Program-made: the position numbers and the translations under genes | Shown: positions 1-64,000 of the stretch, in pieces | Numbering within the stretch: the first letter of the stretch is position 1 | Layout of the letters: every line of letters begins with the position of its first letter | DNA from: Streptomyces sp. NBC_01353 | Lineage (GTDB): Bacteria; Actinomycetota; Actinomycetes; Streptomycetales; Streptomycetaceae | DNA: 64,000 bases | Reading direction: 5' to 3' | Assembly: GCF_036237275.1 (NCBI RefSeq) | Contig: NZ_CP108352.1 | Span: 3,844,001-3,908,000 of the forward strand | The notes under the pieces: generated by a model | The model's input: only the letters and a program-made list of their open reading frames with translations | Databases searched by the model: none | What the model was told of the DNA's origin: nothing

Positions 1-511
1 CGACGTCATGCCGGCGACACTCGGCTCGGCACTGGAGCGGGTGGACGGTCTCGCGGGGGCGGTGCTCGACTCCTCGCCCGCCAAGGCCGGCGACGTACTG
101 ATCATCATCTCGCTCTCCGGCCGCAACGCCCTGCCGGTCGAGATGGCGATGAACGCGCGCGCGCTGGGTCTGACGGTGATCGGTGTCACCTCGCTGGCGT
201 ACGCGACGGAGACGAAGTCCCGGCATGTCTCGGGGACGTATCTGAAGGACCACTGCGACATCGTCCTCGACTCGCACATCGCCATCGGCGACGCCGAGCT
301 CACCCACGAGGCCATCGAGGCCCCCTTCGCGCCCGCCTCGACGGTGGTCACGAGCGCCCTGATGCAGGCCACGATGGCCGCGGCGGCCGAGGAGCTGGTC
401 CGCCTGGGCATCGAGCCGCCGCTGCTGCGCTCGGGGAACGTGGACGGTGGCCACGAGTGGAACGGCCGGGTGATGACGGAGTACCGCGACCGGATCTTCT
501 TCCGGCACTAG
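1..511 (+). CDS. SIS-domain sugar-phosphate isomerase/binding protein, 5' end outside window
   Basis: The reading frame is open from the left edge, so the N-terminus is missing; about 169 residues remain of a family usually near 250 residues (UPF0309-type). The visible part holds the core of a SIS fold: strands and loop around IIISLSGRNALPVEMAMNA, where the Ser-Gly-Arg-Asn loop would bind a sugar phosphate, followed by GVTSLAYA and a C-terminal helical tail ending DRIFFRH. SIS proteins bind or isomerise phosphosugars in the cytoplasm; the substrate here cannot be read from sequence. The stop codon overlaps the stop of the convergent DUF2470 gene by four bases, so there is no room for a terminator between them. 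In streptomycetes I recall this gene next to dmdR1, which would lie to the left of the window. Confidence 0.85.
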   Translation, partial: DVMPATLGSALERVDGLAGAVLDSSPAKAGDVLIIISLSGRNALPVEMAMNARALGLTVIGVTSLAYATETKSRHVSGTYLKDHCDIVLDSHIAIGDAELTHEAIEAPFAPASTVVTSALMQATMAAAAEELVRLGIEPPLLRSGNVDGGHEWNGRVMTEYRDRIFFRH

Positions 512-1248
512 GAGCCCGCCCCGTCGCGGTCGGCCCGCTTGCCGGAGGGCGCGGCCACGGCGCGGCGCAGGAGGAGTTCCACCTGTCGGCCGACCTCGTC
601 CACGTCCTTCACCGGAGTCCTGAACGCGATCCGGAGATCGGCGCTGCCGTGGGCGTACTCGCATCGGAGGGTGATCCCGTGGCGGTCCAGCGCGAGGGGT
701 GCGACGCGGGCGGCTCCGTGCGGGAGCTCCGGGCCGGCCAGCCGGGCCAGTCGGTCGACCACGTCCCGATGGCCCTCCTCCAGGTGGGTGAGCATCGCGG
801 CCTCGGTCACCGCCAGCACGTCCGGAGCGGCACGCTCCAGGTCGTCCGGGCCGACGTGCTCGACGAGCGCGCCCCGCTGGATGCTCGCCCGCGCCACATC
901 GAGCCGGAGCACGAGCACGCCGGGTGAGGCCTGCAGCGGCGACGGCGTGAGCCGCCCCGCGAGAGTGACACGCGCCCTGACGCGGTCGCGGACGGCGATC
1001 GGGGCGATGTCCGTGAACTCCAACAGCGCGGAGAGCATTCCGCGGGGAGCGCACGCGACCTCGGCCGCCAGCGGGCTGTCCGCCGGGGCGTGCAGCGCCA
1101 GCCGGCCCGCGTCGTCCACGTCGTGCATCGCCACCAGGTCGTAGCTGTTGCCGTCCGTCGTCAGACTCAGGGAGCCTGCGGCGGCGATGACGGAGCGGAT
1201 CCGCTCGGCGTCGGTCGGCCCGCTACGGCGCGCCTTGGCGAAGGTCAT
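508..1248 (-). CDS. DUF2470-domain protein, iron-regulated, HugZ-like
   Basis: A 246-residue protein. Residues 1-150 resemble the split-barrel flavin-binding fold of pyridoxamine-phosphate-oxidase-like proteins, and residues about 155-240 match the DUF2470 domain, with the segment LTHLEEGHRDVVDRLAR near its start. This two-part architecture is that of HugZ-type heme-degrading or heme-binding proteins, so a role in heme-iron handling is a reasonable inference but is not proven by any single catalytic residue seen here. ATG at 1248 is chosen because TAAGGAG lies directly upstream (1254-1260). That ribosome-binding site overlaps a 22-bp iron box (1259-1280), which argues for repression by an IdeR/DmdR1-type regulator when iron is plentiful. 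Confidence 0.85.
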   Translation of the reverse strand: MTFAKARRSGPTDAERIRSVIAAAGSLSLTTDGNSYDLVAMHDVDDAGRLALHAPADSPLAAEVACAPRGMLSALLEFTDIAPIAVRDRVRARVTLAGRLTPSPLQASPGVLVLRLDVARASIQRGALVEHVGPDDLERAAPDVLAVTEAAMLTHLEEGHRDVVDRLARLAGPELPHGAARVAPLALDRHGITLRCEYAHGSADLRIAFRTPVKDVDEVGRQVELLLRRAVAAPSGKRADRDGAGS

Positions 1249-1258
1249 CAGAACTCCT

Positions 1259-1280
1259 TAGGTTAGGCTTGCCTAACCTA
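1259..1280. promoter_or_regulatory. Iron box (IdeR/DmdR1-type operator)
   Basis: Two perfect 10-bp inverted arms, TAGGTTAGGC and GCCTAACCTA, separated by TT. This matches the known actinobacterial iron-box pattern of TTAGGTTAGGCTnnCCTAA type. It lies 10 bp upstream of the DUF2470 gene and overlaps its ribosome-binding site, so bound repressor would block the early transcribed region. Confidence 0.92.
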
Positions 1281-1401
1281 GCAGCCCGCGGGGTGCCGGT
1301 GAACCCCCTCCGAACGAGAGCGGCCCCGCACATGGGCGGCCCCGCACCCATGGCGTGGGTGCGGGGCCGCTGTCGTGCCGCCTGCGCGTGGGGTCGACCG
1401 G

Positions 1402-3717
1402 TCAGCTTCCGGTGGCCCGGCGTCGGCGCTTGAACCACACCAGCGCCGCGCCGGCTGCCGCGAGGGCCGCGGCGATACCGGCGATGAGACCGATCGGCGT
1501 GTCGGAACCGGTGTCGGCGAGATCGCCTTCGGGGTCCCTGCCGGGCGGGGTGGTGTTGTCGTCACCACCCGACGGAGGGGTGGACGGCGCGGGTGTCGAC
1601 GGGGCGTCGGTCGGCTTGTCCGTCGGCTTGCCCGTCGGAGTGGGATCCGGAGTCGGATCGCCGCCACCGGTGGACTTGCCGGCGGTGTTCCCACCGAGCA
1701 TCACGTAGCCCTCCTTGTCCGCGTCGTCGGTCATCTGCCCGACGGCGAACTGCGTGGTGCGGGGCTTGTAGCGGTGCTCGGTACGGAAGCTCACCGGGTT
1801 CATGTTGCGCTTGGGCTGCTTGGAGAAGTCGACTCCGCCGACGCTGTAGGTGTACGGACCGCCGCCGGCGTCGTGCTCCCAGCTCGCCTCACCGTCGCGC
1901 AGCGACTTCAGGTACGCCTGGTAGGTCTTCTCCCGCGTCCAGTCCTTGTTGTCGCCGCGCAGCGGCCACCGGCTCACATCGTTGCTGTTGATGACGTTGT
2001 GGTAGTCGGTGGGAGCCTGGGCGTCCTGCTGACGGATGAACTCGGCGGCGACGCGGGCGGTGTAGACACGGCGCAGGTCGGCGTAGCGCGGGTCTTCGTT
2101 CACCCGCTTCTCGACCTCAGGCGTGATCAGCGTGTTGACCTGCCGCTCGGCCCACTTCTTCTCGGCCTCGTCGAAGTCGCAGAGGTACGAGCCCGGAGGA
2201 ACGTTGTTGATCTTCAGGTACTGCGACTTGACCGCGAGCGGCGTGTCGAGGATGTGGATGCCGCCGTCCTCCTCGCGCACCACGGCGGTCTTCGGCTCGA
2301 TCCAGTTGCGGACCTGGAACCAGCACGGCACGCCCTGGGAGTTGCGCGGCATCGACTTCCAGAACCGGTCCGCCTCGGGCCGCTTCTTGGGGTTCATGGC
2401 GTCGGCGAAGTCGCGCTTCATCTCCAGGTCGGCCTCGAGCAGGACCCGGCCGGCGTCGGTCTTGCCGAACGTGGAGTCCATGATCAGGTCGGGCTGGTCC
2501 GGATTGAGATTGACCCAGAACTTCTCCGGGGTCAGGGCGAGCCAGGTGAAGAACGAGTCCGAGATGAGCTGCGCCTTCTCCTGTCCGCCCCAGCCGGCCG
2601 CGTACTCGTCGGCGACCTGCTTGGCGGCGAACGCGTAGTTCAGGCCCTCGCCCTTGACGGGCTTGCCGATGAAGCGCAGGTCCAGGGTGGAGAAGTCGAT
2701 GCCGCCGGGGCCCTTGGGCATCCGGCCCTGGGGGTCGTTCGCCCTGATCCGGTCGAGCTGTTCCTTGAGGGTCTGCGGGGTGGGCGGCGACTGCTTGATG
2801 AGGTTGTTGCCGCCACCACGGGAGCCGGTGTTCTTCCCCGCGCCGTTGGACATGAACTGGTCGTTGCGCCGGTAGGGGCCGTTCTCCGTGCCCTTGGGCG
2901 CCTGCGGCTTGTGGTCGGAGTGGAAGTTGTACGACCGCACGCGCTCACGGCCCAGCGCGTCCTTGCCCGCGGACTCCTTCATCTCCTTCATGAAGGTGCG
3001 GGCTTCGCCCTGCTGCTTCTCGCCGAAGACGAAGGTGTACTTGTACGAGCTCCAGCCCTTGTGGCGGGCCCATGCCTTGTCGGCGCGCGTCTGGGATCCG
3101 TCCGGCTTGCCGTTGGACTTCATCTCCACGATCTCGCGGGTCTTCTTGTTGTAGGCGTCCAGCACCCGCTTGTGACGCTCGCCGGTCTCGGGATCGGTGA
3201 AGTACACCTCCTTCTGGCAGATCCAGTCGGGGCCGGTCAGGCCCATGTCCTTGACGACCTTCTTCTCGAACGCTTCCCCGCGCGGGTCGTTGCCCTGGTT
3301 GGGGATGTACTGCTTGGTCAGGTACTCGTCGAAGTTCTTCCACCGCTTCTGGGCGTTGAACCGGGCGTAGATGCGGCGCGGGTCGTCGTGCCCGTACTGC
3401 TTGTAGTCCGTCCCGGCGTCGTCCAGCTGCTTCTGGGTGGGGTTGAGCCCGTCGAACTCCATGCCGGGGTTCACGTACTCGTACTGGTCCCACAGGTCCT
3501 TCACCCGAGAGGCGTCACCGCCTGGAAGGCCCTTCGTGGGCGTGCCCTTGAGTCCGAACAGCTCGTCACAGCGCTTGCCGGGCTTGAGCGGCGGCGGCGC
3601 GGCCTCGGCGCTGTCGACCGAGGGAAGGCCCGCCAAGGCCAGGACGGACGCACAGGCCAGGGCGAGGATGCCGCGGCCCCAGGCGAGCCGTCGCGGCCGA
3701 TGTGTTAAATGGTTCAC
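1402..3717 (-). CDS. LAxTG wall-anchored surface protein with PD-(D/E)XK nuclease-like motif
   Basis: A 771-residue secreted protein. GTG at 3717 is preferred over upstream ATGs because AGGAGA lies 8 bases before it and the protein then begins with a clean signal peptide (basic HRPRR, hydrophobic core, cleavage near AEA-APPP, residue 40). The C-terminus has a Thr/Pro-rich linker, then LADTG, a hydrophobic helix and RRRR, which is the sorting signal of class E sortases, so the protein should be covalently attached to the wall. Residues about 145-225 contain FEKKV, then VLDAYNKKTREIVEMKSNGK and a Q-containing helix. The spacing of E151, D187 and E198-x-K200 fits a restriction-endonuclease-like (Tox-REase) fold. 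The remaining 500 residues I do not recognise. The gene is divergent from the hypothetical at 3865. Confidence 0.85.
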   Translation of the reverse strand: MNHLTHRPRRLAWGRGILALACASVLALAGLPSVDSAEAAPPPLKPGKRCDELFGLKGTPTKGLPGGDASRVKDLWDQYEYVNPGMEFDGLNPTQKQLDDAGTDYKQYGHDDPRRIYARFNAQKRWKNFDEYLTKQYIPNQGNDPRGEAFEKKVVKDMGLTGPDWICQKEVYFTDPETGERHKRVLDAYNKKTREIVEMKSNGKPDGSQTRADKAWARHKGWSSYKYTFVFGEKQQGEARTFMKEMKESAGKDALGRERVRSYNFHSDHKPQAPKGTENGPYRRNDQFMSNGAGKNTGSRGGGNNLIKQSPPTPQTLKEQLDRIRANDPQGRMPKGPGGIDFSTLDLRFIGKPVKGEGLNYAFAAKQVADEYAAGWGGQEKAQLISDSFFTWLALTPEKFWVNLNPDQPDLIMDSTFGKTDAGRVLLEADLEMKRDFADAMNPKKRPEADRFWKSMPRNSQGVPCWFQVRNWIEPKTAVVREEDGGIHILDTPLAVKSQYLKINNVPPGSYLCDFDEAEKKWAERQVNTLITPEVEKRVNEDPRYADLRRVYTARVAAEFIRQQDAQAPTDYHNVINSNDVSRWPLRGDNKDWTREKTYQAYLKSLRDGEASWEHDAGGGPYTYSVGGVDFSKQPKRNMNPVSFRTEHRYKPRTTQFAVGQMTDDADKEGYVMLGGNTAGKSTGGGDPTPDPTPTGKPTDKPTDAPSTPAPSTPPSGGDDNTTPPGRDPEGDLADTGSDTPIGLIAGIAAALAAAGAALVWFKRRRRATGS

Positions 3718-3864
3718 GTCGAGTTCTCCTGGGGGGGCCCAGGATGGATTGGCCGGGTCAGTGGCCCCCGTTGGTCGTTGACACCGGCTGAGGCAGCCTA
3801 GGCCCCAACTCGCCCCGGACAGAGGGAGATTGAGTCGAGTGTTTGTGGCGCTACGGTGACGACC

Positions 3865-4593
3865 ATGACGGAGAACAGCTTTTGGACGTGCCCGCCGCAG
3901 GCACGGGTGCGGGGGTCGGGGAACTACACGGTCACGGTCGTGCTGCCGCCGTATCCGGACCACTCTTGGGAATGGCCGCCCAATGACCCGGAGCGGGCAC
4001 GGGAGTTCGCCTCGTCGTTCGGGACGATCGATCAGGTGCTGGAGTATCACGGGGAACGCAACATCAGCGACGGCTTCTCGCTCCAGACCCGCGACGATCT
4101 GGAGTGGATCCAGGTCGGGGTGTGGGGGAACGTGATCGGCATCTCGGATCCCGCTCTGGCGGACGACGGAAACTCGTGGCCGGTACTGGAGCAGGTCAAG
4201 GACCTGGCGGAACGGTTCCCCGGTGCGAAGATCGTCGGTGGGGCGTCAGTGGACCGCGGGGAGACCCATGAGGAGGCCGCATGGGTGGTTCCGGGCTTCG
4301 AGCTCGTCCACTCCGAGGGCTGGCCCTGCGAGGACGAGCCGTCGCTGTGGACGCTGGACGGCGACCCTCGGGCCGTTCTGGACGCCTGCGGGGTGACGGC
4401 GCAGACGGCGAAGGACGCCGATGTCGCGTACGACCCGGACAATCCCACCTCGACCTATTGGGGCGGGCTCGGGGAGCTGATCCTCGGACCCCATCGCCCG
4501 TGGCGTCGGCGGAAGGTGAGGACGTCGGTGTTCCGCGTACGACACACCCATGCCGCGACGGATCTGATGGAAGAGAACTGGATCCAGGACTGA
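3865..4593 (+). CDS. Hypothetical cytoplasmic protein, 242 aa, likely leaderless
   Basis: No recognised domain. The protein is acidic and tryptophan-rich (several WEW, WGN and YWGG segments), without signal peptide or membrane helix. A GTG in frame at 3856 could also start it, but a promoter-like pair TTGAGT (3830-3835) and TACGGT (3852-3857) with a 16-bp spacer places the transcript start at about 3864. That would make ATG 3865 the first codon of a leaderless message, since no ribosome-binding site is present. It is divergently transcribed from the wall-anchored nuclease-like protein. An immunity role is conceivable from that position, but nothing in the sequence demonstrates it. Confidence 0.75.
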   Translation: MTENSFWTCPPQARVRGSGNYTVTVVLPPYPDHSWEWPPNDPERAREFASSFGTIDQVLEYHGERNISDGFSLQTRDDLEWIQVGVWGNVIGISDPALADDGNSWPVLEQVKDLAERFPGAKIVGGASVDRGETHEEAAWVVPGFELVHSEGWPCEDEPSLWTLDGDPRAVLDACGVTAQTAKDADVAYDPDNPTSTYWGGLGELILGPHRPWRRRKVRTSVFRVRHTHAATDLMEENWIQD

Positions 4594-4630
4594 GCGGTGG
4601 GCCGGCCTCTGCCGCGGGCACGTGAGTGGG

Positions 4631-5125
4631 TCACGCCTGGGCCCGTGTCCGATGCCGCTTCGCGTACGACCACGTCACCCCGGTCATCAGGGCCGGGATG
4701 GCGAACAGCGGGGCGAAGACGAACCACCAGACGGTCTGTGCCGTACCGCTCGACATGTACGTCTGGCTCTCGACGGTGAACGCGACCACGAGCTGCCACA
4801 GCGCCACCAGGACCAGGACGACCGAGGCGGTCCAGGACACCGCGGCGAGGGTTCGGGGAGACATCGGCCGCCACCGGTCGCCGACGAGCAGCAGCGGGAA
4901 CAGCGCGGCCACCTCGGCGAGGACGGAGAGGCCTACGACGTACGCGATCCCCCACCCCGGGATGTCGAAGACGTCCCGCAACACCTGGTCGCTGTAGCCC
5001 ACGTAGACCCCGGACGCCATGGCGATGCGCCACAGGCCGGACGGAAGGGCGCACAGCGCGATGGCGTGGGCGGCGCGTCGGGCCCATACGGGGGCGGGGG
5101 CGGTGAGAGGTGCGGTCGTCGTCAT
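4631..5125 (-). CDS. Small four-helix membrane protein
   Basis: A 164-residue protein with four predicted hydrophobic segments (around residues 18-40, 55-80, 92-118 and 130-152) and a short basic C-terminus (KRHRTRAQA). I do not recognise the family. It is transcribed in the same direction as the histidine-kinase remnant and the PAS-GAF gene to its right. The 118-base gap before the remnant holds nothing else I can identify. Confidence 0.8.
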   Translation of the reverse strand: MTTTAPLTAPAPVWARRAAHAIALCALPSGLWRIAMASGVYVGYSDQVLRDVFDIPGWGIAYVVGLSVLAEVAALFPLLLVGDRWRPMSPRTLAAVSWTASVVLVLVALWQLVVAFTVESQTYMSSGTAQTVWWFVFAPLFAIPALMTGVTWSYAKRHRTRAQA

Positions 5126-5243
5126 GACGTCCAGGCTGGTCGGCGGACGCCCGCCGCACTTCGTCCGCTACGGCGAACCGTCTCCGCCATGTGGGGGAGA
5201 CGGGCTCATCACCGGTGTCCACCGCAGAGGGCGCTGTGGAGCA

Positions 5244-5735
5244 CTAGCCGTGCGCCCCGAACCGCACCCGTACCGTCAGGCCTCCGCCCTCCCTGTTCGG
5301 GAACGCCTCCGTCGTGGCGTCGTGGGCGCGGGCGATCGAGTCGACGATCGAGAGACCCAGGCCCGCGCCCTCGTCGGGGGCCTGGGTACGGGCCGTCAGC
5401 CGGCGGAAGGGTTCGAAGAGGAGCGGGACCGTGTCGGGCGGGACCTCGGGGCCGGTGTTCGTCACCTCGATGCCTTCCGGACCCGTACGGACCTCCACGC
5501 GGCCGTCGGGGACGTTGTGGCGGACGCCGTTCACCACCAGGTTGTGGACCAGCCGGTCCAGCAGCACCGCGTCGCCGTCGACCGTCAGCGGCCGGGCCCG
5601 TACCGTGACCGTCACCCCGCGCTCCGCCGCCTCGGCCGCCAGCGCGTCCACCGCCTCGCGGGCCACCTCGTGCACCGCCACCGGCCGCCGCACGTCTCGT
5701 ACGCCGACAGCGGGCCGACCGGGGTTGATGAGGTG
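5244..5735 (-). pseudogene. Sensor histidine kinase remnant (ATPase domain only)
   Basis: About 150-160 residues matching the C-terminal HATPase domain of a two-component sensor kinase: N-box NLVVNGVRHN, G1-like VTNTGPEVPPD, F-box FEPFRRL and G2-box GAGLGLSIVDSIARAH. The sensor, HAMP and HisKA phospho-acceptor regions are absent, and no partner response regulator lies beside it. The frame can be followed upstream to about 5735, where it runs into the end of the PAS-GAF gene. The first start codon with any support is GTG 5693. This looks like a 5'-deleted kinase gene. The alternative is a stand-alone ATPase protein, which I consider less likely because the homology begins mid-domain, just after the gene boundary. 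Confidence 0.6.
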
Positions 5736-5742
5736 AGAGGGG

Positions 5743-7080
5743 TCAGGACGGACCCGCGCACACGGCCGCCAGGTCCAGCGAGGCCGCGACCCGGACCGCG
5801 ACCGCCTCCGCGAACACCGCGTCCGGCCGCTCGAAGGACGTACGGGACGCGGCCCGGAGGAACGTGACCGCCCCCACCGTCCGGCCCCGGCTGCGCAGCG
5901 GCAGGCAGAGCGCGTGGACGGCGTCGCGCGGCCAGAGGCGCCCGGTCGCCCAGTCCTCGGCGGCCTGGGAGCCGGCGGCGGCGGTCGCGGACGCCCGCAC
6001 CGGGCCCGTACGGGAGAGGGCCTGGAGGACCGGGTGGCCCGACGAGTAGCGCAGCGGGATGCCCCCGCCCGCGACCGGAACCACCGGCCCCGGCTCGCCG
6101 GCCGGTGTCGTCGCCACCCGCACGAGCCGCCGCTCCCCCGCCTCGATGTCGACCAGGGCGTGATCGGCGAAGCCCGCGAGGGCGAAGTCGAGGAGGACCG
6201 TCGCCGCCTCCCTCGGGTCCTCGCACTCGGCGGCGACCACGCCCGCCCGGTGCAGCTGGCTGTACCGGAACCGCAGCCGGTCCGCCTCCTGCTCGGCCAG
6301 CCGCTCCTCGGTGACGTCCTGGAACAGCCACCCCACGCCCAGTGGCACCGGCTCCTCGGCGAGCGGCGACGCCAGCCGCACGAACCCGCTGCGCCAGCAC
6401 CGGCGCCGCTCGCCGTCCGCCGTCCTCAATGTCACCCACACCTCGGCGGGAGCCTTCGGCGCGCCCTCCGCGAGCACGTGCTCAAGGGCGGACTCCAGCT
6501 CCTCCAGGCCCTGCGCGACGACCTCCCCGAGCGGCCGTCCGAGCAGGGTGGTCCGCCCGGCGCCCATCGCCCGGGCCGCGTACCCGTTGACGACGGCCGG
6601 GCGCAGGTCCACGTCGACGAGGACGACGCCCCAGGACGCATCCTCGAAGAGCGCCTCGCTCAGCGCGATCGAACGCTCCAGGTCGATCTGGGTGTGCACC
6701 TCGCTGAACGCGCAGTACACCCCGGCGCCCTTGCCGTCCGCGCCGCGCACCCCGGCGGACTGCGTCCGCACGAGAACGCGGCCGCCGTCCTTCCGTACCA
6801 GCGCGAACTCGTGCACCAGCCGGCCCGGCGCGTCCATCGCGGCCATCAGGCGCGCGAGCGCCTCGGCGGCGTCGGCGGGCCGCGCCGCCCACCCCTCGAA
6901 CCCCCGCCGCCCGACAGCCTCCCCGGCCGACCAGCCGAGGATCCGCTCGGCCTCCTTGTTCCAGTGCGTGACGGTCCCGTCGGCGTCGAAGGCACAGAGC
7001 GCCGCGTCCATCCCGTCGAGGAGCGCGGCGAGCAGATCAGCCCCCGGCACAGACGTGGTCCCACCCCTGGCAGCACTCAT
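5743..7080 (-). CDS. PAS-PAS-GAF sensor protein without output domain
   Basis: A 445-residue soluble protein. Residues about 15-135 form a first PAS domain (ALCAFDADGTVTHWNKEAER, a typical PAS start). Residues 140-265 form a second, ending in a PAC-like segment (GWLFQDVTEERLAEQEADR), and residues 285-440 form a GAF domain with an FLRAASRTSFERPDAVFAEAVAVRVA ending. Such proteins in streptomycetes usually carry a SpoIIE phosphatase or kinase after the GAF domain. Here the protein stops instead, and the histidine-kinase fragment downstream is in another frame. It may therefore be a truncated sensor, or a sensor that acts through a partner. ATG 7080 is preceded by AGGGGG. Confidence 0.85.
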   Translation of the reverse strand: MSAARGGTTSVPGADLLAALLDGMDAALCAFDADGTVTHWNKEAERILGWSAGEAVGRRGFEGWAARPADAAEALARLMAAMDAPGRLVHEFALVRKDGGRVLVRTQSAGVRGADGKGAGVYCAFSEVHTQIDLERSIALSEALFEDASWGVVLVDVDLRPAVVNGYAARAMGAGRTTLLGRPLGEVVAQGLEELESALEHVLAEGAPKAPAEVWVTLRTADGERRRCWRSGFVRLASPLAEEPVPLGVGWLFQDVTEERLAEQEADRLRFRYSQLHRAGVVAAECEDPREAATVLLDFALAGFADHALVDIEAGERRLVRVATTPAGEPGPVVPVAGGGIPLRYSSGHPVLQALSRTGPVRASATAAAGSQAAEDWATGRLWPRDAVHALCLPLRSRGRTVGAVTFLRAASRTSFERPDAVFAEAVAVRVAASLDLAAVCAGPS

Positions 7081-7229
7081 CCCGGCACCCCCTGCAGGAC
7101 GGTGTACGCGCGTGCATCCGCACGCCTCCGATCATTCAACTCGAACGTGACGCAGAACACACCCGGTTCAATGAAAACGTTGCGTCCCGGAAACGAACCG
7201 GCCCGATGCCCGGCCGTCGGATAAATCGC

Positions 7230-7258
7230 TTGAGCCTTCGCCGCGAGCTTCCTACTGT
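7230..7258 (+). promoter_or_regulatory. Housekeeping-type promoter of the leader RNA
   Basis: TTGAGC (7230-7235) and TACTGT (7253-7258) are separated by exactly 17 bp, a good match to HrdB-type promoters. Transcription would start at about 7264, only some 30 bases before the 12-codon ORF. Confidence 0.6.
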
Positions 7259-7263
7259 GGAGG

Positions 7264-7467
7264 CACACGCTGAAAGGAGGTGATCCGAGAACATGGTTTC
7301 TTTTCGGATTCGTGAGGTGACTGCGGGCTAACGGCCTGCCGTCGCACTCTGTGCACCTCGGCAGGTCACCTGCCGAAAACCACGCAGTCACCCGACCCGT
7401 GGGCCGCCGGTGAGTCCGGCCGGCTCCCGTCCGAACTCGAGCGGACGGGACCAAGGCCCACGGGTCG
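7264..7467 (+). ncRNA. Structured leader RNA upstream of the DUF3995-ECF sigma operon
   Basis: The 480 bases between the PAS-GAF gene and the DUF3995 gene are dense with inverted repeats. These are: 10-bp perfect arms at 7316-7325 and 7383-7392; CCTGCCG at 7335-7341 and again at 7369-7375, both able to pair with CGGCAGG at 7359-7365; a 13-bp perfect outer stem at 7393-7405 with 7455-7467; and, inside it, hairpins 7406-7410/7416-7420 and 7425-7433/7442-7450. The last group folds as a three-way junction. The paired alternatives within 7335-7375 are mutually exclusive, as in attenuators. No U-tract follows. Function is inferred, not known; it could be an independent small RNA or a cis-acting leader. 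Confidence 0.6.
7293..7331 (+). CDS. 12-codon upstream ORF with extended ribosome-binding site
   Basis: ATG at 7293 opens MVSFRIREVTAG followed by TAA. Six bases upstream ends GAAAGGAGGTGATCC (7272-7286), a 15-base perfect complement of the 3' end of 16S rRNA, far longer than a normal Shine-Dalgarno sequence. Six of the codons end in T (GTT, TCT, TTT, ATT, CGT, ACT), which is unusual for a Streptomyces-type genome and suggests the RNA sequence itself is selected. The last codons lie inside the 10-bp stem 7316-7325/7383-7392, so ribosome progress would open it. Confidence 0.55.
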   Translation: MVSFRIREVTAG

Positions 7468-7560
7468 TCTGCGTTTGCGGTGTGACGCAGGGCACAGGGA
7501 ACGTCTGCCCTCCACGCGCCCTCCTCTGGGTGTCGGATGTCGTTACGGAGGGGGACTGTC

Positions 7561-7974
7561 ATGGTTGTCGGTGCCGCCCGCGTGGGTGCCGTGCTGCTCG
7601 CCGTGCTCTCGCTGGTGCACGTGTACTGGGGCGTCGGCGCGACCTGGCCCGCCGCCGACGAGCGGGGGCTTTCGCTCGCCGTGCTCGGGAGTGTCGTGTC
7701 CTTCGGGCCGGTCGTCACGCTGCCGCTCGCCGTGCTGGAGGGGGTCGCGAGCGCCGGGGTGTACGCGTACGTGCGCGATCCGCGCAGGAGGATCGCGCGG
7801 CTCGTCACCGGCGCCTTCGCCGCCGGGCTCCTGCTGCGCGGGGCCGTCGGGGTCGTGTGGGCGGTCTTCGGCAAGGACGGGTCCGGAGCGGTGTTCCCCT
7901 GGCTGAACGCGCTGGTCTACACGCCCCTGTGCCTGGGGCTCGGCCTGGCGGTGCTCCGTGATCTCCGGCGCTGA
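7561..7974 (+). CDS. DUF3995-family membrane protein
   Basis: A 137-residue protein with four hydrophobic segments and the family-typical pattern HVYWGVGATWP near residue 20. ATG 7561 is chosen over an upstream in-frame ATG (7537) because GGAGGGGG (7547-7554) lies at the right distance before 7561 and the longer form would include a rare TTA codon. It is the first gene after the structured leader RNA and overlaps the ECF sigma gene by 17 bases, so the two are probably translationally coupled. The function of DUF3995 proteins is not established. Position suggests a membrane-linked role in sigma-factor control, though it does not look like a zinc-binding anti-sigma factor. Confidence 0.85.
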   Translation: MVVGAARVGAVLLAVLSLVHVYWGVGATWPAADERGLSLAVLGSVVSFGPVVTLPLAVLEGVASAGVYAYVRDPRRRIARLVTGAFAAGLLLRGAVGVVWAVFGKDGSGAVFPWLNALVYTPLCLGLGLAVLRDLRR

Positions 7975-8470
7975 GCGGGAGCGCGCGGTGGTGCTCGCGC
8001 GGGCCGCCCGGCGCGGGGACACGCTCGCGCTGCACGACCTCCTCGATCTCCTCACCCCGTACATCGCCCGCATCTGCCGGCCGATCGCGCTCGACGACGG
8101 TCCGGATGCCACGCAGGAGGCCCTGATCGCCGTGTTCACCCGGCTCAGGTCCCTGCGGGAGCCCGAGGCGCTCCACGGGTGGGTGCGGACGATCGCCGTC
8201 CGCGAGGCGGTTCGGGTGGCCGGGCGGGCGGCCCGTGACCGGCCGGCCGAGTTGGCCGACGTACCCGAGCGAGGGGATCCGCAACTGGCCGCCGATGTCG
8301 GCGACGTGCTGTCCCGGCTCTCCCCGCAGCACCGGGCCGTCCTGGTGCTGCGCGACGTCGAAGGGCTCGACGAGGAGTCCACGGCGGCCGTGCTCGGCGT
8401 TCCGGCCGGCACCGCGAAGTCCCGGCTGCACCGGGCCCGGCAGAGCTTCCGAAGGGCGTGGAACGGATGA
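7958..8470 (+). CDS. ECF-type RNA polymerase sigma factor
   Basis: A 170-residue protein with region 2 (residues about 15-75, with DATQEALIAVFTRL in the core-binding 2.1-2.2 segment) and region 4 (residues about 108-165, with LSPQHRAVLVLRDVEGLDEE and the recognition helix ESTAAVLGVPAGTAKSRLHRAR). Region 3 is absent, as expected for ECF factors. The start is GTG 7958, inside the end of the DUF3995 gene. The next gene starts in an ATGA overlap. No anti-sigma factor with an HxxxCxxC motif is visible nearby; the DUF3995 membrane protein or the SRPBCC protein may serve instead, which is inference. Confidence 0.9.
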   Translation: MISGAERERAVVLARAARRGDTLALHDLLDLLTPYIARICRPIALDDGPDATQEALIAVFTRLRSLREPEALHGWVRTIAVREAVRVAGRAARDRPAELADVPERGDPQLAADVGDVLSRLSPQHRAVLVLRDVEGLDEESTAAVLGVPAGTAKSRLHRARQSFRRAWNG

Positions 8471-8904
8471 CACAGAGCACGGTGGGACGGCTGCGCGTCA
8501 TGGGCGCCGGGGTCCGGGGGGCGTACGTCGTCGAGCGGGTGCTGCCCGCTCCGTTCGACGACGTGTGGGCGGTGATGCGGGATCTCGAAGGGGGCTTCGG
8601 GGAGTTCCAGCCCGACATGCGGTCCGTGCGCGTCCTCCGCGTCGACGGTGACCGCGTCGAGGCCCTGGCCCGCAGCCGGTACGGCCTGCGCGCCCGTTTC
8701 CACGGGGTCCTACGGCCCGGCTGGTGCTGGCTGCAGAGCCGGTTCCTGGTCGTCGGGATGGCGGCGGAGGCCGAGGGCGACGGACGGACGAGGGTCGCCC
8801 TCACCGGCGGAGTACGCCTGCCCGGCCGCCCCGCCCTCGTGCCGTTCGGGGCGCGCCGGGAGCTGGAGAAGGCCATGGCGCGGCTCGCGGAGCGCGTGTC
8901 CTAG
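8467..8904 (+). CDS. SRPBCC-family protein
   Basis: A 145-residue protein with the START/Bet v1-like pattern: YVVERVLPAPFDDVWAVMRD at the N-terminal strand and helix, strands with FQPDMRSVRVLR in the middle, and a C-terminal amphipathic helix RRELEKAMARLAERV. Such proteins bind hydrophobic ligands in a cavity; the ligand is unknown. ATG 8467 overlaps the sigma-factor stop as ATGA, so it is the third gene of the DUF3995-sigma operon. An in-frame GTG at 8458 is the alternative start. Confidence 0.8.
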   Translation: MTQSTVGRLRVMGAGVRGAYVVERVLPAPFDDVWAVMRDLEGGFGEFQPDMRSVRVLRVDGDRVEALARSRYGLRARFHGVLRPGWCWLQSRFLVVGMAAEAEGDGRTRVALTGGVRLPGRPALVPFGARRELEKAMARLAERVS

Positions 8905-8934
8905 GGAGAGCCGGGCCAGACTTTCCGGACGCCT

Positions 8935-9756
8935 CTAGGCCAGGGACAGTTTGCCCGTGCGCTGGGCGCGGGCCTCGCCCACCCGAAGGATCACCGCGGC
9001 CGCGCCGAGCAGGAGCGCGCTCAGGGCGGCCAGGCCCAGGAGTGTCGGGGCGAGTTCGGTCACGGTGCGGTGTTCGAGGAGGGCTCCGCGGACCGCGATC
9101 AGGCTGCCGGTGAGCGGGAAGACCGCGCCGACGATCTGGATCGCCGCGGGCAGGGCGAAGTGCGGGAGGCGGACGCCCGAGACGAACCAGAGGGGCTCGT
9201 CGAGGATCGTGTACAGGAAGGCCGAGTCGCGGGAGAAGACCAGCAGGCTGTTGAGGAACGCTCCCCACGCGACCGCCGGGATCAACAGGGCGAGGAAGAC
9301 GACGCCGTACATCCACCAGGCCGAGACCGACAGCGTGCCGAAGCCGGTGAGGGCGGCGACCGTGAAGCAGGTGAGCAGCCAGGCGTTCTGGAGCAGGGCT
9401 CCCGCGCCGTTGGCGAGCATGAGGGTGAGGCGGCCGGCCGGGGAGAGGAAGAGGAGTTCCAGGGTGCCGGTGGCGCGCTCGAAGGAGAGGTGCCAGGCGC
9501 TCTGGACGAGGGAGAAGAAGAAGGCGTACGCGAGGGTGCCGGTGGCCAGGAAGGCGAGGAGCCGGTCGGGGTCGGCGGCGAGCGGCCAGTTCGCGGCGGC
9601 CGGCGAGGCCGTGGCGACGGGGCGCAACGTGTAGTAGGTGGTGGCGAGTTGGAGGACGGGCCAGACCAGCATCGAGAAGACGACGAGGGGCTGGCCGAAG
9701 AGACGGCGGTGCTGTTTCAGGGTCTCCGCCGCGAAGACCCGGACGGCGTGGTTCAT
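8935..9756 (-). CDS. ABC-2 type transporter permease
   Basis: A 273-residue integral membrane protein with six hydrophobic segments and the ABC-2 family pattern of a cytoplasmic N-terminus followed by a long extracytoplasmic loop (residues about 45-75) and a conserved LSFERATGTLELLFLSPAGR cytosolic segment. It starts in a 4-base overlap with the ATPase gene (9753-9756), so the three genes 8935-11532 form one operon encoding an exporter with two different permease subunits. The 30-base gap to the SRPBCC gene is convergent. Confidence 0.9.
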   Translation of the reverse strand: MNHAVRVFAAETLKQHRRLFGQPLVVFSMLVWPVLQLATTYYTLRPVATASPAAANWPLAADPDRLLAFLATGTLAYAFFFSLVQSAWHLSFERATGTLELLFLSPAGRLTLMLANGAGALLQNAWLLTCFTVAALTGFGTLSVSAWWMYGVVFLALLIPAVAWGAFLNSLLVFSRDSAFLYTILDEPLWFVSGVRLPHFALPAAIQIVGAVFPLTGSLIAVRGALLEHRTVTELAPTLLGLAALSALLLGAAAVILRVGEARAQRTGKLSLA

Positions 9757-10727
9757 ACGAGGGCCGCCTCGCCGGTCTCCGCGAGCGCCAGGATCGCGTC
9801 CTCCAGGCTGGCCTCGGCGATCTCCAGGCCGCCGATCGAGCCGCCCGCCTCGACGATCGCGGCCGTCAGCGGGCCCGCCATGTCGTCCGGGTGGCGCAGG
9901 GTGATCAACTCGGCTCCGGAGGAGAGGAGTTCGGAGCTCGCGCCGAGGCGCGCGGCCACCGCGGCCGTCGCCTCGCTCGGGTTGGTGACCGTCAGGCGGA
10001 TCGTGCGGTGGCTGCCGGTGGCCGCCTTCAGCTCCGCCGGGCTGCCCTCCGCGAGGTGGCGGCCGGTGGAGATCACGTACACATGGCCGCAGAGTTCCTC
10101 GACCTCGGCGAGATAGTGGGAGGTCAGCAGGACGCCCGTACCCTCCTCGGCGAGGCGGGCGACGACGCGGCGCAGGTCGCGGGCGATCGGGGCGTCCAGG
10201 CCGAGGGTGGGCTCGTCGAGCAGGAGGTAGGCGGGCCGGTTGATCAGCCCGCGGGCGATGGCGAGACGCTGGGTCATGCCGCGCGAGTACCGCTCGACCA
10301 TGGTGTCCGCCGCGTCCGTGAGTCCGACCATGCTGAGCAACTCGTCGATGCGGGTGCGCAGTTCGCGCTTCGGGACGTCGTAGAGCTGGCCGAAGTACCA
10401 GAGGTTCTCAGCTCCGGTCATCCGGGTGTAGACCATGCGCTCGCCGCCCGCGATGAGGTTGATGCGGCGGCGGACAGCACGGGCGTCGGCGACCGTGTCG
10501 AGGCCGTCGACCGTGACCGCGCCGGAGGTCGGGCGCAGCAGGGTGGCGAGGATCTTGATGGTGGTGGTCTTGCCGGCGCCGTTGAGGCCGAGGAGTCCGG
10601 TGATCCGGCCGCGCGGGATGTCGAGGTCGAGGCCGTCGACGGCCTTCTTGAGGCTGCGGGGCCCGAAGATCCCCTTGTCGCGTACGGGGAAGTCCTTGCG
10701 CAGCGCGCGCACCTGAATGCCCGTCAT
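9753..10727 (-). CDS. ABC transporter ATP-binding protein, DrrA/DUF4162-type
   Basis: A 324-residue ATPase. Walker A GLNGAGKTTT (residues about 46-55), signature YSRGMTQRLAIARG, Walker B YLLLDEPTLGLD and the switch His in LTSHYLAEVEELC are all present, so it should be active. The C-terminal 80 residues form the extra domain found in antibiotic and lipid exporters of the DrrA/CcmA kind. It energises the two ABC-2 permeases on either side. The exported compound is not indicated by sequence. A single base separates it from the upstream permease gene. Confidence 0.93.
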   Translation of the reverse strand: MTGIQVRALRKDFPVRDKGIFGPRSLKKAVDGLDLDIPRGRITGLLGLNGAGKTTTIKILATLLRPTSGAVTVDGLDTVADARAVRRRINLIAGGERMVYTRMTGAENLWYFGQLYDVPKRELRTRIDELLSMVGLTDAADTMVERYSRGMTQRLAIARGLINRPAYLLLDEPTLGLDAPIARDLRRVVARLAEEGTGVLLTSHYLAEVEELCGHVYVISTGRHLAEGSPAELKAATGSHRTIRLTVTNPSEATAAVAARLGASSELLSSGAELITLRHPDDMAGPLTAAIVEAGGSIGGLEIAEASLEDAILALAETGEAALV

Positions 10728-10728
10728 C

Positions 10729-11532
10729 TCAGTACGTCCTTTCTACGGCGCGGGCCTCGGCCCGCGGCAGGTACCTCAGGCCCAGGAACAGGTAGGCGCC
10801 GCTGAGCAGCGCGCAGACGGCCAGCCTCGGCAGGAGGTCGGGCAGCGACTGCCCTCCGGTGGTCACCGCGTGCAGGACGTCCGTCGCCGCGGTGGTGGGG
10901 AGCATTTCGGCGAACCACTGGGCGGGTTCGGGCAGGTAGGCGCGGGGGAAGGTGAAGCCTCCGACCAGGCCGAGGACGATGAAGACGGTGTTCTGGGAGA
11001 TGTGCGCCTCGCCGGCGGCGATCATGAGGCCGCCGAGTCCGACGGAGAGCGCGAAGACGGCGCCGATCAGCGCGAGACCGCCGAGCATCAGCCCGGTCAC
11101 GGAGGCCACCGGGACGGAGATGCCGAGCAGGGCGACGACGACGCCCAGGGCGAGGAACTCGACGAGGCTGCTGAGGACGGCGAAGGCGGTGAAGCCGGCG
11201 AGGTACGGCAAGCGGCCGGCGGGTGCGATGAGGAGGGCGCCGAGGGTGCCCTGCCGCTGCTCGGTGATCAGGGCCTTCGCGGACCAGAGGATGAGCCGGA
11301 CGGTGAACTGGAAGGCGGTCGCGCCGACGACGATGTAGGCGAGGTAGGCGGTGGTGCCGCTGCCTTCGGTGAAGTCGTCGGCGACGGCTCCGCCGCCGAT
11401 GGCGTGGTAGCCGAAGTACGCGAGCGAGATGGCGAGCGCGGCCGGGAGGACCGTACCGACGGCGTAGGTCCATGGATAGGCGCGGCGGGTCATCTGCCAG
11501 GTGCGCCAGGCGGTTGCCCAGGCTATGGGCAT
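10729..11532 (-). CDS. ABC-2 type transporter permease
   Basis: A 267-residue membrane protein with about six helices and the cytosolic segment ITEQRQGTLGALLIAPAGR, the counterpart of the ERATGTLE segment in the other permease, so the two subunits are paralogues. It is the first gene of the exporter operon; ATG 11532 is divergent from the HxlR-peroxiredoxin gene with about 120 bases between them. That gap holds an inverted repeat likely to control both directions. Confidence 0.9.
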   Translation of the reverse strand: MPIAWATAWRTWQMTRRAYPWTYAVGTVLPAALAISLAYFGYHAIGGGAVADDFTEGSGTTAYLAYIVVGATAFQFTVRLILWSAKALITEQRQGTLGALLIAPAGRLPYLAGFTAFAVLSSLVEFLALGVVVALLGISVPVASVTGLMLGGLALIGAVFALSVGLGGLMIAAGEAHISQNTVFIVLGLVGGFTFPRAYLPEPAQWFAEMLPTTAATDVLHAVTTGGQSLPDLLPRLAVCALLSGAYLFLGLRYLPRAEARAVERTY

Positions 11533-11562
11533 GTGGGCGATCCCTCCCCCGTGAATCGATCA

Positions 11563-11611
11563 GTGAGTTCCCTTTCGAAACTTACACTGGGTTTCTATCG
11601 GGAACTCACTC
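11563..11611. promoter_or_regulatory. Inverted repeat between exporter operon and HxlR gene
   Basis: AGTGAGTTCCC (11563-11573) and GGGAACTCACT (11601-11611) are perfect 11-bp inverted arms around a 27-bp AT-richer centre that itself contains GAAAC and GTTTC as a smaller inverted pair. Position between divergent genes and next to an HxlR-type regulator makes it a candidate operator for autoregulation and exporter control. Confidence 0.6.
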
Positions 11612-11654
11612 GATGGCGCAAGATGGAGCGGTCGCCCGAACGAAGGAGGAGACC

Positions 11655-12533
11655 ATGGCCCGAGCCGTGCCCGAGCGCGACGCCGCCTGCGCGATCGCCC
11701 AGGCCGCCGCCGTCGTCGGCGACTGGTGGAGCCTGCTGCTCGTACGGGAGACCGCCCGCGGCCGGTACCGCTTCGACGAGCTCCAGAGCGAGCTGGGCAT
11801 CTCCCGGAAGGTCCTCGCCGAGCGGCTGAACCACCTGGTCGACAGCGGCGTGCTCGACAAGGTGCCCTACCAGGAGGGGCCGGTGCGGCACGAGTACCGG
11901 CTCAGCGCCACCGGCCGGGCCCTGCTCCCCGTCCTGGTCGCGATGCAGGACTGGGCCGACCGCTGGCTCCTCGGCGACGGCACCCTCACCGCCTCCGCCG
12001 ACGAACACAGCGCCGAGGCCCACCGCGTCCACGAACTCCCCGGTACCCGGCTGCCGCGCCTCACGCTGCCGACGCACACCGGCGGCGAGCGGGACCCGGT
12101 GGACCCGGACGCCGCCGCCACCGTCCTCTTCTGCTACCCCGCGACCGGGCGGCCGAGCCCGCTGCCCGAAGGCTGGAACGACATCCCCGGCACGGTCGGC
12201 TGCACGCTGGAGAACCGGCTGTTCCGGGACGCGTACAGGGAGTTCACGGCGGCCGGCGTCGCCGTCCACGGGGTCTCGACCCAGCGCCCCGACGAGCAGC
12301 GGGCCTTCGCCGCCGCCGAGGAGATCCCCTTCCCGCTGCTGTCCGACATGGACGCCCGGCTCTCGGCGGCGCTCCGGCTGCCGACCTTCCGCGCCGGACA
12401 GGCGCTGCGGCTCAAGCGGGCGGTCCTGGTCGTGGACCGGGACCGGACCGTACGGCACGCACAGTTCCCGGTCACGGACATCCCGCACGCGGTGGAGACG
12501 GCGCTCACGGAGGCGACGAAGGTGTCAGGGTGA
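11655..12533 (+). CDS. HxlR-type regulator fused to a peroxiredoxin-like domain
   Basis: A 292-residue protein. Residues 1-115 are an HxlR/MarR-like winged helix ([22 protein letters not shown], then [18 protein letters not shown] and a [14 protein letters not shown] wing end). Residues about 130-290 resemble the AhpC/TSA thioredoxin fold: [16 protein letters not shown], a Cys in [12 protein letters not shown] at the peroxidatic position, and [20 protein letters not shown]. The fusion suggests a redox-sensing repressor, with the Cys as trigger; this is inference, although such fusions occur in actinobacteria. ATG 11655 follows AAGGAGGAG. Its 3' end overlaps the convergent pdxH gene by nine bases. 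The natural target is the divergent ABC exporter. Confidence 0.88.
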
Positions 12534-13193
12534 GAGGCGCTCCACGCGCCAGTCGTCGCCGTCTCCCACCCGTACGTACCGCAGCCGGTCGTGCAGCCGG
12601 TTCTCGTGGCCCTGCCAGAACTCCACCGTCTCCGGTTCGACCCGGAAGCCGCCCCACTCCGGCGGCACCGGCACCTGCTCGTCGTCCGGGTAGCGCGCGG
12701 TCAACTCCTCGTACCGGGTGAGGAGTTCGTCGCGGGACTGGATCACCGAGGACTGGTGGCTGGCCCAGGCGCCCAGCTGGGAGCCGTGCGGGCGGGTGCG
12801 GAAGTAGGCGACCGTCTCGTCCCGGCCCGTGCGCAGCGCCCGGCCGGTGACGATGACCTGGCGGGCCAGCGGATGCCAGGGGAAGAGCAACGAGATGTAC
12901 GGATTGGCGGCCAGCTCGGTGCCCTTGCGGGAGCCGTAGTTCGTGTAGAAGACGAAACCGGCCTCGTCGTAGTGCTTGAGCAGCACCGTGCGGGAGGACG
13001 GGCGGCCGTCGGGGGTCGCGGTCGAGACGACCATCGCGTTCGGCTCATGGATCGCCGGGTTGGTGGCGGTCTCCTTGAACCAGCGCGTGAACTGTTCGAT
13101 CGGTTCGGGGGCGAGGTCGGCCACAGTCAGCTCCGTGGTGCGGTACTGCTCGCGCATGTCGGCGGGATCGAGAGCGTCAGTCACAGAGGCCAT
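12525..13193 (-). CDS. pdxH: Pyridoxine/pyridoxamine 5'-phosphate oxidase
   Basis: A 222-residue flavoenzyme of normal length that oxidises pyridoxamine or pyridoxine phosphate to pyridoxal phosphate in the cytoplasm. Family landmarks are visible: the start PADMREQY, the FMN and substrate segment [32 protein letters not shown], the [16 protein letters not shown] block and the C-terminal [14 protein letters not shown] ending in ERLSP. ATG 13193 gives the conserved N-terminus; an upstream ATG at 13223 would add ten poorly supported residues. The gene is divergent from citrate synthase. The 183 bases between them hold the citrate synthase ribosome-binding site, and I see no other gene there. Confidence 0.95.
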
Positions 13194-13376
13194 CCTGCCG
13201 CAGAGACGCAGTTTGCCCGGCACAGCGGCCCGCTAACCCTTCCTCGCCGAATCGGCGCAGTGTGCCGGATGTCACGCTTCCCCGCATCATCGGAACCGTA
13301 CAGACTCTTGGGCTGGATGACTGTTGATTCCCGACCAACACCCCGGATGATTGATCATCGATAGAGGAGCCGCCTG

Positions 13377-14486
13377 ATGTCCGACTTCGTACCCGGACTC
13401 GAGGGAGTCGTCGCGTTCGAAACGGAGATCGCCGAACCGGACAAGGAGGGCGGCGCTCTTCGGTACCGCGGCGTCGACATCGAGGATCTGGTCGGTCACG
13501 TCTCGTTCGGCAATGTCTGGGGTCTGCTGGTCGACGGCGCCTTCGACCCGGGTCTGCCGCCGGCCGAGCCGTTCCCGATCCCGGTGCACTCCGGCGACAT
13601 CCGCGTCGACGTCCAGTCCGCGCTCGCCATGCTCGCCCCGGTGTGGGGCCTCAAACCGCTCCTCGACATCGATGCCGAGCAGGCCCGCGAGGACCTCGCC
13701 CGGGCCGCCGTCATGGCGCTGTCGTACGTCGCCCAGTCGGCGCGCGGCCAGGGTCTGCCGATGGTGCCGCAGAGCGAGATCGACAAGGCCCGGTCGGTCG
13801 TCGAGCGGTTCATGATCCGCTGGCGCGGCGAGCCGGACCCGAAGCACGTCAAGGCCGTCGACGCGTACTGGACCTCGGCCGCCGAGCACGGCATGAACGC
13901 CTCCACGTTCACCGCGCGCGTCATCGCCTCCACCGGCGCCGACGTGGCCGCGGCCCTGTCCGGCGCCGTGGGCGCCATGTCCGGCCCGCTGCACGGCGGC
14001 GCCCCGTCCCGCGTCCTCGGCATGATCGAGGAGATCGAGCGGACCGGCGACGCCAAGGCGTACGTGAGGCAGGCCCTCGACCGCGGCGAGCGGCTGATGG
14101 GCTTCGGCCACCGCGTCTACCGCGCCGAGGACCCGCGCGCCCGCGTCCTGCGCCGTACGGCCAAGGAGCTCGCCGCGCCGCGCTTCGAGGTCGCAGAGGC
14201 GCTGGAGAAGGCCGCCCTGGAGGAGCTGCACAACCGGCGCCCCGACCGCGTCCTCGCGACGAACGTCGAGTTCTGGGCGGCGATCGTGCTCGACTTCGCC
14301 GAGGTCCCGGCGCACATGTTCACCTCGATGTTCAGCTGCGCCCGTACGGCCGGCTGGTCGGCGCACATCCTGGAGCAGAAGCGCACCGGACGCCTGGTGC
14401 GGCCGTCGGCGCGGTACACCGGCCCCGGCCGGCGCGACCCGCAGGAGATCGCGGGCTTCGCCGACCTGGCGGCGTTCGCGGGCTGA
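13377..14486 (+). CDS. Citrate synthase (second, short type)
   Basis: A 369-residue citrate synthase condensing acetyl-CoA with oxaloacetate. Key features: the N-terminal LRYRGVDIEDLV, the catalytic-region SGPLHGGAPSRVLGMIEE with the active-site His, MGFGHRVYRAEDPRAR with the second His, and the C-terminal arginine segment GWSAHILEQKRTGRLVRPSARYTGP. Length and sequence fit the shorter citrate synthase II or citrate-synthase-like group common in streptomycetes rather than the 430-residue form, so it may be a secondary isozyme or a methylcitrate synthase. The start follows GAGGAG at a proper distance. A block of 46-bp tandem repeats follows the gene. Confidence 0.93.
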   Translation: MSDFVPGLEGVVAFETEIAEPDKEGGALRYRGVDIEDLVGHVSFGNVWGLLVDGAFDPGLPPAEPFPIPVHSGDIRVDVQSALAMLAPVWGLKPLLDIDAEQAREDLARAAVMALSYVAQSARGQGLPMVPQSEIDKARSVVERFMIRWRGEPDPKHVKAVDAYWTSAAEHGMNASTFTARVIASTGADVAAALSGAVGAMSGPLHGGAPSRVLGMIEEIERTGDAKAYVRQALDRGERLMGFGHRVYRAEDPRARVLRRTAKELAAPRFEVAEALEKAALEELHNRRPDRVLATNVEFWAAIVLDFAEVPAHMFTSMFSCARTAGWSAHILEQKRTGRLVRPSARYTGPGRRDPQEIAGFADLAAFAG

Positions 14487-14550
14487 ACCCGCACAGGCAC
14501 AGGCATCCCGGGGCGAGCCCGCACAGCCCGCCCCGGCCAGGCCCGGCCCC

Positions 14551-14690
14551 GCGACCGCGGGGCCGGGCCGAGCCATGTCAGGCGCGCCCCGGCACCGCGA
14601 CCGCGGGGCCGGGCCGAGTCATGTCAGGCGCCGCCCGGCACCGCGACGTGGGGCCGGCCGAGCCAGGTGAGGCGCGCCCCGGGACGGGCC
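14551..14690. repeat. 46-bp tandem repeat, about three copies
   Basis: Three GC-rich copies with a 46-bp period begin at 14551, 14597 and 14643, each containing GGGGCCGGGCCGAG followed by a CAGGCG segment. Copies 1 and 2 differ at two positions; copy 3 is more diverged. The block fills the space between convergent citrate synthase and the oxygenase gene and may double as a terminator region. Confidence 0.8.
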
Positions 14691-14693
14691 CGG

Positions 14694-15734
14694 TCAGGCG
14701 GTGGTGAGCTGGCGCTCCTCCGCGAGCAGCAGGTCCGCGTGATGGCGGGCCGCCGCCAGCGGGTGGGCGCGCAGCTTGCCCTTCAGCTCATTGCGGCCGT
14801 ACTCGGCGAACAGCGGGTTCGCCGGGTCGGTCGTGATCCCGGGCGCCGTCGAGGCGTACGGGAACGGCAGCGGGGCGATCCGGGCGTCGAGCCGCGGGTT
14901 GTAGAAGAACGGGACGGAGTAGCGCTCCGTCGCCGCGGGCGGGGAGACCACCCGGTGGTTGGTGGCGATCAGATAGCCGTTGGTCGCCACTTCGAGGAGC
15001 TCGCCCAGGTTGACGACGAACGCGCCGGGCAGCGGCGGTACGTCGTGGAAGGCGCCGTCCTCGCGCTCGACCTGGAGGCCGCCGACCTGGTCCTGCAGGA
15101 GCAGGGTCAGGAAGCCGTAGTCCTTGTGCGCGCCGACGCCCTGGTCGCCGCCGTCGCCGGCGCTTCCCGGGTAGCGCACCAGCTTGAGGTGCGGGTGGGC
15201 CCGGTCACCGAAGACGTCGTCGTAGAAGCCGGCGGGCGCGCCGATCGAGGCGAGCAGCTCGTGCAGCAGCCGCTCGGCGACGGCGCTGAGGCGCTCGACC
15301 CAGTTCAGGGCTGCCAACCGCAGCTCGGGGAGGGTGGCCGGCCACTGGTTCGGGCCCTGGAGCCACCAGTACGGAGCATCGCCGGGGCCCGGGATGCGCG
15401 CGGGGCGCTCGGCGCCGATGTCGAGCTGGTCGCGCCAGTCGCGGGAGCCGCCGGTGCGCTCGTCACCGATGCGGGTGTAGCCGCGGAAGTGCGGCGAGTT
15501 GGTGGTGTCGAGGGCGATCCGGTCGGCCTCCGGCAGCGCGAAGAAGGCCCGCATGGCGGAGGTGAGCGCCCGGGTCTCGGCCTCGGTCACACCGTGCCCG
15601 ACCAGCTGGAAGAAGCCGACGTCGTGGGCGGCGCTGTGGAGCTGCGCATGGAGCAGTCGCCGGGCCTGGGGGCCGCGGTCGGCGGCGGCGAGGTCGACGA
15701 TGGGGAGCTGGGAGCTGTACGAGGTCTGCGTCAT
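14694..15734 (-). CDS. 2-oxoglutarate/Fe(II) oxygenase, isopenicillin-N-synthase-like
   Basis: A 346-residue protein of the IPNS/flavanone-dioxygenase type. Residues 10-110 form the DIOX_N part (LPIVDLAAADRGPQARRLL, then GFFQLVGHGV). The catalytic jelly roll follows, with the iron ligands H and D in VGAHKDYGFLTLLLQD and the distal H in TNHRVVSPPAATERYSVPFF, where the Arg-x-Ser that binds 2-oxoglutarate is also present (ERYSVPF). It should be an active mononuclear iron oxygenase; its substrate is unknown. ATG 15734 gives the normal family start, MTQTSYSSQLPIVDLA. About 90 bases upstream, in the same direction, is a 24-codon leader peptide of the type found before sulfur-metabolism genes. Confidence 0.9.
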   Translation of the reverse strand: MTQTSYSSQLPIVDLAAADRGPQARRLLHAQLHSAAHDVGFFQLVGHGVTEAETRALTSAMRAFFALPEADRIALDTTNSPHFRGYTRIGDERTGGSRDWRDQLDIGAERPARIPGPGDAPYWWLQGPNQWPATLPELRLAALNWVERLSAVAERLLHELLASIGAPAGFYDDVFGDRAHPHLKLVRYPGSAGDGGDQGVGAHKDYGFLTLLLQDQVGGLQVEREDGAFHDVPPLPGAFVVNLGELLEVATNGYLIATNHRVVSPPAATERYSVPFFYNPRLDARIAPLPFPYASTAPGITTDPANPLFAEYGRNELKGKLRAHPLAAARHHADLLLAEERQLTTA

Positions 15735-15826
15735 GGTGTGCGTCCGCGGGGTGTACGGGGCCCGGGCGCGCCGCCAGGGGTGGGGCGGGGGCGCGGGTGC
15801 CTGAAGTGGAGAGGGGGGCTTCGAGG

Positions 15827-15901
15827 TCAGGCGGAGCGCCGACAGCCCATGCTCGTGACGCGGACGAAGTCCACGTGGCGGCGGCGTACGAGCGAAAGCA
15901 T
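15827..15901 (-). CDS. Leader peptide, RRRHVDFxR type (cysteine-attenuator family)
   Basis: A 24-residue open frame beginning MLSLVRRRHVDFVRVTS and ending with a Cys codon (TGT) five codons before the stop. Actinobacterial leader peptides upstream of sulfur-assimilation genes share an R-R-H-(V/I)-D-x-x-R core followed by Cys codons, and this ORF fits that pattern. It sits 92 bases upstream of the oxygenase start. No strong ribosome-binding site precedes the ATG, so it may be translated from a very short leader. Only one Cys codon is present, which is fewer than in classical cysteine attenuators. The remaining intergenic bases up to the monooxygenase gene at 16084 show nothing else. Confidence 0.65.
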   Translation of the reverse strand: MLSLVRRRHVDFVRVTSMGCRRSA

Positions 15902-16083
15902 GGGACCAGCGTACTGCGGGGCGGGCGGGACGTATGTGGTGTGGGTCACTGACCGGCCCTCCGCCGTGGGTCACCGACCGCTCCGGCTCTGTGCCGGGCG
16001 ACGCCCGGCTCGCCGCCCGTGCGCCCCCGGGCGACCATGGTGTTCGGGACCGGTCCGGGGGCCAGGTGTACTGGGAGGCACCC

Positions 16084-17808
16084 GTGGCACACACCCGTAC
16101 AACCGACGTACTGATCGTGGGCGCCGGCCCTGTGGGGCTGAGCGCGGCCGCCGAACTCCGCCGCCGCGGAGTGCACTGCCGGCTCGTCGACCGGCTGCCG
16201 GCCCGGCTCCCGTACGCCAAGGCGGTCGGCATCCAGCCGCGCACCCTGGAGATCTGGGACCGGATGGGGCTGGCCCGCGCCGTTCTGGAGGTCGCCGTCC
16301 CCATGCGCGGCCAGTCGATCCACATCAACGGCCGGGAGGTCGCGCGGATCGAGCTCGCGCTGCCACCGGAGGTGCCGTACGGATTCGCCGCGCTGCCGCA
16401 GTACGAGACCGAGCGCCTCCTGGAGGAGTACGTCGCGGGCCTGGACACCACCGTCGAACGCGGCACCGAGCTGCTGTCGTTCACCCAGGACCAGGACGGG
16501 GTGACCGCCCGGCTGCGGACCGCCGCCGGCGTCGACGAGGAGCTGCGCACCCGCTATCTGATCGGCTGCGACGGCGCGCACAGCACCGTCCGCAAGGGTC
16601 TCGGCCTCAGCTACGAGGGCGGGGCCTTCCCCGAGGAGTACATGCTGGGCGACGTCGAGGCCGACTGGGACCTGCCGTACGGCTACGGCCTGCGGTCCCT
16701 GCACCACGCCGAGGACGGCTCGACGGACGACGTGCTGGTCGCCATCCCGCTGCCCGGCACGGGCCGCTACCGCATGTCGATGATGGTCCCGCCGGAGCTC
16801 TCCGCCCAGGGTCGCGACGCGAGCGGCGACGGCGTGGCGCACGGTCTGGAGGGCAGCCGGGCGCCGGAGCTGTCCCACATCCAGGCCGTGGTCGACCGGC
16901 TGGCCCCCACCCCCACCCGCGTCTCCGCGCTGCGCTGGTCCTCCGTCTTCCGCATCAGCCACCGGATCGTCGACAGCTACGGCGACGGCCGGGTCTTCGT
17001 CGCCGGCGACGCCGCCCACATCCACCCGCCCACCGGCGCCCAGGGCATGAACACCGGCATCCAGGACGCCTGCAACCTGGCATGGAAGCTCGCCCTCGTC
17101 CTCGACGGGGAGGCCGGGCCCGCCCTGCTCGCCAGTTACGACGCCGAGCGCCGCCCGGTCGGCGAGGAGGTCGTGGGCCGGACCGTCCGGCACGCGACGC
17201 AGGGCATGGAGACCGACCCCGAGGACCCGAGCACCCTGATGCTCAGGGAGGCCCAACTGCTCGTCGCCTACCGGGACGGCCCGCTCGCCGGCAGCGCGTA
17301 CGGGCCGGACGACGCGCCCCAGCCCGGCGACCGGGCCCCGGACTGCGGCGGCCTGACCGTCCCCATCGCCGCGTACCCGCTGCGTCTGCTCGACGTTCTG
17401 CGCGGCCGCACGGGGCACGTGCTGCTGCTGTACGCGAGCGACGCCGCCGACCTCGCCAGGGCCGCCGAGGCGGGCGCGGTGGTCGCCGCCGCAGTCGGCG
17501 GACGGAAGACGCCCGGCGCGGAGCCGGCGGCCTTCGCCGGACTCCCCGGATCCGGACCCGACGGGCGGGGGCCCGAGAGCAGCCTGCAGACGGTCGCGGT
17601 GCTCGCCCGCGAGTCGGCCACCGCCCCCGGCACCGGGAGCATCCCCGGGTACGTCGACGCGGCGGGCGAGTTCGCCCGGATCTACCGCCCCGACGGGCCG
17701 ACCGGGTTCCTGGTGCGCCCGGACGGCCAGCTCGGCGCCCGTTTCCCCCTCGCCGGCACCGCGGCGGCACTGACCGGCTACCTCGCCGCGCTGTCCGTTC
17801 CGGCCTGA
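16084..17808 (+). CDS. FAD-dependent aromatic monooxygenase (PheA/TfdB type)
   Basis: A 574-residue flavoprotein hydroxylase. The N-terminus carries the FAD-binding VLIVGAGPVGLSAAAEL, the middle the DG motif YLIGCDGAHSTVRKGLGL, and the GD motif RVFVAGDAAHIHPPTGAQGM is followed by NTGIQDACNLAWKLALVL. The C-terminal 150 residues form a degenerate thioredoxin-like domain typical of phenol hydroxylases and polyketide or rifampicin monooxygenases. It uses NAD(P)H and O2 to hydroxylate an aromatic substrate that the sequence does not reveal. GTG 16084 follows GGGAGG. The gene is convergent with the TetR operon to its right, with 19 bases between them. Confidence 0.9.
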   Translation: MAHTRTTDVLIVGAGPVGLSAAAELRRRGVHCRLVDRLPARLPYAKAVGIQPRTLEIWDRMGLARAVLEVAVPMRGQSIHINGREVARIELALPPEVPYGFAALPQYETERLLEEYVAGLDTTVERGTELLSFTQDQDGVTARLRTAAGVDEELRTRYLIGCDGAHSTVRKGLGLSYEGGAFPEEYMLGDVEADWDLPYGYGLRSLHHAEDGSTDDVLVAIPLPGTGRYRMSMMVPPELSAQGRDASGDGVAHGLEGSRAPELSHIQAVVDRLAPTPTRVSALRWSSVFRISHRIVDSYGDGRVFVAGDAAHIHPPTGAQGMNTGIQDACNLAWKLALVLDGEAGPALLASYDAERRPVGEEVVGRTVRHATQGMETDPEDPSTLMLREAQLLVAYRDGPLAGSAYGPDDAPQPGDRAPDCGGLTVPIAAYPLRLLDVLRGRTGHVLLLYASDAADLARAAEAGAVVAAAVGGRKTPGAEPAAFAGLPGSGPDGRGPESSLQTVAVLARESATAPGTGSIPGYVDAAGEFARIYRPDGPTGFLVRPDGQLGARFPLAGTAAALTGYLAALSVPA

Positions 17809-17827
17809 GCACGGCGGACCCCGGGGC

Positions 17828-18406
17828 TCAGCCCAGTGCGTCGTCCAGGAGCTTCGACCACTGGGCCACGATCCGTTCGCGGCGCGCCTTGTCGTCGGTC
17901 AGGAGGGTGGCGAGACCCAGGCCGCGTGCCATGTCGAGGAGGCCCTGCACCGTCTCCCGTACCCCCGGGACGGACTCGTCCGCGGCCAGGAGGGACACCG
18001 CCATGCGGTGGGACTCGCGGCCGACGCGGGCCTCCAGTTCGGTGACCCGGGCGTGGAGCTGAGGCTCGTGGGCCGCGGCCACCCAGAGGTGGAGGGCCGC
18101 GCGGAAGAGCGGTCCGGTGAAGAGGTCGACCAGGGCGCCGACGGCCTCACGGCGGTCGCGCGCCGGGAGGGTGCGCAGGGCGTGGGAGCGTTCCTCGGCG
18201 ACGTACTCGACGGCCGCCGTGAACAGGTCCTCCCGGGTCGGGAAGTGGTGCTGCGCGGCGCCTCGCGAGACCCCGGCGCGCTCGGCCACCGCCGAGACGG
18301 TGGAGCCCGCCCAGCCGTGTTCGGCCAGGCAGGACACCGCCGCCTCCAGGAGCCGCTGCCGGGTGGCGCGGCTCCTGTCCTGCTTCGGGCCGGTCAGAGC
18401 CGCCAT
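17828..18406 (-). CDS. TetR-family regulator of acyl-CoA degradation operon
   Basis: A 192-residue TetR-type repressor. The N-terminal helix-turn-helix is clear (RATRQRLLEAAVSCLAEHGW, then TVSAVAERAGVSRGAAQHHF), followed by a helical ligand-binding domain. Its start overlaps the end of the enoyl-CoA hydratase gene by 13 bases, so it is the last gene of the operon 17828-20675. Operon position and the pair of identical operator-like sequences at 20764 and 28118 suggest that it represses both acyl-CoA operons and is released by an acyl-CoA ligand. Confidence 0.88.
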   Translation of the reverse strand: MAALTGPKQDRSRATRQRLLEAAVSCLAEHGWAGSTVSAVAERAGVSRGAAQHHFPTREDLFTAAVEYVAEERSHALRTLPARDRREAVGALVDLFTGPLFRAALHLWVAAAHEPQLHARVTELEARVGRESHRMAVSLLAADESVPGVRETVQGLLDMARGLGLATLLTDDKARRERIVAQWSKLLDDALG

Positions 18407-19101
18407 TCAGGGTCCCGTCGTTCGAGGAAGGCCGTCATCCCTTCGCGCGCCTCGGCGGAGGCGAAGAGCGAGGCCGACCTCTGGACCAGGTCCTCCGCGT
18501 CGCGCTCGAAGGTCTCCAGGACTCTAGCCGTGACCAGGCGCTTCGACTCGGCCAGCCCCTGCGGGGACCCCTTGCGCAGCCCGTCCAGGATCGCCTCCAG
18601 GTCGTCCTCGGCGGCGGTCACCAGACCCATCCGTACGGCCTCCGCCGTGCCGAACCGCTCCCCCGTCAGGTAGTACCGCTCCGCCGTCCGCTGCTCCAGC
18701 TTCGGCAGCAGCGTCAGGGAGATGACGGCGGGGGCGACCCCGATCCGTACCTCTGTCAGCGCGAAGTCCGAGCCATCGGAGGCGACCACGATGTCGCACG
18801 CCCCGAGCAACCCCAGGCCGCCCGCCCGCACATGGCCGCGCACCACGCCCACCACCGGCTTCGGCAGCTCCACGATCTGCCGGAGCAGGTCCACGAAGGC
18901 GTACGGACTCGGCGGGGCCTTCAGGTCGGCACCCGAGCTGAACGTCGAGCCGGTGTGCGTGAGGACCACCGCCCGTACGGCCGGGTCCTCGCCGCACTCG
19001 GTGAGCGCCTCCGCCAACTCGGCCACCAGGGCGGCCGAGAGGGCGTTGCGGTTCTCCGGGAAGTCCAGCGTCAGCGTGGCGATGCCACGGTCGAGCTTCA
19101 T
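18394..19101 (-). CDS. Enoyl-CoA hydratase/isomerase
   Basis: A 235-residue crotonase-fold enzyme. Recognisable are the N-terminal LTLDFPENRNALS, the oxyanion-hole segments SSGADLK and RAGGLGLLGACDIVVAS, and the C-terminal RREAFLER-type end (EGMTAFLERRDPEWRL). The position of the usual catalytic Glu pair is occupied by DFALTEVRIGVAPAVIS, where E is retained in TEVRIG. It probably hydrates or isomerises an enoyl-CoA in the degradation pathway started by the CoA ligase. ATG 19101 overlaps the ligase stop as ATGA. Confidence 0.92.
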   Translation of the reverse strand: MKLDRGIATLTLDFPENRNALSAALVAELAEALTECGEDPAVRAVVLTHTGSTFSSGADLKAPPSPYAFVDLLRQIVELPKPVVGVVRGHVRAGGLGLLGACDIVVASDGSDFALTEVRIGVAPAVISLTLLPKLEQRTAERYYLTGERFGTAEAVRMGLVTAAEDDLEAILDGLRKGSPQGLAESKRLVTARVLETFERDAEDLVQRSASLFASAEAREGMTAFLERRDPEWRL

Positions 19102-20675
19102 TCGCGGTCCCTCAGTTCGCGGCGCAGGATCTTCCCCGACGCGGCGCGCGGCACCCCGTCGACGAACTCCACACGCCTGATCTTCTTGTACGGGGCGACC
19201 TTGCCGGCCACGTACGCCATGACGTCCTCGCCGTTCAGGTCGGCCGCGCTCGCCTGTCGGACGACGAACGCCTTGGGTATCTCGGCGCCGTCCTCGTCGT
19301 GCACGCCGATCACGGCCGCGTCGGCGATCCCCTCGTGGGTGAGCAGCAGGGCCTCCAGCTCGGCCGGGGCGACCTGGAAGCCCTTGTACTTGATGAGTTC
19401 CTTGACCCGGTCGACGACGAAGAGCCAGCCGTTCTCGTCGACCCGGCCTATGTCGCCGGTGTGCACCCAGCCGTCGGCGTCGATCATGTCGGCGGTGGCT
19501 TCGGGGCGGCCCAGGTAGCCCTTCATGACCTGCGGCCCCCGGATGGCGACCTCGCCTTCCGTACCCGGCTCGACGTCCTTCGTCGGGTCGCCGAGGGACA
19601 GGATCCGCATCTCGGTGGAGGGGAGCAGCTTGCCGACGGCGCCGGGCGGGGGGTTCACGGCGTCGAGGGGGACGACGTGCGTGCCGGGGGACAGCTCCGT
19701 CATGCCGTAGGCCTGGCGGACCGGCGGCAGCTTCAACCGGGCCGAGCACGCCTCGGCGAGGGAGGCGTCGAGCGGGGCGGCGGCGCTGACGATGTACTCC
19801 AGGGAGGACAGGTCGTAGTCGGCGACGGCCGGGTGCTTGGCGAGCGCGAGGACGATCGGCGGGGCCACGTACAGGCCGTTGATGCGGTGGTCCTGGATCG
19901 CGGCGAGGAACTGGTCGAGCTCGAAGCGGGGCAGGACGACGACGGTCGCGCCCTTGCGCAGCGGGGCGTTCATCAGGGCGGTCAGCCCGTAGATGTGGAA
20001 GAAGGGCAGGACGGCGAGAATGCGGTCGCCAGGGCCCATGGGGATGAAGGGTTCGAGCTGGGCGAGGTTGGTGGCGATCGAGGTGTGGGTGAGCATCACG
20101 CCCTTGGGGACACCGGTGGTGCCGGAGGAGTACGGCAAGGCGGCGATGTCCTCGTCGGGGTCGAACTCCAGGACCGGCTCGGGGGCGGTGGTGGCGAGCA
20201 TCGACTGGAGTGAGCGGATGCCCTCCCCCTCGGGCGCCTGGTCGCAGACGAAGATCTCCTCGATCCCGCCCGCGAGTTCGGCGGCTCGCCGGGCCGGTTC
20301 CAGGAGCGGGGAGACGGTGACGATCCAGCGGGCGGAGGAGTCGCGGAGCTGCTTGGCGAACTCCTCCGCCGTGGAGAGCGGATGAACGGTGGTGACGGAC
20401 GCGCCGGCGCGGGTGGCGGCGTAGAACGCGATGGGGAACAGCACGGTGTTGGGGCTGTGCAGGGCGAGTACGTCCCCCTTGCGGACCCCCGCCTCGGCGA
20501 GCCCGGCGGCGACCCGCCGGTGGAACGCGTCGACCTGGGCGTAGGTGAGGGTGAGCCCACCGGTCCCGTCGATCAGCGCGGGGGCGTCCCCGAACTCGGC
20601 GGCCCGGCCGAGGACGGCCTCGTGGATGGGGAGGGAAACGGTGGAGACGGCCTCGTACTCGCTGTGGAACACCAT
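19098..20675 (-). CDS. AMP-dependent CoA ligase (4-coumarate-CoA ligase family)
   Basis: A 525-residue acyl- or aryl-CoA ligase. The adenylation motifs are complete: YSSGTTGVPKGVMLTH (A3), YGMTELSP (A5), the GYLGRPEAT...DGWVHTGDIG core with D for ribose binding, VDRVKELIKYKGFQVAPAELE (A8), and the catalytic Lys in RAASGKILRRELR (A10). It activates a carboxylic acid, aromatic or medium-chain, to its CoA thioester for the enzymes encoded beside it. ATG 20675 is chosen for the family-typical start MVFHSEY; AGGGGG lies before it. The operator-like sequence at 20764 is about 90 bases upstream. Confidence 0.93.
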   Translation of the reverse strand: MVFHSEYEAVSTVSLPIHEAVLGRAAEFGDAPALIDGTGGLTLTYAQVDAFHRRVAAGLAEAGVRKGDVLALHSPNTVLFPIAFYAATRAGASVTTVHPLSTAEEFAKQLRDSSARWIVTVSPLLEPARRAAELAGGIEEIFVCDQAPEGEGIRSLQSMLATTAPEPVLEFDPDEDIAALPYSSGTTGVPKGVMLTHTSIATNLAQLEPFIPMGPGDRILAVLPFFHIYGLTALMNAPLRKGATVVVLPRFELDQFLAAIQDHRINGLYVAPPIVLALAKHPAVADYDLSSLEYIVSAAAPLDASLAEACSARLKLPPVRQAYGMTELSPGTHVVPLDAVNPPPGAVGKLLPSTEMRILSLGDPTKDVEPGTEGEVAIRGPQVMKGYLGRPEATADMIDADGWVHTGDIGRVDENGWLFVVDRVKELIKYKGFQVAPAELEALLLTHEGIADAAVIGVHDEDGAEIPKAFVVRQASAADLNGEDVMAYVAGKVAPYKKIRRVEFVDGVPRAASGKILRRELRDRE

Positions 20676-20763
20676 GCAGGCCCCCTGGAGAGGTGGAAGG
20701 TGGTCGCCAGGATCGCGTGTGTCGGTACGACTTGGGGAGACCTTGTCAGCACTCCACGGAAAC

Positions 20764-20781
20764 AATCAAGCCTGCATGATT
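20764..20781. promoter_or_regulatory. Operator-like palindrome before the CoA-ligase operon
   Basis: AATCAAGC CT GCATGATT, an 18-bp near-palindrome preceded by AAAC. The same sequence with two changes (AATCAAGC GT GCTTGCTT, also preceded by AAAC) occurs at 28118-28135 before the other acyl-CoA operon. The shared site is most simply explained as the binding site of the TetR protein encoded at 17828. Confidence 0.65.
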
Positions 20782-20871
20782 CGAGAACTGCGGGTCAGCT
20801 CTCGCAGGCCACGCCGTCCCCGTCCCCTCCTGGGCGACAGTCACGCCGCCGACGAGGACTGACCCGCCGCC

Positions 20872-20909
20872 GTCCCGTTCCTCCCCGGGCCTTTCGGAGG
20901 GAACGGGAC
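20872..20909 (-). terminator. Hairpin after the acyl-CoA carboxylase operon
   Basis: GTCCCGTTC plus CTCC pairs with GGAG plus GAACGGGAC with a one-base bulge and an 11-base loop. It lies 26 bases past the acyl-CoA dehydrogenase stop, where termination of the 20936-28058 operon is expected. No long U-run follows, as is usual in Streptomyces. Confidence 0.6.
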
Positions 20910-20935
20910 CGAAGAGTGCCGGAACCGTCGTTGCC

Positions 20936-22069
20936 TCAGTACGACTTGGGCAGCCCCAGGGTGTGGACCGACACGTAGTTGAGGATCATCTCCCGGCTGA
21001 CGGGGGCGATCCGGGCCACGCGGGACGCGGCGATCAGGCGGGCGAGGCCGAACTCGCGGGTGAGGCCGTTGCCGCCGAGGGTGTGGACGGCCTGATCGAC
21101 GGCCTTCACGCAGGCCTCGGCCGCCGCGTACTTCGCCATGTTGGCGGCCTCGCCCGCCCCGATGTCGTCGCCCGCGTCGTAGAGGTGCGCGGCCTTGGCC
21201 ATCATCAGGCGGGCCAGCTCCAGCTCGATGTGGGCCTGGGCCAGGGGATGGGCGATGGCCTGGTGGGCGCCGATCGGGGTCTTCCAGACCTGGCGCTCCT
21301 TCGCGTACTTCACGGCCTGCGCGAGGGCGTACCGCCCCATGCCGATCGCGAACGCGGCCGTCATGATCCGCTCCGGGTTCAGCCCCGCGAAGAGCTGGAG
21401 CAGGCCCGCGTCCTCGTCCCCGACGAGCGCGTCCGCCGGCAGGTGGACGTCGTCGATCGTCAGCTCGAACTGCTTCTCGTTGGCGTCCAGTTCCATCTCG
21501 ATGTGCCGCCGCTGGAAGCCGGGGGCGTCGCGCGGGACGATGAAGAGACAGGGCTTGAGCGTGCCCGTGCGGGCGTCCGACGTACGGCCCACGATCAGGG
21601 TCGCGTCGGCGATGTCGACGCCCGACACGAACACCTTCCGGCCGTTGAGGACCCAGCCCTCCTCCGTGCGGGTCGCGGTGGTCGTGATGCGGTGCGAGTT
21701 CGATCCCGCGTCGGGCTCGGTGATGCCGAACGCCATCGTGCGCGAGCCGTCCGCCAGACCCGGCAGCCAGGCCCGCTTCTGCTCCTCCGTACCGAAGCGG
21801 GCGATGACCGTGCCGCAGATCGCGGGCGAGACGACCATCATCAGGAGGGGCGCGCCGGCGGCCCCCGCCTCCTCCAGGACGATCGACAGCTCGGCCATGC
21901 CGCCGCCCCCGCCGCCGTACTCCTCCGGCAGGTTCACCCCGAGGTAGCCGAGCTTGCCCGCCTCGGCCCACAGGGTGGCCCGGTCGAAGCCGGGGCCGTG
22001 GCGGTGGCCGAGCGCGGAGACGGCGGCACGGAGCGCGGCGAGCTCTTCGCTTTCGATCATGGTGCTCAT
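20936..22069 (-). CDS. Acyl-CoA dehydrogenase
   Basis: A 377-residue flavoenzyme that introduces the alpha-beta double bond into an acyl-CoA. Visible landmarks: LGVNLPEEYGGGGGGMAEL in the N-terminal domain, the FAD/substrate segment MAFGITEPDAGSNSHRI, NGRKVFVSGVDIADA in the beta-domain, and the C-terminal VHTLGGNGLTREF that contacts FAD. The family's usual catalytic Glu region is replaced by LARLIAASRVARIAPVSREMI, so I cannot point to the base with certainty. ATG 22069 overlaps the stop of the biotin carboxylase gene. It is the last gene of the operon. Confidence 0.93.
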   Translation of the reverse strand: MSTMIESEELAALRAAVSALGHRHGPGFDRATLWAEAGKLGYLGVNLPEEYGGGGGGMAELSIVLEEAGAAGAPLLMMVVSPAICGTVIARFGTEEQKRAWLPGLADGSRTMAFGITEPDAGSNSHRITTTATRTEEGWVLNGRKVFVSGVDIADATLIVGRTSDARTGTLKPCLFIVPRDAPGFQRRHIEMELDANEKQFELTIDDVHLPADALVGDEDAGLLQLFAGLNPERIMTAAFAIGMGRYALAQAVKYAKERQVWKTPIGAHQAIAHPLAQAHIELELARLMMAKAAHLYDAGDDIGAGEAANMAKYAAAEACVKAVDQAVHTLGGNGLTREFGLARLIAASRVARIAPVSREMILNYVSVHTLGLPKSY

Positions 22070-23952
22070 ACGGTCTGGTCCTCCTGTGCATCGGTCTGTA
22101 CGACGGCGAGCAGGGCGCCGACCTCGACCTGGCGGCCGGGGACGGCGTGGAGCGCGGTGAGCGTGCCGGAGGCGGGGGCGATGACGCGGTGCTCCATCTT
22201 CATGGCCTCCAGCCAGAGGAGCGGCTGCCCGGCGGTGACCCGCGCGCCGGGCGCGAGGCCGTCGGCGACGCGGACGACGGTGCCGGGCATGGGGGCCAGC
22301 AGGGAGCCGGGCTCCCGCTGGTCGGTGGGGTCGGGGAAGCGGGGCCGTACGGTGAGCCGGTGCGGGCCGACGTGGACGGTGTCGCCGTGCCGGGCCACCT
22401 CGAAGTCCCGTACGACACCGTCGACTTCGAGCCGTACGCGGTCGGGGGCGACGCTCACGGGGCGGACACCCTCGGGGACGGTGACGGTGTACCCGGCGCC
22501 TCCGTCCCGGGTGGGCCGGTAGCGGACCTCGTGGTCGCCGTACACCTTGACCTGGTCCTGCGAGGCGAGGTTCCGCCACCCGCCCCCGAACCGGCCACGG
22601 TTCCCCTCGGCCTCCGCGAGCGCGGCGGCGACGGCCGCGTGCGCCTCGCCGGGCGGGGCCTGCGTGAGGGCGTCCAGGTTGCGCTCGTAGAAGCCGGTGT
22701 CGAGGCGCGATGTTTCGTGGAACTCGGGGTGCCGCAGGCTCGCGACGAGCAGGTCCCGGTTGGTCACGGGCCCATGGATCCGGGCCCGCTCCAGTGCGTG
22801 GACGAGCTTGCGGACGGCCTCGGCCCGGGTGGGCGCGTGGACGACGACCTTGGCGAGCATGGCGTCGTAGTGGACCCCGATGGCATCCCCGGAGACGTAG
22901 CCGGTGTCGACGCGGGAGCCCACAGGGAACTCAAGGGCGTGCAGTGTGCCCGTCTGCGGCGTCCAGCCTCCGGCCGGGTCCTCCGCGTACAGGCGTGCCT
23001 CGATCGCGTTGCCCCGGGGGGACGGAGGTTCCGGGGACAGGGCCCCGCCCTCCGCGACCGCGATCTGGAGGGCCACCAGGTCCACCCCGTGGACCTCCTC
23101 CGTCACCGGGTGCTCCACCTGGAGGCGGGTGTTCATCTCCAGGAAGTGCGCCCGGTCGTCCGCGACCAGGAACTCGACCGTGCCCGCGCCGACGTAGCCG
23201 ACCGCCTTCGCCGCCGACACCGAACGGTCGTACAGCTCAGCGACGAGCGACGGCGGCAGGCCCGGCGCGGGGGCCTCCTCGATCACCTTCTGGTGGCGGC
23301 GCTGGAGCGAGCAGTCGCGGGTGCCGAGCGCCCAGACCGTGCCGTGGCCGTCCGCGAGGACCTGGACCTCCACATGACGGCCGTTCTCCACGTACGGCTC
23401 GACGAACACCTCGCCGTCACCGAACGCGCTCGCCGCCTCCGCCGACGCGGCCGTCAACTCCCCCTCCAGGGCGCCGAGGTCGCGGACGATCCGCATACCG
23501 CGTCCGCCGCCCCCGGCGGCCGCCTTCACCAGGACCGGCAGGTCCGCCTCTGTGACGTCGGCGGCTACCAGCGAGGCGATCCCGAGGAGCTCCTTCGCCC
23601 GCGTTTTGGAGGCCATCGCCTCGATCGCGGACGGCGGGGGGCCGATCCACACCAGGCCCGCGTCCAGGACCTGCTGGGCGAACTCCGGGTTCTCCGACAG
23701 GAAGCCGTACCCCGGGTGCACCGCGTCCGCGCCCGCCGCGAGCGCCGCCTTCACGACGAGGTCGCCGCGCAGATACGTCTCCGCGGGAGTCGCCCCCGGC
23801 AGCCGTACCGCCGCGTCCGCCTCCCGTACGTGCAGGGCGGAGGCGTCCGCGTCCGAGTACACGGCGACCGTCCCGATGCCCAGCTCCCGGCACGTACGGA
23901 ACACCCGGCAGGCGATCTCGCCCCGGTTCGCGACGAGGACAGTGGAGATCAT
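22066..23952 (-). CDS. Acyl-CoA carboxylase alpha subunit (biotin carboxylase plus BCCP)
   Basis: A 628-residue two-domain subunit. Residues 1-450 are biotin carboxylase: VLVANRGEIACRVFRTC, the ATP-grasp glycine loop KAAAGGGGRGMRIV, EMNTRLQVEHPVTEEVHG and RLYAEDP. A linker domain follows, and residues about 555-620 are the biotin carrier with the biotinylated Lys in LEAMKMEHRV. It carboxylates its own biotin using ATP and bicarbonate for the carboxyltransferase encoded 11 bases upstream in the operon. With DUF1446 and an acyl-CoA dehydrogenase nearby, the substrate may be a branched or terpenoid acyl-CoA (methylcrotonyl- or geranyl-CoA-like) rather than acetyl-CoA; this is inference. Confidence 0.95.
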   Translation of the reverse strand: MISTVLVANRGEIACRVFRTCRELGIGTVAVYSDADASALHVREADAAVRLPGATPAETYLRGDLVVKAALAAGADAVHPGYGFLSENPEFAQQVLDAGLVWIGPPPSAIEAMASKTRAKELLGIASLVAADVTEADLPVLVKAAAGGGGRGMRIVRDLGALEGELTAASAEAASAFGDGEVFVEPYVENGRHVEVQVLADGHGTVWALGTRDCSLQRRHQKVIEEAPAPGLPPSLVAELYDRSVSAAKAVGYVGAGTVEFLVADDRAHFLEMNTRLQVEHPVTEEVHGVDLVALQIAVAEGGALSPEPPSPRGNAIEARLYAEDPAGGWTPQTGTLHALEFPVGSRVDTGYVSGDAIGVHYDAMLAKVVVHAPTRAEAVRKLVHALERARIHGPVTNRDLLVASLRHPEFHETSRLDTGFYERNLDALTQAPPGEAHAAVAAALAEAEGNRGRFGGGWRNLASQDQVKVYGDHEVRYRPTRDGGAGYTVTVPEGVRPVSVAPDRVRLEVDGVVRDFEVARHGDTVHVGPHRLTVRPRFPDPTDQREPGSLLAPMPGTVVRVADGLAPGARVTAGQPLLWLEAMKMEHRVIAPASGTLTALHAVPGRQVEVGALLAVVQTDAQEDQTV

Positions 23953-23963
23953 GGGATCAGGCC

Positions 23964-25562
23964 TCACATTCGGAAGACGCCGAAGCCGCCGCGCGCGCCC
24001 TCGACCGGTGCCGTGTGGATCGCGGACAGGCACAGCCCGAGGACCGTGCGCGTGTCGCGGGGGTCGATGACGCCGTCGTCGTACAGCCGCCCGGACAAGA
24101 ACATCGGCAGCGACTCCGACTCGATCTGCGCTTCGACCATCGCGCGCAGCCCGGCGTCCGCCTCGTCGTCGTACGGCTGCCCCTTCGCGGCGGCGCTCGC
24201 CCGGGCGACGATCGACAGGACGCCGGCGAGCTGCTGCGGGCCCATGACGGCCGACTTGGCGCTCGGCCACGCGAAGAGGAAGCGCGGGTCGTAGGCCCGG
24301 CCGCACATGCCGTAGTGCCCGGCGCCGTACGACGCGCCCATCAGCACGCTCAGATGCGGCACCCTGCTGTTCGACACCGCGTTGATCATCATCGCGCCGT
24401 GCTTGATGATGCCGCCCTGCTCGTACTCCTTGCCGACCATGTAGCCGGTGGTGTTGTGCAGGAAGACCAGCGGGATGTCGCGCTGGTTGGCGAGCTGGAT
24501 GAACTGCGCCGCCTTCTGCGACTCGGCGCTGAACAGCACGCCCTGCGCGTTGGCGAGGATGCCGACCGGATAGCCGTGCAGCTCCGCCCAGCCCGTCACC
24601 AGGCTCGGACCGTACAGCGGCTTGAACTCGTCGAAGTCCGAGCCGTCCACGACCCGGGCGATGACCTCACGCGGATCGAAGGGGGTCTTCAGGTCCCCCG
24701 GCACGATCCCGAGCAGCTCGTCCTCGTCGTACTTCGGGGGCTGTGCGACGGCCGGATCGGCGTGCGCCTTGCGGTGGTTGAGGCGGGCGACGATCCGCCG
24801 CGCCTGGCGCAGCGCGTCGGCCTCGTCCACGGCGTAGTGGTCGGCGAGACCGGAGGTGCGGGCGTGCATCTCCGCGCCGCCGAGCGACTCGTCGTCGCTC
24901 TCCTCCCCCGTCGCCATCTTCACCAGCGGCGGCCCGCCGAGGAAGACCTTGGACCGCTCCTTGATCATCACGGTGTGGTCGGACATGCCGGGGACGTACG
25001 CCCCGCCGGCCGTCGAGTTGCCGAAGACCACGGCGATGGTGGGGATGCCGGCGGCGGAGAGCCTGGTCAGGTCGCGGAAGAGCGCCCCGCCGGGGATGAA
25101 GATCTCCTTCTGGGACGGCAGATCGGCGCCGCCGGACTCGACGAGCGAGATCACAGGGAGCCGGTTGGCGTACGCGATCTCGTTGGCGCGCAGGGCCTTC
25201 TTCAGCGTCCACGGGTTGGAGGCGCCGCCGCGCACGGTCGGGTCGTTGGCGGTGATCAGGCACTCGACGCCCTCGACGACGCCGATGCCGGTGACGATCG
25301 ACGCCCCGACCGGGTAGTCGCTGCCCCAGGCCGCGAGCGGCGACAGCTCCAGGAACGGGGTGTCCGGGTCGACGAGCAGCTCGATGCGTTCGCGGGCGAG
25401 CATCTTGCCGCGCTTGCGATGACGCGCGATGTACTTCTCGCCGCCGCCCGCGAGCGCCTTGGCGTGCTCGGTGTCGAGGGCGGCCAGCTTGTCGAGCATG
25501 GCGGCGCGGTGGGCCGCGTAGTCGGGTCCGCCGGTGTCGAGGGCGGAGGCGAGGACGGTCAC
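23964..25562 (-). CDS. Acyl-CoA carboxylase beta subunit (carboxyltransferase)
   Basis: A 532-residue carboxyltransferase. Both crotonase-like halves are visible, with RHRKRGKMLARERIELLVDP at the start, NSTAGGAYVPGMSDHTVMI in the N-half acyl-CoA site, and FLHNTTGYMVGKEYEQGGIIKHGAMMI plus GASYGAGHYGMCGRAYDPRF in the C-half. The latter pattern is that of methylcrotonyl- and geranyl-CoA carboxylase beta subunits rather than of acetyl/propionyl AccD. The GTG start (25562) lies inside the first copy of a 24-bp tandem duplication that also carries the DUF1446 stop; GGAGGAA precedes it. Confidence 0.94.
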   Translation of the reverse strand: MTVLASALDTGGPDYAAHRAAMLDKLAALDTEHAKALAGGGEKYIARHRKRGKMLARERIELLVDPDTPFLELSPLAAWGSDYPVGASIVTGIGVVEGVECLITANDPTVRGGASNPWTLKKALRANEIAYANRLPVISLVESGGADLPSQKEIFIPGGALFRDLTRLSAAGIPTIAVVFGNSTAGGAYVPGMSDHTVMIKERSKVFLGGPPLVKMATGEESDDESLGGAEMHARTSGLADHYAVDEADALRQARRIVARLNHRKAHADPAVAQPPKYDEDELLGIVPGDLKTPFDPREVIARVVDGSDFDEFKPLYGPSLVTGWAELHGYPVGILANAQGVLFSAESQKAAQFIQLANQRDIPLVFLHNTTGYMVGKEYEQGGIIKHGAMMINAVSNSRVPHLSVLMGASYGAGHYGMCGRAYDPRFLFAWPSAKSAVMGPQQLAGVLSIVARASAAAKGQPYDDEADAGLRAMVEAQIESESLPMFLSGRLYDDGVIDPRDTRTVLGLCLSAIHTAPVEGARGGFGVFRM

Positions 25563-25601
25563 AGCAGTTCCTCCGGGACGGTCACAGGAGCTCTTCCGGT
25601 A
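25554..25601. repeat. 24-bp tandem duplication at a gene junction
   Basis: Two adjacent 24-bp copies (25554-25577 and 25578-25601; 20 of 24 identical) each contain, on the minus strand, a PEELL-stop segment with an overlapping GTGA. The right copy ends the DUF1446 gene and the left copy supplies the GTG start of the carboxyltransferase gene, so the ancestral GTGA stop-start overlap appears to have been duplicated. Confidence 0.75.
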
Positions 25602-27270
25602 CGTCGAGTTCGCGGGCGCGGAGCCACTCGCCGAGGGCCTTGGCCTGGGGGTCGAAGCGGGCCTGGGAGGCGACGCCCTCGCCGAGGAGGCCGGTGACGA
25701 CATAGTTCACCGCGCGCAGGTTCGGCAGGACGTGCCGTACGACGTCCAGCTCGGCGGTCTCCGGCAGGAGCCGCTTGAGCCGCTCGACCGTGAGGGTGTG
25801 GACGAGCCAGCGCCACGCGTCGTCGGTGCGGACCCAGACGCCGATGTTCGCGTCGCCTCCCTTGTCGCCGCTGCGGGCCCCGGCGACGCGCCCGAGCGGT
25901 GCTCGTCGCACCGGGCCCTGAGGGGGCGGCCCGGGCAGCGGGGGTGTGTCGACCGGCGCCAGTTCCCGGGTGCGGTCGGGTACGGGAAGGTGGACGCGGC
26001 TCCCGTCGGGGAGGACGGCCGTGTGCGGGACGTCGCCGGCCGGGATGTGCCGGGCCTCGAAGACGCCGTAGGGCGCGCCCTTGCCGGGCGGGGCGGTGAC
26101 GTGAAAGCCGGGGTAGCTCGCGAGGGCCAGTTCGATCGCGGCGCCGCTGAGGGCGCGGCCGACGGGCTCGGGGGCGGGGTCGCGGACGACGAGACGGAGC
26201 AGCGCGCTCGCGGTCTCCTCGGTCGCGGCGTCCGCGTGATCGGTGCGGACCAGCTCCCAACGGACGTCGGCGGGACGAGACTTGGAGCGCTCGAAGGCGT
26301 CCTCGATCTGCTCCCTGACGAGCTGGGCCTTGGCCTCGATGTCGAGCCCGGTGAGGACGAGGACGACCTCGTTGCGGTAGCCGCCGATCCTGGTGAACCC
26401 CGCCTTGAGGGTGGGCGGCGGCGCCTCGCCCCGTACGCCGTCGATCCGCACCCGGTCCGGCCCGTCCTGGGTGAGCCGGACGGTGTCGAGCCGGGCGGTC
26501 ACGTCGGGCCCCGCGTAGCGCGCGCCCGACGTCTCGTACAGGAGCTGCGCGGTGACGGTGCCGAGGTCGACGACGCCGCCGGTGCCGGGGTGCTTGGTGA
26601 TGACGGACGTACCGTCGGGGTGGATCTCGGCGAGCGGGAATCCGGGGCGGCGCAGCGCGCGCAGGTCGTGGTCGGTGAAGAAGGCGTAGTTGCCGCCGGT
26701 GGCCTGCGCGCCGCACTCCAGGACGTGCCCTGCGACGACCGCGCCCGCCAGCTTGTCGTACTCCTCCGCGCCCCAGCCGAAGCGCCACTGCGCCGGCCCG
26801 GTGACCAGGGCGGCGTCGGTGACGCGGCCGGTGACGACGACGTCGGCGCCGGCGGCGAGACAGGCGGCGATGCCGGCGCCGCCGAGGTAGGCGTTGGCGG
26901 TGAGGGCTCCGTCATCGGCGGGGAGTCGGTCGCCCTCGACGTACGCGACACGGGTGGGGATGCCGAGCCTTCGGCTCAGCTCCCCGAGCGCCTCGGCGAG
27001 ACCGGCGGGGTTGAGGCCGCCGGCGTTGGTGACGATGCGGACGCCGCGCTCGTGCGCGAGGCCGAGGCCCTCCTCCATCTGGCGCAGGAAGGTCTTGGCG
27101 TATCCGGCGTTCGGGTCCTTGAGGAGGTCCCGGCCGAGGATGAGCATGGTCAGTTCGGCGAGGTAGTCGCCGGTGAGGACGTCGAGTTCGCCCCCGGTGA
27201 GCATCTCGCGGACGGCGTCGAAGCGATCGCCGTAGAAGCCGGAGGCGTTGCCGATACGGAGGAGGTCCAC
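25582..27270 (-). CDS. DUF1446 / acyclic terpene utilization AtuA-family protein
   Basis: A 562-residue cytoplasmic protein of the AtuA/DUF1446 family: the N-terminus LLRIGNASGFYGDRFDA, then LTGDYLAELTMLILGR, the glycine-rich IVTNAGGLNPAGLAEAL, DVVVTGRVTDAALV and the C-terminal small domain with RSGDKGGDANIGVWVRTDDAW. AtuA is required for growth on acyclic terpenes in Pseudomonas, in the pathway that uses geranyl-CoA carboxylase; its exact reaction is unknown. Its neighbours here, a carboxylase and an acyl-CoA dehydrogenase, fit an Atu/Liu-like pathway. GTG 27270 overlaps the TAG stop of the TIGR03084 gene by one base. Confidence 0.92.
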   Translation of the reverse strand: MDLLRIGNASGFYGDRFDAVREMLTGGELDVLTGDYLAELTMLILGRDLLKDPNAGYAKTFLRQMEEGLGLAHERGVRIVTNAGGLNPAGLAEALGELSRRLGIPTRVAYVEGDRLPADDGALTANAYLGGAGIAACLAAGADVVVTGRVTDAALVTGPAQWRFGWGAEEYDKLAGAVVAGHVLECGAQATGGNYAFFTDHDLRALRRPGFPLAEIHPDGTSVITKHPGTGGVVDLGTVTAQLLYETSGARYAGPDVTARLDTVRLTQDGPDRVRIDGVRGEAPPPTLKAGFTRIGGYRNEVVLVLTGLDIEAKAQLVREQIEDAFERSKSRPADVRWELVRTDHADAATEETASALLRLVVRDPAPEPVGRALSGAAIELALASYPGFHVTAPPGKGAPYGVFEARHIPAGDVPHTAVLPDGSRVHLPVPDRTRELAPVDTPPLPGPPPQGPVRRAPLGRVAGARSGDKGGDANIGVWVRTDDAWRWLVHTLTVERLKRLLPETAELDVVRHVLPNLRAVNYVVTGLLGEGVASQARFDPQAKALGEWLRARELDVPEELL

Positions 27271-28058
27271 TAGGCCCCCTGCGGCGTACGGCCGGTGCCG
27301 GCCGGACCCGCGAAGGCCTGGGCGATGGTGAGCCAGTGCGCGGCGTCGGGGCCTTCGGCGTGGAGCGCGGTGTCGTCGGGGTGGACGCGCTGGGTGACGA
27401 GGAGGCAGAAGTCGAGCGCGGGCCCGGTGATCCTCTGGGCCGCGTCCTGGGGTCCGTACACCCACTCCTCGCCGTCGGGGGCGGTCAGTTCGACGCGGAA
27501 GGGCTCCGGGGGCGCGGTGATCCCCCGTACGAGATAGGCGTAGTCGCGGGCGCGGATGCCGATCCAGGCGACGTGGCGCAGCCGGGCGGTCGGCTCGCGT
27601 ACGACACCGAGGGCGTCGGCGATGTCCTGGCCGTGCGCCCAGGTCTCCATGAGCCGGGCGGTGCCCATGGAGATGGCGCTCATGGGCGGCCCGTACCAGG
27701 GGAAACGGGCGCCGGGCGGGGCCGCGCGCAGGGCGCTCTGCAGCCGCTCACGGCCGACGCGCCACCGTCCGAGCAGCTCGGCGGGCGGGAGCGCGGCGCC
27801 CTCTGCCGCCCCGTCGTCGACGAACGTGTCGGGCGCGGCGAGCGCCTTCTCCGCCTCGGCGGCGAAGGCCTCGGGGTCGGTGGCGGCGAGCAGGGCCGCC
27901 CGGTCGGTCCAGGCGAGATGGGCGATCTGGTGGGCGATCGTCCAGCCGGGGGCGGGCGTGGGCGCGGCCCACCCCTCGTCGATCAACTTCCGTACGAGAA
28001 GGTCGGCTTCCTCGCTCTCACTGCGCAGATCGTCGAGGACGACGGCAGGGTCGGACAC
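27270..28058 (-). CDS. TIGR03084-family protein (DinB/maleylpyruvate-isomerase-like)
   Basis: A 262-residue protein. The N-terminal half is a four-helix metal-binding DinB-like fold with the His pattern PAPGWTIAHQIAHLAWTD and METWAHGQDIADALG, which supply the metal-site His residues. The C-terminal 100 residues form a small alpha/beta domain (FRVELTAPDGEEWVYGP). This family accompanies acyl-CoA and DUF1446 genes in actinobacteria, but its reaction is not known. It is the first gene of the operon; GTG 28058 is preceded by GGGGAG. The operator-like site at 28118 lies 60 bases upstream. Confidence 0.88.
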   Translation of the reverse strand: MSDPAVVLDDLRSESEEADLLVRKLIDEGWAAPTPAPGWTIAHQIAHLAWTDRAALLAATDPEAFAAEAEKALAAPDTFVDDGAAEGAALPPAELLGRWRVGRERLQSALRAAPPGARFPWYGPPMSAISMGTARLMETWAHGQDIADALGVVREPTARLRHVAWIGIRARDYAYLVRGITAPPEPFRVELTAPDGEEWVYGPQDAAQRITGPALDFCLLVTQRVHPDDTALHAEGPDAAHWLTIAQAFAGPAGTGRTPQGA

Positions 28059-28117
28059 GGTGCGCTCCCCTCGGGACACGGGCGTGTGCCGAGGAGCATG
28101 GCAGCGGACGGAGAAAC

Positions 28118-28135
28118 AATCAAGCGTGCTTGCTT
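28118..28135. promoter_or_regulatory. Operator-like palindrome before the DUF1446 operon
   Basis: AATCAAGC GT GCTTGCTT, preceded by GAGAAAC, is a near-palindrome and nearly the same as the site at 20764-20781. It lies 60 bases upstream of the first gene of the operon running 28058 to 20936, where a TetR repressor would block transcription. Confidence 0.65.
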
Positions 28136-28143
28136 TAGATTCT

Positions 28144-28223
28144 CGGCCGACAGCTCGGGGCGTGGCGTGACCGGACGGAGCCCCGGCCGACAGCTCGGGG
28201 CGTGGCGTGACCGGACGGAGCCC
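28144..28223. repeat. Perfect 40-bp tandem duplication
   Basis: Two identical 40-bp copies (28144-28183 and 28184-28223) starting CGGCCGACAGCTCGG. The copies lie in the 385-base gene-free stretch 28059-28443, which otherwise holds the operator at 28118 and the hairpin at 28378. Perfect identity points to a recent duplication. Confidence 0.9.
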
Positions 28224-28377
28224 CGGCCGCCCGGCCGGCGGGCAGCCGGCGCGACAGCGGCGGGCTCCGGGGGCGCCCCGGTCAGTGGCGACGCGGACAG
28301 CTCGGTTCGGGCGGTGCGGGCCGGTCAGCGGCCACGCGGTCGCGGGCGACGCGACCCAGGGCACCGGACATCGCCGA

Positions 28378-28423
28378 CGTCGACGGTCCCCCTCCCCCGT
28401 GCGGGGGAGGGGGACCGTCGACG
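28378..28423 (-). terminator. Strong 21-bp stem terminator
   Basis: A perfect 21-bp stem with a 4-base loop (GTGC), starting CGTCGACGG. It lies 20 bases beyond the stop codon of the EamA transporter gene on the minus strand and should terminate it. The same stem could also stop stray plus-strand transcripts. Confidence 0.85.
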
Positions 28424-28443
28424 ATCCGCGTTCAGGAGGCCGC

Positions 28444-29454
28444 TCAGGCCTGCGGCGGCAGCGCGGACACCCGCTTCATCTGGGTGCGGACCGCGCCCAT
28501 GCTCGCCGCGATGACCAGGGCGATCGCCAGCGCGTCCGTCAAGGACAGGGCCTGGCTCAGGACGAGGAAGCCGGCGGTCGCGGCGATGGCCGGTTCCAGG
28601 CTCATCAGGATCGCGAAGGTGGGGGCGGGCAGGCGGCGCAGGGCGAGGAGTTCGAGGGTGTACGGGAGGACGGAGGACATCAGCGCAACGCAGAGGCCGA
28701 GGCCGATCGTGGAGGGCACGAGCAGCTTGTCGCCCGCCTCGACGATGCCGAACGGCAGGCTGAGCACCGCGCCGAACGCCATCGCCAGCGCCAGCCCGTC
28801 CGCCTGCGGGAAGCGCCGGCCGGTACGGGCGCTGAAGACGATGTACGTCGCCCACATCGCCCCCGCGCCGAGCGCGAACGCGGCGCCCACCGGGTCGAGC
28901 CGGTCGAAGCCGCCGCCGCCGAGCAGGAGGACACCGCCGAGGGCGAGCCCCGCCCACAGCAGGTTCATCAGCCGGCGCGAGGCGATCACCGAGAGGACCA
29001 GCGGACCGAGGACCTCCAGGGTCACGGCGGCGCCGAGCGGGATCCGGTCCGCCGCTTGGTAGAAGAGGATGTTCATGCCCGCCATGGCGGTGCCGAAGGC
29101 GACGACGGTGCCCCAGTCGGCGCGACCGTAACCTCGCACCTTGGGGCGGCAGACGATCAGCAGGACGGCGGCGGCGAGGACCAGGCGCAGGGTGACGACG
29201 CCGAGGGCGCCGGCGCGGGGCATGAGCAGCACGGCGACCGCCGACCCGAACTGCACGGACAGACCGCCCGCCACGACGAGCGCGACAGGGCCGAGGCGGG
29301 TGGCGCGAGCCGAGGCGGTCGACGAGGCGGTCGACGCCCCCGCGCCCGTCGCCGTCCCGCCCGTCGCCGTCCCGCCCGTGACCGTCCCGCCCGCGGCCGT
29401 CGTCCCGGCGCTCGTCGGCGCCCCGGCGGCGATGTCCTTGACCGGGCTGTCCAC
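28444..29454 (-). CDS. EamA/RhtA-family exporter
   Basis: A 336-residue inner-membrane protein with ten predicted helices in two EamA repeats; the second starts near VGAAFALGAGAMWATYIVFSARTGRRF. RhtA-type members export threonine, homoserine or other small metabolites. The first 50 residues are an unusual cytoplasmic tail made of short Gly-Thr-Ala repeats (GGTVTGGTATGGTATG), encoded by tandem 15-bp units, and probably unstructured. GTG 29454 is the first plausible start. The gene is divergent from a LysR regulator that probably controls it. Confidence 0.9.
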   Translation of the reverse strand: MDSPVKDIAAGAPTSAGTTAAGGTVTGGTATGGTATGAGASTASSTASARATRLGPVALVVAGGLSVQFGSAVAVLLMPRAGALGVVTLRLVLAAAVLLIVCRPKVRGYGRADWGTVVAFGTAMAGMNILFYQAADRIPLGAAVTLEVLGPLVLSVIASRRLMNLLWAGLALGGVLLLGGGGFDRLDPVGAAFALGAGAMWATYIVFSARTGRRFPQADGLALAMAFGAVLSLPFGIVEAGDKLLVPSTIGLGLCVALMSSVLPYTLELLALRRLPAPTFAILMSLEPAIAATAGFLVLSQALSLTDALAIALVIAASMGAVRTQMKRVSALPPQA

Positions 29455-29483
29455 CGGCTCACTCCCTTGCGCAGTTCATCAGA

Positions 29484-29500
29484 CTGGACTCGTAGTCCAG
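29484..29500. promoter_or_regulatory. Dyad between EamA and LysR genes
   Basis: CTGGACT CGT AGTCCAG, perfect 7-bp arms around three bases, in the 141-base space between divergent transporter and LysR genes. It is a candidate LysR-binding site; it also overlaps the region where the transporter promoter should lie. Confidence 0.5.
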
Positions 29501-29595
29501 AATACTGCACCCGTCAATCGGGTTCCGCCTCTCACGTTACGAGCCCCCGCGCGGCGCGTGAAATGCCGATTGGGCTGCGGTTATGCTCCGAACGC

Positions 29596-30462
29596 ATGAG
29601 CCGTACGAGCATCGAGCTGCGCCATCTCCGCTGCTTCCTCGCCATCGCCGAGGAGGGCAATGTGACGCGGGCAGCGGCCCGGCTCCACCTCACCCAGCCG
29701 GCCCTCTCCCGCACGCTCGCCGCCCTGGAGAAGCACCTCGGCACCCGGCTCGTCGACCGCTCCACCCACCATCTGGCGCTGACCGCCGAGGGCCGCGCCT
29801 TCCACGACCGGGCCGCCGCGGCCGTCGCCGCCTTCGACGCGGCCCTGGACCCGGAGCGACTGCGCCGGCGGCCCCTGCGGCTCGGGCACGCCTGGTCCGC
29901 CTTCGGCCCGTACACCACTCCCCTGCTCCGGCGCTGGCAGAGCGAGCACCCCGAGACCTCGCTGGAGCTCCTGCGCATCGACGACCGCACCGCCGGTCTC
30001 GTGCGGGGCGAGGTGGACGCGGCGCTGTTGCGGGGGCCGGTGGAGGCGCCGGGCCTGGCGACGGAGGAACTGGCGACGGAGGGCCGGGTCGCGGCGGTCC
30101 CGACGGACAGCGACCTGGCGTCCCGTACGTCGCTGACCCTGGCGGACCTCGCGGACGGGACGGTCGTCCTCAACACCGTCTCCGGCACGACGACCCTCGA
30201 CCTCTGGCCCACGTCGCGCCGCCCGGCGACGACGCTCACGGTCGCCAACACCGACGACTGGCTGACGGCGATCGCGGCGGGCCGGGGCGTCGGCGTCTCC
30301 TCGGCCTCGACGGCCGCCATGCACCCCCACCCGGGCGTCGCCTACCGCCCGCTCCCGGACGCCCCACCGGTCCACGTCCTGCTGGCCTGGCGCGACGCAT
30401 CCCCCCACCCGGCGACGGAGCTGCTGGTGGCCTTGGCCCGGGAGATCGCCCGGGAGTCGTGA
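29596..30462 (+). CDS. LysR-family regulator
   Basis: A 288-residue regulator. Residues 5-65 form the winged helix (LRHLRCFLAIAEEGNVTRAAARLHLTQPALSRTLAALE in family position, followed by LGTRLVDRS). Residues about 90-285 form the periplasmic-binding-protein-like effector domain. TATGCT at 29582-29587 is a good -10 element about nine bases before ATG 29596 and no ribosome-binding site is seen, so the transcript may be leaderless. It is divergent from the EamA exporter, the usual arrangement of LysR regulators and their targets. Confidence 0.92.
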   Translation: MSRTSIELRHLRCFLAIAEEGNVTRAAARLHLTQPALSRTLAALEKHLGTRLVDRSTHHLALTAEGRAFHDRAAAAVAAFDAALDPERLRRRPLRLGHAWSAFGPYTTPLLRRWQSEHPETSLELLRIDDRTAGLVRGEVDAALLRGPVEAPGLATEELATEGRVAAVPTDSDLASRTSLTLADLADGTVVLNTVSGTTTLDLWPTSRRPATTLTVANTDDWLTAIAAGRGVGVSSASTAAMHPHPGVAYRPLPDAPPVHVLLAWRDASPHPATELLVALAREIARES

Positions 30463-30520
30463 GGCCGTCGCGTCACCCCGACACGTGGTCGTGAGGCCGT
30501 CGCGTCACCATGACACGTGG
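30457..30520. repeat. 32-bp tandem duplication spanning two convergent gene ends
   Basis: Copies at 30457-30488 and 30489-30520 differ at two positions. The left copy begins in the LysR stop codon; the right copy holds the last codons and stop of the convergent membrane-protein gene. One gene end appears to have been copied next to the other. Confidence 0.8.
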
Positions 30521-31503
30521 TCGTACGCCCTGGGCTCCCTCGAGGCGGCGACGCGTCGGGCCGTGACGACGATGCGTACGGTCACCACCGCGGTGAGCAG
30601 AAGGACCGCGGCGAAGGCCCCGAGGGTCGCGCCGTCCGGATGGATCAGGGACTGGCCGCGCGCCGCCTGCCAGGTCACGACCGCGACCAGGCCCCAGTAG
30701 CCGAGCGCGGCGCTGCCCACCAGAAGGGAGCGGACCCGCTCGTCCCGCAGCCACGCGTGCCGGACCGACAGGGCGATCAGGACCACGGTGAGCACGAGAA
30801 GGACCTGGATGCCGTGCAGGGCGAAGAAGTGCGGGACGCGGAAGTCGCCGCCGGTCACGCTCCAGTTGGTGAGGGGCATTCCGTGGCCGTCGGGGTCGCC
30901 GATGCCGTGCCCCTGGTACATCTTGATGTCGTCGCCGTTGGCGTCGGTGACGGTACGGGGGTGTACGCCGGTCACCATCCAGTAGATCGGGATGATCATG
31001 CCGGCGGTGGCGAGGCCGAGTCCGGCGCGGATCGCCCGGTTCAGGTCCCGCCCGCCCGTGCGCTGCCTCAGCACGACGACGGCGATGATCAGTTGTGCGA
31101 TGACGATGACCATCACGCCGGAGGTGAGGATCGGCACCAGGGCGAGGGTGATCGGGTCGGCCCGATCGGCGTTGAAGTGGCTGAACGTTCCGCGCGCCGC
31201 CTGGACGGTGATGGCGCCCACCTCGGCGACCGTGGCCACCGCGAAGACGGTGCCCACCCACCAGGCCAGACGTCTGCCGCGGTCCAGCTTGGTCAGCAGC
31301 CACGCCAGCGTGCCGGAGTAGAGGGCGAAGGCGAAGCCGAACTTCAGCGGCTTGACCCAGACCGACTCACCCAGCAGGGTCCGGTCGTCCAGCGCCACTC
31401 CGACCCCGCAGAGGACCGTGAGGGCTGCCAACAGGGCGGCACACACCGCCAGCGGGCGGTGCCACGCGCGCCAGCCGGAGGGCGCGGGTTCGAGCAACGA
31501 CAT
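30505..31503 (-). CDS. Seven-helix membrane protein of unknown function
   Basis: A 332-residue integral membrane protein with about seven to eight hydrophobic helices. A polar segment near residues 165-200 (DANGDDIKMYQGHGIGDPDGHG) and a His-containing FRVPHFFALHGIQVLL helix stand out. The His residues on helices could bind a metal or heme, but I cannot assign a family. ATG 31503 is preceded by an AAGGGAA ribosome-binding site. Confidence 0.85.
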   Translation of the reverse strand: MSLLEPAPSGWRAWHRPLAVCAALLAALTVLCGVGVALDDRTLLGESVWVKPLKFGFAFALYSGTLAWLLTKLDRGRRLAWWVGTVFAVATVAEVGAITVQAARGTFSHFNADRADPITLALVPILTSGVMVIVIAQLIIAVVVLRQRTGGRDLNRAIRAGLGLATAGMIIPIYWMVTGVHPRTVTDANGDDIKMYQGHGIGDPDGHGMPLTNWSVTGGDFRVPHFFALHGIQVLLVLTVVLIALSVRHAWLRDERVRSLLVGSAALGYWGLVAVVTWQAARGQSLIHPDGATLGAFAAVLLLTAVVTVRIVVTARRVAASREPRAYDHVSW

Positions 31504-31557
31504 CTCGGGGGTTCCCTTGCGACGGTCGACAGGTGCGGTGAGCAGGAACGCGCCGTC

Positions 31558-32151
31558 CTAGAGCACCGCCTCGTCGCCGGCGGGGAACGGTGCGCCGTGC
31601 CCGGGAACGATCACGTCGGACGCCTTAAGCACTCGGAGGCGGTTGTCACGGAGGAGGTCGCGGTCGGGGGCGACCGGGTCCTCGGCCGGACCGTCCGGGC
31701 GCCACCAGAGATCGCCGACGAAGGCGACGACACCCTCGGCCGTGCCGGCGAGGAGCGTGATGTCCTCGGGGCTGTGGCCCGGGGTGCGGATCAGGCGCAG
31801 GGACGGGGTCAGTTCGTAGCCCTCGGCGTCCCGGTCGAACCACTGGTCGTCGAGGTACTCCGCCTTGTGGTCGTGGACGCGCGCCGAGCCGAACAGGCCC
31901 ACGTTCATGGTGTTGTCGGGGTGGTGGTGGCTGAGCACGACATCGGTGATGTCCTCCGGGCCCAGGCCCAGTTCGGCCAGCGGGCCGAGGATGCGGTCGC
32001 GGCTCGCCACCATGCCGGGGTCGACGATCACATGACGGTCGCCGTCGGAGACGTACGAGACGGTGGCGGCGACGCCCGGGCCCGTGGAGGTGGTGTAACC
32101 GGTGGTCAGGACGGTGTAGGTGGCGGTGTTGCCGCGCGGCTGGTCTGTCAT
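31558..32151 (-). CDS. MBL-fold metallo-hydrolase
   Basis: A 197-residue metallo-beta-lactamase-fold protein, shorter than most. The metal-binding motif reads SHHHPDNTMN, i.e. HxHxDN rather than HxHxDH. A downstream His is present in RTPGHSPEDI, the bridging Asp in FVGDLWW and the last His in VPGHGAPFP. It resembles the small MBLAC1-like group that is mostly restricted to binding or thioester/RNA-type hydrolysis; the substrate is unknown. ATG 32151 follows a weak GGGGA. It is divergent from the GlxA regulator, with 114 bases between them. Confidence 0.88.
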   Translation of the reverse strand: MTDQPRGNTATYTVLTTGYTTSTGPGVAATVSYVSDGDRHVIVDPGMVASRDRILGPLAELGLGPEDITDVVLSHHHPDNTMNVGLFGSARVHDHKAEYLDDQWFDRDAEGYELTPSLRLIRTPGHSPEDITLLAGTAEGVVAFVGDLWWRPDGPAEDPVAPDRDLLRDNRLRVLKASDVIVPGHGAPFPAGDEAVL

Positions 32152-32265
32152 GTCCCCAAGCTTCGCCGGGCGGAAGACCATCGACGAGTGGCCGCACTGC
32201 CACCCATCGCGGGTTTTGTGCCACAGTCCCCGCGCGCCCGCTCGCGGCGTGCCACACTCCGCCCC

Positions 32266-33252
32266 ATGCCGCCGTTCCTGAACGTCGCCGCCTACACCCC
32301 GCCCCGTGTCGGGATGCTCGCCGTCGGCCTCGTCTCCGAAGTCTTCAGCGCTCCCCCCGCGGGCCTCCCGCGCTTCGACTTCGCGCTCTGCGCCGACCGG
32401 CCGGGGAAGGTCCCGACCGACCTCGGCGTCCCGCTCACCGTCGAGCACGGGCTCGACCGGCTCGCCGCCGCCGATCTCGTACTCGCCCTGCCCTGGGCCG
32501 ACTTCCGCACCCCGCCGCCCGCCCCCGTGCTCGAAGCGCTCCGCACCGCCCACGCGCGCGGCGCGCTGGTCGGCTCGCACTGCGTCGGTGCGTTCGCGCT
32601 CGCCGCGGCCGGGCTCCTCGACGGGCTGCGGGCCACCACACACTGGCGGTTCGCCGATCTGCTCGCGAGCCGCCACCCGTCCGTGACCGTCGAGCGGGAC
32701 GCGCTGTACGTCGACGAGGGCCGGATCATCACGGGCGCCGGCGCGGCGGCCGGATTCGACCTCTGTCTGCATCTGCTGCGCCGGGAGTACGGAGCGGCCG
32801 CCGCGAACGCGGTCGCCCGCGACCTCGTCCTGCCGCCGCACCGCGACGGCGGACAGGCGCAGTACGTGACCGCCCCCGTCCCCGAGGACTGCGAGGACGA
32901 ACGGCTCTCCGGTGTCCTCGCCTGGGCCCGCGCCCACCTCCACGAGCCGCTGCCCGTGGCCGAACTGGCCCGCCGCGCCCTGATGAGCCGCCGCTCCTTC
33001 GCCCGCCGCTTCGCCGCCGCGACCGGGACCACCCCGCATGCCTGGGTCCTCGGCCTGCGGCTCGGCCGGGCGGAGGAGCTCCTGGAGACGACCGACCTCC
33101 CGGTCGAGGAGATCGCCCGTCAGGTCGGCTACGGCAGCGCGGCGGTCCTGCGCGAACAGTTCGTCCGCCGCCGCGGCGTACCGCCCCGCACCTACCGCCG
33201 TACGTTCGCGAGGACGGGCGCGGCGGGCGCGGCGGGCGCGGACACCCTCTAG
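32266..33252 (+). CDS. GlxA-family AraC regulator with DJ-1/PfpI domain
   Basis: A 328-residue regulator. Residues 10-175 form a DJ-1/PfpI amidase-like domain with the nucleophile-elbow Cys in GSHCVGAFALAAAGLL. The C-terminal 90 residues contain two AraC helix-turn-helix units (LARRALMSRRSFARRFAAAT and VEEIARQVGYGSAAVLREQF). Such regulators sense small metabolites through the DJ-1 domain. The gene stop lies one base before the convergent DUF5701 gene stop. Confidence 0.92.
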   Translation: MPPFLNVAAYTPPRVGMLAVGLVSEVFSAPPAGLPRFDFALCADRPGKVPTDLGVPLTVEHGLDRLAAADLVLALPWADFRTPPPAPVLEALRTAHARGALVGSHCVGAFALAAAGLLDGLRATTHWRFADLLASRHPSVTVERDALYVDEGRIITGAGAAAGFDLCLHLLRREYGAAAANAVARDLVLPPHRDGGQAQYVTAPVPEDCEDERLSGVLAWARAHLHEPLPVAELARRALMSRRSFARRFAAATGTTPHAWVLGLRLGRAEELLETTDLPVEEIARQVGYGSAAVLREQFVRRRGVPPRTYRRTFARTGAAGAAGADTL

Positions 33253-33936
33253 CTAGCTCTCGCGGCCCGTGGTGGAGCCGAAGCCCAGCCACGTGTGGCG
33301 GTTGCCCCACCAGCACCAGCCGACCTTCGGGGCGCCGCGCCGCTCGCGGCCGTCCCGGCCGGTGCCGTTGCTGATCCAGATCGCGGGGGTACGGGCGTCC
33401 AGGGTGCCGTTCGCCTTGCGCAGCCGGGAGCCGATGGTCATGAAGCAGCGGTTGCGCTCCAGGACCTCCGGCTGCTGGAGCACCCAGTGGATGCCCTCGG
33501 TGAGCAGCAGAGGGGTGCGGTCCTGCTCGGTGAGGGCGGGCAGGGCCTCCTCCGGGCTCCAGTTGGCCATGTCGTCACCGCGGTCGAGGCCGGTGACGAG
33601 GTAGAGGGGGCCGTCGGGCAGCTCGACGGCGCCGGACGGGGCGAAGTCGTCGACGTCGGGCATGTCGACGACGACGAAACCGGGCTTGCCCTCGCGCCGC
33701 AGCAGCGGTGCGAGGGCGGAGGCGGGAGCCCGGTCCGGGTGGACGGCGAGCAGGGCGACGCCGTTTCCGTTGCGGTCTGCCCCGTCGTTCGCGCCGCCGG
33801 CGCCCGCGGCGAAGGCGCGCAGCTCGTCGGCGGGGATCCCCGCGAGCTCGTGCACCCCGAGCTCGATCAGGCGCTCGGCCTGGGCGGCGAGCGGCGGGAG
33901 CGGGGTCACGGTGGGGGGCGACGCGGGTGTGGGCAC
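33253..33936 (-). CDS. DUF5701-family protein
   Basis: A 227-residue cytoplasmic protein without membrane segments. The C-terminal half carries the conserved-looking DRTPLLLTEGIHWVLQQPEVLERNRCFMTIGSR arrangement and a Trp-rich end GWCWWGNRHTWLGFGS. I assign it to the DUF5701 group from memory. No catalytic function is known. GTG 33936 is preferred over longer starts because GAGGAG lies six bases upstream. Confidence 0.8.
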   Translation of the reverse strand: MPTPASPPTVTPLPPLAAQAERLIELGVHELAGIPADELRAFAAGAGGANDGADRNGNGVALLAVHPDRAPASALAPLLRREGKPGFVVVDMPDVDDFAPSGAVELPDGPLYLVTGLDRGDDMANWSPEEALPALTEQDRTPLLLTEGIHWVLQQPEVLERNRCFMTIGSRLRKANGTLDARTPAIWISNGTGRDGRERRGAPKVGWCWWGNRHTWLGFGSTTGRES

Positions 33937-34532
33937 GGGACTCCTCGGTCGGTGGTGCGCAGTGGTGGTCCCGAGAGGAACGAGGCGGCCCGACGGAATG
34001 TTCCCGTCACACCCGGGACGCGGACGCACGCCACTCGCGCCCGATGTCGCGCATCAGCGGCGGGTAGACGATGAGGTGCCGGAAGGGGGCGATCGCGGCC
34101 ATGTAGGCCTTGCCGAGAAGGCCGTTGGGCTTCACGAGGACGGCCATCTGACCCCGGTAGCCGCCCGCGCCGTCGGGGACCCAGCTCAGGTGCATCACTC
34201 CGTGCACGGTCCGGTTGGCCATCTCCGCCGCCCACTCGTCGTCCCTCAGATAGACGGACGTGAAGGGCAGCAGGTCGAACTCGGGGCCGGCCGGGCCGTC
34301 GCGGAGGTCCTGCGGCAGCCGGTCGCGCAGGGTCGGCACCCGGGAGCCGAGGCCCTTCTCCTTGTCGTCCCAGCCGAGCAGCTTGCCGAGCTTCCAGCGG
34401 ATCGCGAAGAGCAGGCGGGCGATCCGGGAGGAGTTGTCGCCCGTGTCGCCGCCGGCGACGTTCCGTACCAGGCGCGGGAATTCGTCGGGGCCGCCGGGAG
34501 TGGGCAGGGCCCAGACGTCGTAGAGGCGGAAG

Positions 34533-39170
<4,638 letters not shown>

Positions 39171-39186
39171 CACCTGCGTGTACGAA

Positions 39187-39220
39187 GGGCCCGGCATCGG
39201 ACATGACCGATGCCGGGCCC
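39187..39220. terminator. Bidirectional terminator between serC and cupin gene
   Basis: GGGCCCGGCATCGG (39187-39200) pairs perfectly with CCGATGCCGGGCCC (39207-39220) around a 6-base loop; TACGA/TCGTA extends the stem with a single bulge. The stem lies 17 bases past the serC stop and 15 bases before the convergent cupin stop. Confidence 0.88.
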
Positions 39221-39234
39221 TCGTACTTCTCCGC

Positions 39235-39600
39235 TCACCCCGCCTGCGCCTTCACGTGGTCGATCACCGCGTTGAACTCGGCGGTCGGCGAGAACTCCAC
39301 GACGTCGACGTCCTCCAGCGCCTCGGGGGCATGACCGGATCCCCAGTAGTAGGCCTGGCCGGCCTCGTAGATCTCCTCGCCCGAAGCGGTTCGCAACCTG
39401 AGCCGGCCCTTGAACAGGTACCCCCAGTGGGGGCACTGGCACAGGTCGCCTTCGAGACCCTTGAGCGCGGGCGCCATGTCGGTGCCCTTGGGAAGGTGGA
39501 TGAAGGCGACGGTCATGTCGCCGCCGGCCTCCTGCATCCGGAAGTCCAGACCGCCGCCTTCCATGGCGACGGGGGTGCCCTCGCGGGTGAATCCCGTCAT
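39235..39600 (-). CDS. Cupin-like protein
   Basis: A 121-residue single-domain cupin-like protein. The barrel strands include CQCPHWGYLFKGRLRLRTASGEE, with HWG and the first cupin histidine, and GQAYYWGSGHAPEALED. Only two of the four usual metal ligands are obvious (H in PHWG, H in GHAPE), so it may bind a ligand without catalysis. GGAGG precedes ATG 39600. No partner gene is evident. Confidence 0.82.
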   Translation of the reverse strand: MTGFTREGTPVAMEGGGLDFRMQEAGGDMTVAFIHLPKGTDMAPALKGLEGDLCQCPHWGYLFKGRLRLRTASGEEIYEAGQAYYWGSGHAPEALEDVDVVEFSPTAEFNAVIDHVKAQAG

Positions 39601-39687
39601 GATCCCTCCACGCCTCGTCGTTCCCGGCTCTCCTTCCAGTCTCGACCCGGCGGCCCACCGGGTCGACGCGGGGAGAGGAACCGCAGG

Positions 39688-40668
39688 TCAGCGGCGGCGC
39701 AGGAGGCGCTTCCCGCCGATGACCAGGGCGGTCGCGACGCCGAGGACGATCACGCCGACGGTGAAGTTCCCGCGGTCCTCGGCGGTGGTGGACGCGTCCG
39801 CGCCCGGGGTCTTCGGCGGTGAGCCGGGGGCCGAGGTAGAGGGACGCGAGGCCGGGAGCCGGTCCACGCGGACGACCTTGCTGTTCGCACCCTCCGAGCC
39901 GAACATCAGCGCCTTGCCGTCCTCGGTGTACGTCACCGACTCCGCCTGCCCCTGGAAGGGCGCCCCCAGGCTCGCGCCCTCGTCACCGAGGCGGCCGCCC
40001 TTCCACCCGTACTCCTTCGCGGTGAAGTAGCCGCGCAGCGTGAGCCGTTCGCCGTCGGGCGAGAAGGAACCGTCGGTCACCCACGGCACGTCGTCGACGC
40101 GCCGGAAGACGTTCGTCCCCCCGGAGGAGAGCCGCTCGGGGCCCGCGTAGAGCCCGCCGCCGTCCTGGTTCTTGCTGGCGATGTAGACCCGGCCGGTCTT
40201 CGGATGGACCATCAGGGCCTCTGCATTGCGGGGCCCGTCCGCGTACTTCACGTCGTACTGCTTCGCCGTGACCGTCTGGTCCTTCAGCTGCTTGGGCTCG
40301 GGAAAGCGGTAGATCCAGACGTGGTCCCAGCTGCCGTCCTTGTTGTCGCCGATGTCGCCGACATAGATGTCGCCGTCCGGGCCGACGGCGATCGCCTCCA
40401 TGTCGCGGGGCGTGCCGACGCCCTTCATGGTGAGCGTCGCGACCGTCTCTCCGGTACGGGAGTCGATGCCGTAGATCAGGGGGGAGTCCTGGTCGTTGTG
40501 CGTCCAGTAGACGCCCGGGTGGGCGCGGCTGGCGGCAAGACCGCTGGACTCCGTGATCCGGGGGTCCTTGATCGTGAAGTCCTGGTCCGCCTCGGCGGCC
40601 ACGGCGGGGCCGGCCGCTGTGAGCAGGACCAGGGCGGCGGCACCGGAGACGCGCAGAAGCGATCGCAT
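39688..40668 (-). CDS. Exported beta-propeller protein with C-terminal membrane anchor
   Basis: A 326-residue protein with a clear signal peptide (RSLLRVSGAAALVLLTAAG, cleavage after AVAAEA), a central WD40/YncE-like beta-propeller (repeats such as IYGIDSRTGETVATL and IYVGDIGDNKDGSWDHVWIY), a Pro/Ser/Thr-rich linker and a C-terminal helix VGVIVLGVATALVIGG followed by KRLLRRR. Without LAxTG it should sit in the membrane with the propeller outside. Similar proteins bind or hydrolyse lactone-type ligands, but I cannot assign a reaction. Confidence 0.88.
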   Translation of the reverse strand: MRSLLRVSGAAALVLLTAAGPAVAAEADQDFTIKDPRITESSGLAASRAHPGVYWTHNDQDSPLIYGIDSRTGETVATLTMKGVGTPRDMEAIAVGPDGDIYVGDIGDNKDGSWDHVWIYRFPEPKQLKDQTVTAKQYDVKYADGPRNAEALMVHPKTGRVYIASKNQDGGGLYAGPERLSSGGTNVFRRVDDVPWVTDGSFSPDGERLTLRGYFTAKEYGWKGGRLGDEGASLGAPFQGQAESVTYTEDGKALMFGSEGANSKVVRVDRLPASRPSTSAPGSPPKTPGADASTTAEDRGNFTVGVIVLGVATALVIGGKRLLRRR

Positions 40669-40746
40669 GGACCAAGCCTGCCACGGGGCCGAGGGGTGGC
40701 CGGGATCACGTCGCAGGCCCCGCTCGGGCTCCGCGATGATGTGACC

Positions 40747-41430
40747 ATGCGTTTTATGTTCGTCGGCGACAGCATGACCATCGGACGCGCCGGCGACTAC
40801 ACGTGGCGCTATCGGATGTGGCAGCACCTGGAGACCGTGCTGCCCGGGCGGTACGAAATCGTCGGGCCGCGCACCGAGCTGTACGACACGGGCGCCGACG
40901 CGCCCCTCTCGCACGACTACGCCGACCCGGACTTCCCCGCGCCCGCCCGGCGCCATCTGGCCGGATGGGGCGAGGGCTGGCTGCACATGGCACCGCTGAT
41001 CGGCGAGGCGGTCGGCGCGACCGGGGCGGACGTCCTGATGGTCTCCCTCGGCCTGATCGACCTCGGCTTCTACACCAACAGCGACCAGACGGCCGAGAAC
41101 ACGCGCGCGTTCGTCGCCGCCGCCCGCGCGGCGAACCCGCACGTCAAGACCGTGATCATGCCGGTCATCCCGAACGTACGGGCCGAGTACGACGCGCCGT
41201 TCGCCGCCGAGTGCGAGCGCTTCAACGAGCTGCTCGCGAAGGCGGTCGCCGACCTGGACACCGCCGCGTCGCCGCTGCTGCTCGCGACGACCCCGGAGTC
41301 GTACGACATCCACGCGGACACCTACGACGGCACCCACCCGGGCCCGTCCGGCGAGCACAAACTGGCGGGCTCCTTCGCGGCGGCCATGCACCAGGCGTGG
41401 GGGCTGGGGTCCCTCTACCAGGCTCACTGA
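40747..41430 (+). CDS. SGNH/GDSL-family hydrolase
   Basis: A 227-residue cytoplasmic protein (no signal peptide) of the SGNH fold. Block I reads FVGDSMTIG, with the catalytic Ser; block II Gly is in SLGLIDLGFY, where the usual Asn is less clear; block V reads YDGTHPGPSGEH, with Asp and His. It is presumably an esterase or lipase on a small acyl ester. ATG 40747 is the first start. The gene is divergent from the propeller gene and ends near the convergent AhpD-like gene, with 37 bases between stops. Confidence 0.9.
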   Translation: MRFMFVGDSMTIGRAGDYTWRYRMWQHLETVLPGRYEIVGPRTELYDTGADAPLSHDYADPDFPAPARRHLAGWGEGWLHMAPLIGEAVGATGADVLMVSLGLIDLGFYTNSDQTAENTRAFVAAARAANPHVKTVIMPVIPNVRAEYDAPFAAECERFNELLAKAVADLDTAASPLLLATTPESYDIHADTYDGTHPGPSGEHKLAGSFAAAMHQAWGLGSLYQAH

Positions 41431-41467
41431 CAGCCGGGCGCGAGCGCTGACAGTGACGGCCCCGCCC

Positions 41468-41938
41468 TCACGCCGAGCGGGTCAGTCGGTTCGCCAGGGT
41501 CGACAGCGTGTACGCGCCGATGCCGAGCACCACCTCCAGGGCGTTCTGCCGGGTGTATCCGGCGTCGAGGAACCGCGCCAGCTCCTCGTCGCTCACCGCC
41601 CCGGACGAGGCGAGGACCTGATGCGTGAACTGCCGTACGGTCTCCATCCGTTCCGGGCGTTCGGCCGGGCCCAGCTTGGCCAGCTTGGTCTCGTGGAGGC
41701 CGATGCACAGATGGCACTGATTGCGCTCGGCGACCGTCAGGATGACGGTCTCGCGGGAGTGCGGGTCGAGCGTCGTGGACTCGAACAGCGCGCTCATCTT
41801 CAGGAAGCCGTCCAGCGCGTGCGGCGACTCGGCCATGCGGGCGACGGCCTGCGGGAGATGCCCCCAGGCGGCGGACACGCTCTCCATGGAGCGACGCGAG
41901 GCGGCGGGGGCGGTCTCTACGGTGTGGTCGGTGAACAA
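41468..41938 (-). CDS. AhpD-like carboxymuconolactone-decarboxylase-family protein
   Basis: A 156-residue all-helical protein with the AhpD active-site pattern ERNQCHLCIGLHETK (Glu, CxxC, His), which suggests a thiol-dependent peroxidase or disulfide reductase. TTG 41938 is taken as the start because AGGAG lies seven bases before it and no ATG or GTG in frame has such a site; an ATG at 41974 would add an unlikely N-terminus through the divergent MarR promoter. It is divergent from the MarR regulator, with 34 bases between the two starts, and is probably its target. Confidence 0.87.
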   Translation of the reverse strand: MFTDHTVETAPAASRRSMESVSAAWGHLPQAVARMAESPHALDGFLKMSALFESTTLDPHSRETVILTVAERNQCHLCIGLHETKLAKLGPAERPERMETVRQFTHQVLASSGAVSDEELARFLDAGYTRQNALEVVLGIGAYTLSTLANRLTRSA

Positions 41939-41972
41939 GGCGGCTCCTGGGAGAAAGAGTAGAATCGACAAC

Positions 41973-42503
41973 ATGGTTGACCATGCGAATGAGAGAAACG
42001 TAAACCAGGTTGTCGATACGGGCAAGGGGGAATCCGTCGCGGGATTCGAGCTGCCGCTGCTCCTCTTCGCCGGCTTCCGCACTCTCATCGACCGGCTCCA
42101 CACCGAACTCGCCCGCCAGGGCCACCCCGACATGCGCCCCGCCCACGGCTTCGCCATGCAGGCCATCGGCGCGGGCGGCCCCCGGGGCGCCACCGCAAGC
42201 GACATCGGACGCCGCCTCGGCGTCTCCAAGCAGGCCGCGGGCAAGACCGTCGACCGCCTCCTCGCCGTCGGCTACGCCGAGCGCGCCGACGACCCGGCCG
42301 ACGCCCGCCGCAAACTCGTCCGCCTCACCGCACGCGGCCACGACGCCCTCGCCAGCTCCGCCGCGATCTTCGACGAGCTGCACGCGGAGTGGTGCGCCAC
42401 CCTCGGCACCGAACGCGTACGGGACATGGAGACCGCCCTGCGCCAGGTCGTCCCCCCGGAGACCGCCTTCCGTCTCGACGCCGGCAGCTGGCTCGGCGGC
42501 TGA
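41973..42503 (+). CDS. MarR-family regulator
   Basis: A 176-residue regulator. The winged helix reads TASDIGRRLGVSKQAAGKTVDRLLAVGYAERADDPADARRK, with the wing DDPADARRK typical of MarR. It starts at ATG 41973 inside a small palindrome (CAAC ATG GTTG), likely part of its own operator, and is divergent from the AhpD-like gene, so a redox or quinone signal is plausible. It lies just upstream of the aldo/keto reductase gene, which has its own promoter. Confidence 0.9.
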   Translation: MVDHANERNVNQVVDTGKGESVAGFELPLLLFAGFRTLIDRLHTELARQGHPDMRPAHGFAMQAIGAGGPRGATASDIGRRLGVSKQAAGKTVDRLLAVGYAERADDPADARRKLVRLTARGHDALASSAAIFDELHAEWCATLGTERVRDMETALRQVVPPETAFRLDAGSWLGG

Positions 42504-42530
42504 CCCCAACGACCGCCCACCGAACCCCCC

Positions 42531-42560
42531 TTGCCTGGAGCGCGCTCCAAGGCGTTGGCT
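42531..42560 (+). promoter_or_regulatory. MerR-type promoter with 14-bp palindrome
   Basis: TTGCCT (42531-42536) and TTGGCT (42555-42560) are spaced by 18 bp, and the spacer holds the perfect palindrome TGGAGCGCGCTCCA (42536-42549). A palindrome in an overlong spacer is the hallmark of MerR-activated promoters. Transcription would start near 42567, two bases before the aldo/keto reductase ATG. Confidence 0.6.
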
Positions 42561-42568
42561 TGGGGACC

Positions 42569-43561
42569 ATGAAGTACACGCAGCTCGGACGCACCGGACT
42601 CAAGGTCAGCCGACTCGTCCTCGGCACGATGAACTTCGGACCTCAGACCGACGAGGCCGACAGTCACGCGATCATGGACTCCGCCCTCGACGCGGGTATC
42701 AACTACTTCGACACGGCCAATGTGTACGGGTGGGGCGAGAACAAGGGCCGTACCGAGGAGATCATCGGCAGCTGGTTCGCCCAGGGCGGCGGCCGGCGGG
42801 ACAGGACCGTCCTCGCCACCAAGGTGTACGGCAACATGACCACCGACGGCGAGACCGTCTGGCCCAACCACGACAAACTGTCGGCGGTGAACATCCGCCG
42901 GGCCGTCGAGGACTCCCTCAAGCGCCTCGGCACCGACTACATCGACATCTACCAGTTCCACCACATCGACCGGCTCACGCCCTTCGAGGAGATCTGGCAG
43001 GCGGTCGAGGTCCTGATCCAGCAGGGCAAGATCCTCTACGCCGGCTCCTCCAACTTCCCCGGCTACAAGATCGCCCAGGCCAACGAGATCGCCGCCCGGC
43101 GCGGCTCGTACGGGCTTGTCAGCGAGCAGTGCCTGTACAACCTCTACGAGCGCCGCGCCGAGATGGAGGTCATCCCGGCGGCCCAGGAGTACGGCCTCGG
43201 GGTCATCCCCTGGTCCCCGCTGCACGGCGGTCTGCTCGGCGGCGTCATTCGCAAGGAGGCCACGGGCGGGCGGCGCACCTCCGGCCGGACCGCCGAGGCG
43301 CTGACCGACACCTCGGTCCGAGCGCAGATCCAGGCGTACGAGGACCTCCTCGACAAGCACGGTCTGGAGCCCGGCGAGACGGCCCTGGCGTGGCTGCTGA
43401 CCCGCCCCGGCGTCACGGGCCCGATCGTCGGCCCGCGCACGTCCGAGCAGCTGGCCAGCGCCCTGCGCGCGCTGGAACTGGAACTTGGCCAGGAGCTGTT
43501 GACCTCGCTCGACGAGATCTTCCCGGGCCCGGGCCCGTCCCCGGAGGCCTTCGCCTGGTGA
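42569..43561 (+). CDS. Aldo/keto reductase
   Basis: A 330-residue NADPH-dependent reductase of the TIM-barrel AKR family. The start YTQLGRTGLKVSRLVLGTMNFG, the catalytic Asp and Tyr in YFDTANVYGWGENKGR, the catalytic Lys in VLATKVYGNM, the His in YQFHHIDRLTPFEEIWQAVE and the NADPH-binding GPIVGPRTSEQLASAL are all present. It reduces an aldehyde or ketone; the substrate is unknown. It is probably leaderless from the MerR-type promoter. No merR gene is in the window close by, so the activator is encoded elsewhere. Confidence 0.94.
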   Translation: MKYTQLGRTGLKVSRLVLGTMNFGPQTDEADSHAIMDSALDAGINYFDTANVYGWGENKGRTEEIIGSWFAQGGGRRDRTVLATKVYGNMTTDGETVWPNHDKLSAVNIRRAVEDSLKRLGTDYIDIYQFHHIDRLTPFEEIWQAVEVLIQQGKILYAGSSNFPGYKIAQANEIAARRGSYGLVSEQCLYNLYERRAEMEVIPAAQEYGLGVIPWSPLHGGLLGGVIRKEATGGRRTSGRTAEALTDTSVRAQIQAYEDLLDKHGLEPGETALAWLLTRPGVTGPIVGPRTSEQLASALRALELELGQELLTSLDEIFPGPGPSPEAFAW

Positions 43562-43635
43562 GTGCGGAGAACCATGCGTGAACGGCCGTCGCCCCGCCGC
43601 CGGGGCGACGGCCGACACAGGCGATACTCGCGTCC

Positions 43636-44232
43636 ATGACATTCGACGCGATCAAGATGCCCGACACCCCGGCCTGCGCGACCGCCCTGGAAGTGGCCAC
43701 CGCCTACTGCTCCCCGGCGCTGCTGAACCACTCGATCAGGGCCTATGTGTGGGCTGCCGCGTACGGCACGGAGCAGGGCATCGATTTCGATCCCGAACTG
43801 CTGTACGTGGCGGCGATGTTCCACGACATCGCCCTGATGCCGGAGTTCGACAGCCACACCGTGGGCTTCGACGACGCCAGCGGGCACGTCGCGTGGGTCT
43901 TCGCCGCCGGGGCCGGCTGGCCGGTGGCGCGGCGGCAGCGTCTGGTGGAGGCGGTGGTCGCCCACATGCTCGACGAGGTCGACGTGACGGCCGACCCGGA
44001 GGGCTTCCTGCTCGAGCGCTCCACCAGCCTGGACATCTCGGGCCGCTACATGGACGACTTCTCGGACGCGTTCAAGGCGGAGGTACTGGAGGCCTACCCC
44101 CGTCTCGGTATCGCCGAGGAGTTCCTCGGCTGCTTCCGCGACCAGGCGGAGCGCAAGCCGGAGAGCTCCGCCGCGGCGGCGATCCGCAACGACATCGCCG
44201 AGCGGATCCTCACGAACGGGCTCGACGCCTGA
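43636..44232 (+). CDS. HD-domain phosphohydrolase-like protein
   Basis: A 198-residue protein with the HD metal-binding pattern: His in LNHSIRAYVWAAAYG, the HD pair in VAAMFHDIALMPEFDSH, and later His and Asp residues in VVAHMLDEVDV. It resembles cyanamide-hydratase-like HD proteins. Possible reactions are hydrolysis of a nucleotide or a small nitrile; none can be chosen from sequence. It follows the aldo/keto reductase by 75 bases on the same strand, and its stop precedes the convergent phospholipase-D gene by 28 bases. Confidence 0.86.
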   Translation: MTFDAIKMPDTPACATALEVATAYCSPALLNHSIRAYVWAAAYGTEQGIDFDPELLYVAAMFHDIALMPEFDSHTVGFDDASGHVAWVFAAGAGWPVARRQRLVEAVVAHMLDEVDVTADPEGFLLERSTSLDISGRYMDDFSDAFKAEVLEAYPRLGIAEEFLGCFRDQAERKPESSAAAAIRNDIAERILTNGLDA

Positions 44233-44260
44233 CTCCCGGATCGTCGGGAGGTGGCGGCGC

Positions 44261-45520
44261 CTAGAGGAAGCGGCGGATGGGGACCACCGACTGTTCCGCC
44301 AGCCGCTGGAGCGGCGAACGCGCGGACCACACGGTGGCGTCGACACGCTCGCTGAGCGAGCGGTCCTGGTCGAAGTGGCCGTCCAGAGTGGCGGTCAGCT
44401 CCTCGTCCAGGACCGCGAGCACGACCTCCTCGTCGTGGTCGAGGGAGCGCCGGTTGAAGTTGGCCGAGCCGACGAGGGAGAGCGTGCCGTCCATGGTGAG
44501 CACCTTGGCGTGCATCATCGACGGCCTGTACTCCCAGATCCGTACCCCGGCGTCGAGCAGGCCCGCGTAGAGGCGCTGCCCGGCCAGTCGGCAGACGGGC
44601 TTGTCGGTGCGGCGGCCGGGGACGAGGATCTCCACCTCGACGCCGCGCCGGGCGGCGGCCTTGAGCAGCTCGGCGAAGTACGCGTCGGGGGCGAAGTAGG
44701 CCGTGGTCAGCCGAATCCTGGTCTCCGCCGATTCGAGGACCACCCGCAGCAGCGTGCGGACGTCCTGCCAGCCGACGCTCGCCGAGCCCCGGACCACCTG
44801 GACGACGGCCCGTCCCTCCGGCCGGTGCTCGACGAAACGGTCCCGGTCGTCGAAGAGGGTGTCGTGGCACTCGGCCCAGTTCTGGACGAACGCGGCCGCG
44901 ATGCCGTCGACGGCGGGCCCGCGCACCCGGAAGTGCGTCTCGCGCCACTCGGCCTCGTGTCGCGCGTCGCCGGACCACTCCTCGGCGATGCCCACCCCAC
45001 CGGTGAACGCGGTCGTCTCGTCGACGACGAGGACCTTGCGGTGACAGCGGTGGTTCTGCTTGAACGGCGACAGCCACAACGGCCTGCGGAACCAGGCCAC
45101 ATGGACCCCGGCCCGGGCCATCGCGTCCAGCAGGTCCTGTTCGATGAGGCGGCTGCCGAAGCCGTCGAGCAGCAGCCGTACCCGGACGCCGGCCCGGGCG
45201 CGGTCCGCGAGAGCGGCCGCGAACTCGCGGGCGATCGCGCCCCGCCAGTACACGAAGGTCATCATGTCGACGGTCCGGCGGGCCGAGCGGATGCTCGCCA
45301 GCATCGCCGAAAAGATCTCGTCGCCGTTGCGCAGCGGCAGCAGGCCGTTGAGTTCGGTGGCCGGGGTACCGATCAGCCGCTCCAGGCGACGCCGCATCCG
45401 CGCCGTGCGCTCGCCGACGGGCGGCGCGTCCCGGTGCGCACCGGACGCGGCGCCGGCTGCGCCACCGGCCGCGGCGCCGGTTCCGGGGCACACCGCAGGC
45501 AGGTCCTGGGCCGTCGACAT
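44261..45520 (-). CDS. Phospholipase D / cardiolipin-synthase-like protein
   Basis: A 419-residue protein with two intact HKD motifs, HRKVLVVDETTAFTGG (residues about 165-180) and HAKVLTMDGTLSLVGSANF (residues about 335-355), so the catalytic His-Lys-Asp pairs are complete. No N-terminal membrane helices are visible, unlike bona fide cardiolipin synthases, so it is either a soluble or peripheral enzyme acting on phospholipids. It lies 53 bases downstream of the phosphopantetheinyl transferase gene on the same strand and may be cotranscribed with the NRPS operon. ATG 45520 follows AGGAG. Confidence 0.93.
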   Translation of the reverse strand: MSTAQDLPAVCPGTGAAAGGAAGAASGAHRDAPPVGERTARMRRRLERLIGTPATELNGLLPLRNGDEIFSAMLASIRSARRTVDMMTFVYWRGAIAREFAAALADRARAGVRVRLLLDGFGSRLIEQDLLDAMARAGVHVAWFRRPLWLSPFKQNHRCHRKVLVVDETTAFTGGVGIAEEWSGDARHEAEWRETHFRVRGPAVDGIAAAFVQNWAECHDTLFDDRDRFVEHRPEGRAVVQVVRGSASVGWQDVRTLLRVVLESAETRIRLTTAYFAPDAYFAELLKAAARRGVEVEILVPGRRTDKPVCRLAGQRLYAGLLDAGVRIWEYRPSMMHAKVLTMDGTLSLVGSANFNRRSLDHDEEVVLAVLDEELTATLDGHFDQDRSLSERVDATVWSARSPLQRLAEQSVVPIRRFL

Positions 45521-45573
45521 GGGCTTCTCCTGGGCGAGACGGCGCCGCGGCCCCGGGTGGGGGCCGCGGCGGT

Positions 45574-46353
45574 TCAATGCGGGGGTCCGGGGCGGGGTTC
45601 CGCCGCCGACCCGAGGGACGAGGGATCCAGCCAGCGGATGCTGGGCGGGACGGTGCGCCGGGTGTGGAGCGCGGCGGCGGCCGCGTGGTCGGGCAGGTCG
45701 AGAAGGTTGACGATCCGCCACTCCGGCGGCGGTGCGCCCGCCGCGGGGTCCTCGCCCAGGTAGTCCAGGTCGAGGTCCCGTCCGAGACCGGTGCCGATGC
45801 CCTTCAGATAGGCCTCCTTGCGGACCCAGAGGCGGGCGAAGACCGAGCGGCTGTCCTCCGGCGACGCCGCCTCCACCTCGCGCGTCTCCGCGTGGTGCAG
45901 GGCGGCGCCGAGTTCGGCGACGACCTCCAGTTCGGGGAGCGCCTCCACGTCGACGCCGATCGGCACCGACGCCACCCCCACCAGCACCAGGTCGCCGCCG
46001 TGCGACAGCGAGAAGTGCAGCGGGGTACGGGTCCGCGCCACCGCCGGGCGGCCGTGCGGGCCGCCGCAGCAGGGGCAGGGCTCCGAGTGGAAGCGCACCG
46101 CTTCCGCGGGCACCCCCAGATAGGCGCCGAGGAGCCGCCGGAGCGTGAGGTGCGCCATCGTGTAGCGGTGCCGGTCCCGGTCCTTGACGAAGGAGGACGC
46201 CCGGCGTCGCTCGTGCTCGTCGAGGACCGTCAGGTCCAGCGCCGCCGGCGTGGACTCGGGGACGCGCAGGAGCCACAGATCCGCCGCGCCGTCCGCGGGC
46301 GCGGGCAGCGAGGTGGGCCAGTCCGCCGGGAGGACGTGCGCGAGGGCCGTCAT
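45574..46353 (-). CDS. 4'-phosphopantetheinyl transferase, Sfp type
   Basis: A 259-residue transferase that attaches phosphopantetheine from coenzyme A to carrier-protein serines. The two magnesium and substrate motifs are visible: GVDVEALPEL (residues about 132-141) and WVRKEAYLKGIGTGL (residues about 174-188). CCGGPHGRP is the P1-type cysteine segment found in this family. It would activate the peptidyl- and acyl-carrier domains of the NRPS proteins in this window. ATG 46353 is preceded by GGGGGG; a GTG at 46365 is an alternative. It lies 25 bases behind the TauD gene, in the NRPS operon. Confidence 0.93.
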   Translation of the reverse strand: MTALAHVLPADWPTSLPAPADGAADLWLLRVPESTPAALDLTVLDEHERRRASSFVKDRDRHRYTMAHLTLRRLLGAYLGVPAEAVRFHSEPCPCCGGPHGRPAVARTRTPLHFSLSHGGDLVLVGVASVPIGVDVEALPELEVVAELGAALHHAETREVEAASPEDSRSVFARLWVRKEAYLKGIGTGLGRDLDLDYLGEDPAAGAPPPEWRIVNLLDLPDHAAAAALHTRRTVPPSIRWLDPSSLGSAAEPRPGPPH

Positions 46354-46378
46354 GGGGTCGCGCACCCCCCGGGGCCGG

Positions 46379-47395
46379 TCACCGGATGTCCTGGTTCACA
46401 TGCAGGTCGGACATGGCGACGAGGATGCGCCGGTCGCCGTGGAACGGCTCGCGGGCGTGGGTGGCCAGGAAGTTGTCGACCACGAGCACGTCCCCGCGCT
46501 CCCAGGGCAGGGAGACCGCCGCCTCCTTGTACAGCTCACCGATGAGCTCCACCGCGTCGTCCTCGATGGGCGAGCCGTCGCCGTAGAACGCGTTGCGCGG
46601 GACGCCCTCGGGCCCGTACTCGTCGAGCAGGTACTCCGCCACCTCGGCGGGCAGGGTGGAGATGTGCCAGAGGTGGGCGTGGTTGAACCACACGGTCTCA
46701 CCGGTGCTCGGGTGCCGGCTGACGGCCTGGCGGACCGCCCGGGTGCGCAGTCCGTCGCGGCCGATCCACTCGAACTCGGTACGCGAGTCACGGCAGTACG
46801 CCTCGACCTCGGCCCGGTCCTCGGTCTGGAAGACGACCTGCCAGGGGATGTCGAGGTCGGGACTGTAGTTGCGCACGTAGCTGACGCCGTGGCGTCGGAA
46901 CCGCTCGCGCAGCTCGGCGGGGATCTTCGCGTAGACGGCGCGTTCACTGGCGACGGGGGTGGCACCGCCCGTCTTCGAGGGCCGGTCGCCGTAGAAGTAC
47001 AGCCGGCCGGGCCAGTTGTGCGAGTACGACATCTCGTGGTGGAAGGCGATCCACTGGTCCTCGCTGAGTTCGGTCGAGGTGAAGACCTTGTCGGCGATCT
47101 CGGTGCGGGGCGCCGCCCGCTCCAGGTAGTCGAGCAGCTCGGGCGAGAACGCGCGGGCCGCGGCGCCGAAGTCCTCCGGGCTGTCCAGCGCGAAGCCGCG
47201 GAAGAGGAGGGCGCCGTGGCCTTCCAGCTCGTCGGTCAGCCTGGCGTGGTTGGCGGAGATCCAGCGGTCCAGGCGCAGACCGGGCTCGGCCGCCTCGATC
47301 TTGAGGAGGAAGGGCTCGGGGTCCACGGGGGCGGTGGCCACACGGCCCTCGACGAAGTCGACGGCGCCGGTCCGGTCGCTGCGGTCGTCGGTCAT
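46379..47395 (-). CDS. TauD/TfdA (SyrP-like) Fe(II)/2-oxoglutarate oxygenase 1
   Basis: A 338-residue non-heme iron oxygenase. The metal-binding HxE pattern is in IAFHHEMSYSHNW, the distal His in ATHAREPFHGDRRILVAM, and the nearby Arg that binds 2-oxoglutarate is there too (GDRRILVAM). SyrP-like proteins hydroxylate amino acids such as aspartate or asparagine while bound to carrier proteins or free. It is a diverged duplicate of the next gene; the two overlap by four bases (ATGA), which suggests they act on the same or successive positions of the peptide. Activity, but not the target, can be predicted. Confidence 0.9.
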   Translation of the reverse strand: MTDDRSDRTGAVDFVEGRVATAPVDPEPFLLKIEAAEPGLRLDRWISANHARLTDELEGHGALLFRGFALDSPEDFGAAARAFSPELLDYLERAAPRTEIADKVFTSTELSEDQWIAFHHEMSYSHNWPGRLYFYGDRPSKTGGATPVASERAVYAKIPAELRERFRRHGVSYVRNYSPDLDIPWQVVFQTEDRAEVEAYCRDSRTEFEWIGRDGLRTRAVRQAVSRHPSTGETVWFNHAHLWHISTLPAEVAEYLLDEYGPEGVPRNAFYGDGSPIEDDAVELIGELYKEAAVSLPWERGDVLVVDNFLATHAREPFHGDRRILVAMSDLHVNQDIR

Positions 47396-48420
47396 GCCGC
47401 GGCCTCCGCCTCGTCGGCGGCGCCCTCGGGGGTGTCCGCGCGGACCGGGTCGGACATCGCGGCGAGGATGCGCCGGGCGCCCTCGAAGGGCTCCCGGGCA
47501 TGTGCCGTGATCATGTTCTCGACGACCAGGACGTCGCCCTGCTCCCAGTCGAAGCCGGTGGTCTCGGCGGTGAAGGCGGCCCGCAGCTCGGCCAGGGTCT
47601 CGTCCTCGATCGGGGTGCCGTCGCCGTAGTACGTGTTGTACGGCAGGTCCTCCTCGTCCAGCGCCTCGCGCAGCCCGGTACTGACCTCCTCCGGCAACGA
47701 GGTGATGTGGAAGAAGACCGCGTGGTTGAACCAGGTGCGCTCGCCGCTCACCGGGTGGGTGTGGATCGCGGGGCGGGTCTGGCGGGTGCGGAGCTGGCCG
47801 CCCTCCACCCACTCGACGGAGATTCCGGCGCTCGCGCAGTACGCGGCGACCTGCTCCGGGTCCTCCGTCTGGAACGCCTCCTGCCAGGACAGGCTGATGC
47901 CGGGGATGTAGTTGCGTACGTACTGCACGCCGAGACGCTCGAACTTCTCGACCGTCTCGGGACGCAGCGAGGCGAGCACCCGCCGGGAGTTCGCGAGCGG
48001 GGTGCGTCCACCGCGGGTGGCGGGCTTCTCGCAGCAGAAGACGATCCGCATCGGCCAGTTGTCCGTGTACGACTGCTCGTTGTGCAGCAGGATGTGCTGG
48101 TCGGCGGGGTACTCGGTGGACGTGTAGATGCCGTCCGACACCTCGGTACGGGGCGAGGAACGCTCGCCGTACTCCAGCACCCGGTCGGACAGGGCGTCCA
48201 TCACGGAGCGGAAATCGGCGGAGCCGCCGACCGCGAAGTCGCGGAAGAGGACCGCGCCGGCCCGCACGGCGAGGTCGTCGACGAGCGGCCGGTTGGCGCG
48301 GATCCAGGCGGCGAGATCCGTGCCGGGCGTGGCCGCGCGGACGAGCGCCGGCAGCGTCCGGCCGTCCTCCCATTCCTGGGGCGCGGCCGGTGCGGCCTGC
48401 GGGTCATGCACGAGTGTCAT
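47392..48420 (-). CDS. TauD/TfdA (SyrP-like) Fe(II)/2-oxoglutarate oxygenase 2
   Basis: A 342-residue paralogue of the preceding oxygenase. The iron ligands are in ILLHNEQSYTDNW and ITAHAREPFEGARRILAAM, and the family core TEYPADQHILLHNEQS is well kept. It starts 17 bases inside the thioesterase gene. Three oxygenases in one NRPS cluster point to extensive beta-hydroxylation of the peptide. The C-terminus is rich in Ala and Glu (EGAADEAEAAA), unlike its partner. Confidence 0.9.
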   Translation of the reverse strand: MTLVHDPQAAPAAPQEWEDGRTLPALVRAATPGTDLAAWIRANRPLVDDLAVRAGAVLFRDFAVGGSADFRSVMDALSDRVLEYGERSSPRTEVSDGIYTSTEYPADQHILLHNEQSYTDNWPMRIVFCCEKPATRGGRTPLANSRRVLASLRPETVEKFERLGVQYVRNYIPGISLSWQEAFQTEDPEQVAAYCASAGISVEWVEGGQLRTRQTRPAIHTHPVSGERTWFNHAVFFHITSLPEEVSTGLREALDEEDLPYNTYYGDGTPIEDETLAELRAAFTAETTGFDWEQGDVLVVENMITAHAREPFEGARRILAAMSDPVRADTPEGAADEAEAAA

Positions 48421-49219
48421 CTGAGATCTCCAGATCGGTGGGAAGGGCCAGGCGCGGCAGCAGTTCCGCGATCAGCTCGGCCGGCCGGTCCTTGAGGTGG
48501 AAGTGGCCGCCGGGCCGGGTGATCAGGGCGAAGTCGCCGTCGGTCAGCTCGCCCCAGGCGCGGGCCTGGTCCGGGGTGTGCCCGGTCTCCCGGTCGCCGC
48601 GTACCGCCGTGATCGGGCAGGAGAGGACGGGCAGTTCGCGGGGGCGGTACGTCTCGATGAGCCGGTAGTCGCTGCGCAGCGGGCCCAGCACCAGTTCCAG
48701 GAGCTCGGGGTGGTCGAGGACGGCGTCGTCGATGCCGCCCAGTTCCCTGATCCGGTCCAGGAACGCGGCGTCGTCCAGGGTGTGGACGGTGCCGGGCTCC
48801 CTGGTGCCCGGGGCGCCGTGACTGGAGACGACGAGGTGGTGGAGCGGGTGGCCCCGCCCCTCCAGACGCCGGGCCACCTCGTAGGCGAGCGAGGCGCCCA
48901 TGCTGTGGCCGAAGAGGACCAGGGGCAGGTCGCGCACCGGGAGCAGTGCCTCGGCGACCTGGTCGGCGAGCTCGTGGAGCTCGGTGACGTACGGGTCGGC
49001 CATCCGGCTCTCGCGGCCCGGGTACTGGACCACCCGGTGGTCGTAGGCGGTGGGCAGCAGGTCCGTCCAGGGGCGGAAGAAGCTGGCCCAGCCGCCGGCG
49101 TGCGGCAGGCAGACCAGCCGGACCGCCGCGGAAGCGGCGGCCGGCCGGAAGCTGCGCAGCCACAGCTCCTGCGGGGAGGTGACGCGAACGGCGGGGCGGC
49201 CCGCCATCGGGTACGTCAT
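48404..49219 (-). CDS. Type II thioesterase (editing enzyme for NRPS)
   Basis: A 271-residue alpha/beta hydrolase of the GrsT/TE-II type. The nucleophile elbow GHSMGASLAYEVA carries the catalytic Ser, and the catalytic His lies in PGGHFHLKD near the C-terminus. RLVCLPHAGGWASFFRPW is the family's N-terminal signature. TE-II proteins remove misprimed acyl groups from carrier domains. Since neither NRPS in view has its own thioesterase, it may also help to release the product. The 34-base gap from the NRPS gene shows it is cotranscribed with it. ATG 49207 is an alternative start. Confidence 0.94.
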   Translation of the reverse strand: MTYPMAGRPAVRVTSPQELWLRSFRPAAASAAVRLVCLPHAGGWASFFRPWTDLLPTAYDHRVVQYPGRESRMADPYVTELHELADQVAEALLPVRDLPLVLFGHSMGASLAYEVARRLEGRGHPLHHLVVSSHGAPGTREPGTVHTLDDAAFLDRIRELGGIDDAVLDHPELLELVLGPLRSDYRLIETYRPRELPVLSCPITAVRGDRETGHTPDQARAWGELTDGDFALITRPGGHFHLKDRPAELIAELLPRLALPTDLEISDDTRA

Positions 49220-49253
49220 GGGGTTCGGGCTCCGTCGGATCGTGGGGGCGCGG

Positions 49254-52200
49254 TCAGCCTCGGTACGCGCTGCGGTCGATGCGCGGGATGGGCGCCGCGG
49301 CGGGCGGCGTGGCGCCGTCCTGCTGATCGCCGTCCCGCTGGGCCTGCAGCTGCTCGTCCACGAGGACGGCGAGCGCGGCGACCGTCGGCGCCTGGAGGAA
49401 CTGGCCGATGCGCAGGCCCACTCCGAGGTTGGAGCGGATCCGGGCGATCGCCCGGATCGCGAGCAGGGAGTGGCCGCCCAGGTCGAAGAAGGAGTCGTAC
49501 ACCCCGAGCTTCTCGACCTTGAGAAGCTCCGCGCAGATCTCGGTGACGGCCTCTTCGGTGGGGGTGCGGGGCGCGGTGTGCTCGGGGCCGACGGCCTGGC
49601 GGGTGCCGTCCGGCCGGGGCAGCGCGGACAGGTCCAGCTTGCCGTGGTCGCCCAGCGGCCAGCCGTCGAGGACCATCAGGTGCGCGGGCACCATGGCTTC
49701 GGGGAGACGCTCGCGCAGGTACTCCTGGAGTGCGGGGACGCGGGCGTCGCCGGTGACGTACCCGACGAGCTGCGGCTGTCCATCCTCGTCGGGGCGGGCG
49801 GTGACCAGGGCGCCGGTGAGGTCCGGGTGGGCGCGCAGGACGGCCTCGATCTCACCGGTCTCGACGCGGTTGCCGCGGATCTTCACCTGGTTGTCGGCGC
49901 GGCCGCGGAACTCGATCGTTCCGTCGGGCCGCCAGCAGACCAGGTCGCCCGTGGCGTACAGCCGCTGTCCGGTGGCGAACGGGTGGGGGACGAAGCTCGC
50001 CGCGGTCTGGCCGGGGCGGCCCAGGTAGCCGCGCGCGGTCTGGGCGCCGCCGATGTACAGCTGGCCGGGTACGCCGACCGGCTGGGGGCGGCCGGCGGTG
50101 TCGAGGACGTACAGCTGCACGCCCGGGACGGGGCGGCCGATCGGCACCCGGCCGCCCGGTGCGGCGGCGATCCGCCCGGCGGTGACGTCGATGACGGCCT
50201 CGGTGGGGCCGTACTGGTTGTGCAGTTCGGCGTTCGGGTAGCGCCCGAGGGTCCGTTCGGCGAGGGCGGCCGGCAGCTCCTCGCCGCCGCTGAGCAGCAC
50301 GCGGAGGCTGTCGTGACCGCCGTCGGGGCCGTCGAGGAAGGCCGCGAGCATGGACGGCACGAAGTGGCACAGGGTGATCCGGTGCCGGTCGAGGACCTCG
50401 TGGAGGTACTCGACGTCACGGTGGCCGCCGGGCCGCGCGCTGACCACGGTGGCGCCGGTGACCAGCGGCCACAGCAGCTCCCACAGGGACACGTCGAAGC
50501 CGAGCGGGGTCTTCTGCAGCACCCGGTCGCCTGCGGCGAGCCGGTAGTCGCGCTGCATGCCGTGCAGGCGGTTGAGCAGGCCCCGGTGGGTGTTCACGAC
50601 ACCCTTGGGCCGGCCGGTCGAGCCGGAGGTGAACAGGACGTACGCGGCGGAGTCCGCGGCCGTGCGGGCGGGCTCCGGGCGGTGGCCGGGCCTGCGTGCC
50701 ACCTCGCTGCCGGAGATGTCCAGGCGTCGCTGCCCCGGGAAGTGGCCGACGAGGTCGGCGGTGGTGACGACGAGGGCGGGGGTGCCGTCCTCGACGAGCT
50801 GGTCGAGACGCGCCTTGGGGTAGTCGGGGTCGAGCGGCAGGTAGACCGCGCCGGCCTTGAACACGCCGAGGACGGCGGGGAGCAGTTCGGCACCGCGGTG
50901 CAGACAGACCGCGACCCGGTCCTCGGACCCGATGCCCCGTTCGGCCAGCAGGTGGGCCACCTGGTTGGCGCGACGGTCCAGCTCGGCGTAGGTGAGGCTC
51001 TCACCGGTGCCGTCGATCTCCACGGCGACGGCGTCGGGGGTGGCGTCGACCTGCGCCTCGAACCACTGCGGCAGCGCGGGGCCGGTCAGCTCCTCGGTGT
51101 CGGCGTTGCTGAACTCCCGCACCACCTGGGTCAGTTCGGTGTCGCCGAGGACCGGGAGGGTGTCGACCGGCCGGTCGGGGTGGGCCGCGCCGGCGGCGAG
51201 GACGGTCTCGAGGGCGGACGCCAGGCGGCCGGCGGTGGCCCGGTCGTACAGCTCGGTGGAGTACTCCAGCCAGCCCGCGAGGCCGCCCTCGCCGTCCGGC
51301 GCGAGCTGGACGGAGAGGTCGCAGCGCACGGTGCCGACCAGGGCGGGCAGGACCTGGCAGTCGAGGCCGGGGGCGGAGAAGGCCACCGGGGGCGTGTTGT
51401 GCAGGGCCAGCCAGTGGCGCGCCAGCGCGGTCTGGCCGGAGACGTCGCGATCGGCCTTGAGCTCGTGGACGATCCGCTCGAAGGGAACGTCCTGGTGCTC
51501 CTGCGCACGGTTGCACACGTCACGGGCGCGCAGCAGCAGGGAGCGGAACGTGTCGCCCGGCTCCTGACGTACGCGCAGCGGCAGGGTGTTCACGAAGAAG
51601 CCGACGACGTCCTCGAGTTCGGCGCGACGGCGGCCGGCCATCGGGGTGCCGACGATCACGTCCTCGTCGCCCGACCAGCGGCCGAGCACCGTCGACCAGG
51701 CGGCGACCAGCGCCGCGAAGAGGGTGGCCTGGGCCTCGTCGGTGAGCCCGCGCAGCCGGGCGACCAGCTCGGGCGGAAGGGTGATGGGGGCGGTGGCGCC
51801 CGCGTAGCTGCGGTCCGCCGGGCGGGGCCGGTCGGTCGGTACGTCGTTGGCGGGCAGGTCGGCGAGCTCCGCGCGCCAGAAGTCCAGCTGCTCGTCGAGG
51901 ACTCCCTGCTCCCCTCGCTCCCGCTGCCAGACGGCGAAGTCGGCGTACTGGAGGGAGGGTTCGAGCAGCTTGGGCTCCTCGCCGCCGGCCAGCGCGGCGT
52001 AGGCGGCTCCCAGTTCGCCCATCAGCAGGCCGAGCGACCAGCCGTCGACGACGATGTGGTGCACGCACAGGACGAGGACCCACTCGGGCTCCTCGGCGTC
52101 GGTCACCTTCAGCAGGGCGGCGCGCAGCAGCGGCGGCTTCGCGAGGTCGAACCCCTCGGAGGCGGTCCGGGTCACCTCGGCCGTCACGCCGTCGCCGGTG

Positions 52201-52565
52201 ACCTCCCGGACCGGAAGCTCCAGGGGGAAGCTGCCGGCCGGGTGGACGACCTGCTCGACCCGGTCGCCCTGCTCCTCGATGCCCGTCCGCAGGACCTCGT
52301 GGCGGTCGATCAGGAACTCCAGGGAGCGCCGCAGCGCCTCGGCGTCCAGGTCGCCGCGCAGCCGCAGCGCACCGGAGCCGACGTACATGGCGGAGCCGGG
52401 CTGCATCCGCTCGACGACGTAGAGGCGCTCCTGCCCGAAGGACAGTTCGGCGCGGGTCGGGTCGCCGCCGCGGCGCGGGATGCGGTCCGCGGCCCGGCCG
52501 GCGCCGGCTTCATCCAGCAGCTTGTCGAGGAGCCGCAGCTGCTCGGGCGAGAACGGGGTGCTCAA
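49254..52565 (-). CDS. Nonribosomal peptide synthetase, C-A-PCP module
   Basis: A single-module NRPS of 1103 residues. Condensation domain (residues about 38-460) with CVHHIVVDGWSLGLLM as active-site HHxxxDG; adenylation domain (residues about 490-970) with LFTSGSTGRPKGV, NQYGPTE, YRTGD-type YATGDLV and GDHGKLDLSALP; peptidyl carrier domain (about 990-1060) with DSFFDLGGHSLLAIR. Reading the specificity positions against GrsA by eye gives D-V-W-H-L-G-Q-I-D plus the A10 Lys, which is close to serine codes (D-V-W-H-L-S-L-I-D-K), so serine or a related small polar residue is likely. No thioesterase domain follows. The tail IPRIDRSAYRG resembles a linker to a further condensation domain, so another protein probably extends the chain. 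Confidence 0.95.
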   Translation of the reverse strand: MSTPFSPEQLRLLDKLLDEAGAGRAADRIPRRGGDPTRAELSFGQERLYVVERMQPGSAMYVGSGALRLRGDLDAEALRRSLEFLIDRHEVLRTGIEEQGDRVEQVVHPAGSFPLELPVREVTGDGVTAEVTRTASEGFDLAKPPLLRAALLKVTDAEEPEWVLVLCVHHIVVDGWSLGLLMGELGAAYAALAGGEEPKLLEPSLQYADFAVWQRERGEQGVLDEQLDFWRAELADLPANDVPTDRPRPADRSYAGATAPITLPPELVARLRGLTDEAQATLFAALVAAWSTVLGRWSGDEDVIVGTPMAGRRRAELEDVVGFFVNTLPLRVRQEPGDTFRSLLLRARDVCNRAQEHQDVPFERIVHELKADRDVSGQTALARHWLALHNTPPVAFSAPGLDCQVLPALVGTVRCDLSVQLAPDGEGGLAGWLEYSTELYDRATAGRLASALETVLAAGAAHPDRPVDTLPVLGDTELTQVVREFSNADTEELTGPALPQWFEAQVDATPDAVAVEIDGTGESLTYAELDRRANQVAHLLAERGIGSEDRVAVCLHRGAELLPAVLGVFKAGAVYLPLDPDYPKARLDQLVEDGTPALVVTTADLVGHFPGQRRLDISGSEVARRPGHRPEPARTAADSAAYVLFTSGSTGRPKGVVNTHRGLLNRLHGMQRDYRLAAGDRVLQKTPLGFDVSLWELLWPLVTGATVVSARPGGHRDVEYLHEVLDRHRITLCHFVPSMLAAFLDGPDGGHDSLRVLLSGGEELPAALAERTLGRYPNAELHNQYGPTEAVIDVTAGRIAAAPGGRVPIGRPVPGVQLYVLDTAGRPQPVGVPGQLYIGGAQTARGYLGRPGQTAASFVPHPFATGQRLYATGDLVCWRPDGTIEFRGRADNQVKIRGNRVETGEIEAVLRAHPDLTGALVTARPDEDGQPQLVGYVTGDARVPALQEYLRERLPEAMVPAHLMVLDGWPLGDHGKLDLSALPRPDGTRQAVGPEHTAPRTPTEEAVTEICAELLKVEKLGVYDSFFDLGGHSLLAIRAIARIRSNLGVGLRIGQFLQAPTVAALAVLVDEQLQAQRDGDQQDGATPPAAAPIPRIDRSAYRG

Positions 52566-52648
52566 GGGAATCCTCCGTGGAACGACGATGACGACGGGAC
52601 GGCGGGGCGGGGGATCCGCGCCGGCGGGCGGCGCGGACGGCGCCGGCA

Positions 52649-52780
52649 GCCGGGCGGGGACCCCTCCCGGAGGCCGGGCGGGGGCCTCTCCCGGCGGCCG
52701 GGCGGAGACCTGTCCCGGAGGCCGGGCGGGGACCTCTCCCGGAGGCCGGGCGGGGACCTCTCCCGGCAGCCGGGCGGGGC
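52649..52780. repeat. 24-bp tandem repeat between mbtH and the NRPS gene
   Basis: Five complete copies plus a half copy with a strict 24-bp period, each starting GCCGGGCGG, copies differing at up to five positions. They fill most of the 225-base space between MbtH and the NRPS start, in what should be transcribed leader. No spacer sequences occur, so it is not a CRISPR array. Confidence 0.9.
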
Positions 52781-52790
52781 GGCGGGCCGG

Positions 52791-53009
52791 TCAGCCGGCC
52801 GACGCCGCCATCTCCTCGCGCAGGCTCAGCGGACGCATGTCCGTCCACACCTCGTCGATGTGCGCCAGGCACTCCTCTCGGGTGCCGGCCGTTCCCTCGG
52901 TCCGCCAGCCGGCGGGCGGTTCGGCGTCCGCACGCCAGATGGAGTACTGGAGTTCGTCGTTGACCACGACGCGGTACTCGGGCTGCTGCTCGCTGCGCTC
53001 GTCGGACAT
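52791..53009 (-). CDS. MbtH-family protein
   Basis: A 72-residue MbtH-like protein that binds adenylation domains and is needed for their activity or solubility. Family residues are visible: NDELQYSIWRAD, PPAGWRTEG and ECLAHIDEVWTDMRPLSLRE. ATG 53009 is chosen for the usual short N-terminus (MSDERSEQQPEYRVVVNDE). It precedes the C-A-PCP gene in the same direction, separated from it by tandem repeats. The 130 bases between it and the LuxR gene contain no other feature I can name. Confidence 0.95.
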   Translation of the reverse strand: MSDERSEQQPEYRVVVNDELQYSIWRADAEPPAGWRTEGTAGTREECLAHIDEVWTDMRPLSLREEMAASAG

Positions 53010-53139
53010 GGGTGTTCCCTCTCGCTCGACTGGGGCCAGTTGACGCGGGCGGGCCGATGCTCCGCCGCGCACCGGGGCCGTCGAGGGTGGTGAACGCCGT
53101 CGGGCGGTGCGATGCGCCTTCCGGCGCACCCCACCTTGT

Positions 53140-55551
53140 TCACCAGGCGACTTGCGGCTGCAGGCTCCGGTGCTCGTAAGTCAACCCGGGGGCGGTCGCT
53201 TTGTAATGTCGGGGCTTCTCCTGATGCGCGGCCGGCCGGGCGGTCGCGTGGTGCGGGCCCTGCCCCTTGCGTTCGGAGCGGCCGACGACGGCGGCGACCT
53301 CGGCCCTCGACGACACGACGAGCTTGCGGAAGATCCGTCCGAGGTGGGTCTCCACCGTCTTGTGGCTCAGTTCCAGGGCGCGCGCGATCTGCTGGTTGGT
53401 GCGCCCGCCACTGACGAGTACGGCGATCTCCAGCTCCCGCTTGCTGAGCGCGGCGAGGCCCGGCTCGGCCTCGGCGGGCGTGAGGACCGGCGCCGGGCTC
53501 GGTGTCCGGGGCCCACGCAGGGCCGCGGCCACCTCGGACTTGAGTTCCAGGGCGAGGCCCAGCAGGTACGGGGAGTCGACGGCGGCGGCGTTCGTCTCGG
53601 CGCACGCGGCGTGCCGTACGGCTCCGGCCAGGTCGCCGGCTTCGAGCTGGAGGCGGGCCATGGCCATGGCCAGTTGCGGGACGGCACCGGTCAGGCGGCG
53701 AGCCTCGGCGATGCGCAGACTGCGGCCGAAGTGCAGGGCGGCCGCCTCGGCCCGGCCCAGCGCGGACTCGGTGGCGGCGAGCCAGTACAGGCCGTCGAGA
53801 TGGCGGACGGCGACACCGTCGGGAAGCGTGTCGAGGAGCGGGGCCGCCCGGTCGGCGTACTCCCGGGCCCGGTCGCCGGCCCCGGAGCGTACGGCGGCGG
53901 CGGCGAGCAGCGCGAGGAGACGGCCGCGTTCGGCCAGGGGCAGGTCTCCGAGCGGGGGTTCCGTGACGGCGCCGTCGGCGACGCCGGGTCCCTCGCCCGT
54001 CTCCAGGGCGTGGGCCAGGCGCTCGCCGAGGAGCCGGGCGTGGGCCCGCGTCTCGTGGGCGCCCGGGAGCCGGGAGGCCGCATCCAGTTCGGCGAGGGCC
54101 GCGCCGTGGTCGCCGAGCAACCGCCAGATGCGCGCGCGGCAGCGGTGCGCGGCGGCGGACGTGTCGGGGACGGGGGCTCCGGAGACGGGGCCTCCGAGGG
54201 CGGGCGCTCCGGGAACGGCGGAGGTGGTGAGCGTGGCGAGGCTCTCCCGGAGACGGCCGGTCAGGGCGAGCGCACGACCGAGCAGCAGCCGGGTGCGCGC
54301 GGTCCGCCCGGAGTCCGCGTCCAGCTCCATCGCGGTACGGGCCCATGCCGCGGCCTGGACGGGGTCCTGCCACAGCCGCTCGGCGGCCGCGGTGAGCAGG
54401 ACGCCCGCGCCGGCCGCGTCGCCCTCGACGGCGCTGTGCTCCAGGTGCCGGGCGAGCGGTACGGAGGCGCTGTCCCGCGGGGCGAGCAGAGCGGTGGCCC
54501 GTTCGTGGGCGCCCTGGAGCCAGCCGGACCCGGCGGACTGGTAGGCGGCGGCGCGCAGCAGCGGGTTGCGGAAGCGCAGCCCGCGCGCGAGGGCGGTGCC
54601 GTGGACCAGGTCCTCGCGCAGCAGTTCGTCCAGCGCGGCGCGCAGGGCGGCGCCGTCCAGCTGGGCGACCCGGCCGAGGGCGGCCACGTCGAAGGGTTCG
54701 CCGAGCACGGCGGCGGAGCGGGCCGCCAGCCAGCCCGTGGGCGTGAGACCGCGGAAGTCGCGCAGACAGTCGGTGAGGACCTCGATGGGGAGGGGGAAGG
54801 CGGTGCTGCCGCAGTGGTCGGGCACCGCGCGCAGGGCGGCGAAGGCCCGCAGGAGTCCGGGGTTGCCGGCGGCCTCCGCCAGCAGGGTCTCGCAGTGGAC
54901 CCTGCTGAGGTCGTCGGGCAGCAGCGAGAGCGCCTGCTCCTCGCTGAGGGGCGCGGTGGGTGTGCGCCTCAGGCGCCCGTGGGCGGCGGCCTCCGCGAGC
55001 AGGCTCCGGAGCATGCCGTCGCCCTGGCGGGGGCGATGGGCGATCGCGAGCACGATCCGCCCGACGGGCGGATGGCCGAGCAGATGGGAGAGGAGGTCGA
55101 GCGAGGCGCTGTCGGCCCGGTGGCCGTCGTCGAGCGTGATGAGGAGGGGCTGCTCGGCGGCCAGCGCCTCCAGCAGCGCGTGCAACGCGCGTAGAGCGTG
55201 ATAGCGATCGGACGGCGTGTCCGTGAGCGGGGGCGCCGCGGCGGCGAGCGCCGGGAAGACGCCGGCGAGCCGGGCGACGTGATGGCGGGCGGGCCCGGCC
55301 AGGGCGTCGGTGTCGAAGCGGACGAGGAGGTCGTCCAGGGCGTCGACGAAGATGCCGTACGGGACGGCGGAGAGGGTGGTCGTCGCGTGGCCGGAGGCGG
55401 TGCGCCAGCCGTGGGCGGCCGCGTCGCGGGTGAGCTGGTTCAGGAGGGAGGTCTTGCCACTCCATCGCTCGCCCGGTATCTCCACCACGGTGAGGCGGGG
55501 GGACGGTTCGTCCGATGCCTCGAAAAGGGATTCCGCGGTCACCGGATCCAT
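53140..55551 (-). CDS. LuxR regulator of the large ATP-binding (LAL) type
   Basis: An 803-residue regulator, somewhat shorter than the usual 900 or more residues. The P-loop reads GERWSGKTSLL (residues about 27-37), Walker B-like LLITLDDGHRAD is near residue 140, a TPR-like helical middle part follows, and LSKRELEIAVLVSGGRTNQQIARALELSHKTVETHLGRIFRKL is the C-terminal LuxR helix-turn-helix near residues 695-740. The last 40 residues are a basic, unstructured tail. It is preceded in the same direction by the small secreted-peptide gene (153 bases between) and lies just upstream of mbtH. It is probably the pathway activator of the lipopeptide cluster. Confidence 0.92.
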   Translation of the reverse strand: MDPVTAESLFEASDEPSPRLTVVEIPGERWSGKTSLLNQLTRDAAAHGWRTASGHATTTLSAVPYGIFVDALDDLLVRFDTDALAGPARHHVARLAGVFPALAAAAPPLTDTPSDRYHALRALHALLEALAAEQPLLITLDDGHRADSASLDLLSHLLGHPPVGRIVLAIAHRPRQGDGMLRSLLAEAAAHGRLRRTPTAPLSEEQALSLLPDDLSRVHCETLLAEAAGNPGLLRAFAALRAVPDHCGSTAFPLPIEVLTDCLRDFRGLTPTGWLAARSAAVLGEPFDVAALGRVAQLDGAALRAALDELLREDLVHGTALARGLRFRNPLLRAAAYQSAGSGWLQGAHERATALLAPRDSASVPLARHLEHSAVEGDAAGAGVLLTAAAERLWQDPVQAAAWARTAMELDADSGRTARTRLLLGRALALTGRLRESLATLTTSAVPGAPALGGPVSGAPVPDTSAAAHRCRARIWRLLGDHGAALAELDAASRLPGAHETRAHARLLGERLAHALETGEGPGVADGAVTEPPLGDLPLAERGRLLALLAAAAVRSGAGDRAREYADRAAPLLDTLPDGVAVRHLDGLYWLAATESALGRAEAAALHFGRSLRIAEARRLTGAVPQLAMAMARLQLEAGDLAGAVRHAACAETNAAAVDSPYLLGLALELKSEVAAALRGPRTPSPAPVLTPAEAEPGLAALSKRELEIAVLVSGGRTNQQIARALELSHKTVETHLGRIFRKLVVSSRAEVAAVVGRSERKGQGPHHATARPAAHQEKPRHYKATAPGLTYEHRSLQPQVAW

Positions 55552-55704
55552 CTTTCCTCGGTGTTGTCGTTCTTCTGGTCGGTTGCATCGAATGCGATCG
55601 CACGGACGTCGGACAAGGCAATCGCCTTTCGGTCTCTTGCGTGGCTCTGGGTGCCGATCCCGAATTCCCCGGCGTGGGCCTTCTCGAATTCCCGCGCCTG
55701 TTTC

Positions 55705-55881
55705 CTACTGCCAGCCGAGGGTGTCCCGGGCGGCCGTCGTGGCGGTCGTGGTGGGGGCCTCGGAGGCCACGGCAGCGGTCGGGGCGGCGGGACCGTCCTG
55801 GGCCGCGGCGGAGAGCCCGGCGGAGGAGACGAGGACGGTCAGGACGGCGGCGGCGAGGCGGGCGGCGAAGGTCTTCGACAT
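55705..55881 (-). CDS. 58-residue secreted peptide precursor ending DTLGWQ
   Basis: An open frame with a good start: AAGGAG lies six bases before ATG 55881. The translation is MSKTFAARLAAAVLTVLVSS, then AGLSAAAQDGP, a Thr/Ala-rich segment and RDTLGWQ before TAG. Basic N-terminus, long hydrophobic core and an AAA-type cleavage region make a textbook signal peptide, leaving roughly 28 mature residues. GC at third positions supports coding. No enzyme or binding motif is present. The short polar C-terminus DTLGWQ is the sort of conserved end expected for a signalling or matured peptide. It is followed on the same strand by the LAL regulator and preceded by the 106-residue gene, which implies an operon. 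Confidence 0.7.
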   Translation of the reverse strand: MSKTFAARLAAAVLTVLVSSAGLSAAAQDGPAAPTAAVASEAPTTTATTAARDTLGWQ

Positions 55882-56065
55882 GAGGGCTCCTTGGGTGGAC
55901 GGGCGGTGGAAGTGGCCTGTTCCGGTCGGGGGCTCCGGAACGGCCCGGTGGGCTCGTTCCGGGCTCTTCCCGGCCGGCGATCACCATCCTGTCCGCCCCC
56001 CGGCGGTCTTGTCAGCGGTCGGAGGCTGCACGAAGCGGCCTTTGCATAATGCGTCCACCCCTCGG

Positions 56066-56386
56066 CTACTCACGGGCGGGCGGCGCGATCAGCCCCTCGT
56101 AGTACGGCGTCACCAGGGGTGCCTCGCAGCGCAGCAGACGGACGCCGTGGAGGGCGGGATCGAGGCTGATGGCCCGCTCGCAGACCTCCCGGGCGACGGA
56201 CTCGGCGGCGGCCAGCGAGGGCGCCGCCACGAAGAGGCCGAGGACGGGATGAGGCCGGGCATCGGCGTGCAGGGAACCGTGGCGCACACGTTCCTCGGGC
56301 CTTCCGAGCGCGCATACGCGAACGTCGGTGTCCTCGGGTATACCCATCCCCGGCGGCGGTTCGAGGTGGGCGTGAATCAGGTACAT
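56066..56386 (-). CDS. Small conserved-looking protein of the peptide-regulator island
   Basis: A 106-residue cytoplasmic protein beginning MYLIHAHLEPPPG and ending GLIAPPARE, with the segments PHPVLGLFVAAPSLAAAESVAREVC and VRLLRCEAPLVTPYYEG. It has a ferredoxin-like alternation of strands and helices, no membrane helix and no obvious catalytic residues. The start is uncertain: ATG 56386 has GGAGG directly against it, while ATG 56449 lies inside the 36-bp palindrome with no ribosome-binding site, and GTG 56422 lies between. The gene precedes the secreted peptide gene on the same strand and is divergent from the TrmB-LuxR regulator. I recall similar small proteins beside LuxR regulators in streptomycetes but cannot name a function. 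The 184 bases between it and the peptide gene hold nothing I can identify. Confidence 0.65.
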   Translation of the reverse strand: MYLIHAHLEPPPGMGIPEDTDVRVCALGRPEERVRHGSLHADARPHPVLGLFVAAPSLAAAESVAREVCERAISLDPALHGVRLLRCEAPLVTPYYEGLIAPPARE

Positions 56387-56430
56387 CCTCCGACTGTGCC
56401 GGGCGGTGGTCCCTCTCTCCACGAAAACAG

Positions 56431-56466
56431 CCGGGACGCTTTCTGCCATGGCAGAAAGCGTCCCGG
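56431..56466. promoter_or_regulatory. 36-bp perfect palindrome, candidate LuxR operator
   Basis: CCGGGACGCTTTCTGCCA followed without a spacer by its exact reverse complement, 18 bp per arm, centred on CCATGG at 56448/56449. It lies between the divergent 106-residue gene and the TrmB-LuxR gene. No gene ends nearby, so a terminator role is unlikely. Length and symmetry suit a dimeric or tetrameric regulator-binding site. Confidence 0.75.
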
Positions 56467-56676
56467 CCTCGGCACCTGACTAACCGATATCCGGCCAGCA
56501 CCGGCCGGAATTCGGTACGCGGACGCACGAGACACACCCTTGCGCACGCCATTCGAAATGCCCGACATGCACCATATGGCGGCCATGCTCCAACCACTCG
56601 AGGCGTTCACCGGACCGGAACGAGGGAGTGTTATCGTGACGCGAATTTCGAGCAGAACCACGCGGGGGGTTCCAGA

Positions 56677-57672
56677 ATGCTGACCACGTTCGGACTCGAT
56701 GAAATAGCGGAACGGGTGTACCGGACACTCCTGCTCCGCCCACAGGGGGAGATCGCGGATATCGCGTCGACCGTCGGACTGACCGCCGACGAGTTCCGCG
56801 CGAAGCTCGACCAGTTGAGCGCACTGGGATTGCTGCGGGCGCCGTCCGGCGATCCCTCGGCCCTGCAAGTCGTCAGCCCCGAGGTGAGCTTCGAGGCGCT
56901 GCTCGCCCGGCAGCAGGCGGAACTGGCCGCACAGCAGCAGCGGATCGCCGAGTCCAGGGCGTTCGCGCAGAAGATGATCGTCGAGTACGCCAACCGGCCG
57001 ATCGCCTCCCGGCCCGGTGAGCAACTCCTCGTCGGAATCGACGAGATACGCGCGGAGATAGCCCGGCTGACCAAGGGCATCACGACCGAGGTGATGTCCT
57101 TCGCCCCGGACGGCGCGCAGGACGCGGACACGCTGGAGGCGTCCAAGCCGCTGGACTCGGAGGTACTGGGCCGGGGCGTACGGATGCGCACGGTGTACCT
57201 GGACTCCATCCGCAACAACCCGCCCAGCGTGGCGTACGCGGACTGGCTCGCCGAGGCGGGCGGGCAGATCAGGACCGTCGCCTCCCTGCCCATCCGGATG
57301 ATCATCATCGACCGGTCGATCGCCATCATCCCGGTGGACGGCGAGGACGCCGGCGCGAGCGCCGTCGTGCTGCGCGGCCACGGCACACTGGCGGCGCTGT
57401 GCGCCCTGTTCGACCGGGTGTGGGAGTCGGGCGAACCCCTGGGCAAGGCCAAGACGCGCGACTCACGGGGGCTGACCGCCCAGGAGCGCGAGGCCCTGCG
57501 CCTGCTCAGCCAGGGGCTCACGGACGAGGCCATCGCCAAGCGGCTCGGCGTCTCGCCGCGCACCGCGCGCCGGATCGCCGCCGACGTCATGGAACTCCTC
57601 GGCGCCAAGAGCCGCTTCCAGGCGGGCCTCCTGGCGGCCCACCGCGGCTGGCTCCCCGGCGACACCGTCTGA
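56677..57672 (+). CDS. TrmB-LuxR hybrid regulator
   Basis: A 331-residue regulator with two DNA-binding parts. Residues 1-70 form a TrmB-type winged helix (FGLDEIAERVYRTLLLRPQG, then IADIASTVGLTADEFRAKLDQLSALGLL). Residues 75-110 form a Gln/Ala-rich helix that may dimerise. Residues 115-250 form a PLD-like sensor domain (VGIDEIRAEIARLTKGITTE, IIIDRSIAIIPVDGE). Residues 262-325 carry a LuxR helix-turn-helix (TAQEREALRLLSQGLTDEAIAKRLGVSPRTARRI). The hybrid form is typical of actinobacterial specialised-metabolism regulators. The start follows GGGGGG. It is divergent from the 106-residue gene, with the 36-bp palindrome between them, and convergent with the VioC-like gene. Confidence 0.92.
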   Translation: MLTTFGLDEIAERVYRTLLLRPQGEIADIASTVGLTADEFRAKLDQLSALGLLRAPSGDPSALQVVSPEVSFEALLARQQAELAAQQQRIAESRAFAQKMIVEYANRPIASRPGEQLLVGIDEIRAEIARLTKGITTEVMSFAPDGAQDADTLEASKPLDSEVLGRGVRMRTVYLDSIRNNPPSVAYADWLAEAGGQIRTVASLPIRMIIIDRSIAIIPVDGEDAGASAVVLRGHGTLAALCALFDRVWESGEPLGKAKTRDSRGLTAQEREALRLLSQGLTDEAIAKRLGVSPRTARRIAADVMELLGAKSRFQAGLLAAHRGWLPGDTV

Positions 57673-57681
57673 CCCCGCCCC

Positions 57682-57710
57682 GCCCCGCCCGGCGGGGCGA
57701 CGGGCGGGGC
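57682..57710. terminator. Terminator between convergent regulator and oxygenase genes
   Basis: GCCCCGCCCG (57682-57691) pairs perfectly with CGGGCGGGGC (57701-57710) around a 9-base loop, in the 49 bases between the two convergent stop codons. Confidence 0.6.
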
Positions 57711-57721
57711 CTCCCCGCCGG

Positions 57722-58735
57722 TCAGGCGAACACGCGGTCCTGGGCATGGGAGCGCAGGTCGCGGGACTTGCGGAGATCACGGGTCGAGACCGTCTTCTTG
57801 AGCCAGCGGTCCGTGCCGTCGTAGCGCGACGTGAAGGCGCGCCGGCCGTGCACCGCCAGATAGTTGTCCACGAAGAGCAGCGAGCCCGCGCCGACGACCA
57901 CGTCCCGCATCACCTTGTCCAGCGCGTCGACGAGCGCGTCGAGGGCGGCGCGCCCCTCCTCGTCGCCGGGGGTGTGGCGCATGAAGAACGGGTCGATGCG
58001 CAGGTACGGATCCTCCGGGGCGCCGAACAGCACGGCCACCGCCTCGGGTTCGTCCCGCATCTGCTGGAGCTTCGCCAGCGAGGGGGCGTCCGGGTCGACG
58101 GCCCGCAGCTGTCGCAGGTGCTCGTCGTCGGGGAGGATGAAGTACCGCTTCTGCTGGAGCACGGCCCGGTGCTCCTCGCTCAGCTCGATGTCCCGGACGG
58201 ACGCCAGGGTCGTCGGGACCTCGTCGACGTTGCGCACGCCGAACAGGCCCAGGTAGTCACAGCGGTACGGGTGGAAGCCGTCCTCCGTGTGCCACTCCAG
58301 GAGCACGTCGCTGCCGTGCCCGCTCTGCTCGCCCTCCTCGCCGGGGATCGGCAGGACGTTCTGTACGAGACGCCCCCGCTGGAGCGTCGACCAGCCGAAG
58401 ACCTCGCCGAGGCAGACGGTGAGGAGGGCGAGGTACGCCTCCTCGCGGCGGGTCGAGGTGCTGTCCGCGGCCGCCGTCCAGTGCAACGGAGTGGGTCCGA
58501 CGCGCCCGTCGTCCACCGGCAGTCCACGCACCATGCACGCGGCGGCGGGCTCCCGGGTGCGGAAGTCCTGGAGGAAGCCCCGCAGCCCGGCGGGCACGCC
58601 CGGCACATACCGCCACAGCTCGTCGCTGAAGGATGGCTCCGCAGGGTCGAGACCGGTCTCCAGGAGCCGGGCGACGACCGCTTCCAGCTGGTCGATCTCG
58701 GCGGTGGACAGGTCGTAGGTGAGGACGGACGACAT
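57722..58735 (-). CDS. Non-heme Fe(II)/2OG oxygenase, VioC/AsnO-like
   Basis: A 337-residue oxygenase of the clavaminate-synthase-like group that includes VioC and AsnO, which hydroxylate the beta-carbon of free arginine or asparagine. The HxE iron motif is in EWHTEDGFHPYRCDYLGLFG, the distal His in FVDNYLAVHGRRAF, and the 2-oxoglutarate Arg in DGTDRWLKK. Relatives supply hydroxylated amino acids for peptide antibiotics; here the natural partner is the FAAL-NRPS gene 63 bases upstream on the same strand. Beta-hydroxylation of the amino acid before it is loaded is the likely role. ATG 58735 gives the family-typical start MSSVLTYDLSTAEIDQLE. Confidence 0.92.
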   Translation of the reverse strand: MSSVLTYDLSTAEIDQLEAVVARLLETGLDPAEPSFSDELWRYVPGVPAGLRGFLQDFRTREPAAACMVRGLPVDDGRVGPTPLHWTAAADSTSTRREEAYLALLTVCLGEVFGWSTLQRGRLVQNVLPIPGEEGEQSGHGSDVLLEWHTEDGFHPYRCDYLGLFGVRNVDEVPTTLASVRDIELSEEHRAVLQQKRYFILPDDEHLRQLRAVDPDAPSLAKLQQMRDEPEAVAVLFGAPEDPYLRIDPFFMRHTPGDEEGRAALDALVDALDKVMRDVVVGAGSLLFVDNYLAVHGRRAFTSRYDGTDRWLKKTVSTRDLRKSRDLRSHAQDRVFA

Positions 58736-58798
58736 GGTTCTCTCTCTCGATCTCGAAGGTACGAAGGGCGGGCGCGGCGGGGCCCCGGCCGGCACGGC

Positions 58799-61700
58799 TC
58801 AGCCCTCGGCCAGCAGCGCGGCGACTTCCGCGTCGGTCAGCGAGGCCAGCTCCGCCAGCGCCCGCTCGACCTCCTCGTCGTCGGCCGTCTCGATCCGGCC
58901 GGTACGCGCCTCGTCGGCGATGCGTTCGACGGTCAGCTCACCGCTGATCAGTCCGGCCAGCGGCAGTTCCAGACCGAAGGCGGCACGGACCCGCACCACG
59001 ATCCGGGTGGCCTGCAGCGAGTGACCGCCGAGCGTGAACAGGTCGTCGGTCACCGACACCTCGGGCAGCCCCAGCACCTCGCACCAGATGCGGGCGACCT
59101 CGCGCTCGAAGGGGTCCCTCGGTGCGACGGCCGCGCTCTCGCGGCGCACACCGGGCTCCGGCAGCCCGACCCGGTCCAGCTTCCCGTTGGCACCGGTGGG
59201 AAGTTCGGCGACCCAGACGAAGGCGGACGGGATCATCGCCGCCGGCAGCCGCTGGGCCAGGTGGCCGCGCAGCTCGGCCGTCGGGACCTCGTCCCCGGCG
59301 GCCACCAGATAGCCGACGAGGGCCGGTTCGCCCGCCACGGTGCGTACCACCACGGCGACTTCGGCGAGCGCCGGATGGCCGCCGAGCACCGCCTCGACCT
59401 CGGCCGGCTCGACCCGGTGGCCCCGGATCTTCACCTGCCCGTCGAGACGCCCCAGGAAGTCGATGGTGCCGTCCGGGGACCAGCGCGCCCGGTCCCCGGT
59501 CCGGTAGAGCCGCCCGCCGCTCGCGAACGGGTCCGGTACGAACCGCTCGGCGGTGAGTCCCGGCCGGCCGAGGTAGCCGCGGGCCACCTGGACGCCGCCG
59601 ATGTGCAGCTCCCCCGGCACTCCGACGGGCAACGGCGCGCCGCGCTCGTCGAGCACGTACAGCCGGACCCCGGGCGCCGGTCCGCCGATCGGCAGCCGTA
59701 CCCGGTCCGTCCCGCCGGGCTCCACCGCGTACGCGGTCACCTCGATCGCGGCCTCGGTCGGCCCGTACAGGTTGTGCAGCTCCACTCCGGGGAGCAGCGC
59801 GTGGAACCGCGCGGCGACCGCGGGCGGCAGCTCCTCGCCGCTGCACACGACCCGGCGCAGCACGCGCGCGCAGTCGGCGGCGGCGGGCTCCTCCAGGAAG
59901 GTCCGGAGCATCGACGGCACGAAGTGGCAGGTGGCGACGGACTCCCGCTGGATCAGTTCGGCGAGGTACGTGGGGTCCTGGTGGCCTCCCGGGCGGGCGA
60001 GCACCATCGTGCCGCCGGCGCTGAGCGGCCACCACAGCTCCCAGCCGGAGACGTCGAAGCCCACGGGGGTCTTCTGCAGGACGGTCTCCCCCGGCGCGAG
60101 CCGGTGGGCGCGCTGCATCCAGTCCATCCGGTTGACGACACCGGCGTGCTCGTTCACCACGCCCTTGGGGCGTCCGGTCGAGCCGGACGTGTGCAGGACG
60201 TACGCCATGTTCCGCGGGGACGACACCGCCTGGGGGCGGACCGTCGGGCGGTCGTCGGCCGCGCCCTCGTCTAGGCGGATCACGACGGGTCCGCCATCGG
60301 CGGCGACCGCGTCGGCGAGCGTTCCGGCGGCCAGTTCGCCGGTGGTGAGCAGGACGGCGGGCCGTACGTCCTCCAGCTGCGCGGCGAGCCGGGCGGCGGG
60401 GTAGCCGGGGTCCAGCGGCAGATAGCCGCCGCCGGACTTGAGGACGCCGAGCAGGGCGGCGACCAGCTCGGGGCCGCGCGGCAGGCAGACGGCGACGGCC
60501 CGGTCGGGCGTGGTGCCGAGGTCGCGCAGCAGCCAGGCGATCCTGTTGGCGCGCGCCTCCAGTTCGCCGTAGGTGAGCCGGGCGTCGTCGGCGACGACGG
60601 CGAGCGCTGCGGGGTCCCGGTCGGCCTGCCGCTCGAACGCCTGGTGCAGCAGCTCGGCGGGCGCCTCGGTGCTGCCGGCGCCGCTCAGCTCGTCCACGAT
60701 CCACCGGCGGTCGGCCTCGGGAAGTACCGGCAGGTCCGCGGCGACCGTGCACGGCGGGCGGGGAGCGGCGTCCAGGAGGGTGGCGAAGCCGTCGAGGAGC
60801 CGGCGGACGGTGTCCTCGGTGAACAGGTCGGCCGCATAGACGACATGGCCGGCGAGCCGCCCGTCGGGCTGCTCGGTCAGATGCAGGGAGAGCTCGAACT
60901 GGGCGCCGGGCGCCGGGAGTTCGAAGGGCTCCGCGTGGACCTCGCCGGCCTGCCAGGCGGTCAGCGGGGTGTTCTGGAGCGCGAGCGCGACGCGCACCAG
61001 CGGCGGCCGGCCGCCGGACCGCTCGGCTCCGGCCAGGCGCACCATCTCGTCGTAGGGGAAGTCCTGGTACGGGTAGGCCGCCAGGCACAGCTCCCGGACA
61101 CGGCCGAGCAGTTCGCCGAAGGTCGGGGTCCCGGACAGGTCGACGCGCAGCGGCAGGGTGTTGACGAACAGGCCGAGCGCGTCGGCGGTGCCGGGGCGGT
61201 TGCGGCAGGCCGCCGGCGTGCCGACCACCACGTCGTGCTGGCCGGTCCAGCGGGACAGGACGGTCGCGAAGGCGGAGAGCAGCACCATGTACGGGGTCGC
61301 GTTGCGGGCGGCGCCGTAGGTCTTCAGTCGCTCGGCCTGCTCGGCGCCGACCTCGAACGGCAGCGCGGCGCCGCGCCAGGACTGGCTGCTGGGCTGGGGG
61401 ACGTCGAGCGGGAGTTCCAGCGCGGCGGCGCCGTCGAGGACACCGGTCCAGAACGCCTCGGCGGCGGCGCGCTCCGCCTCCCCGTGCTCGTACGGGCGGA
61501 CGGTCGGCAGGGGCCCGGGCAGCGGGCGGCCGGCCAGGGCGTCCTTGTAGGCGGCGCCGAGTTCGCGCAGCAGCACGCCGAGCGACCAGCCGTCGACCGC
61601 GATGTGGTGCGCGACGATCCCGAGGCACCACTCGTCGGCCGCGAGCCGAACCAGGGTGGCGCGCAGCAGGGAGCCCGACGCCAGGTCGAAGGGGGCCTCG

Positions 61701-64000
61701 CCGAGGGCGTCGAGCGCCGCACGGCACGCGGCCTCGCGGGCGGCGGCGGGCTCCGCGGACACGTCCACGACCGGGAGGTCCAGCGGCTCCGCGGGGCGGG
61801 CCGAGACCATCAGGGTGCCGTCCTGCGCGGTGTGGAAGGCGGTGCGCAGGGCGGGGTGGCGGGCGACGAGTGCGCTGAGGCAGCCGGTGAGCAGCTCGGC
61901 CGAGACCGGTCCGCGTAGCCGGACACCGCCGGCGATGTGGTACGCGCTGCCCGCGCCCATCTCCGCGAGGAGCCACATCCATTCCTGGGCACGGCCGGCT
62001 CGCACGGGGGCGCCCGTGTCGGTCAGGGCGTCGCCGCCGGTCGGCACGCCGCCGGTCAGGAGGCCGCCGCCGGCGCGCGCCGCACCGGTCGAGGTGGGGG
62101 CCGTGGGGGGCTGCCATTCCTCGAGGCGGTCCTCCAGCTCCGCGGTGGTGATGCCGTCGAGCAGCCGCTCGACGGGTAGTTCGGCGCCGGTCGACCGATG
62201 CAGGGCCGCGGCCAGCCGGACCGCGCGCAGCGAGTCCAGGCCGAGGGCGATGAGCGGCATCGTTCGGTCGAGTTCCGCCGCCGGCGTGCCGATCACGACG
62301 GCGACGGCCTCGGCGACGACGGACGGGGCGGCGGCGGAGCCGGCGGTATCGGCGGATGCTTCGGAGGTGGCCGTGGGCCGCGGCGCGGCGACCCGCTTGA
62401 GCCCGTCGGAGGCCCACAGGTCGCGGCAGGTGGAGCGGCGGATCTTGCCGCTCGTGGTGCGGGGAATGGTGCCCAGGCGCACGAGCGCGATGTCGCGCGG
62501 CGCCAGGCCGTGCTCGGCGGCCAGGGCCTCGCGTACGGCGGCCAGGACGCCGGGTGCGTCGTCGGGGGTGAACCCGCGGGCCACCTCGTGGACGAGGACG
62601 ACCTGTTCCTCGCCTCCGTCGTCGACGGAGAAGGCGGCGGAGCGGGTCGGCTGGAGCAGCGGGTGGGCGCGCTCGGCGGTCTGCTCGACGTCCTGCGGAT
62701 AGTGGTTCCGGCCGCGCACCACCATCAGGTCCTTGATGCGGCCGGTGATGAACAGCTCGCCCTCGGACGTGAAGGCCAGGTCTCCGGTGCGCAGGAACGT
62801 GCGCTCCGGGTGGGCGTCGAGCGTGGCCTCGAAGGTGCGGGCGGTCTCCTCCGTACGCTCCCAGTACCCGGCGGCGACGGACGGGCCGCTGATCCAGACC
62901 TCGCCCACCTCGCCCTCGGCGCAGGGGTGGCCGTCGGCGACGACGAGGACCAGGTCCTCGCCCTGAGGGGTGCCGCAGCCGGTCAGCGAGAGACGGGGGC
63001 GGGCGTTGTCGCCCGCGGGTTCGGCGCTGCCGCGTTCGAGGGCGGCGCGGTCGAGGTCGAGGACACGGGGGGCTTCCCCGCGGGTCGGGCCGCCGGTGGC
63101 GAACAGCGTCGTCTCCGCCAGGCCGTAGCAGGGGTGGAAGGCGCGCGGGGAGAATCCGGAGACCTCGAACGCGGCGGCGAACTGCGCCATGGTGGAGGGG
63201 CGGACGGGCTCGGCGCCCATCATCGCGTGGCGCCAGCTGGACAGGTCGAGCGCGGCCCGGTCCTCCTCGCCGATCCGCCGGACGCATTCGAGGTAGGCGA
63301 AGTCGGGGGCGGCGGAGACGGTGCCCCGGGTGCGGCTGATCGCGTCCAGCCAGAGCAGGGGCCTGCGCAGGAACGTCATCGGGGCCATCAGGACGCTGGG
63401 GAAGCCGGCGTACAGCGGCTGCAGGATGCCGCCGATCAGCCCCATGTCGTGGTACGGCGGGAGCCAGCTCACGCCCCGGCTGTCGGGGCCGGAGTCGACG
63501 GCCTGCCCGATGGTGGCCGAGTTGTGCACCAGGTTGTCGTGCCGGACCATCACGCCCTTGGGGCGGCCCGTCGAACCGGAGGTGTACTGGAGGAACGCGA
63601 GCGAGTCCGGCCGGGGCCCCCGCCCGTCCCACGTCTCGGCGAGCTCCGCGGGCAGCTCGTCCGTGATCAGCCAGCCGGGGAACGCGGTGGCGGACAGCTC
63701 CGGGTACTGCGCGTCGAGGGCGGTCGCGGTGGCCCGGTCGCTGAGCGCGAGCACCGCTCCGGCGTCGGTGGCGGCGGCCAGCACCATCGGTACGCCGTGC
63801 CGGCCCGCCGGCAGGTGGACGGGGACGGCGACCACGCCCGCGTACAGGCAGCCGAGGAATCCCACCACGTAGTCCACGCCCGGCGGGTACAGCAGCACCG
63901 CCCGCTCGCCGGCGAGTCCGCGCGCACCGAGCGCGGCGGCCACCGTCCTGGCCCTGCGGTCGATGTCCGCGTAGCTCAGGACGAGTTCGCCGGTGTCGGC
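58799..64000 (-). CDS. FAAL-ACP-C-A-PCP nonribosomal peptide synthetase, 5' end outside window
   Basis: At least 1733 residues; the frame is open at the right edge. Order: fatty acyl-AMP ligase (visible residues about 1-545, LQYTSGSTGRPKGVMVRHDN, SWLPPYHDMGLIGGILQPLY, GRNHYPQDVEQTAE), acyl carrier (LIALGLDSLRAVRL near 605), condensation (AHHIAVDGWSLGVLL near 850), adenylation (VLHTSGSTGRPKGV, NLYGPTEAAI, YRTGDRARW, GANGKLDRVGLP), peptidyl carrier (DDLFTLGGHSLQATR near 1640) and a short acidic tail. FAAL plus ACP activates and loads a fatty acid, so the product is N-acylated. The specificity positions read D-V-W-H-V-S-L-I-E plus Lys by eye, matching serine codes except for Glu in place of Asp. 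No thioesterase follows. It begins the lipopeptide assembly line; further genes lie to the right. Confidence 0.96.
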   Translation of the reverse strand, partial: ADTGELVLSYADIDRRARTVAAALGARGLAGERAVLLYPPGVDYVVGFLGCLYAGVVAVPVHLPAGRHGVPMVLAAATDAGAVLALSDRATATALDAQYPELSATAFPGWLITDELPAELAETWDGRGPRPDSLAFLQYTSGSTGRPKGVMVRHDNLVHNSATIGQAVDSGPDSRGVSWLPPYHDMGLIGGILQPLYAGFPSVLMAPMTFLRRPLLWLDAISRTRGTVSAAPDFAYLECVRRIGEEDRAALDLSSWRHAMMGAEPVRPSTMAQFAAAFEVSGFSPRAFHPCYGLAETTLFATGGPTRGEAPRVLDLDRAALERGSAEPAGDNARPRLSLTGCGTPQGEDLVLVVADGHPCAEGEVGEVWISGPSVAAGYWERTEETARTFEATLDAHPERTFLRTGDLAFTSEGELFITGRIKDLMVVRGRNHYPQDVEQTAERAHPLLQPTRSAAFSVDDGGEEQVVLVHEVARGFTPDDAPGVLAAVREALAAEHGLAPRDIALVRLGTIPRTTSGKIRRSTCRDLWASDGLKRVAAPRPTATSEASADTAGSAAAPSVVAEAVAVVIGTPAAELDRTMPLIALGLDSLRAVRLAAALHRSTGAELPVERLLDGITTAELEDRLEEWQPPTAPTSTGAARAGGGLLTGGVPTGGDALTDTGAPVRAGRAQEWMWLLAEMGAGSAYHIAGGVRLRGPVSAELLTGCLSALVARHPALRTAFHTAQDGTLMVSARPAEPLDLPVVDVSAEPAAAREAACRAALDALGEAPFDLASGSLLRATLVRLAADEWCLGIVAHHIAVDGWSLGVLLRELGAAYKDALAGRPLPGPLPTVRPYEHGEAERAAAEAFWTGVLDGAAALELPLDVPQPSSQSWRGAALPFEVGAEQAERLKTYGAARNATPYMVLLSAFATVLSRWTGQHDVVVGTPAACRNRPGTADALGLFVNTLPLRVDLSGTPTFGELLGRVRELCLAAYPYQDFPYDEMVRLAGAERSGGRPPLVRVALALQNTPLTAWQAGEVHAEPFELPAPGAQFELSLHLTEQPDGRLAGHVVYAADLFTEDTVRRLLDGFATLLDAAPRPPCTVAADLPVLPEADRRWIVDELSGAGSTEAPAELLHQAFERQADRDPAALAVVADDARLTYGELEARANRIAWLLRDLGTTPDRAVAVCLPRGPELVAALLGVLKSGGGYLPLDPGYPAARLAAQLEDVRPAVLLTTGELAAGTLADAVAADGGPVVIRLDEGAADDRPTVRPQAVSSPRNMAYVLHTSGSTGRPKGVVNEHAGVVNRMDWMQRAHRLAPGETVLQKTPVGFDVSGWELWWPLSAGGTMVLARPGGHQDPTYLAELIQRESVATCHFVPSMLRTFLEEPAAADCARVLRRVVCSGEELPPAVAARFHALLPGVELHNLYGPTEAAIEVTAYAVEPGGTDRVRLPIGGPAPGVRLYVLDERGAPLPVGVPGELHIGGVQVARGYLGRPGLTAERFVPDPFASGGRLYRTGDRARWSPDGTIDFLGRLDGQVKIRGHRVEPAEVEAVLGGHPALAEVAVVVRTVAGEPALVGYLVAAGDEVPTAELRGHLAQRLPAAMIPSAFVWVAELPTGANGKLDRVGLPEPGVRRESAAVAPRDPFEREVARIWCEVLGLPEVSVTDDLFTLGGHSLQATRIVVRVRAAFGLELPLAGLISGELTVERIADEARTGRIETADDEEVERALAELASLTDAEVAALLAEG

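Follow-up and report, generated by a model that had tools for sequence, protein, structure and literature searches.

Signals of the RRNPP family mature from a short C-terminal segment of a propeptide, and gamma-butyrolactone signalling of Streptomyces joins a diffusible signal to a cytoplasmic regulator in the control of natural products. As excerpted, the RRNPP criteria are a small exported propeptide encoded in the neighbourhood of a cytoplasmic regulator 250–500 amino acids long, and signals are typically enzyme-made small molecules in Actinomycetota and peptides in Bacillota (PMC10075063). Excerpts of two further papers give gamma-butyrolactones for Streptomyces (PMC13220807) and name cyclic or modified peptides besides butyrolactones in actinobacteria (PMC4748050), and others describe LCP-RopB of Firmicutes, in which a leaderless short peptide acts via a receptor (PMC10518010), and, in the salinomycin cluster, a TrmB regulator of unclear function (PMC6733881). 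In a literature search covering few subscription journals and no bioRxiv preprints, the string DTLGWQ, the C-terminus of the peptide described here, was absent; the matches to other tail strings of its family were unrelated by title and abstract; and the excerpts of the best matches for Streptomyces peptide signals or TrmB-LuxR regulators held no such system.

The locus described here was found in a window of 64,000 nucleotides (the whole stretch of DNA analysed) from Streptomyces sp. NBC_01353 (contig NZ_CP108352.1, positions 3,844,001 to 3,908,000). On the minus strand lie the genes of a 58-residue peptide precursor and a 106-residue protein, and divergent from them, on the plus strand, is the gene of a TrmB-LuxR-type regulator. 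As in the RRNPP systems (Rap, Rgg, NprR, PlcR and PrgX, all of Bacillota), a small, putatively exported propeptide is encoded near a regulator gene and the signal would be a short C-terminal segment, here a conserved tail that is presumably released by maturation. Unlike them, the proposed receptor is TrmB-LuxR-like without TPR matches, and the cassette belongs to Actinomycetota, frequently holds a third gene (that of the 106-residue protein) and in some precursors carries two to six copies of a Trp-centred tail. Because no TPR receptor was found and the phylum is another, we regard the cassette as RRNPP-like in logic, yet no member of RRNPP. From gamma-butyrolactone signalling it differs in that the proposed signal is a gene-encoded peptide and in the family of the regulator. 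With TrmB regulators (PF01978) it shares a weak N-terminal match below the Pfam cut-off, and it departs from them in its C-terminal LuxR HTH and its proposed peptide ligand; to our knowledge, the TrmB-LuxR family is not known to read peptides. Nine precursors of the present family that fail an export rule recall LCP-RopB as excerpted, from which the cassette differs in its receptor and in the signal-peptide-like N-terminus of most precursors.

A three-gene block inside an NRPS cluster

The precursor gene (55705–55881, minus strand) starts with an ATG preceded by AAGGAG, encodes MSKTF...RDTLGWQ and has homologues at three related loci (L038, L039 and L040). Its N-terminus of about 28 residues (55798–55881, minus strand), which the first-pass annotation had called a clear signal peptide, is signal-peptide-like by a hydropathy rule only. 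The tail DTLGWQ (55708–55725, minus strand) is the presumed core of the mature signal, as suggested by conservation in the family and by multi-copy precursors. In the gene of the 106-residue protein (56066–56386, minus strand), a longer frame of 127 residues is also open, with its start inside the palindrome described below. We rejected this start: the relatives begin MYL, and at least 90% of 52 relatives keep M1, Y2, L3 and H5 of the shorter form, so that the 106-residue form is favoured. His5, His36, His40 and Glu62 are kept at the same level. The window protein matched no Pfam or NCBIfam family, its 52 relatives matched none consistently (scattered weak matches were seen for single relatives), and the only PDB hint for the family was a weak CutA stretch (E 0.036).

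The regulator (56677–57672, plus strand), proposed as the intracellular receptor from its domains and its co-change with the tail, has a GerE/LuxR HTH above the Pfam cut-off (34.4 vs 23.5 bits). The TrmB half of its earlier designation holds less well, since the N-terminal PF01978 match falls below the cut-off (19.2 vs 25.6 bits) and allows only the term TrmB-like. No TPR family was matched at E up to 1, and the only region through which a profile of 39 regulators matched PDB chains (E up to 0.01) was the LuxR-type HTH. Next to the precursor gene is the LAL-type LuxR activator that had been noted at the locus (53140–55551, minus strand; AAA_16 and GerE), and NRPS modules flank the block on both sides, in agreement with its earlier placement within an NRPS cluster. 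Streptomyces sp. ISL-36 and Kitasatospora mediocidica share with the window the order NRPS, LAL, peptide, 106-residue protein, regulator, hydroxylase, NRPS. The hydroxylase (57722–58735, minus strand) scores above the curated cut-off for GntD, an L-enduracididine beta-hydroxylase, and is close to VioC, so the NRPS product may hold hydroxy-arginine or enduracididine. Elsewhere in the window, an ORF with a PLD-like domain lies within the NRPS region (44261–46276, minus strand), and biotin carboxylase and AtuA-type genes to the left of the NRPS genes (22066–27465, minus strand) are perhaps an acyclic-terpene or leucine utilisation set.

Between the divergent genes there is a perfect palindrome, which had been given as 36 bp and measures 38 bp (56430–56467; 19-nt arms, 100% complementary); its centre is about 62 bp ahead of the start codon of the 106-residue protein, and we propose it as an operator. 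Its core is unchanged in Streptomyces sp. ISL-36 and has one change in K. mediocidica while the flanking DNA has diverged, which argues for more than chance. Across 68 aligned loci, dyad symmetry peaked at –62 before the start of the 106-residue protein (z 6.2 vs other positions); given this near-fixed distance, a terminator was rejected. An operator matrix, fitted and counted on the same 68 loci, corresponds approximately to TGGmCGsTTcnGGCCATGGCCnnAAcCGTCCA (48/68 loci). Between the 106-residue gene and the peptide gene, a site exceeded 20 local shuffles in 37 of 65 loci. The one in the window (56026–56057) scored 13.1 against at most 5.8 in 20 local shuffles and stayed below one of five whole-window shuffle maxima; it is weaker than the palindrome site but conserved in both syntenic relatives (L038 and L040). 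In the rest of the window, outside the two cassette sites, nothing rose above the highest of the five shuffle maxima (15.3), and the next-best site, at 55516 inside the LAL gene, scored 10.7, above three of the five. The matrix did not hold at further loci, at which only 3 of 19 exceeded shuffles. The regulator may bind the candidate dyad sites.

Precursors with Trp-centred tails

With the 58-residue peptide as query, searches otherwise returned weak matches only (best 8.6e-4 in the genus), which we took as low complexity; synteny with the regulator was used instead. Three regulators from a search of genome contigs each had an export-type peptide ending in (L/M)GWQ within 20 kb, the one in K. 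indigofera lying 4 kb from its regulator. When the C-terminal dipeptides of export-type small ORFs were counted without a preset motif, WQ occurred in 21 of 33 regulator loci and the runner-up in 4. After 60 more regulator loci were added and relaxed scans were run, a tail peptide was present at 87 of 93 related loci, curated by eye with removal of spurious Trp-ended ORFs at L077, L091, L104, L111, L124 and L125; the automatic scan supplied 74 precursors and the relaxed scans 13. Homologous peptides do stand beside related regulators, and what the precursors conserve across the family is their C-terminus; both results favour the first-pass reading, which their absence would have refuted. As a control, GW(Q/D) ended 53 of 678 export-type small ORFs of the 93 loci and none of 158 elsewhere (196,724 bp in 42 stretches, made up of pieces of the window and of its genome together with loci that weak peptide matches had retrieved). 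On one annotated plasmid the tail peptide is entered as a 44-residue hypothetical protein.

The tail consensus is Dx(G)W(Q/D/G/E), with the last Trp penultimate in 77 of the 87 precursors and antepenultimate in 10. It is preceded by Gly in 61 and followed by Gln in 56, Asp in 15, Gly in 13, Glu in 2 and Ser in 1. A single tail unit at the extreme C-terminus is seen in 60 precursors; the other 27 carry two (16 precursors) or three to six (11 precursors) copies, for example GAGWD six times or NTTVWE four times. In 12 precursors inspected, the copies were mostly identical in DNA with few silent differences, and their duplication may therefore be recent.

The hydropathy rule for a signal peptide was passed by 78 of the 87 precursors; the nine that failed are L043, L108, L110, L112, L116, L121, L123, L124 and L128, at which wrong starts are possible. 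That these nine keep the tail, as in the DDGGWQ and DDSGWQ types, would suit a cytoplasmic ligand, with the tail acting as feedback inhibitor or activator of the regulator in a cell-autonomous circuit, export being incidental and no communication taking place. With a signal-peptide-like N-terminus in the 78 others, we consider such a circuit quite improbable and continue with an exported precursor.

Homologues of the 106-residue protein were found at 68 of the 93 loci by tblastn and at 81 by a profile built from 52 of the loci on which it was then counted, which makes this protein the commonest neighbour besides the regulator. Peptide and regulator share a neighbourhood in most of the 87 loci, usually with the 106-residue gene between them. 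At L039, L088, L090, L117 and L122, the 106-residue gene and the peptide gene lie together, away from the regulator; at eight GAGWD-type loci, L050 and L126, the peptide is distant from the 106-residue gene, and at the eight the regulator start is 2.7–3.8 kb from the peptide. Across the loci, no constant import or processing gene was found. In the DDLGWQ/EDHGWQ clade, peptidases are found a few kb from the regulator (S9 at L097 and L101, M13 at L100, M20 at L113) and are possible processing enzymes.

Tail type and regulator residues

To compare the history of tail and regulator, changes were counted by parsimony on a quick regulator tree of 92 of the 93 loci, 87 of them with tails (one row with fewer than 290 residues or no tail was left out). 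The residue after the Trp changes 10 times on this tree, compared with at least 26 in 100 shuffles, and the residue before it 11 times, compared with at least 23. Because a tail type that follows the tree could reflect shared descent, same-branch changes were counted for each regulator column. At the 87 loci, column 152 led all 282 columns for both tail positions (1.2e-6 before the Trp and 1.6e-5 after it), and column 148 ranked third for both. In a combined set of 127 loci, which used 40 of 43 further tails (L167, L198 and L199 were left out), column 152 was again first, now of 306 (p 3.8e-8 after and 1.0e-6 before the Trp), and column 148 was second after and seventh before the Trp. For the residue two before the Trp, the leading columns differed between runs (132 and 139 at 87 loci; 163, 70 and 30 at 127), and no reading site was supported. 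A strict independent-pairs test had only four supported pairs, which put significance out of reach.

The pattern at the 87 loci couples GWQ to Q148 and mostly N152, GWD to Q148 and mostly S152, (I/V)W(Q/D/E) to H148 and S or A152, and TWG to H148/D152. The window regulator has Gln148 and Thr152 (codons 148 to 152 at 57118–57132, plus strand), a minority state, at these proposed tail-reading positions. On the same rows, the best column of the 106-residue family reached 2.1e-2, 2.4e-3 and 2.4e-3 for the tail (89 columns), compared with 1.0e-5, 2.7e-4 and 1.4e-4 for the regulator (269 columns). Since column 152 tops the co-change and the 106-residue protein co-changes less, the central domain of the regulator is the best candidate for the tail reader, with position 152 firm and position 148 likely on these alignments.

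This comparison also bears on whether the peptide could be a small RiPP or antimicrobial, with the 106-residue protein as modifier of its Trp tail, the regulator merely in control and the pairing due to common descent. RiPP precursors can carry repeated cores, as the repeated tail units would be, and the 106-residue protein is the most frequent neighbour besides the regulator (81/93) and conserves His5, His36, His40 and Glu62. However, regulator column 152 shows stronger co-change with the tail than any column of that protein does, in all 87 precursors the Trp is penultimate or one place from there, and no known enzyme family matches the 106-residue protein consistently; we judge this origin of the tails unlikely and keep to a tail read by the regulator.

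The first-pass annotation had proposed that the peptide is sensed by one of the two regulators at the locus. By tblastn, a LAL homologue was detected in 3 of 152 loci, namely the window and its two syntenic relatives, in stretches of about 4–8 kb and three of 20 kb, beyond which a more distant LAL would be missed. On this count the LAL was set aside as peptide receptor; it may be a target or the cluster activator, and not a general partner. Because the LAL is so rare in these stretches and the tail co-changes with residues of the TrmB-LuxR regulator, this regulator looks to be the partner of the peptide.

The above pattern of tails and residues 148 and 152 was fixed in writing as a rule before 59 further regulator loci were fetched. 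A tail was present in 34 of these blind loci; N152 went with WQ in 9 of 9 and S152 with WD in 19 of 20, the exception being L248. When 42 non-blind loci were added (L164–L205, mostly inspected before the rule was fixed; 9 with a tail), N152 went with WQ in 13 of 13. N152/S152 against tail gave a two-by-two p of 1.7e-9 without correction for kinship, which both Fisher counts on the further loci ignore; at less than 70% identity, 8/8 and 7/7 remained. Trp-ended ORFs at L164, L169, L187, L228, L230, L247 and L249 were judged spurious by eye, as were second matches at L165, L178, L212, L217 and L226; if counted as tails, those of the blind loci L228, L230, L247 and L249 would be mismatches to the rule. 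Finer rules failed in part in the blind set (exact GWD 12/16; TWQ for Q148 with A152 0/4; SWQ for L148 with A152 0/2), and an unforeseen tail type, INWD, appeared in four loci with L148/S152. The pairing of tail and receptor at residue 152 is thus supported by held-out loci, as a regularity of sequence.

The held-out loci also weigh on the idea that the tail is never released, the exported protein acting outside the cell by binding wall or matrix through its Trp repeats while the regulator responds to some other cue. Such a role would fit the export-type N-termini of 78 of the 87 precursors, and repeated Trp units could allow multivalent binding. Against this, most precursors (60 of 87) carry just one unit, placed at the very C-terminus, and tail type tracks regulator residue 152 in loci outside the set in which the rule was discovered. 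We give this role very little credence and return to a released tail that the regulator reads.

Spread of the cassette and proposed mechanism

In the genus of the window, 335 of 392 genomes hold a relative of the regulator at E up to 1e-30; in the class, 92 of 246 genomes do so at 1e-25. Beyond the nearest loci the tail becomes less frequent, from 87/93 to 34/59 at the further loci and 9/42 at the others (27–55% identity, including own-genome paralogues and two plasmids); no tail peptide was seen at 6, 25 and 33 of them, respectively. On one plasmid (S. europaeiscabiei NZ_CP109155.1, L165; typed mobilizable), a YcaO gene is about 3.5 kb away from a cassette with the tail NTTGWQ; on the other (NZ_CP108815.1, L164), there are a regulator and a 106-residue homologue, with no tail peptide seen between the 106-residue gene and the next gene. 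The genome of the window has 12 regulator matches at E up to 1e-8. In the stretches around the other 11, one tail locus was found (L167, C1 at about 4757973), with a regulator of 32% identity and a precursor of three DTGWG units, and it is likely to be a second peptide channel in the same genome. Some genomes hold several cassettes with different tails, such as NTTVWE, GAGWD and DDLGWQ in G083, and 52 distinct tails occur across the 127 loci. Neighbours of the cassette, surveyed as one large ORF at each of 20 chosen loci, are mixed, with SARP regulators in 3, peptidases in 4 and a halogenase in 1.

Starting from the cassette, the tail family, its multiple copies, the dyad sites and the pairing of tail with regulator, each established at the level of sequence, we infer export, cutting, import and binding of the peptide, together with the sign of the regulation and its targets. 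The precursor would be exported via its predicted signal peptide and cut by proteases to free a C-terminal peptide of about 5–7 residues ending in x-Trp-x, here around DTLGWQ. Uptake of this peptide would follow, presumably through an oligopeptide importer of general use, and inside the cell it would bind the regulator's central domain, where residues 148 and 152 would be part of the reading site. With the peptide bound, the regulator would then act at the dyad operators ahead of the 106-residue gene and the peptide gene, closing an autoinduction loop, and may also act at further targets such as the surrounding NRPS cluster. The 106-residue protein could be an accessory of the loop, in a chaperone, processing or tuning role. 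We hold with good confidence that the three genes form a peptide-signalling cassette, in which a secreted and processed autoinducer is read in the cell by its TrmB-LuxR partner.

In Streptomyces there appears to be a large, unnamed family of exported small Trp-tag peptides, each with its own gene-switch protein as partner; in bacteria known above all for small-molecule signals, this resembles a language of peptides. With somewhat less assurance, we favour a language that spans the genus, with private Trp-tag channels of about five residues, dedicated TrmB-LuxR receptors, a code at residue 152 together with 148, autoinduction through dyad operators and control of natural-product clusters. If this is true, we know of no earlier broad family of linear, gene-encoded peptide pheromones in Actinomycetota. 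Should the tails be signals, the residue code would make channels predictable, and a synthetic peptide of about five residues, read from the genome, could activate silent natural-product clusters.
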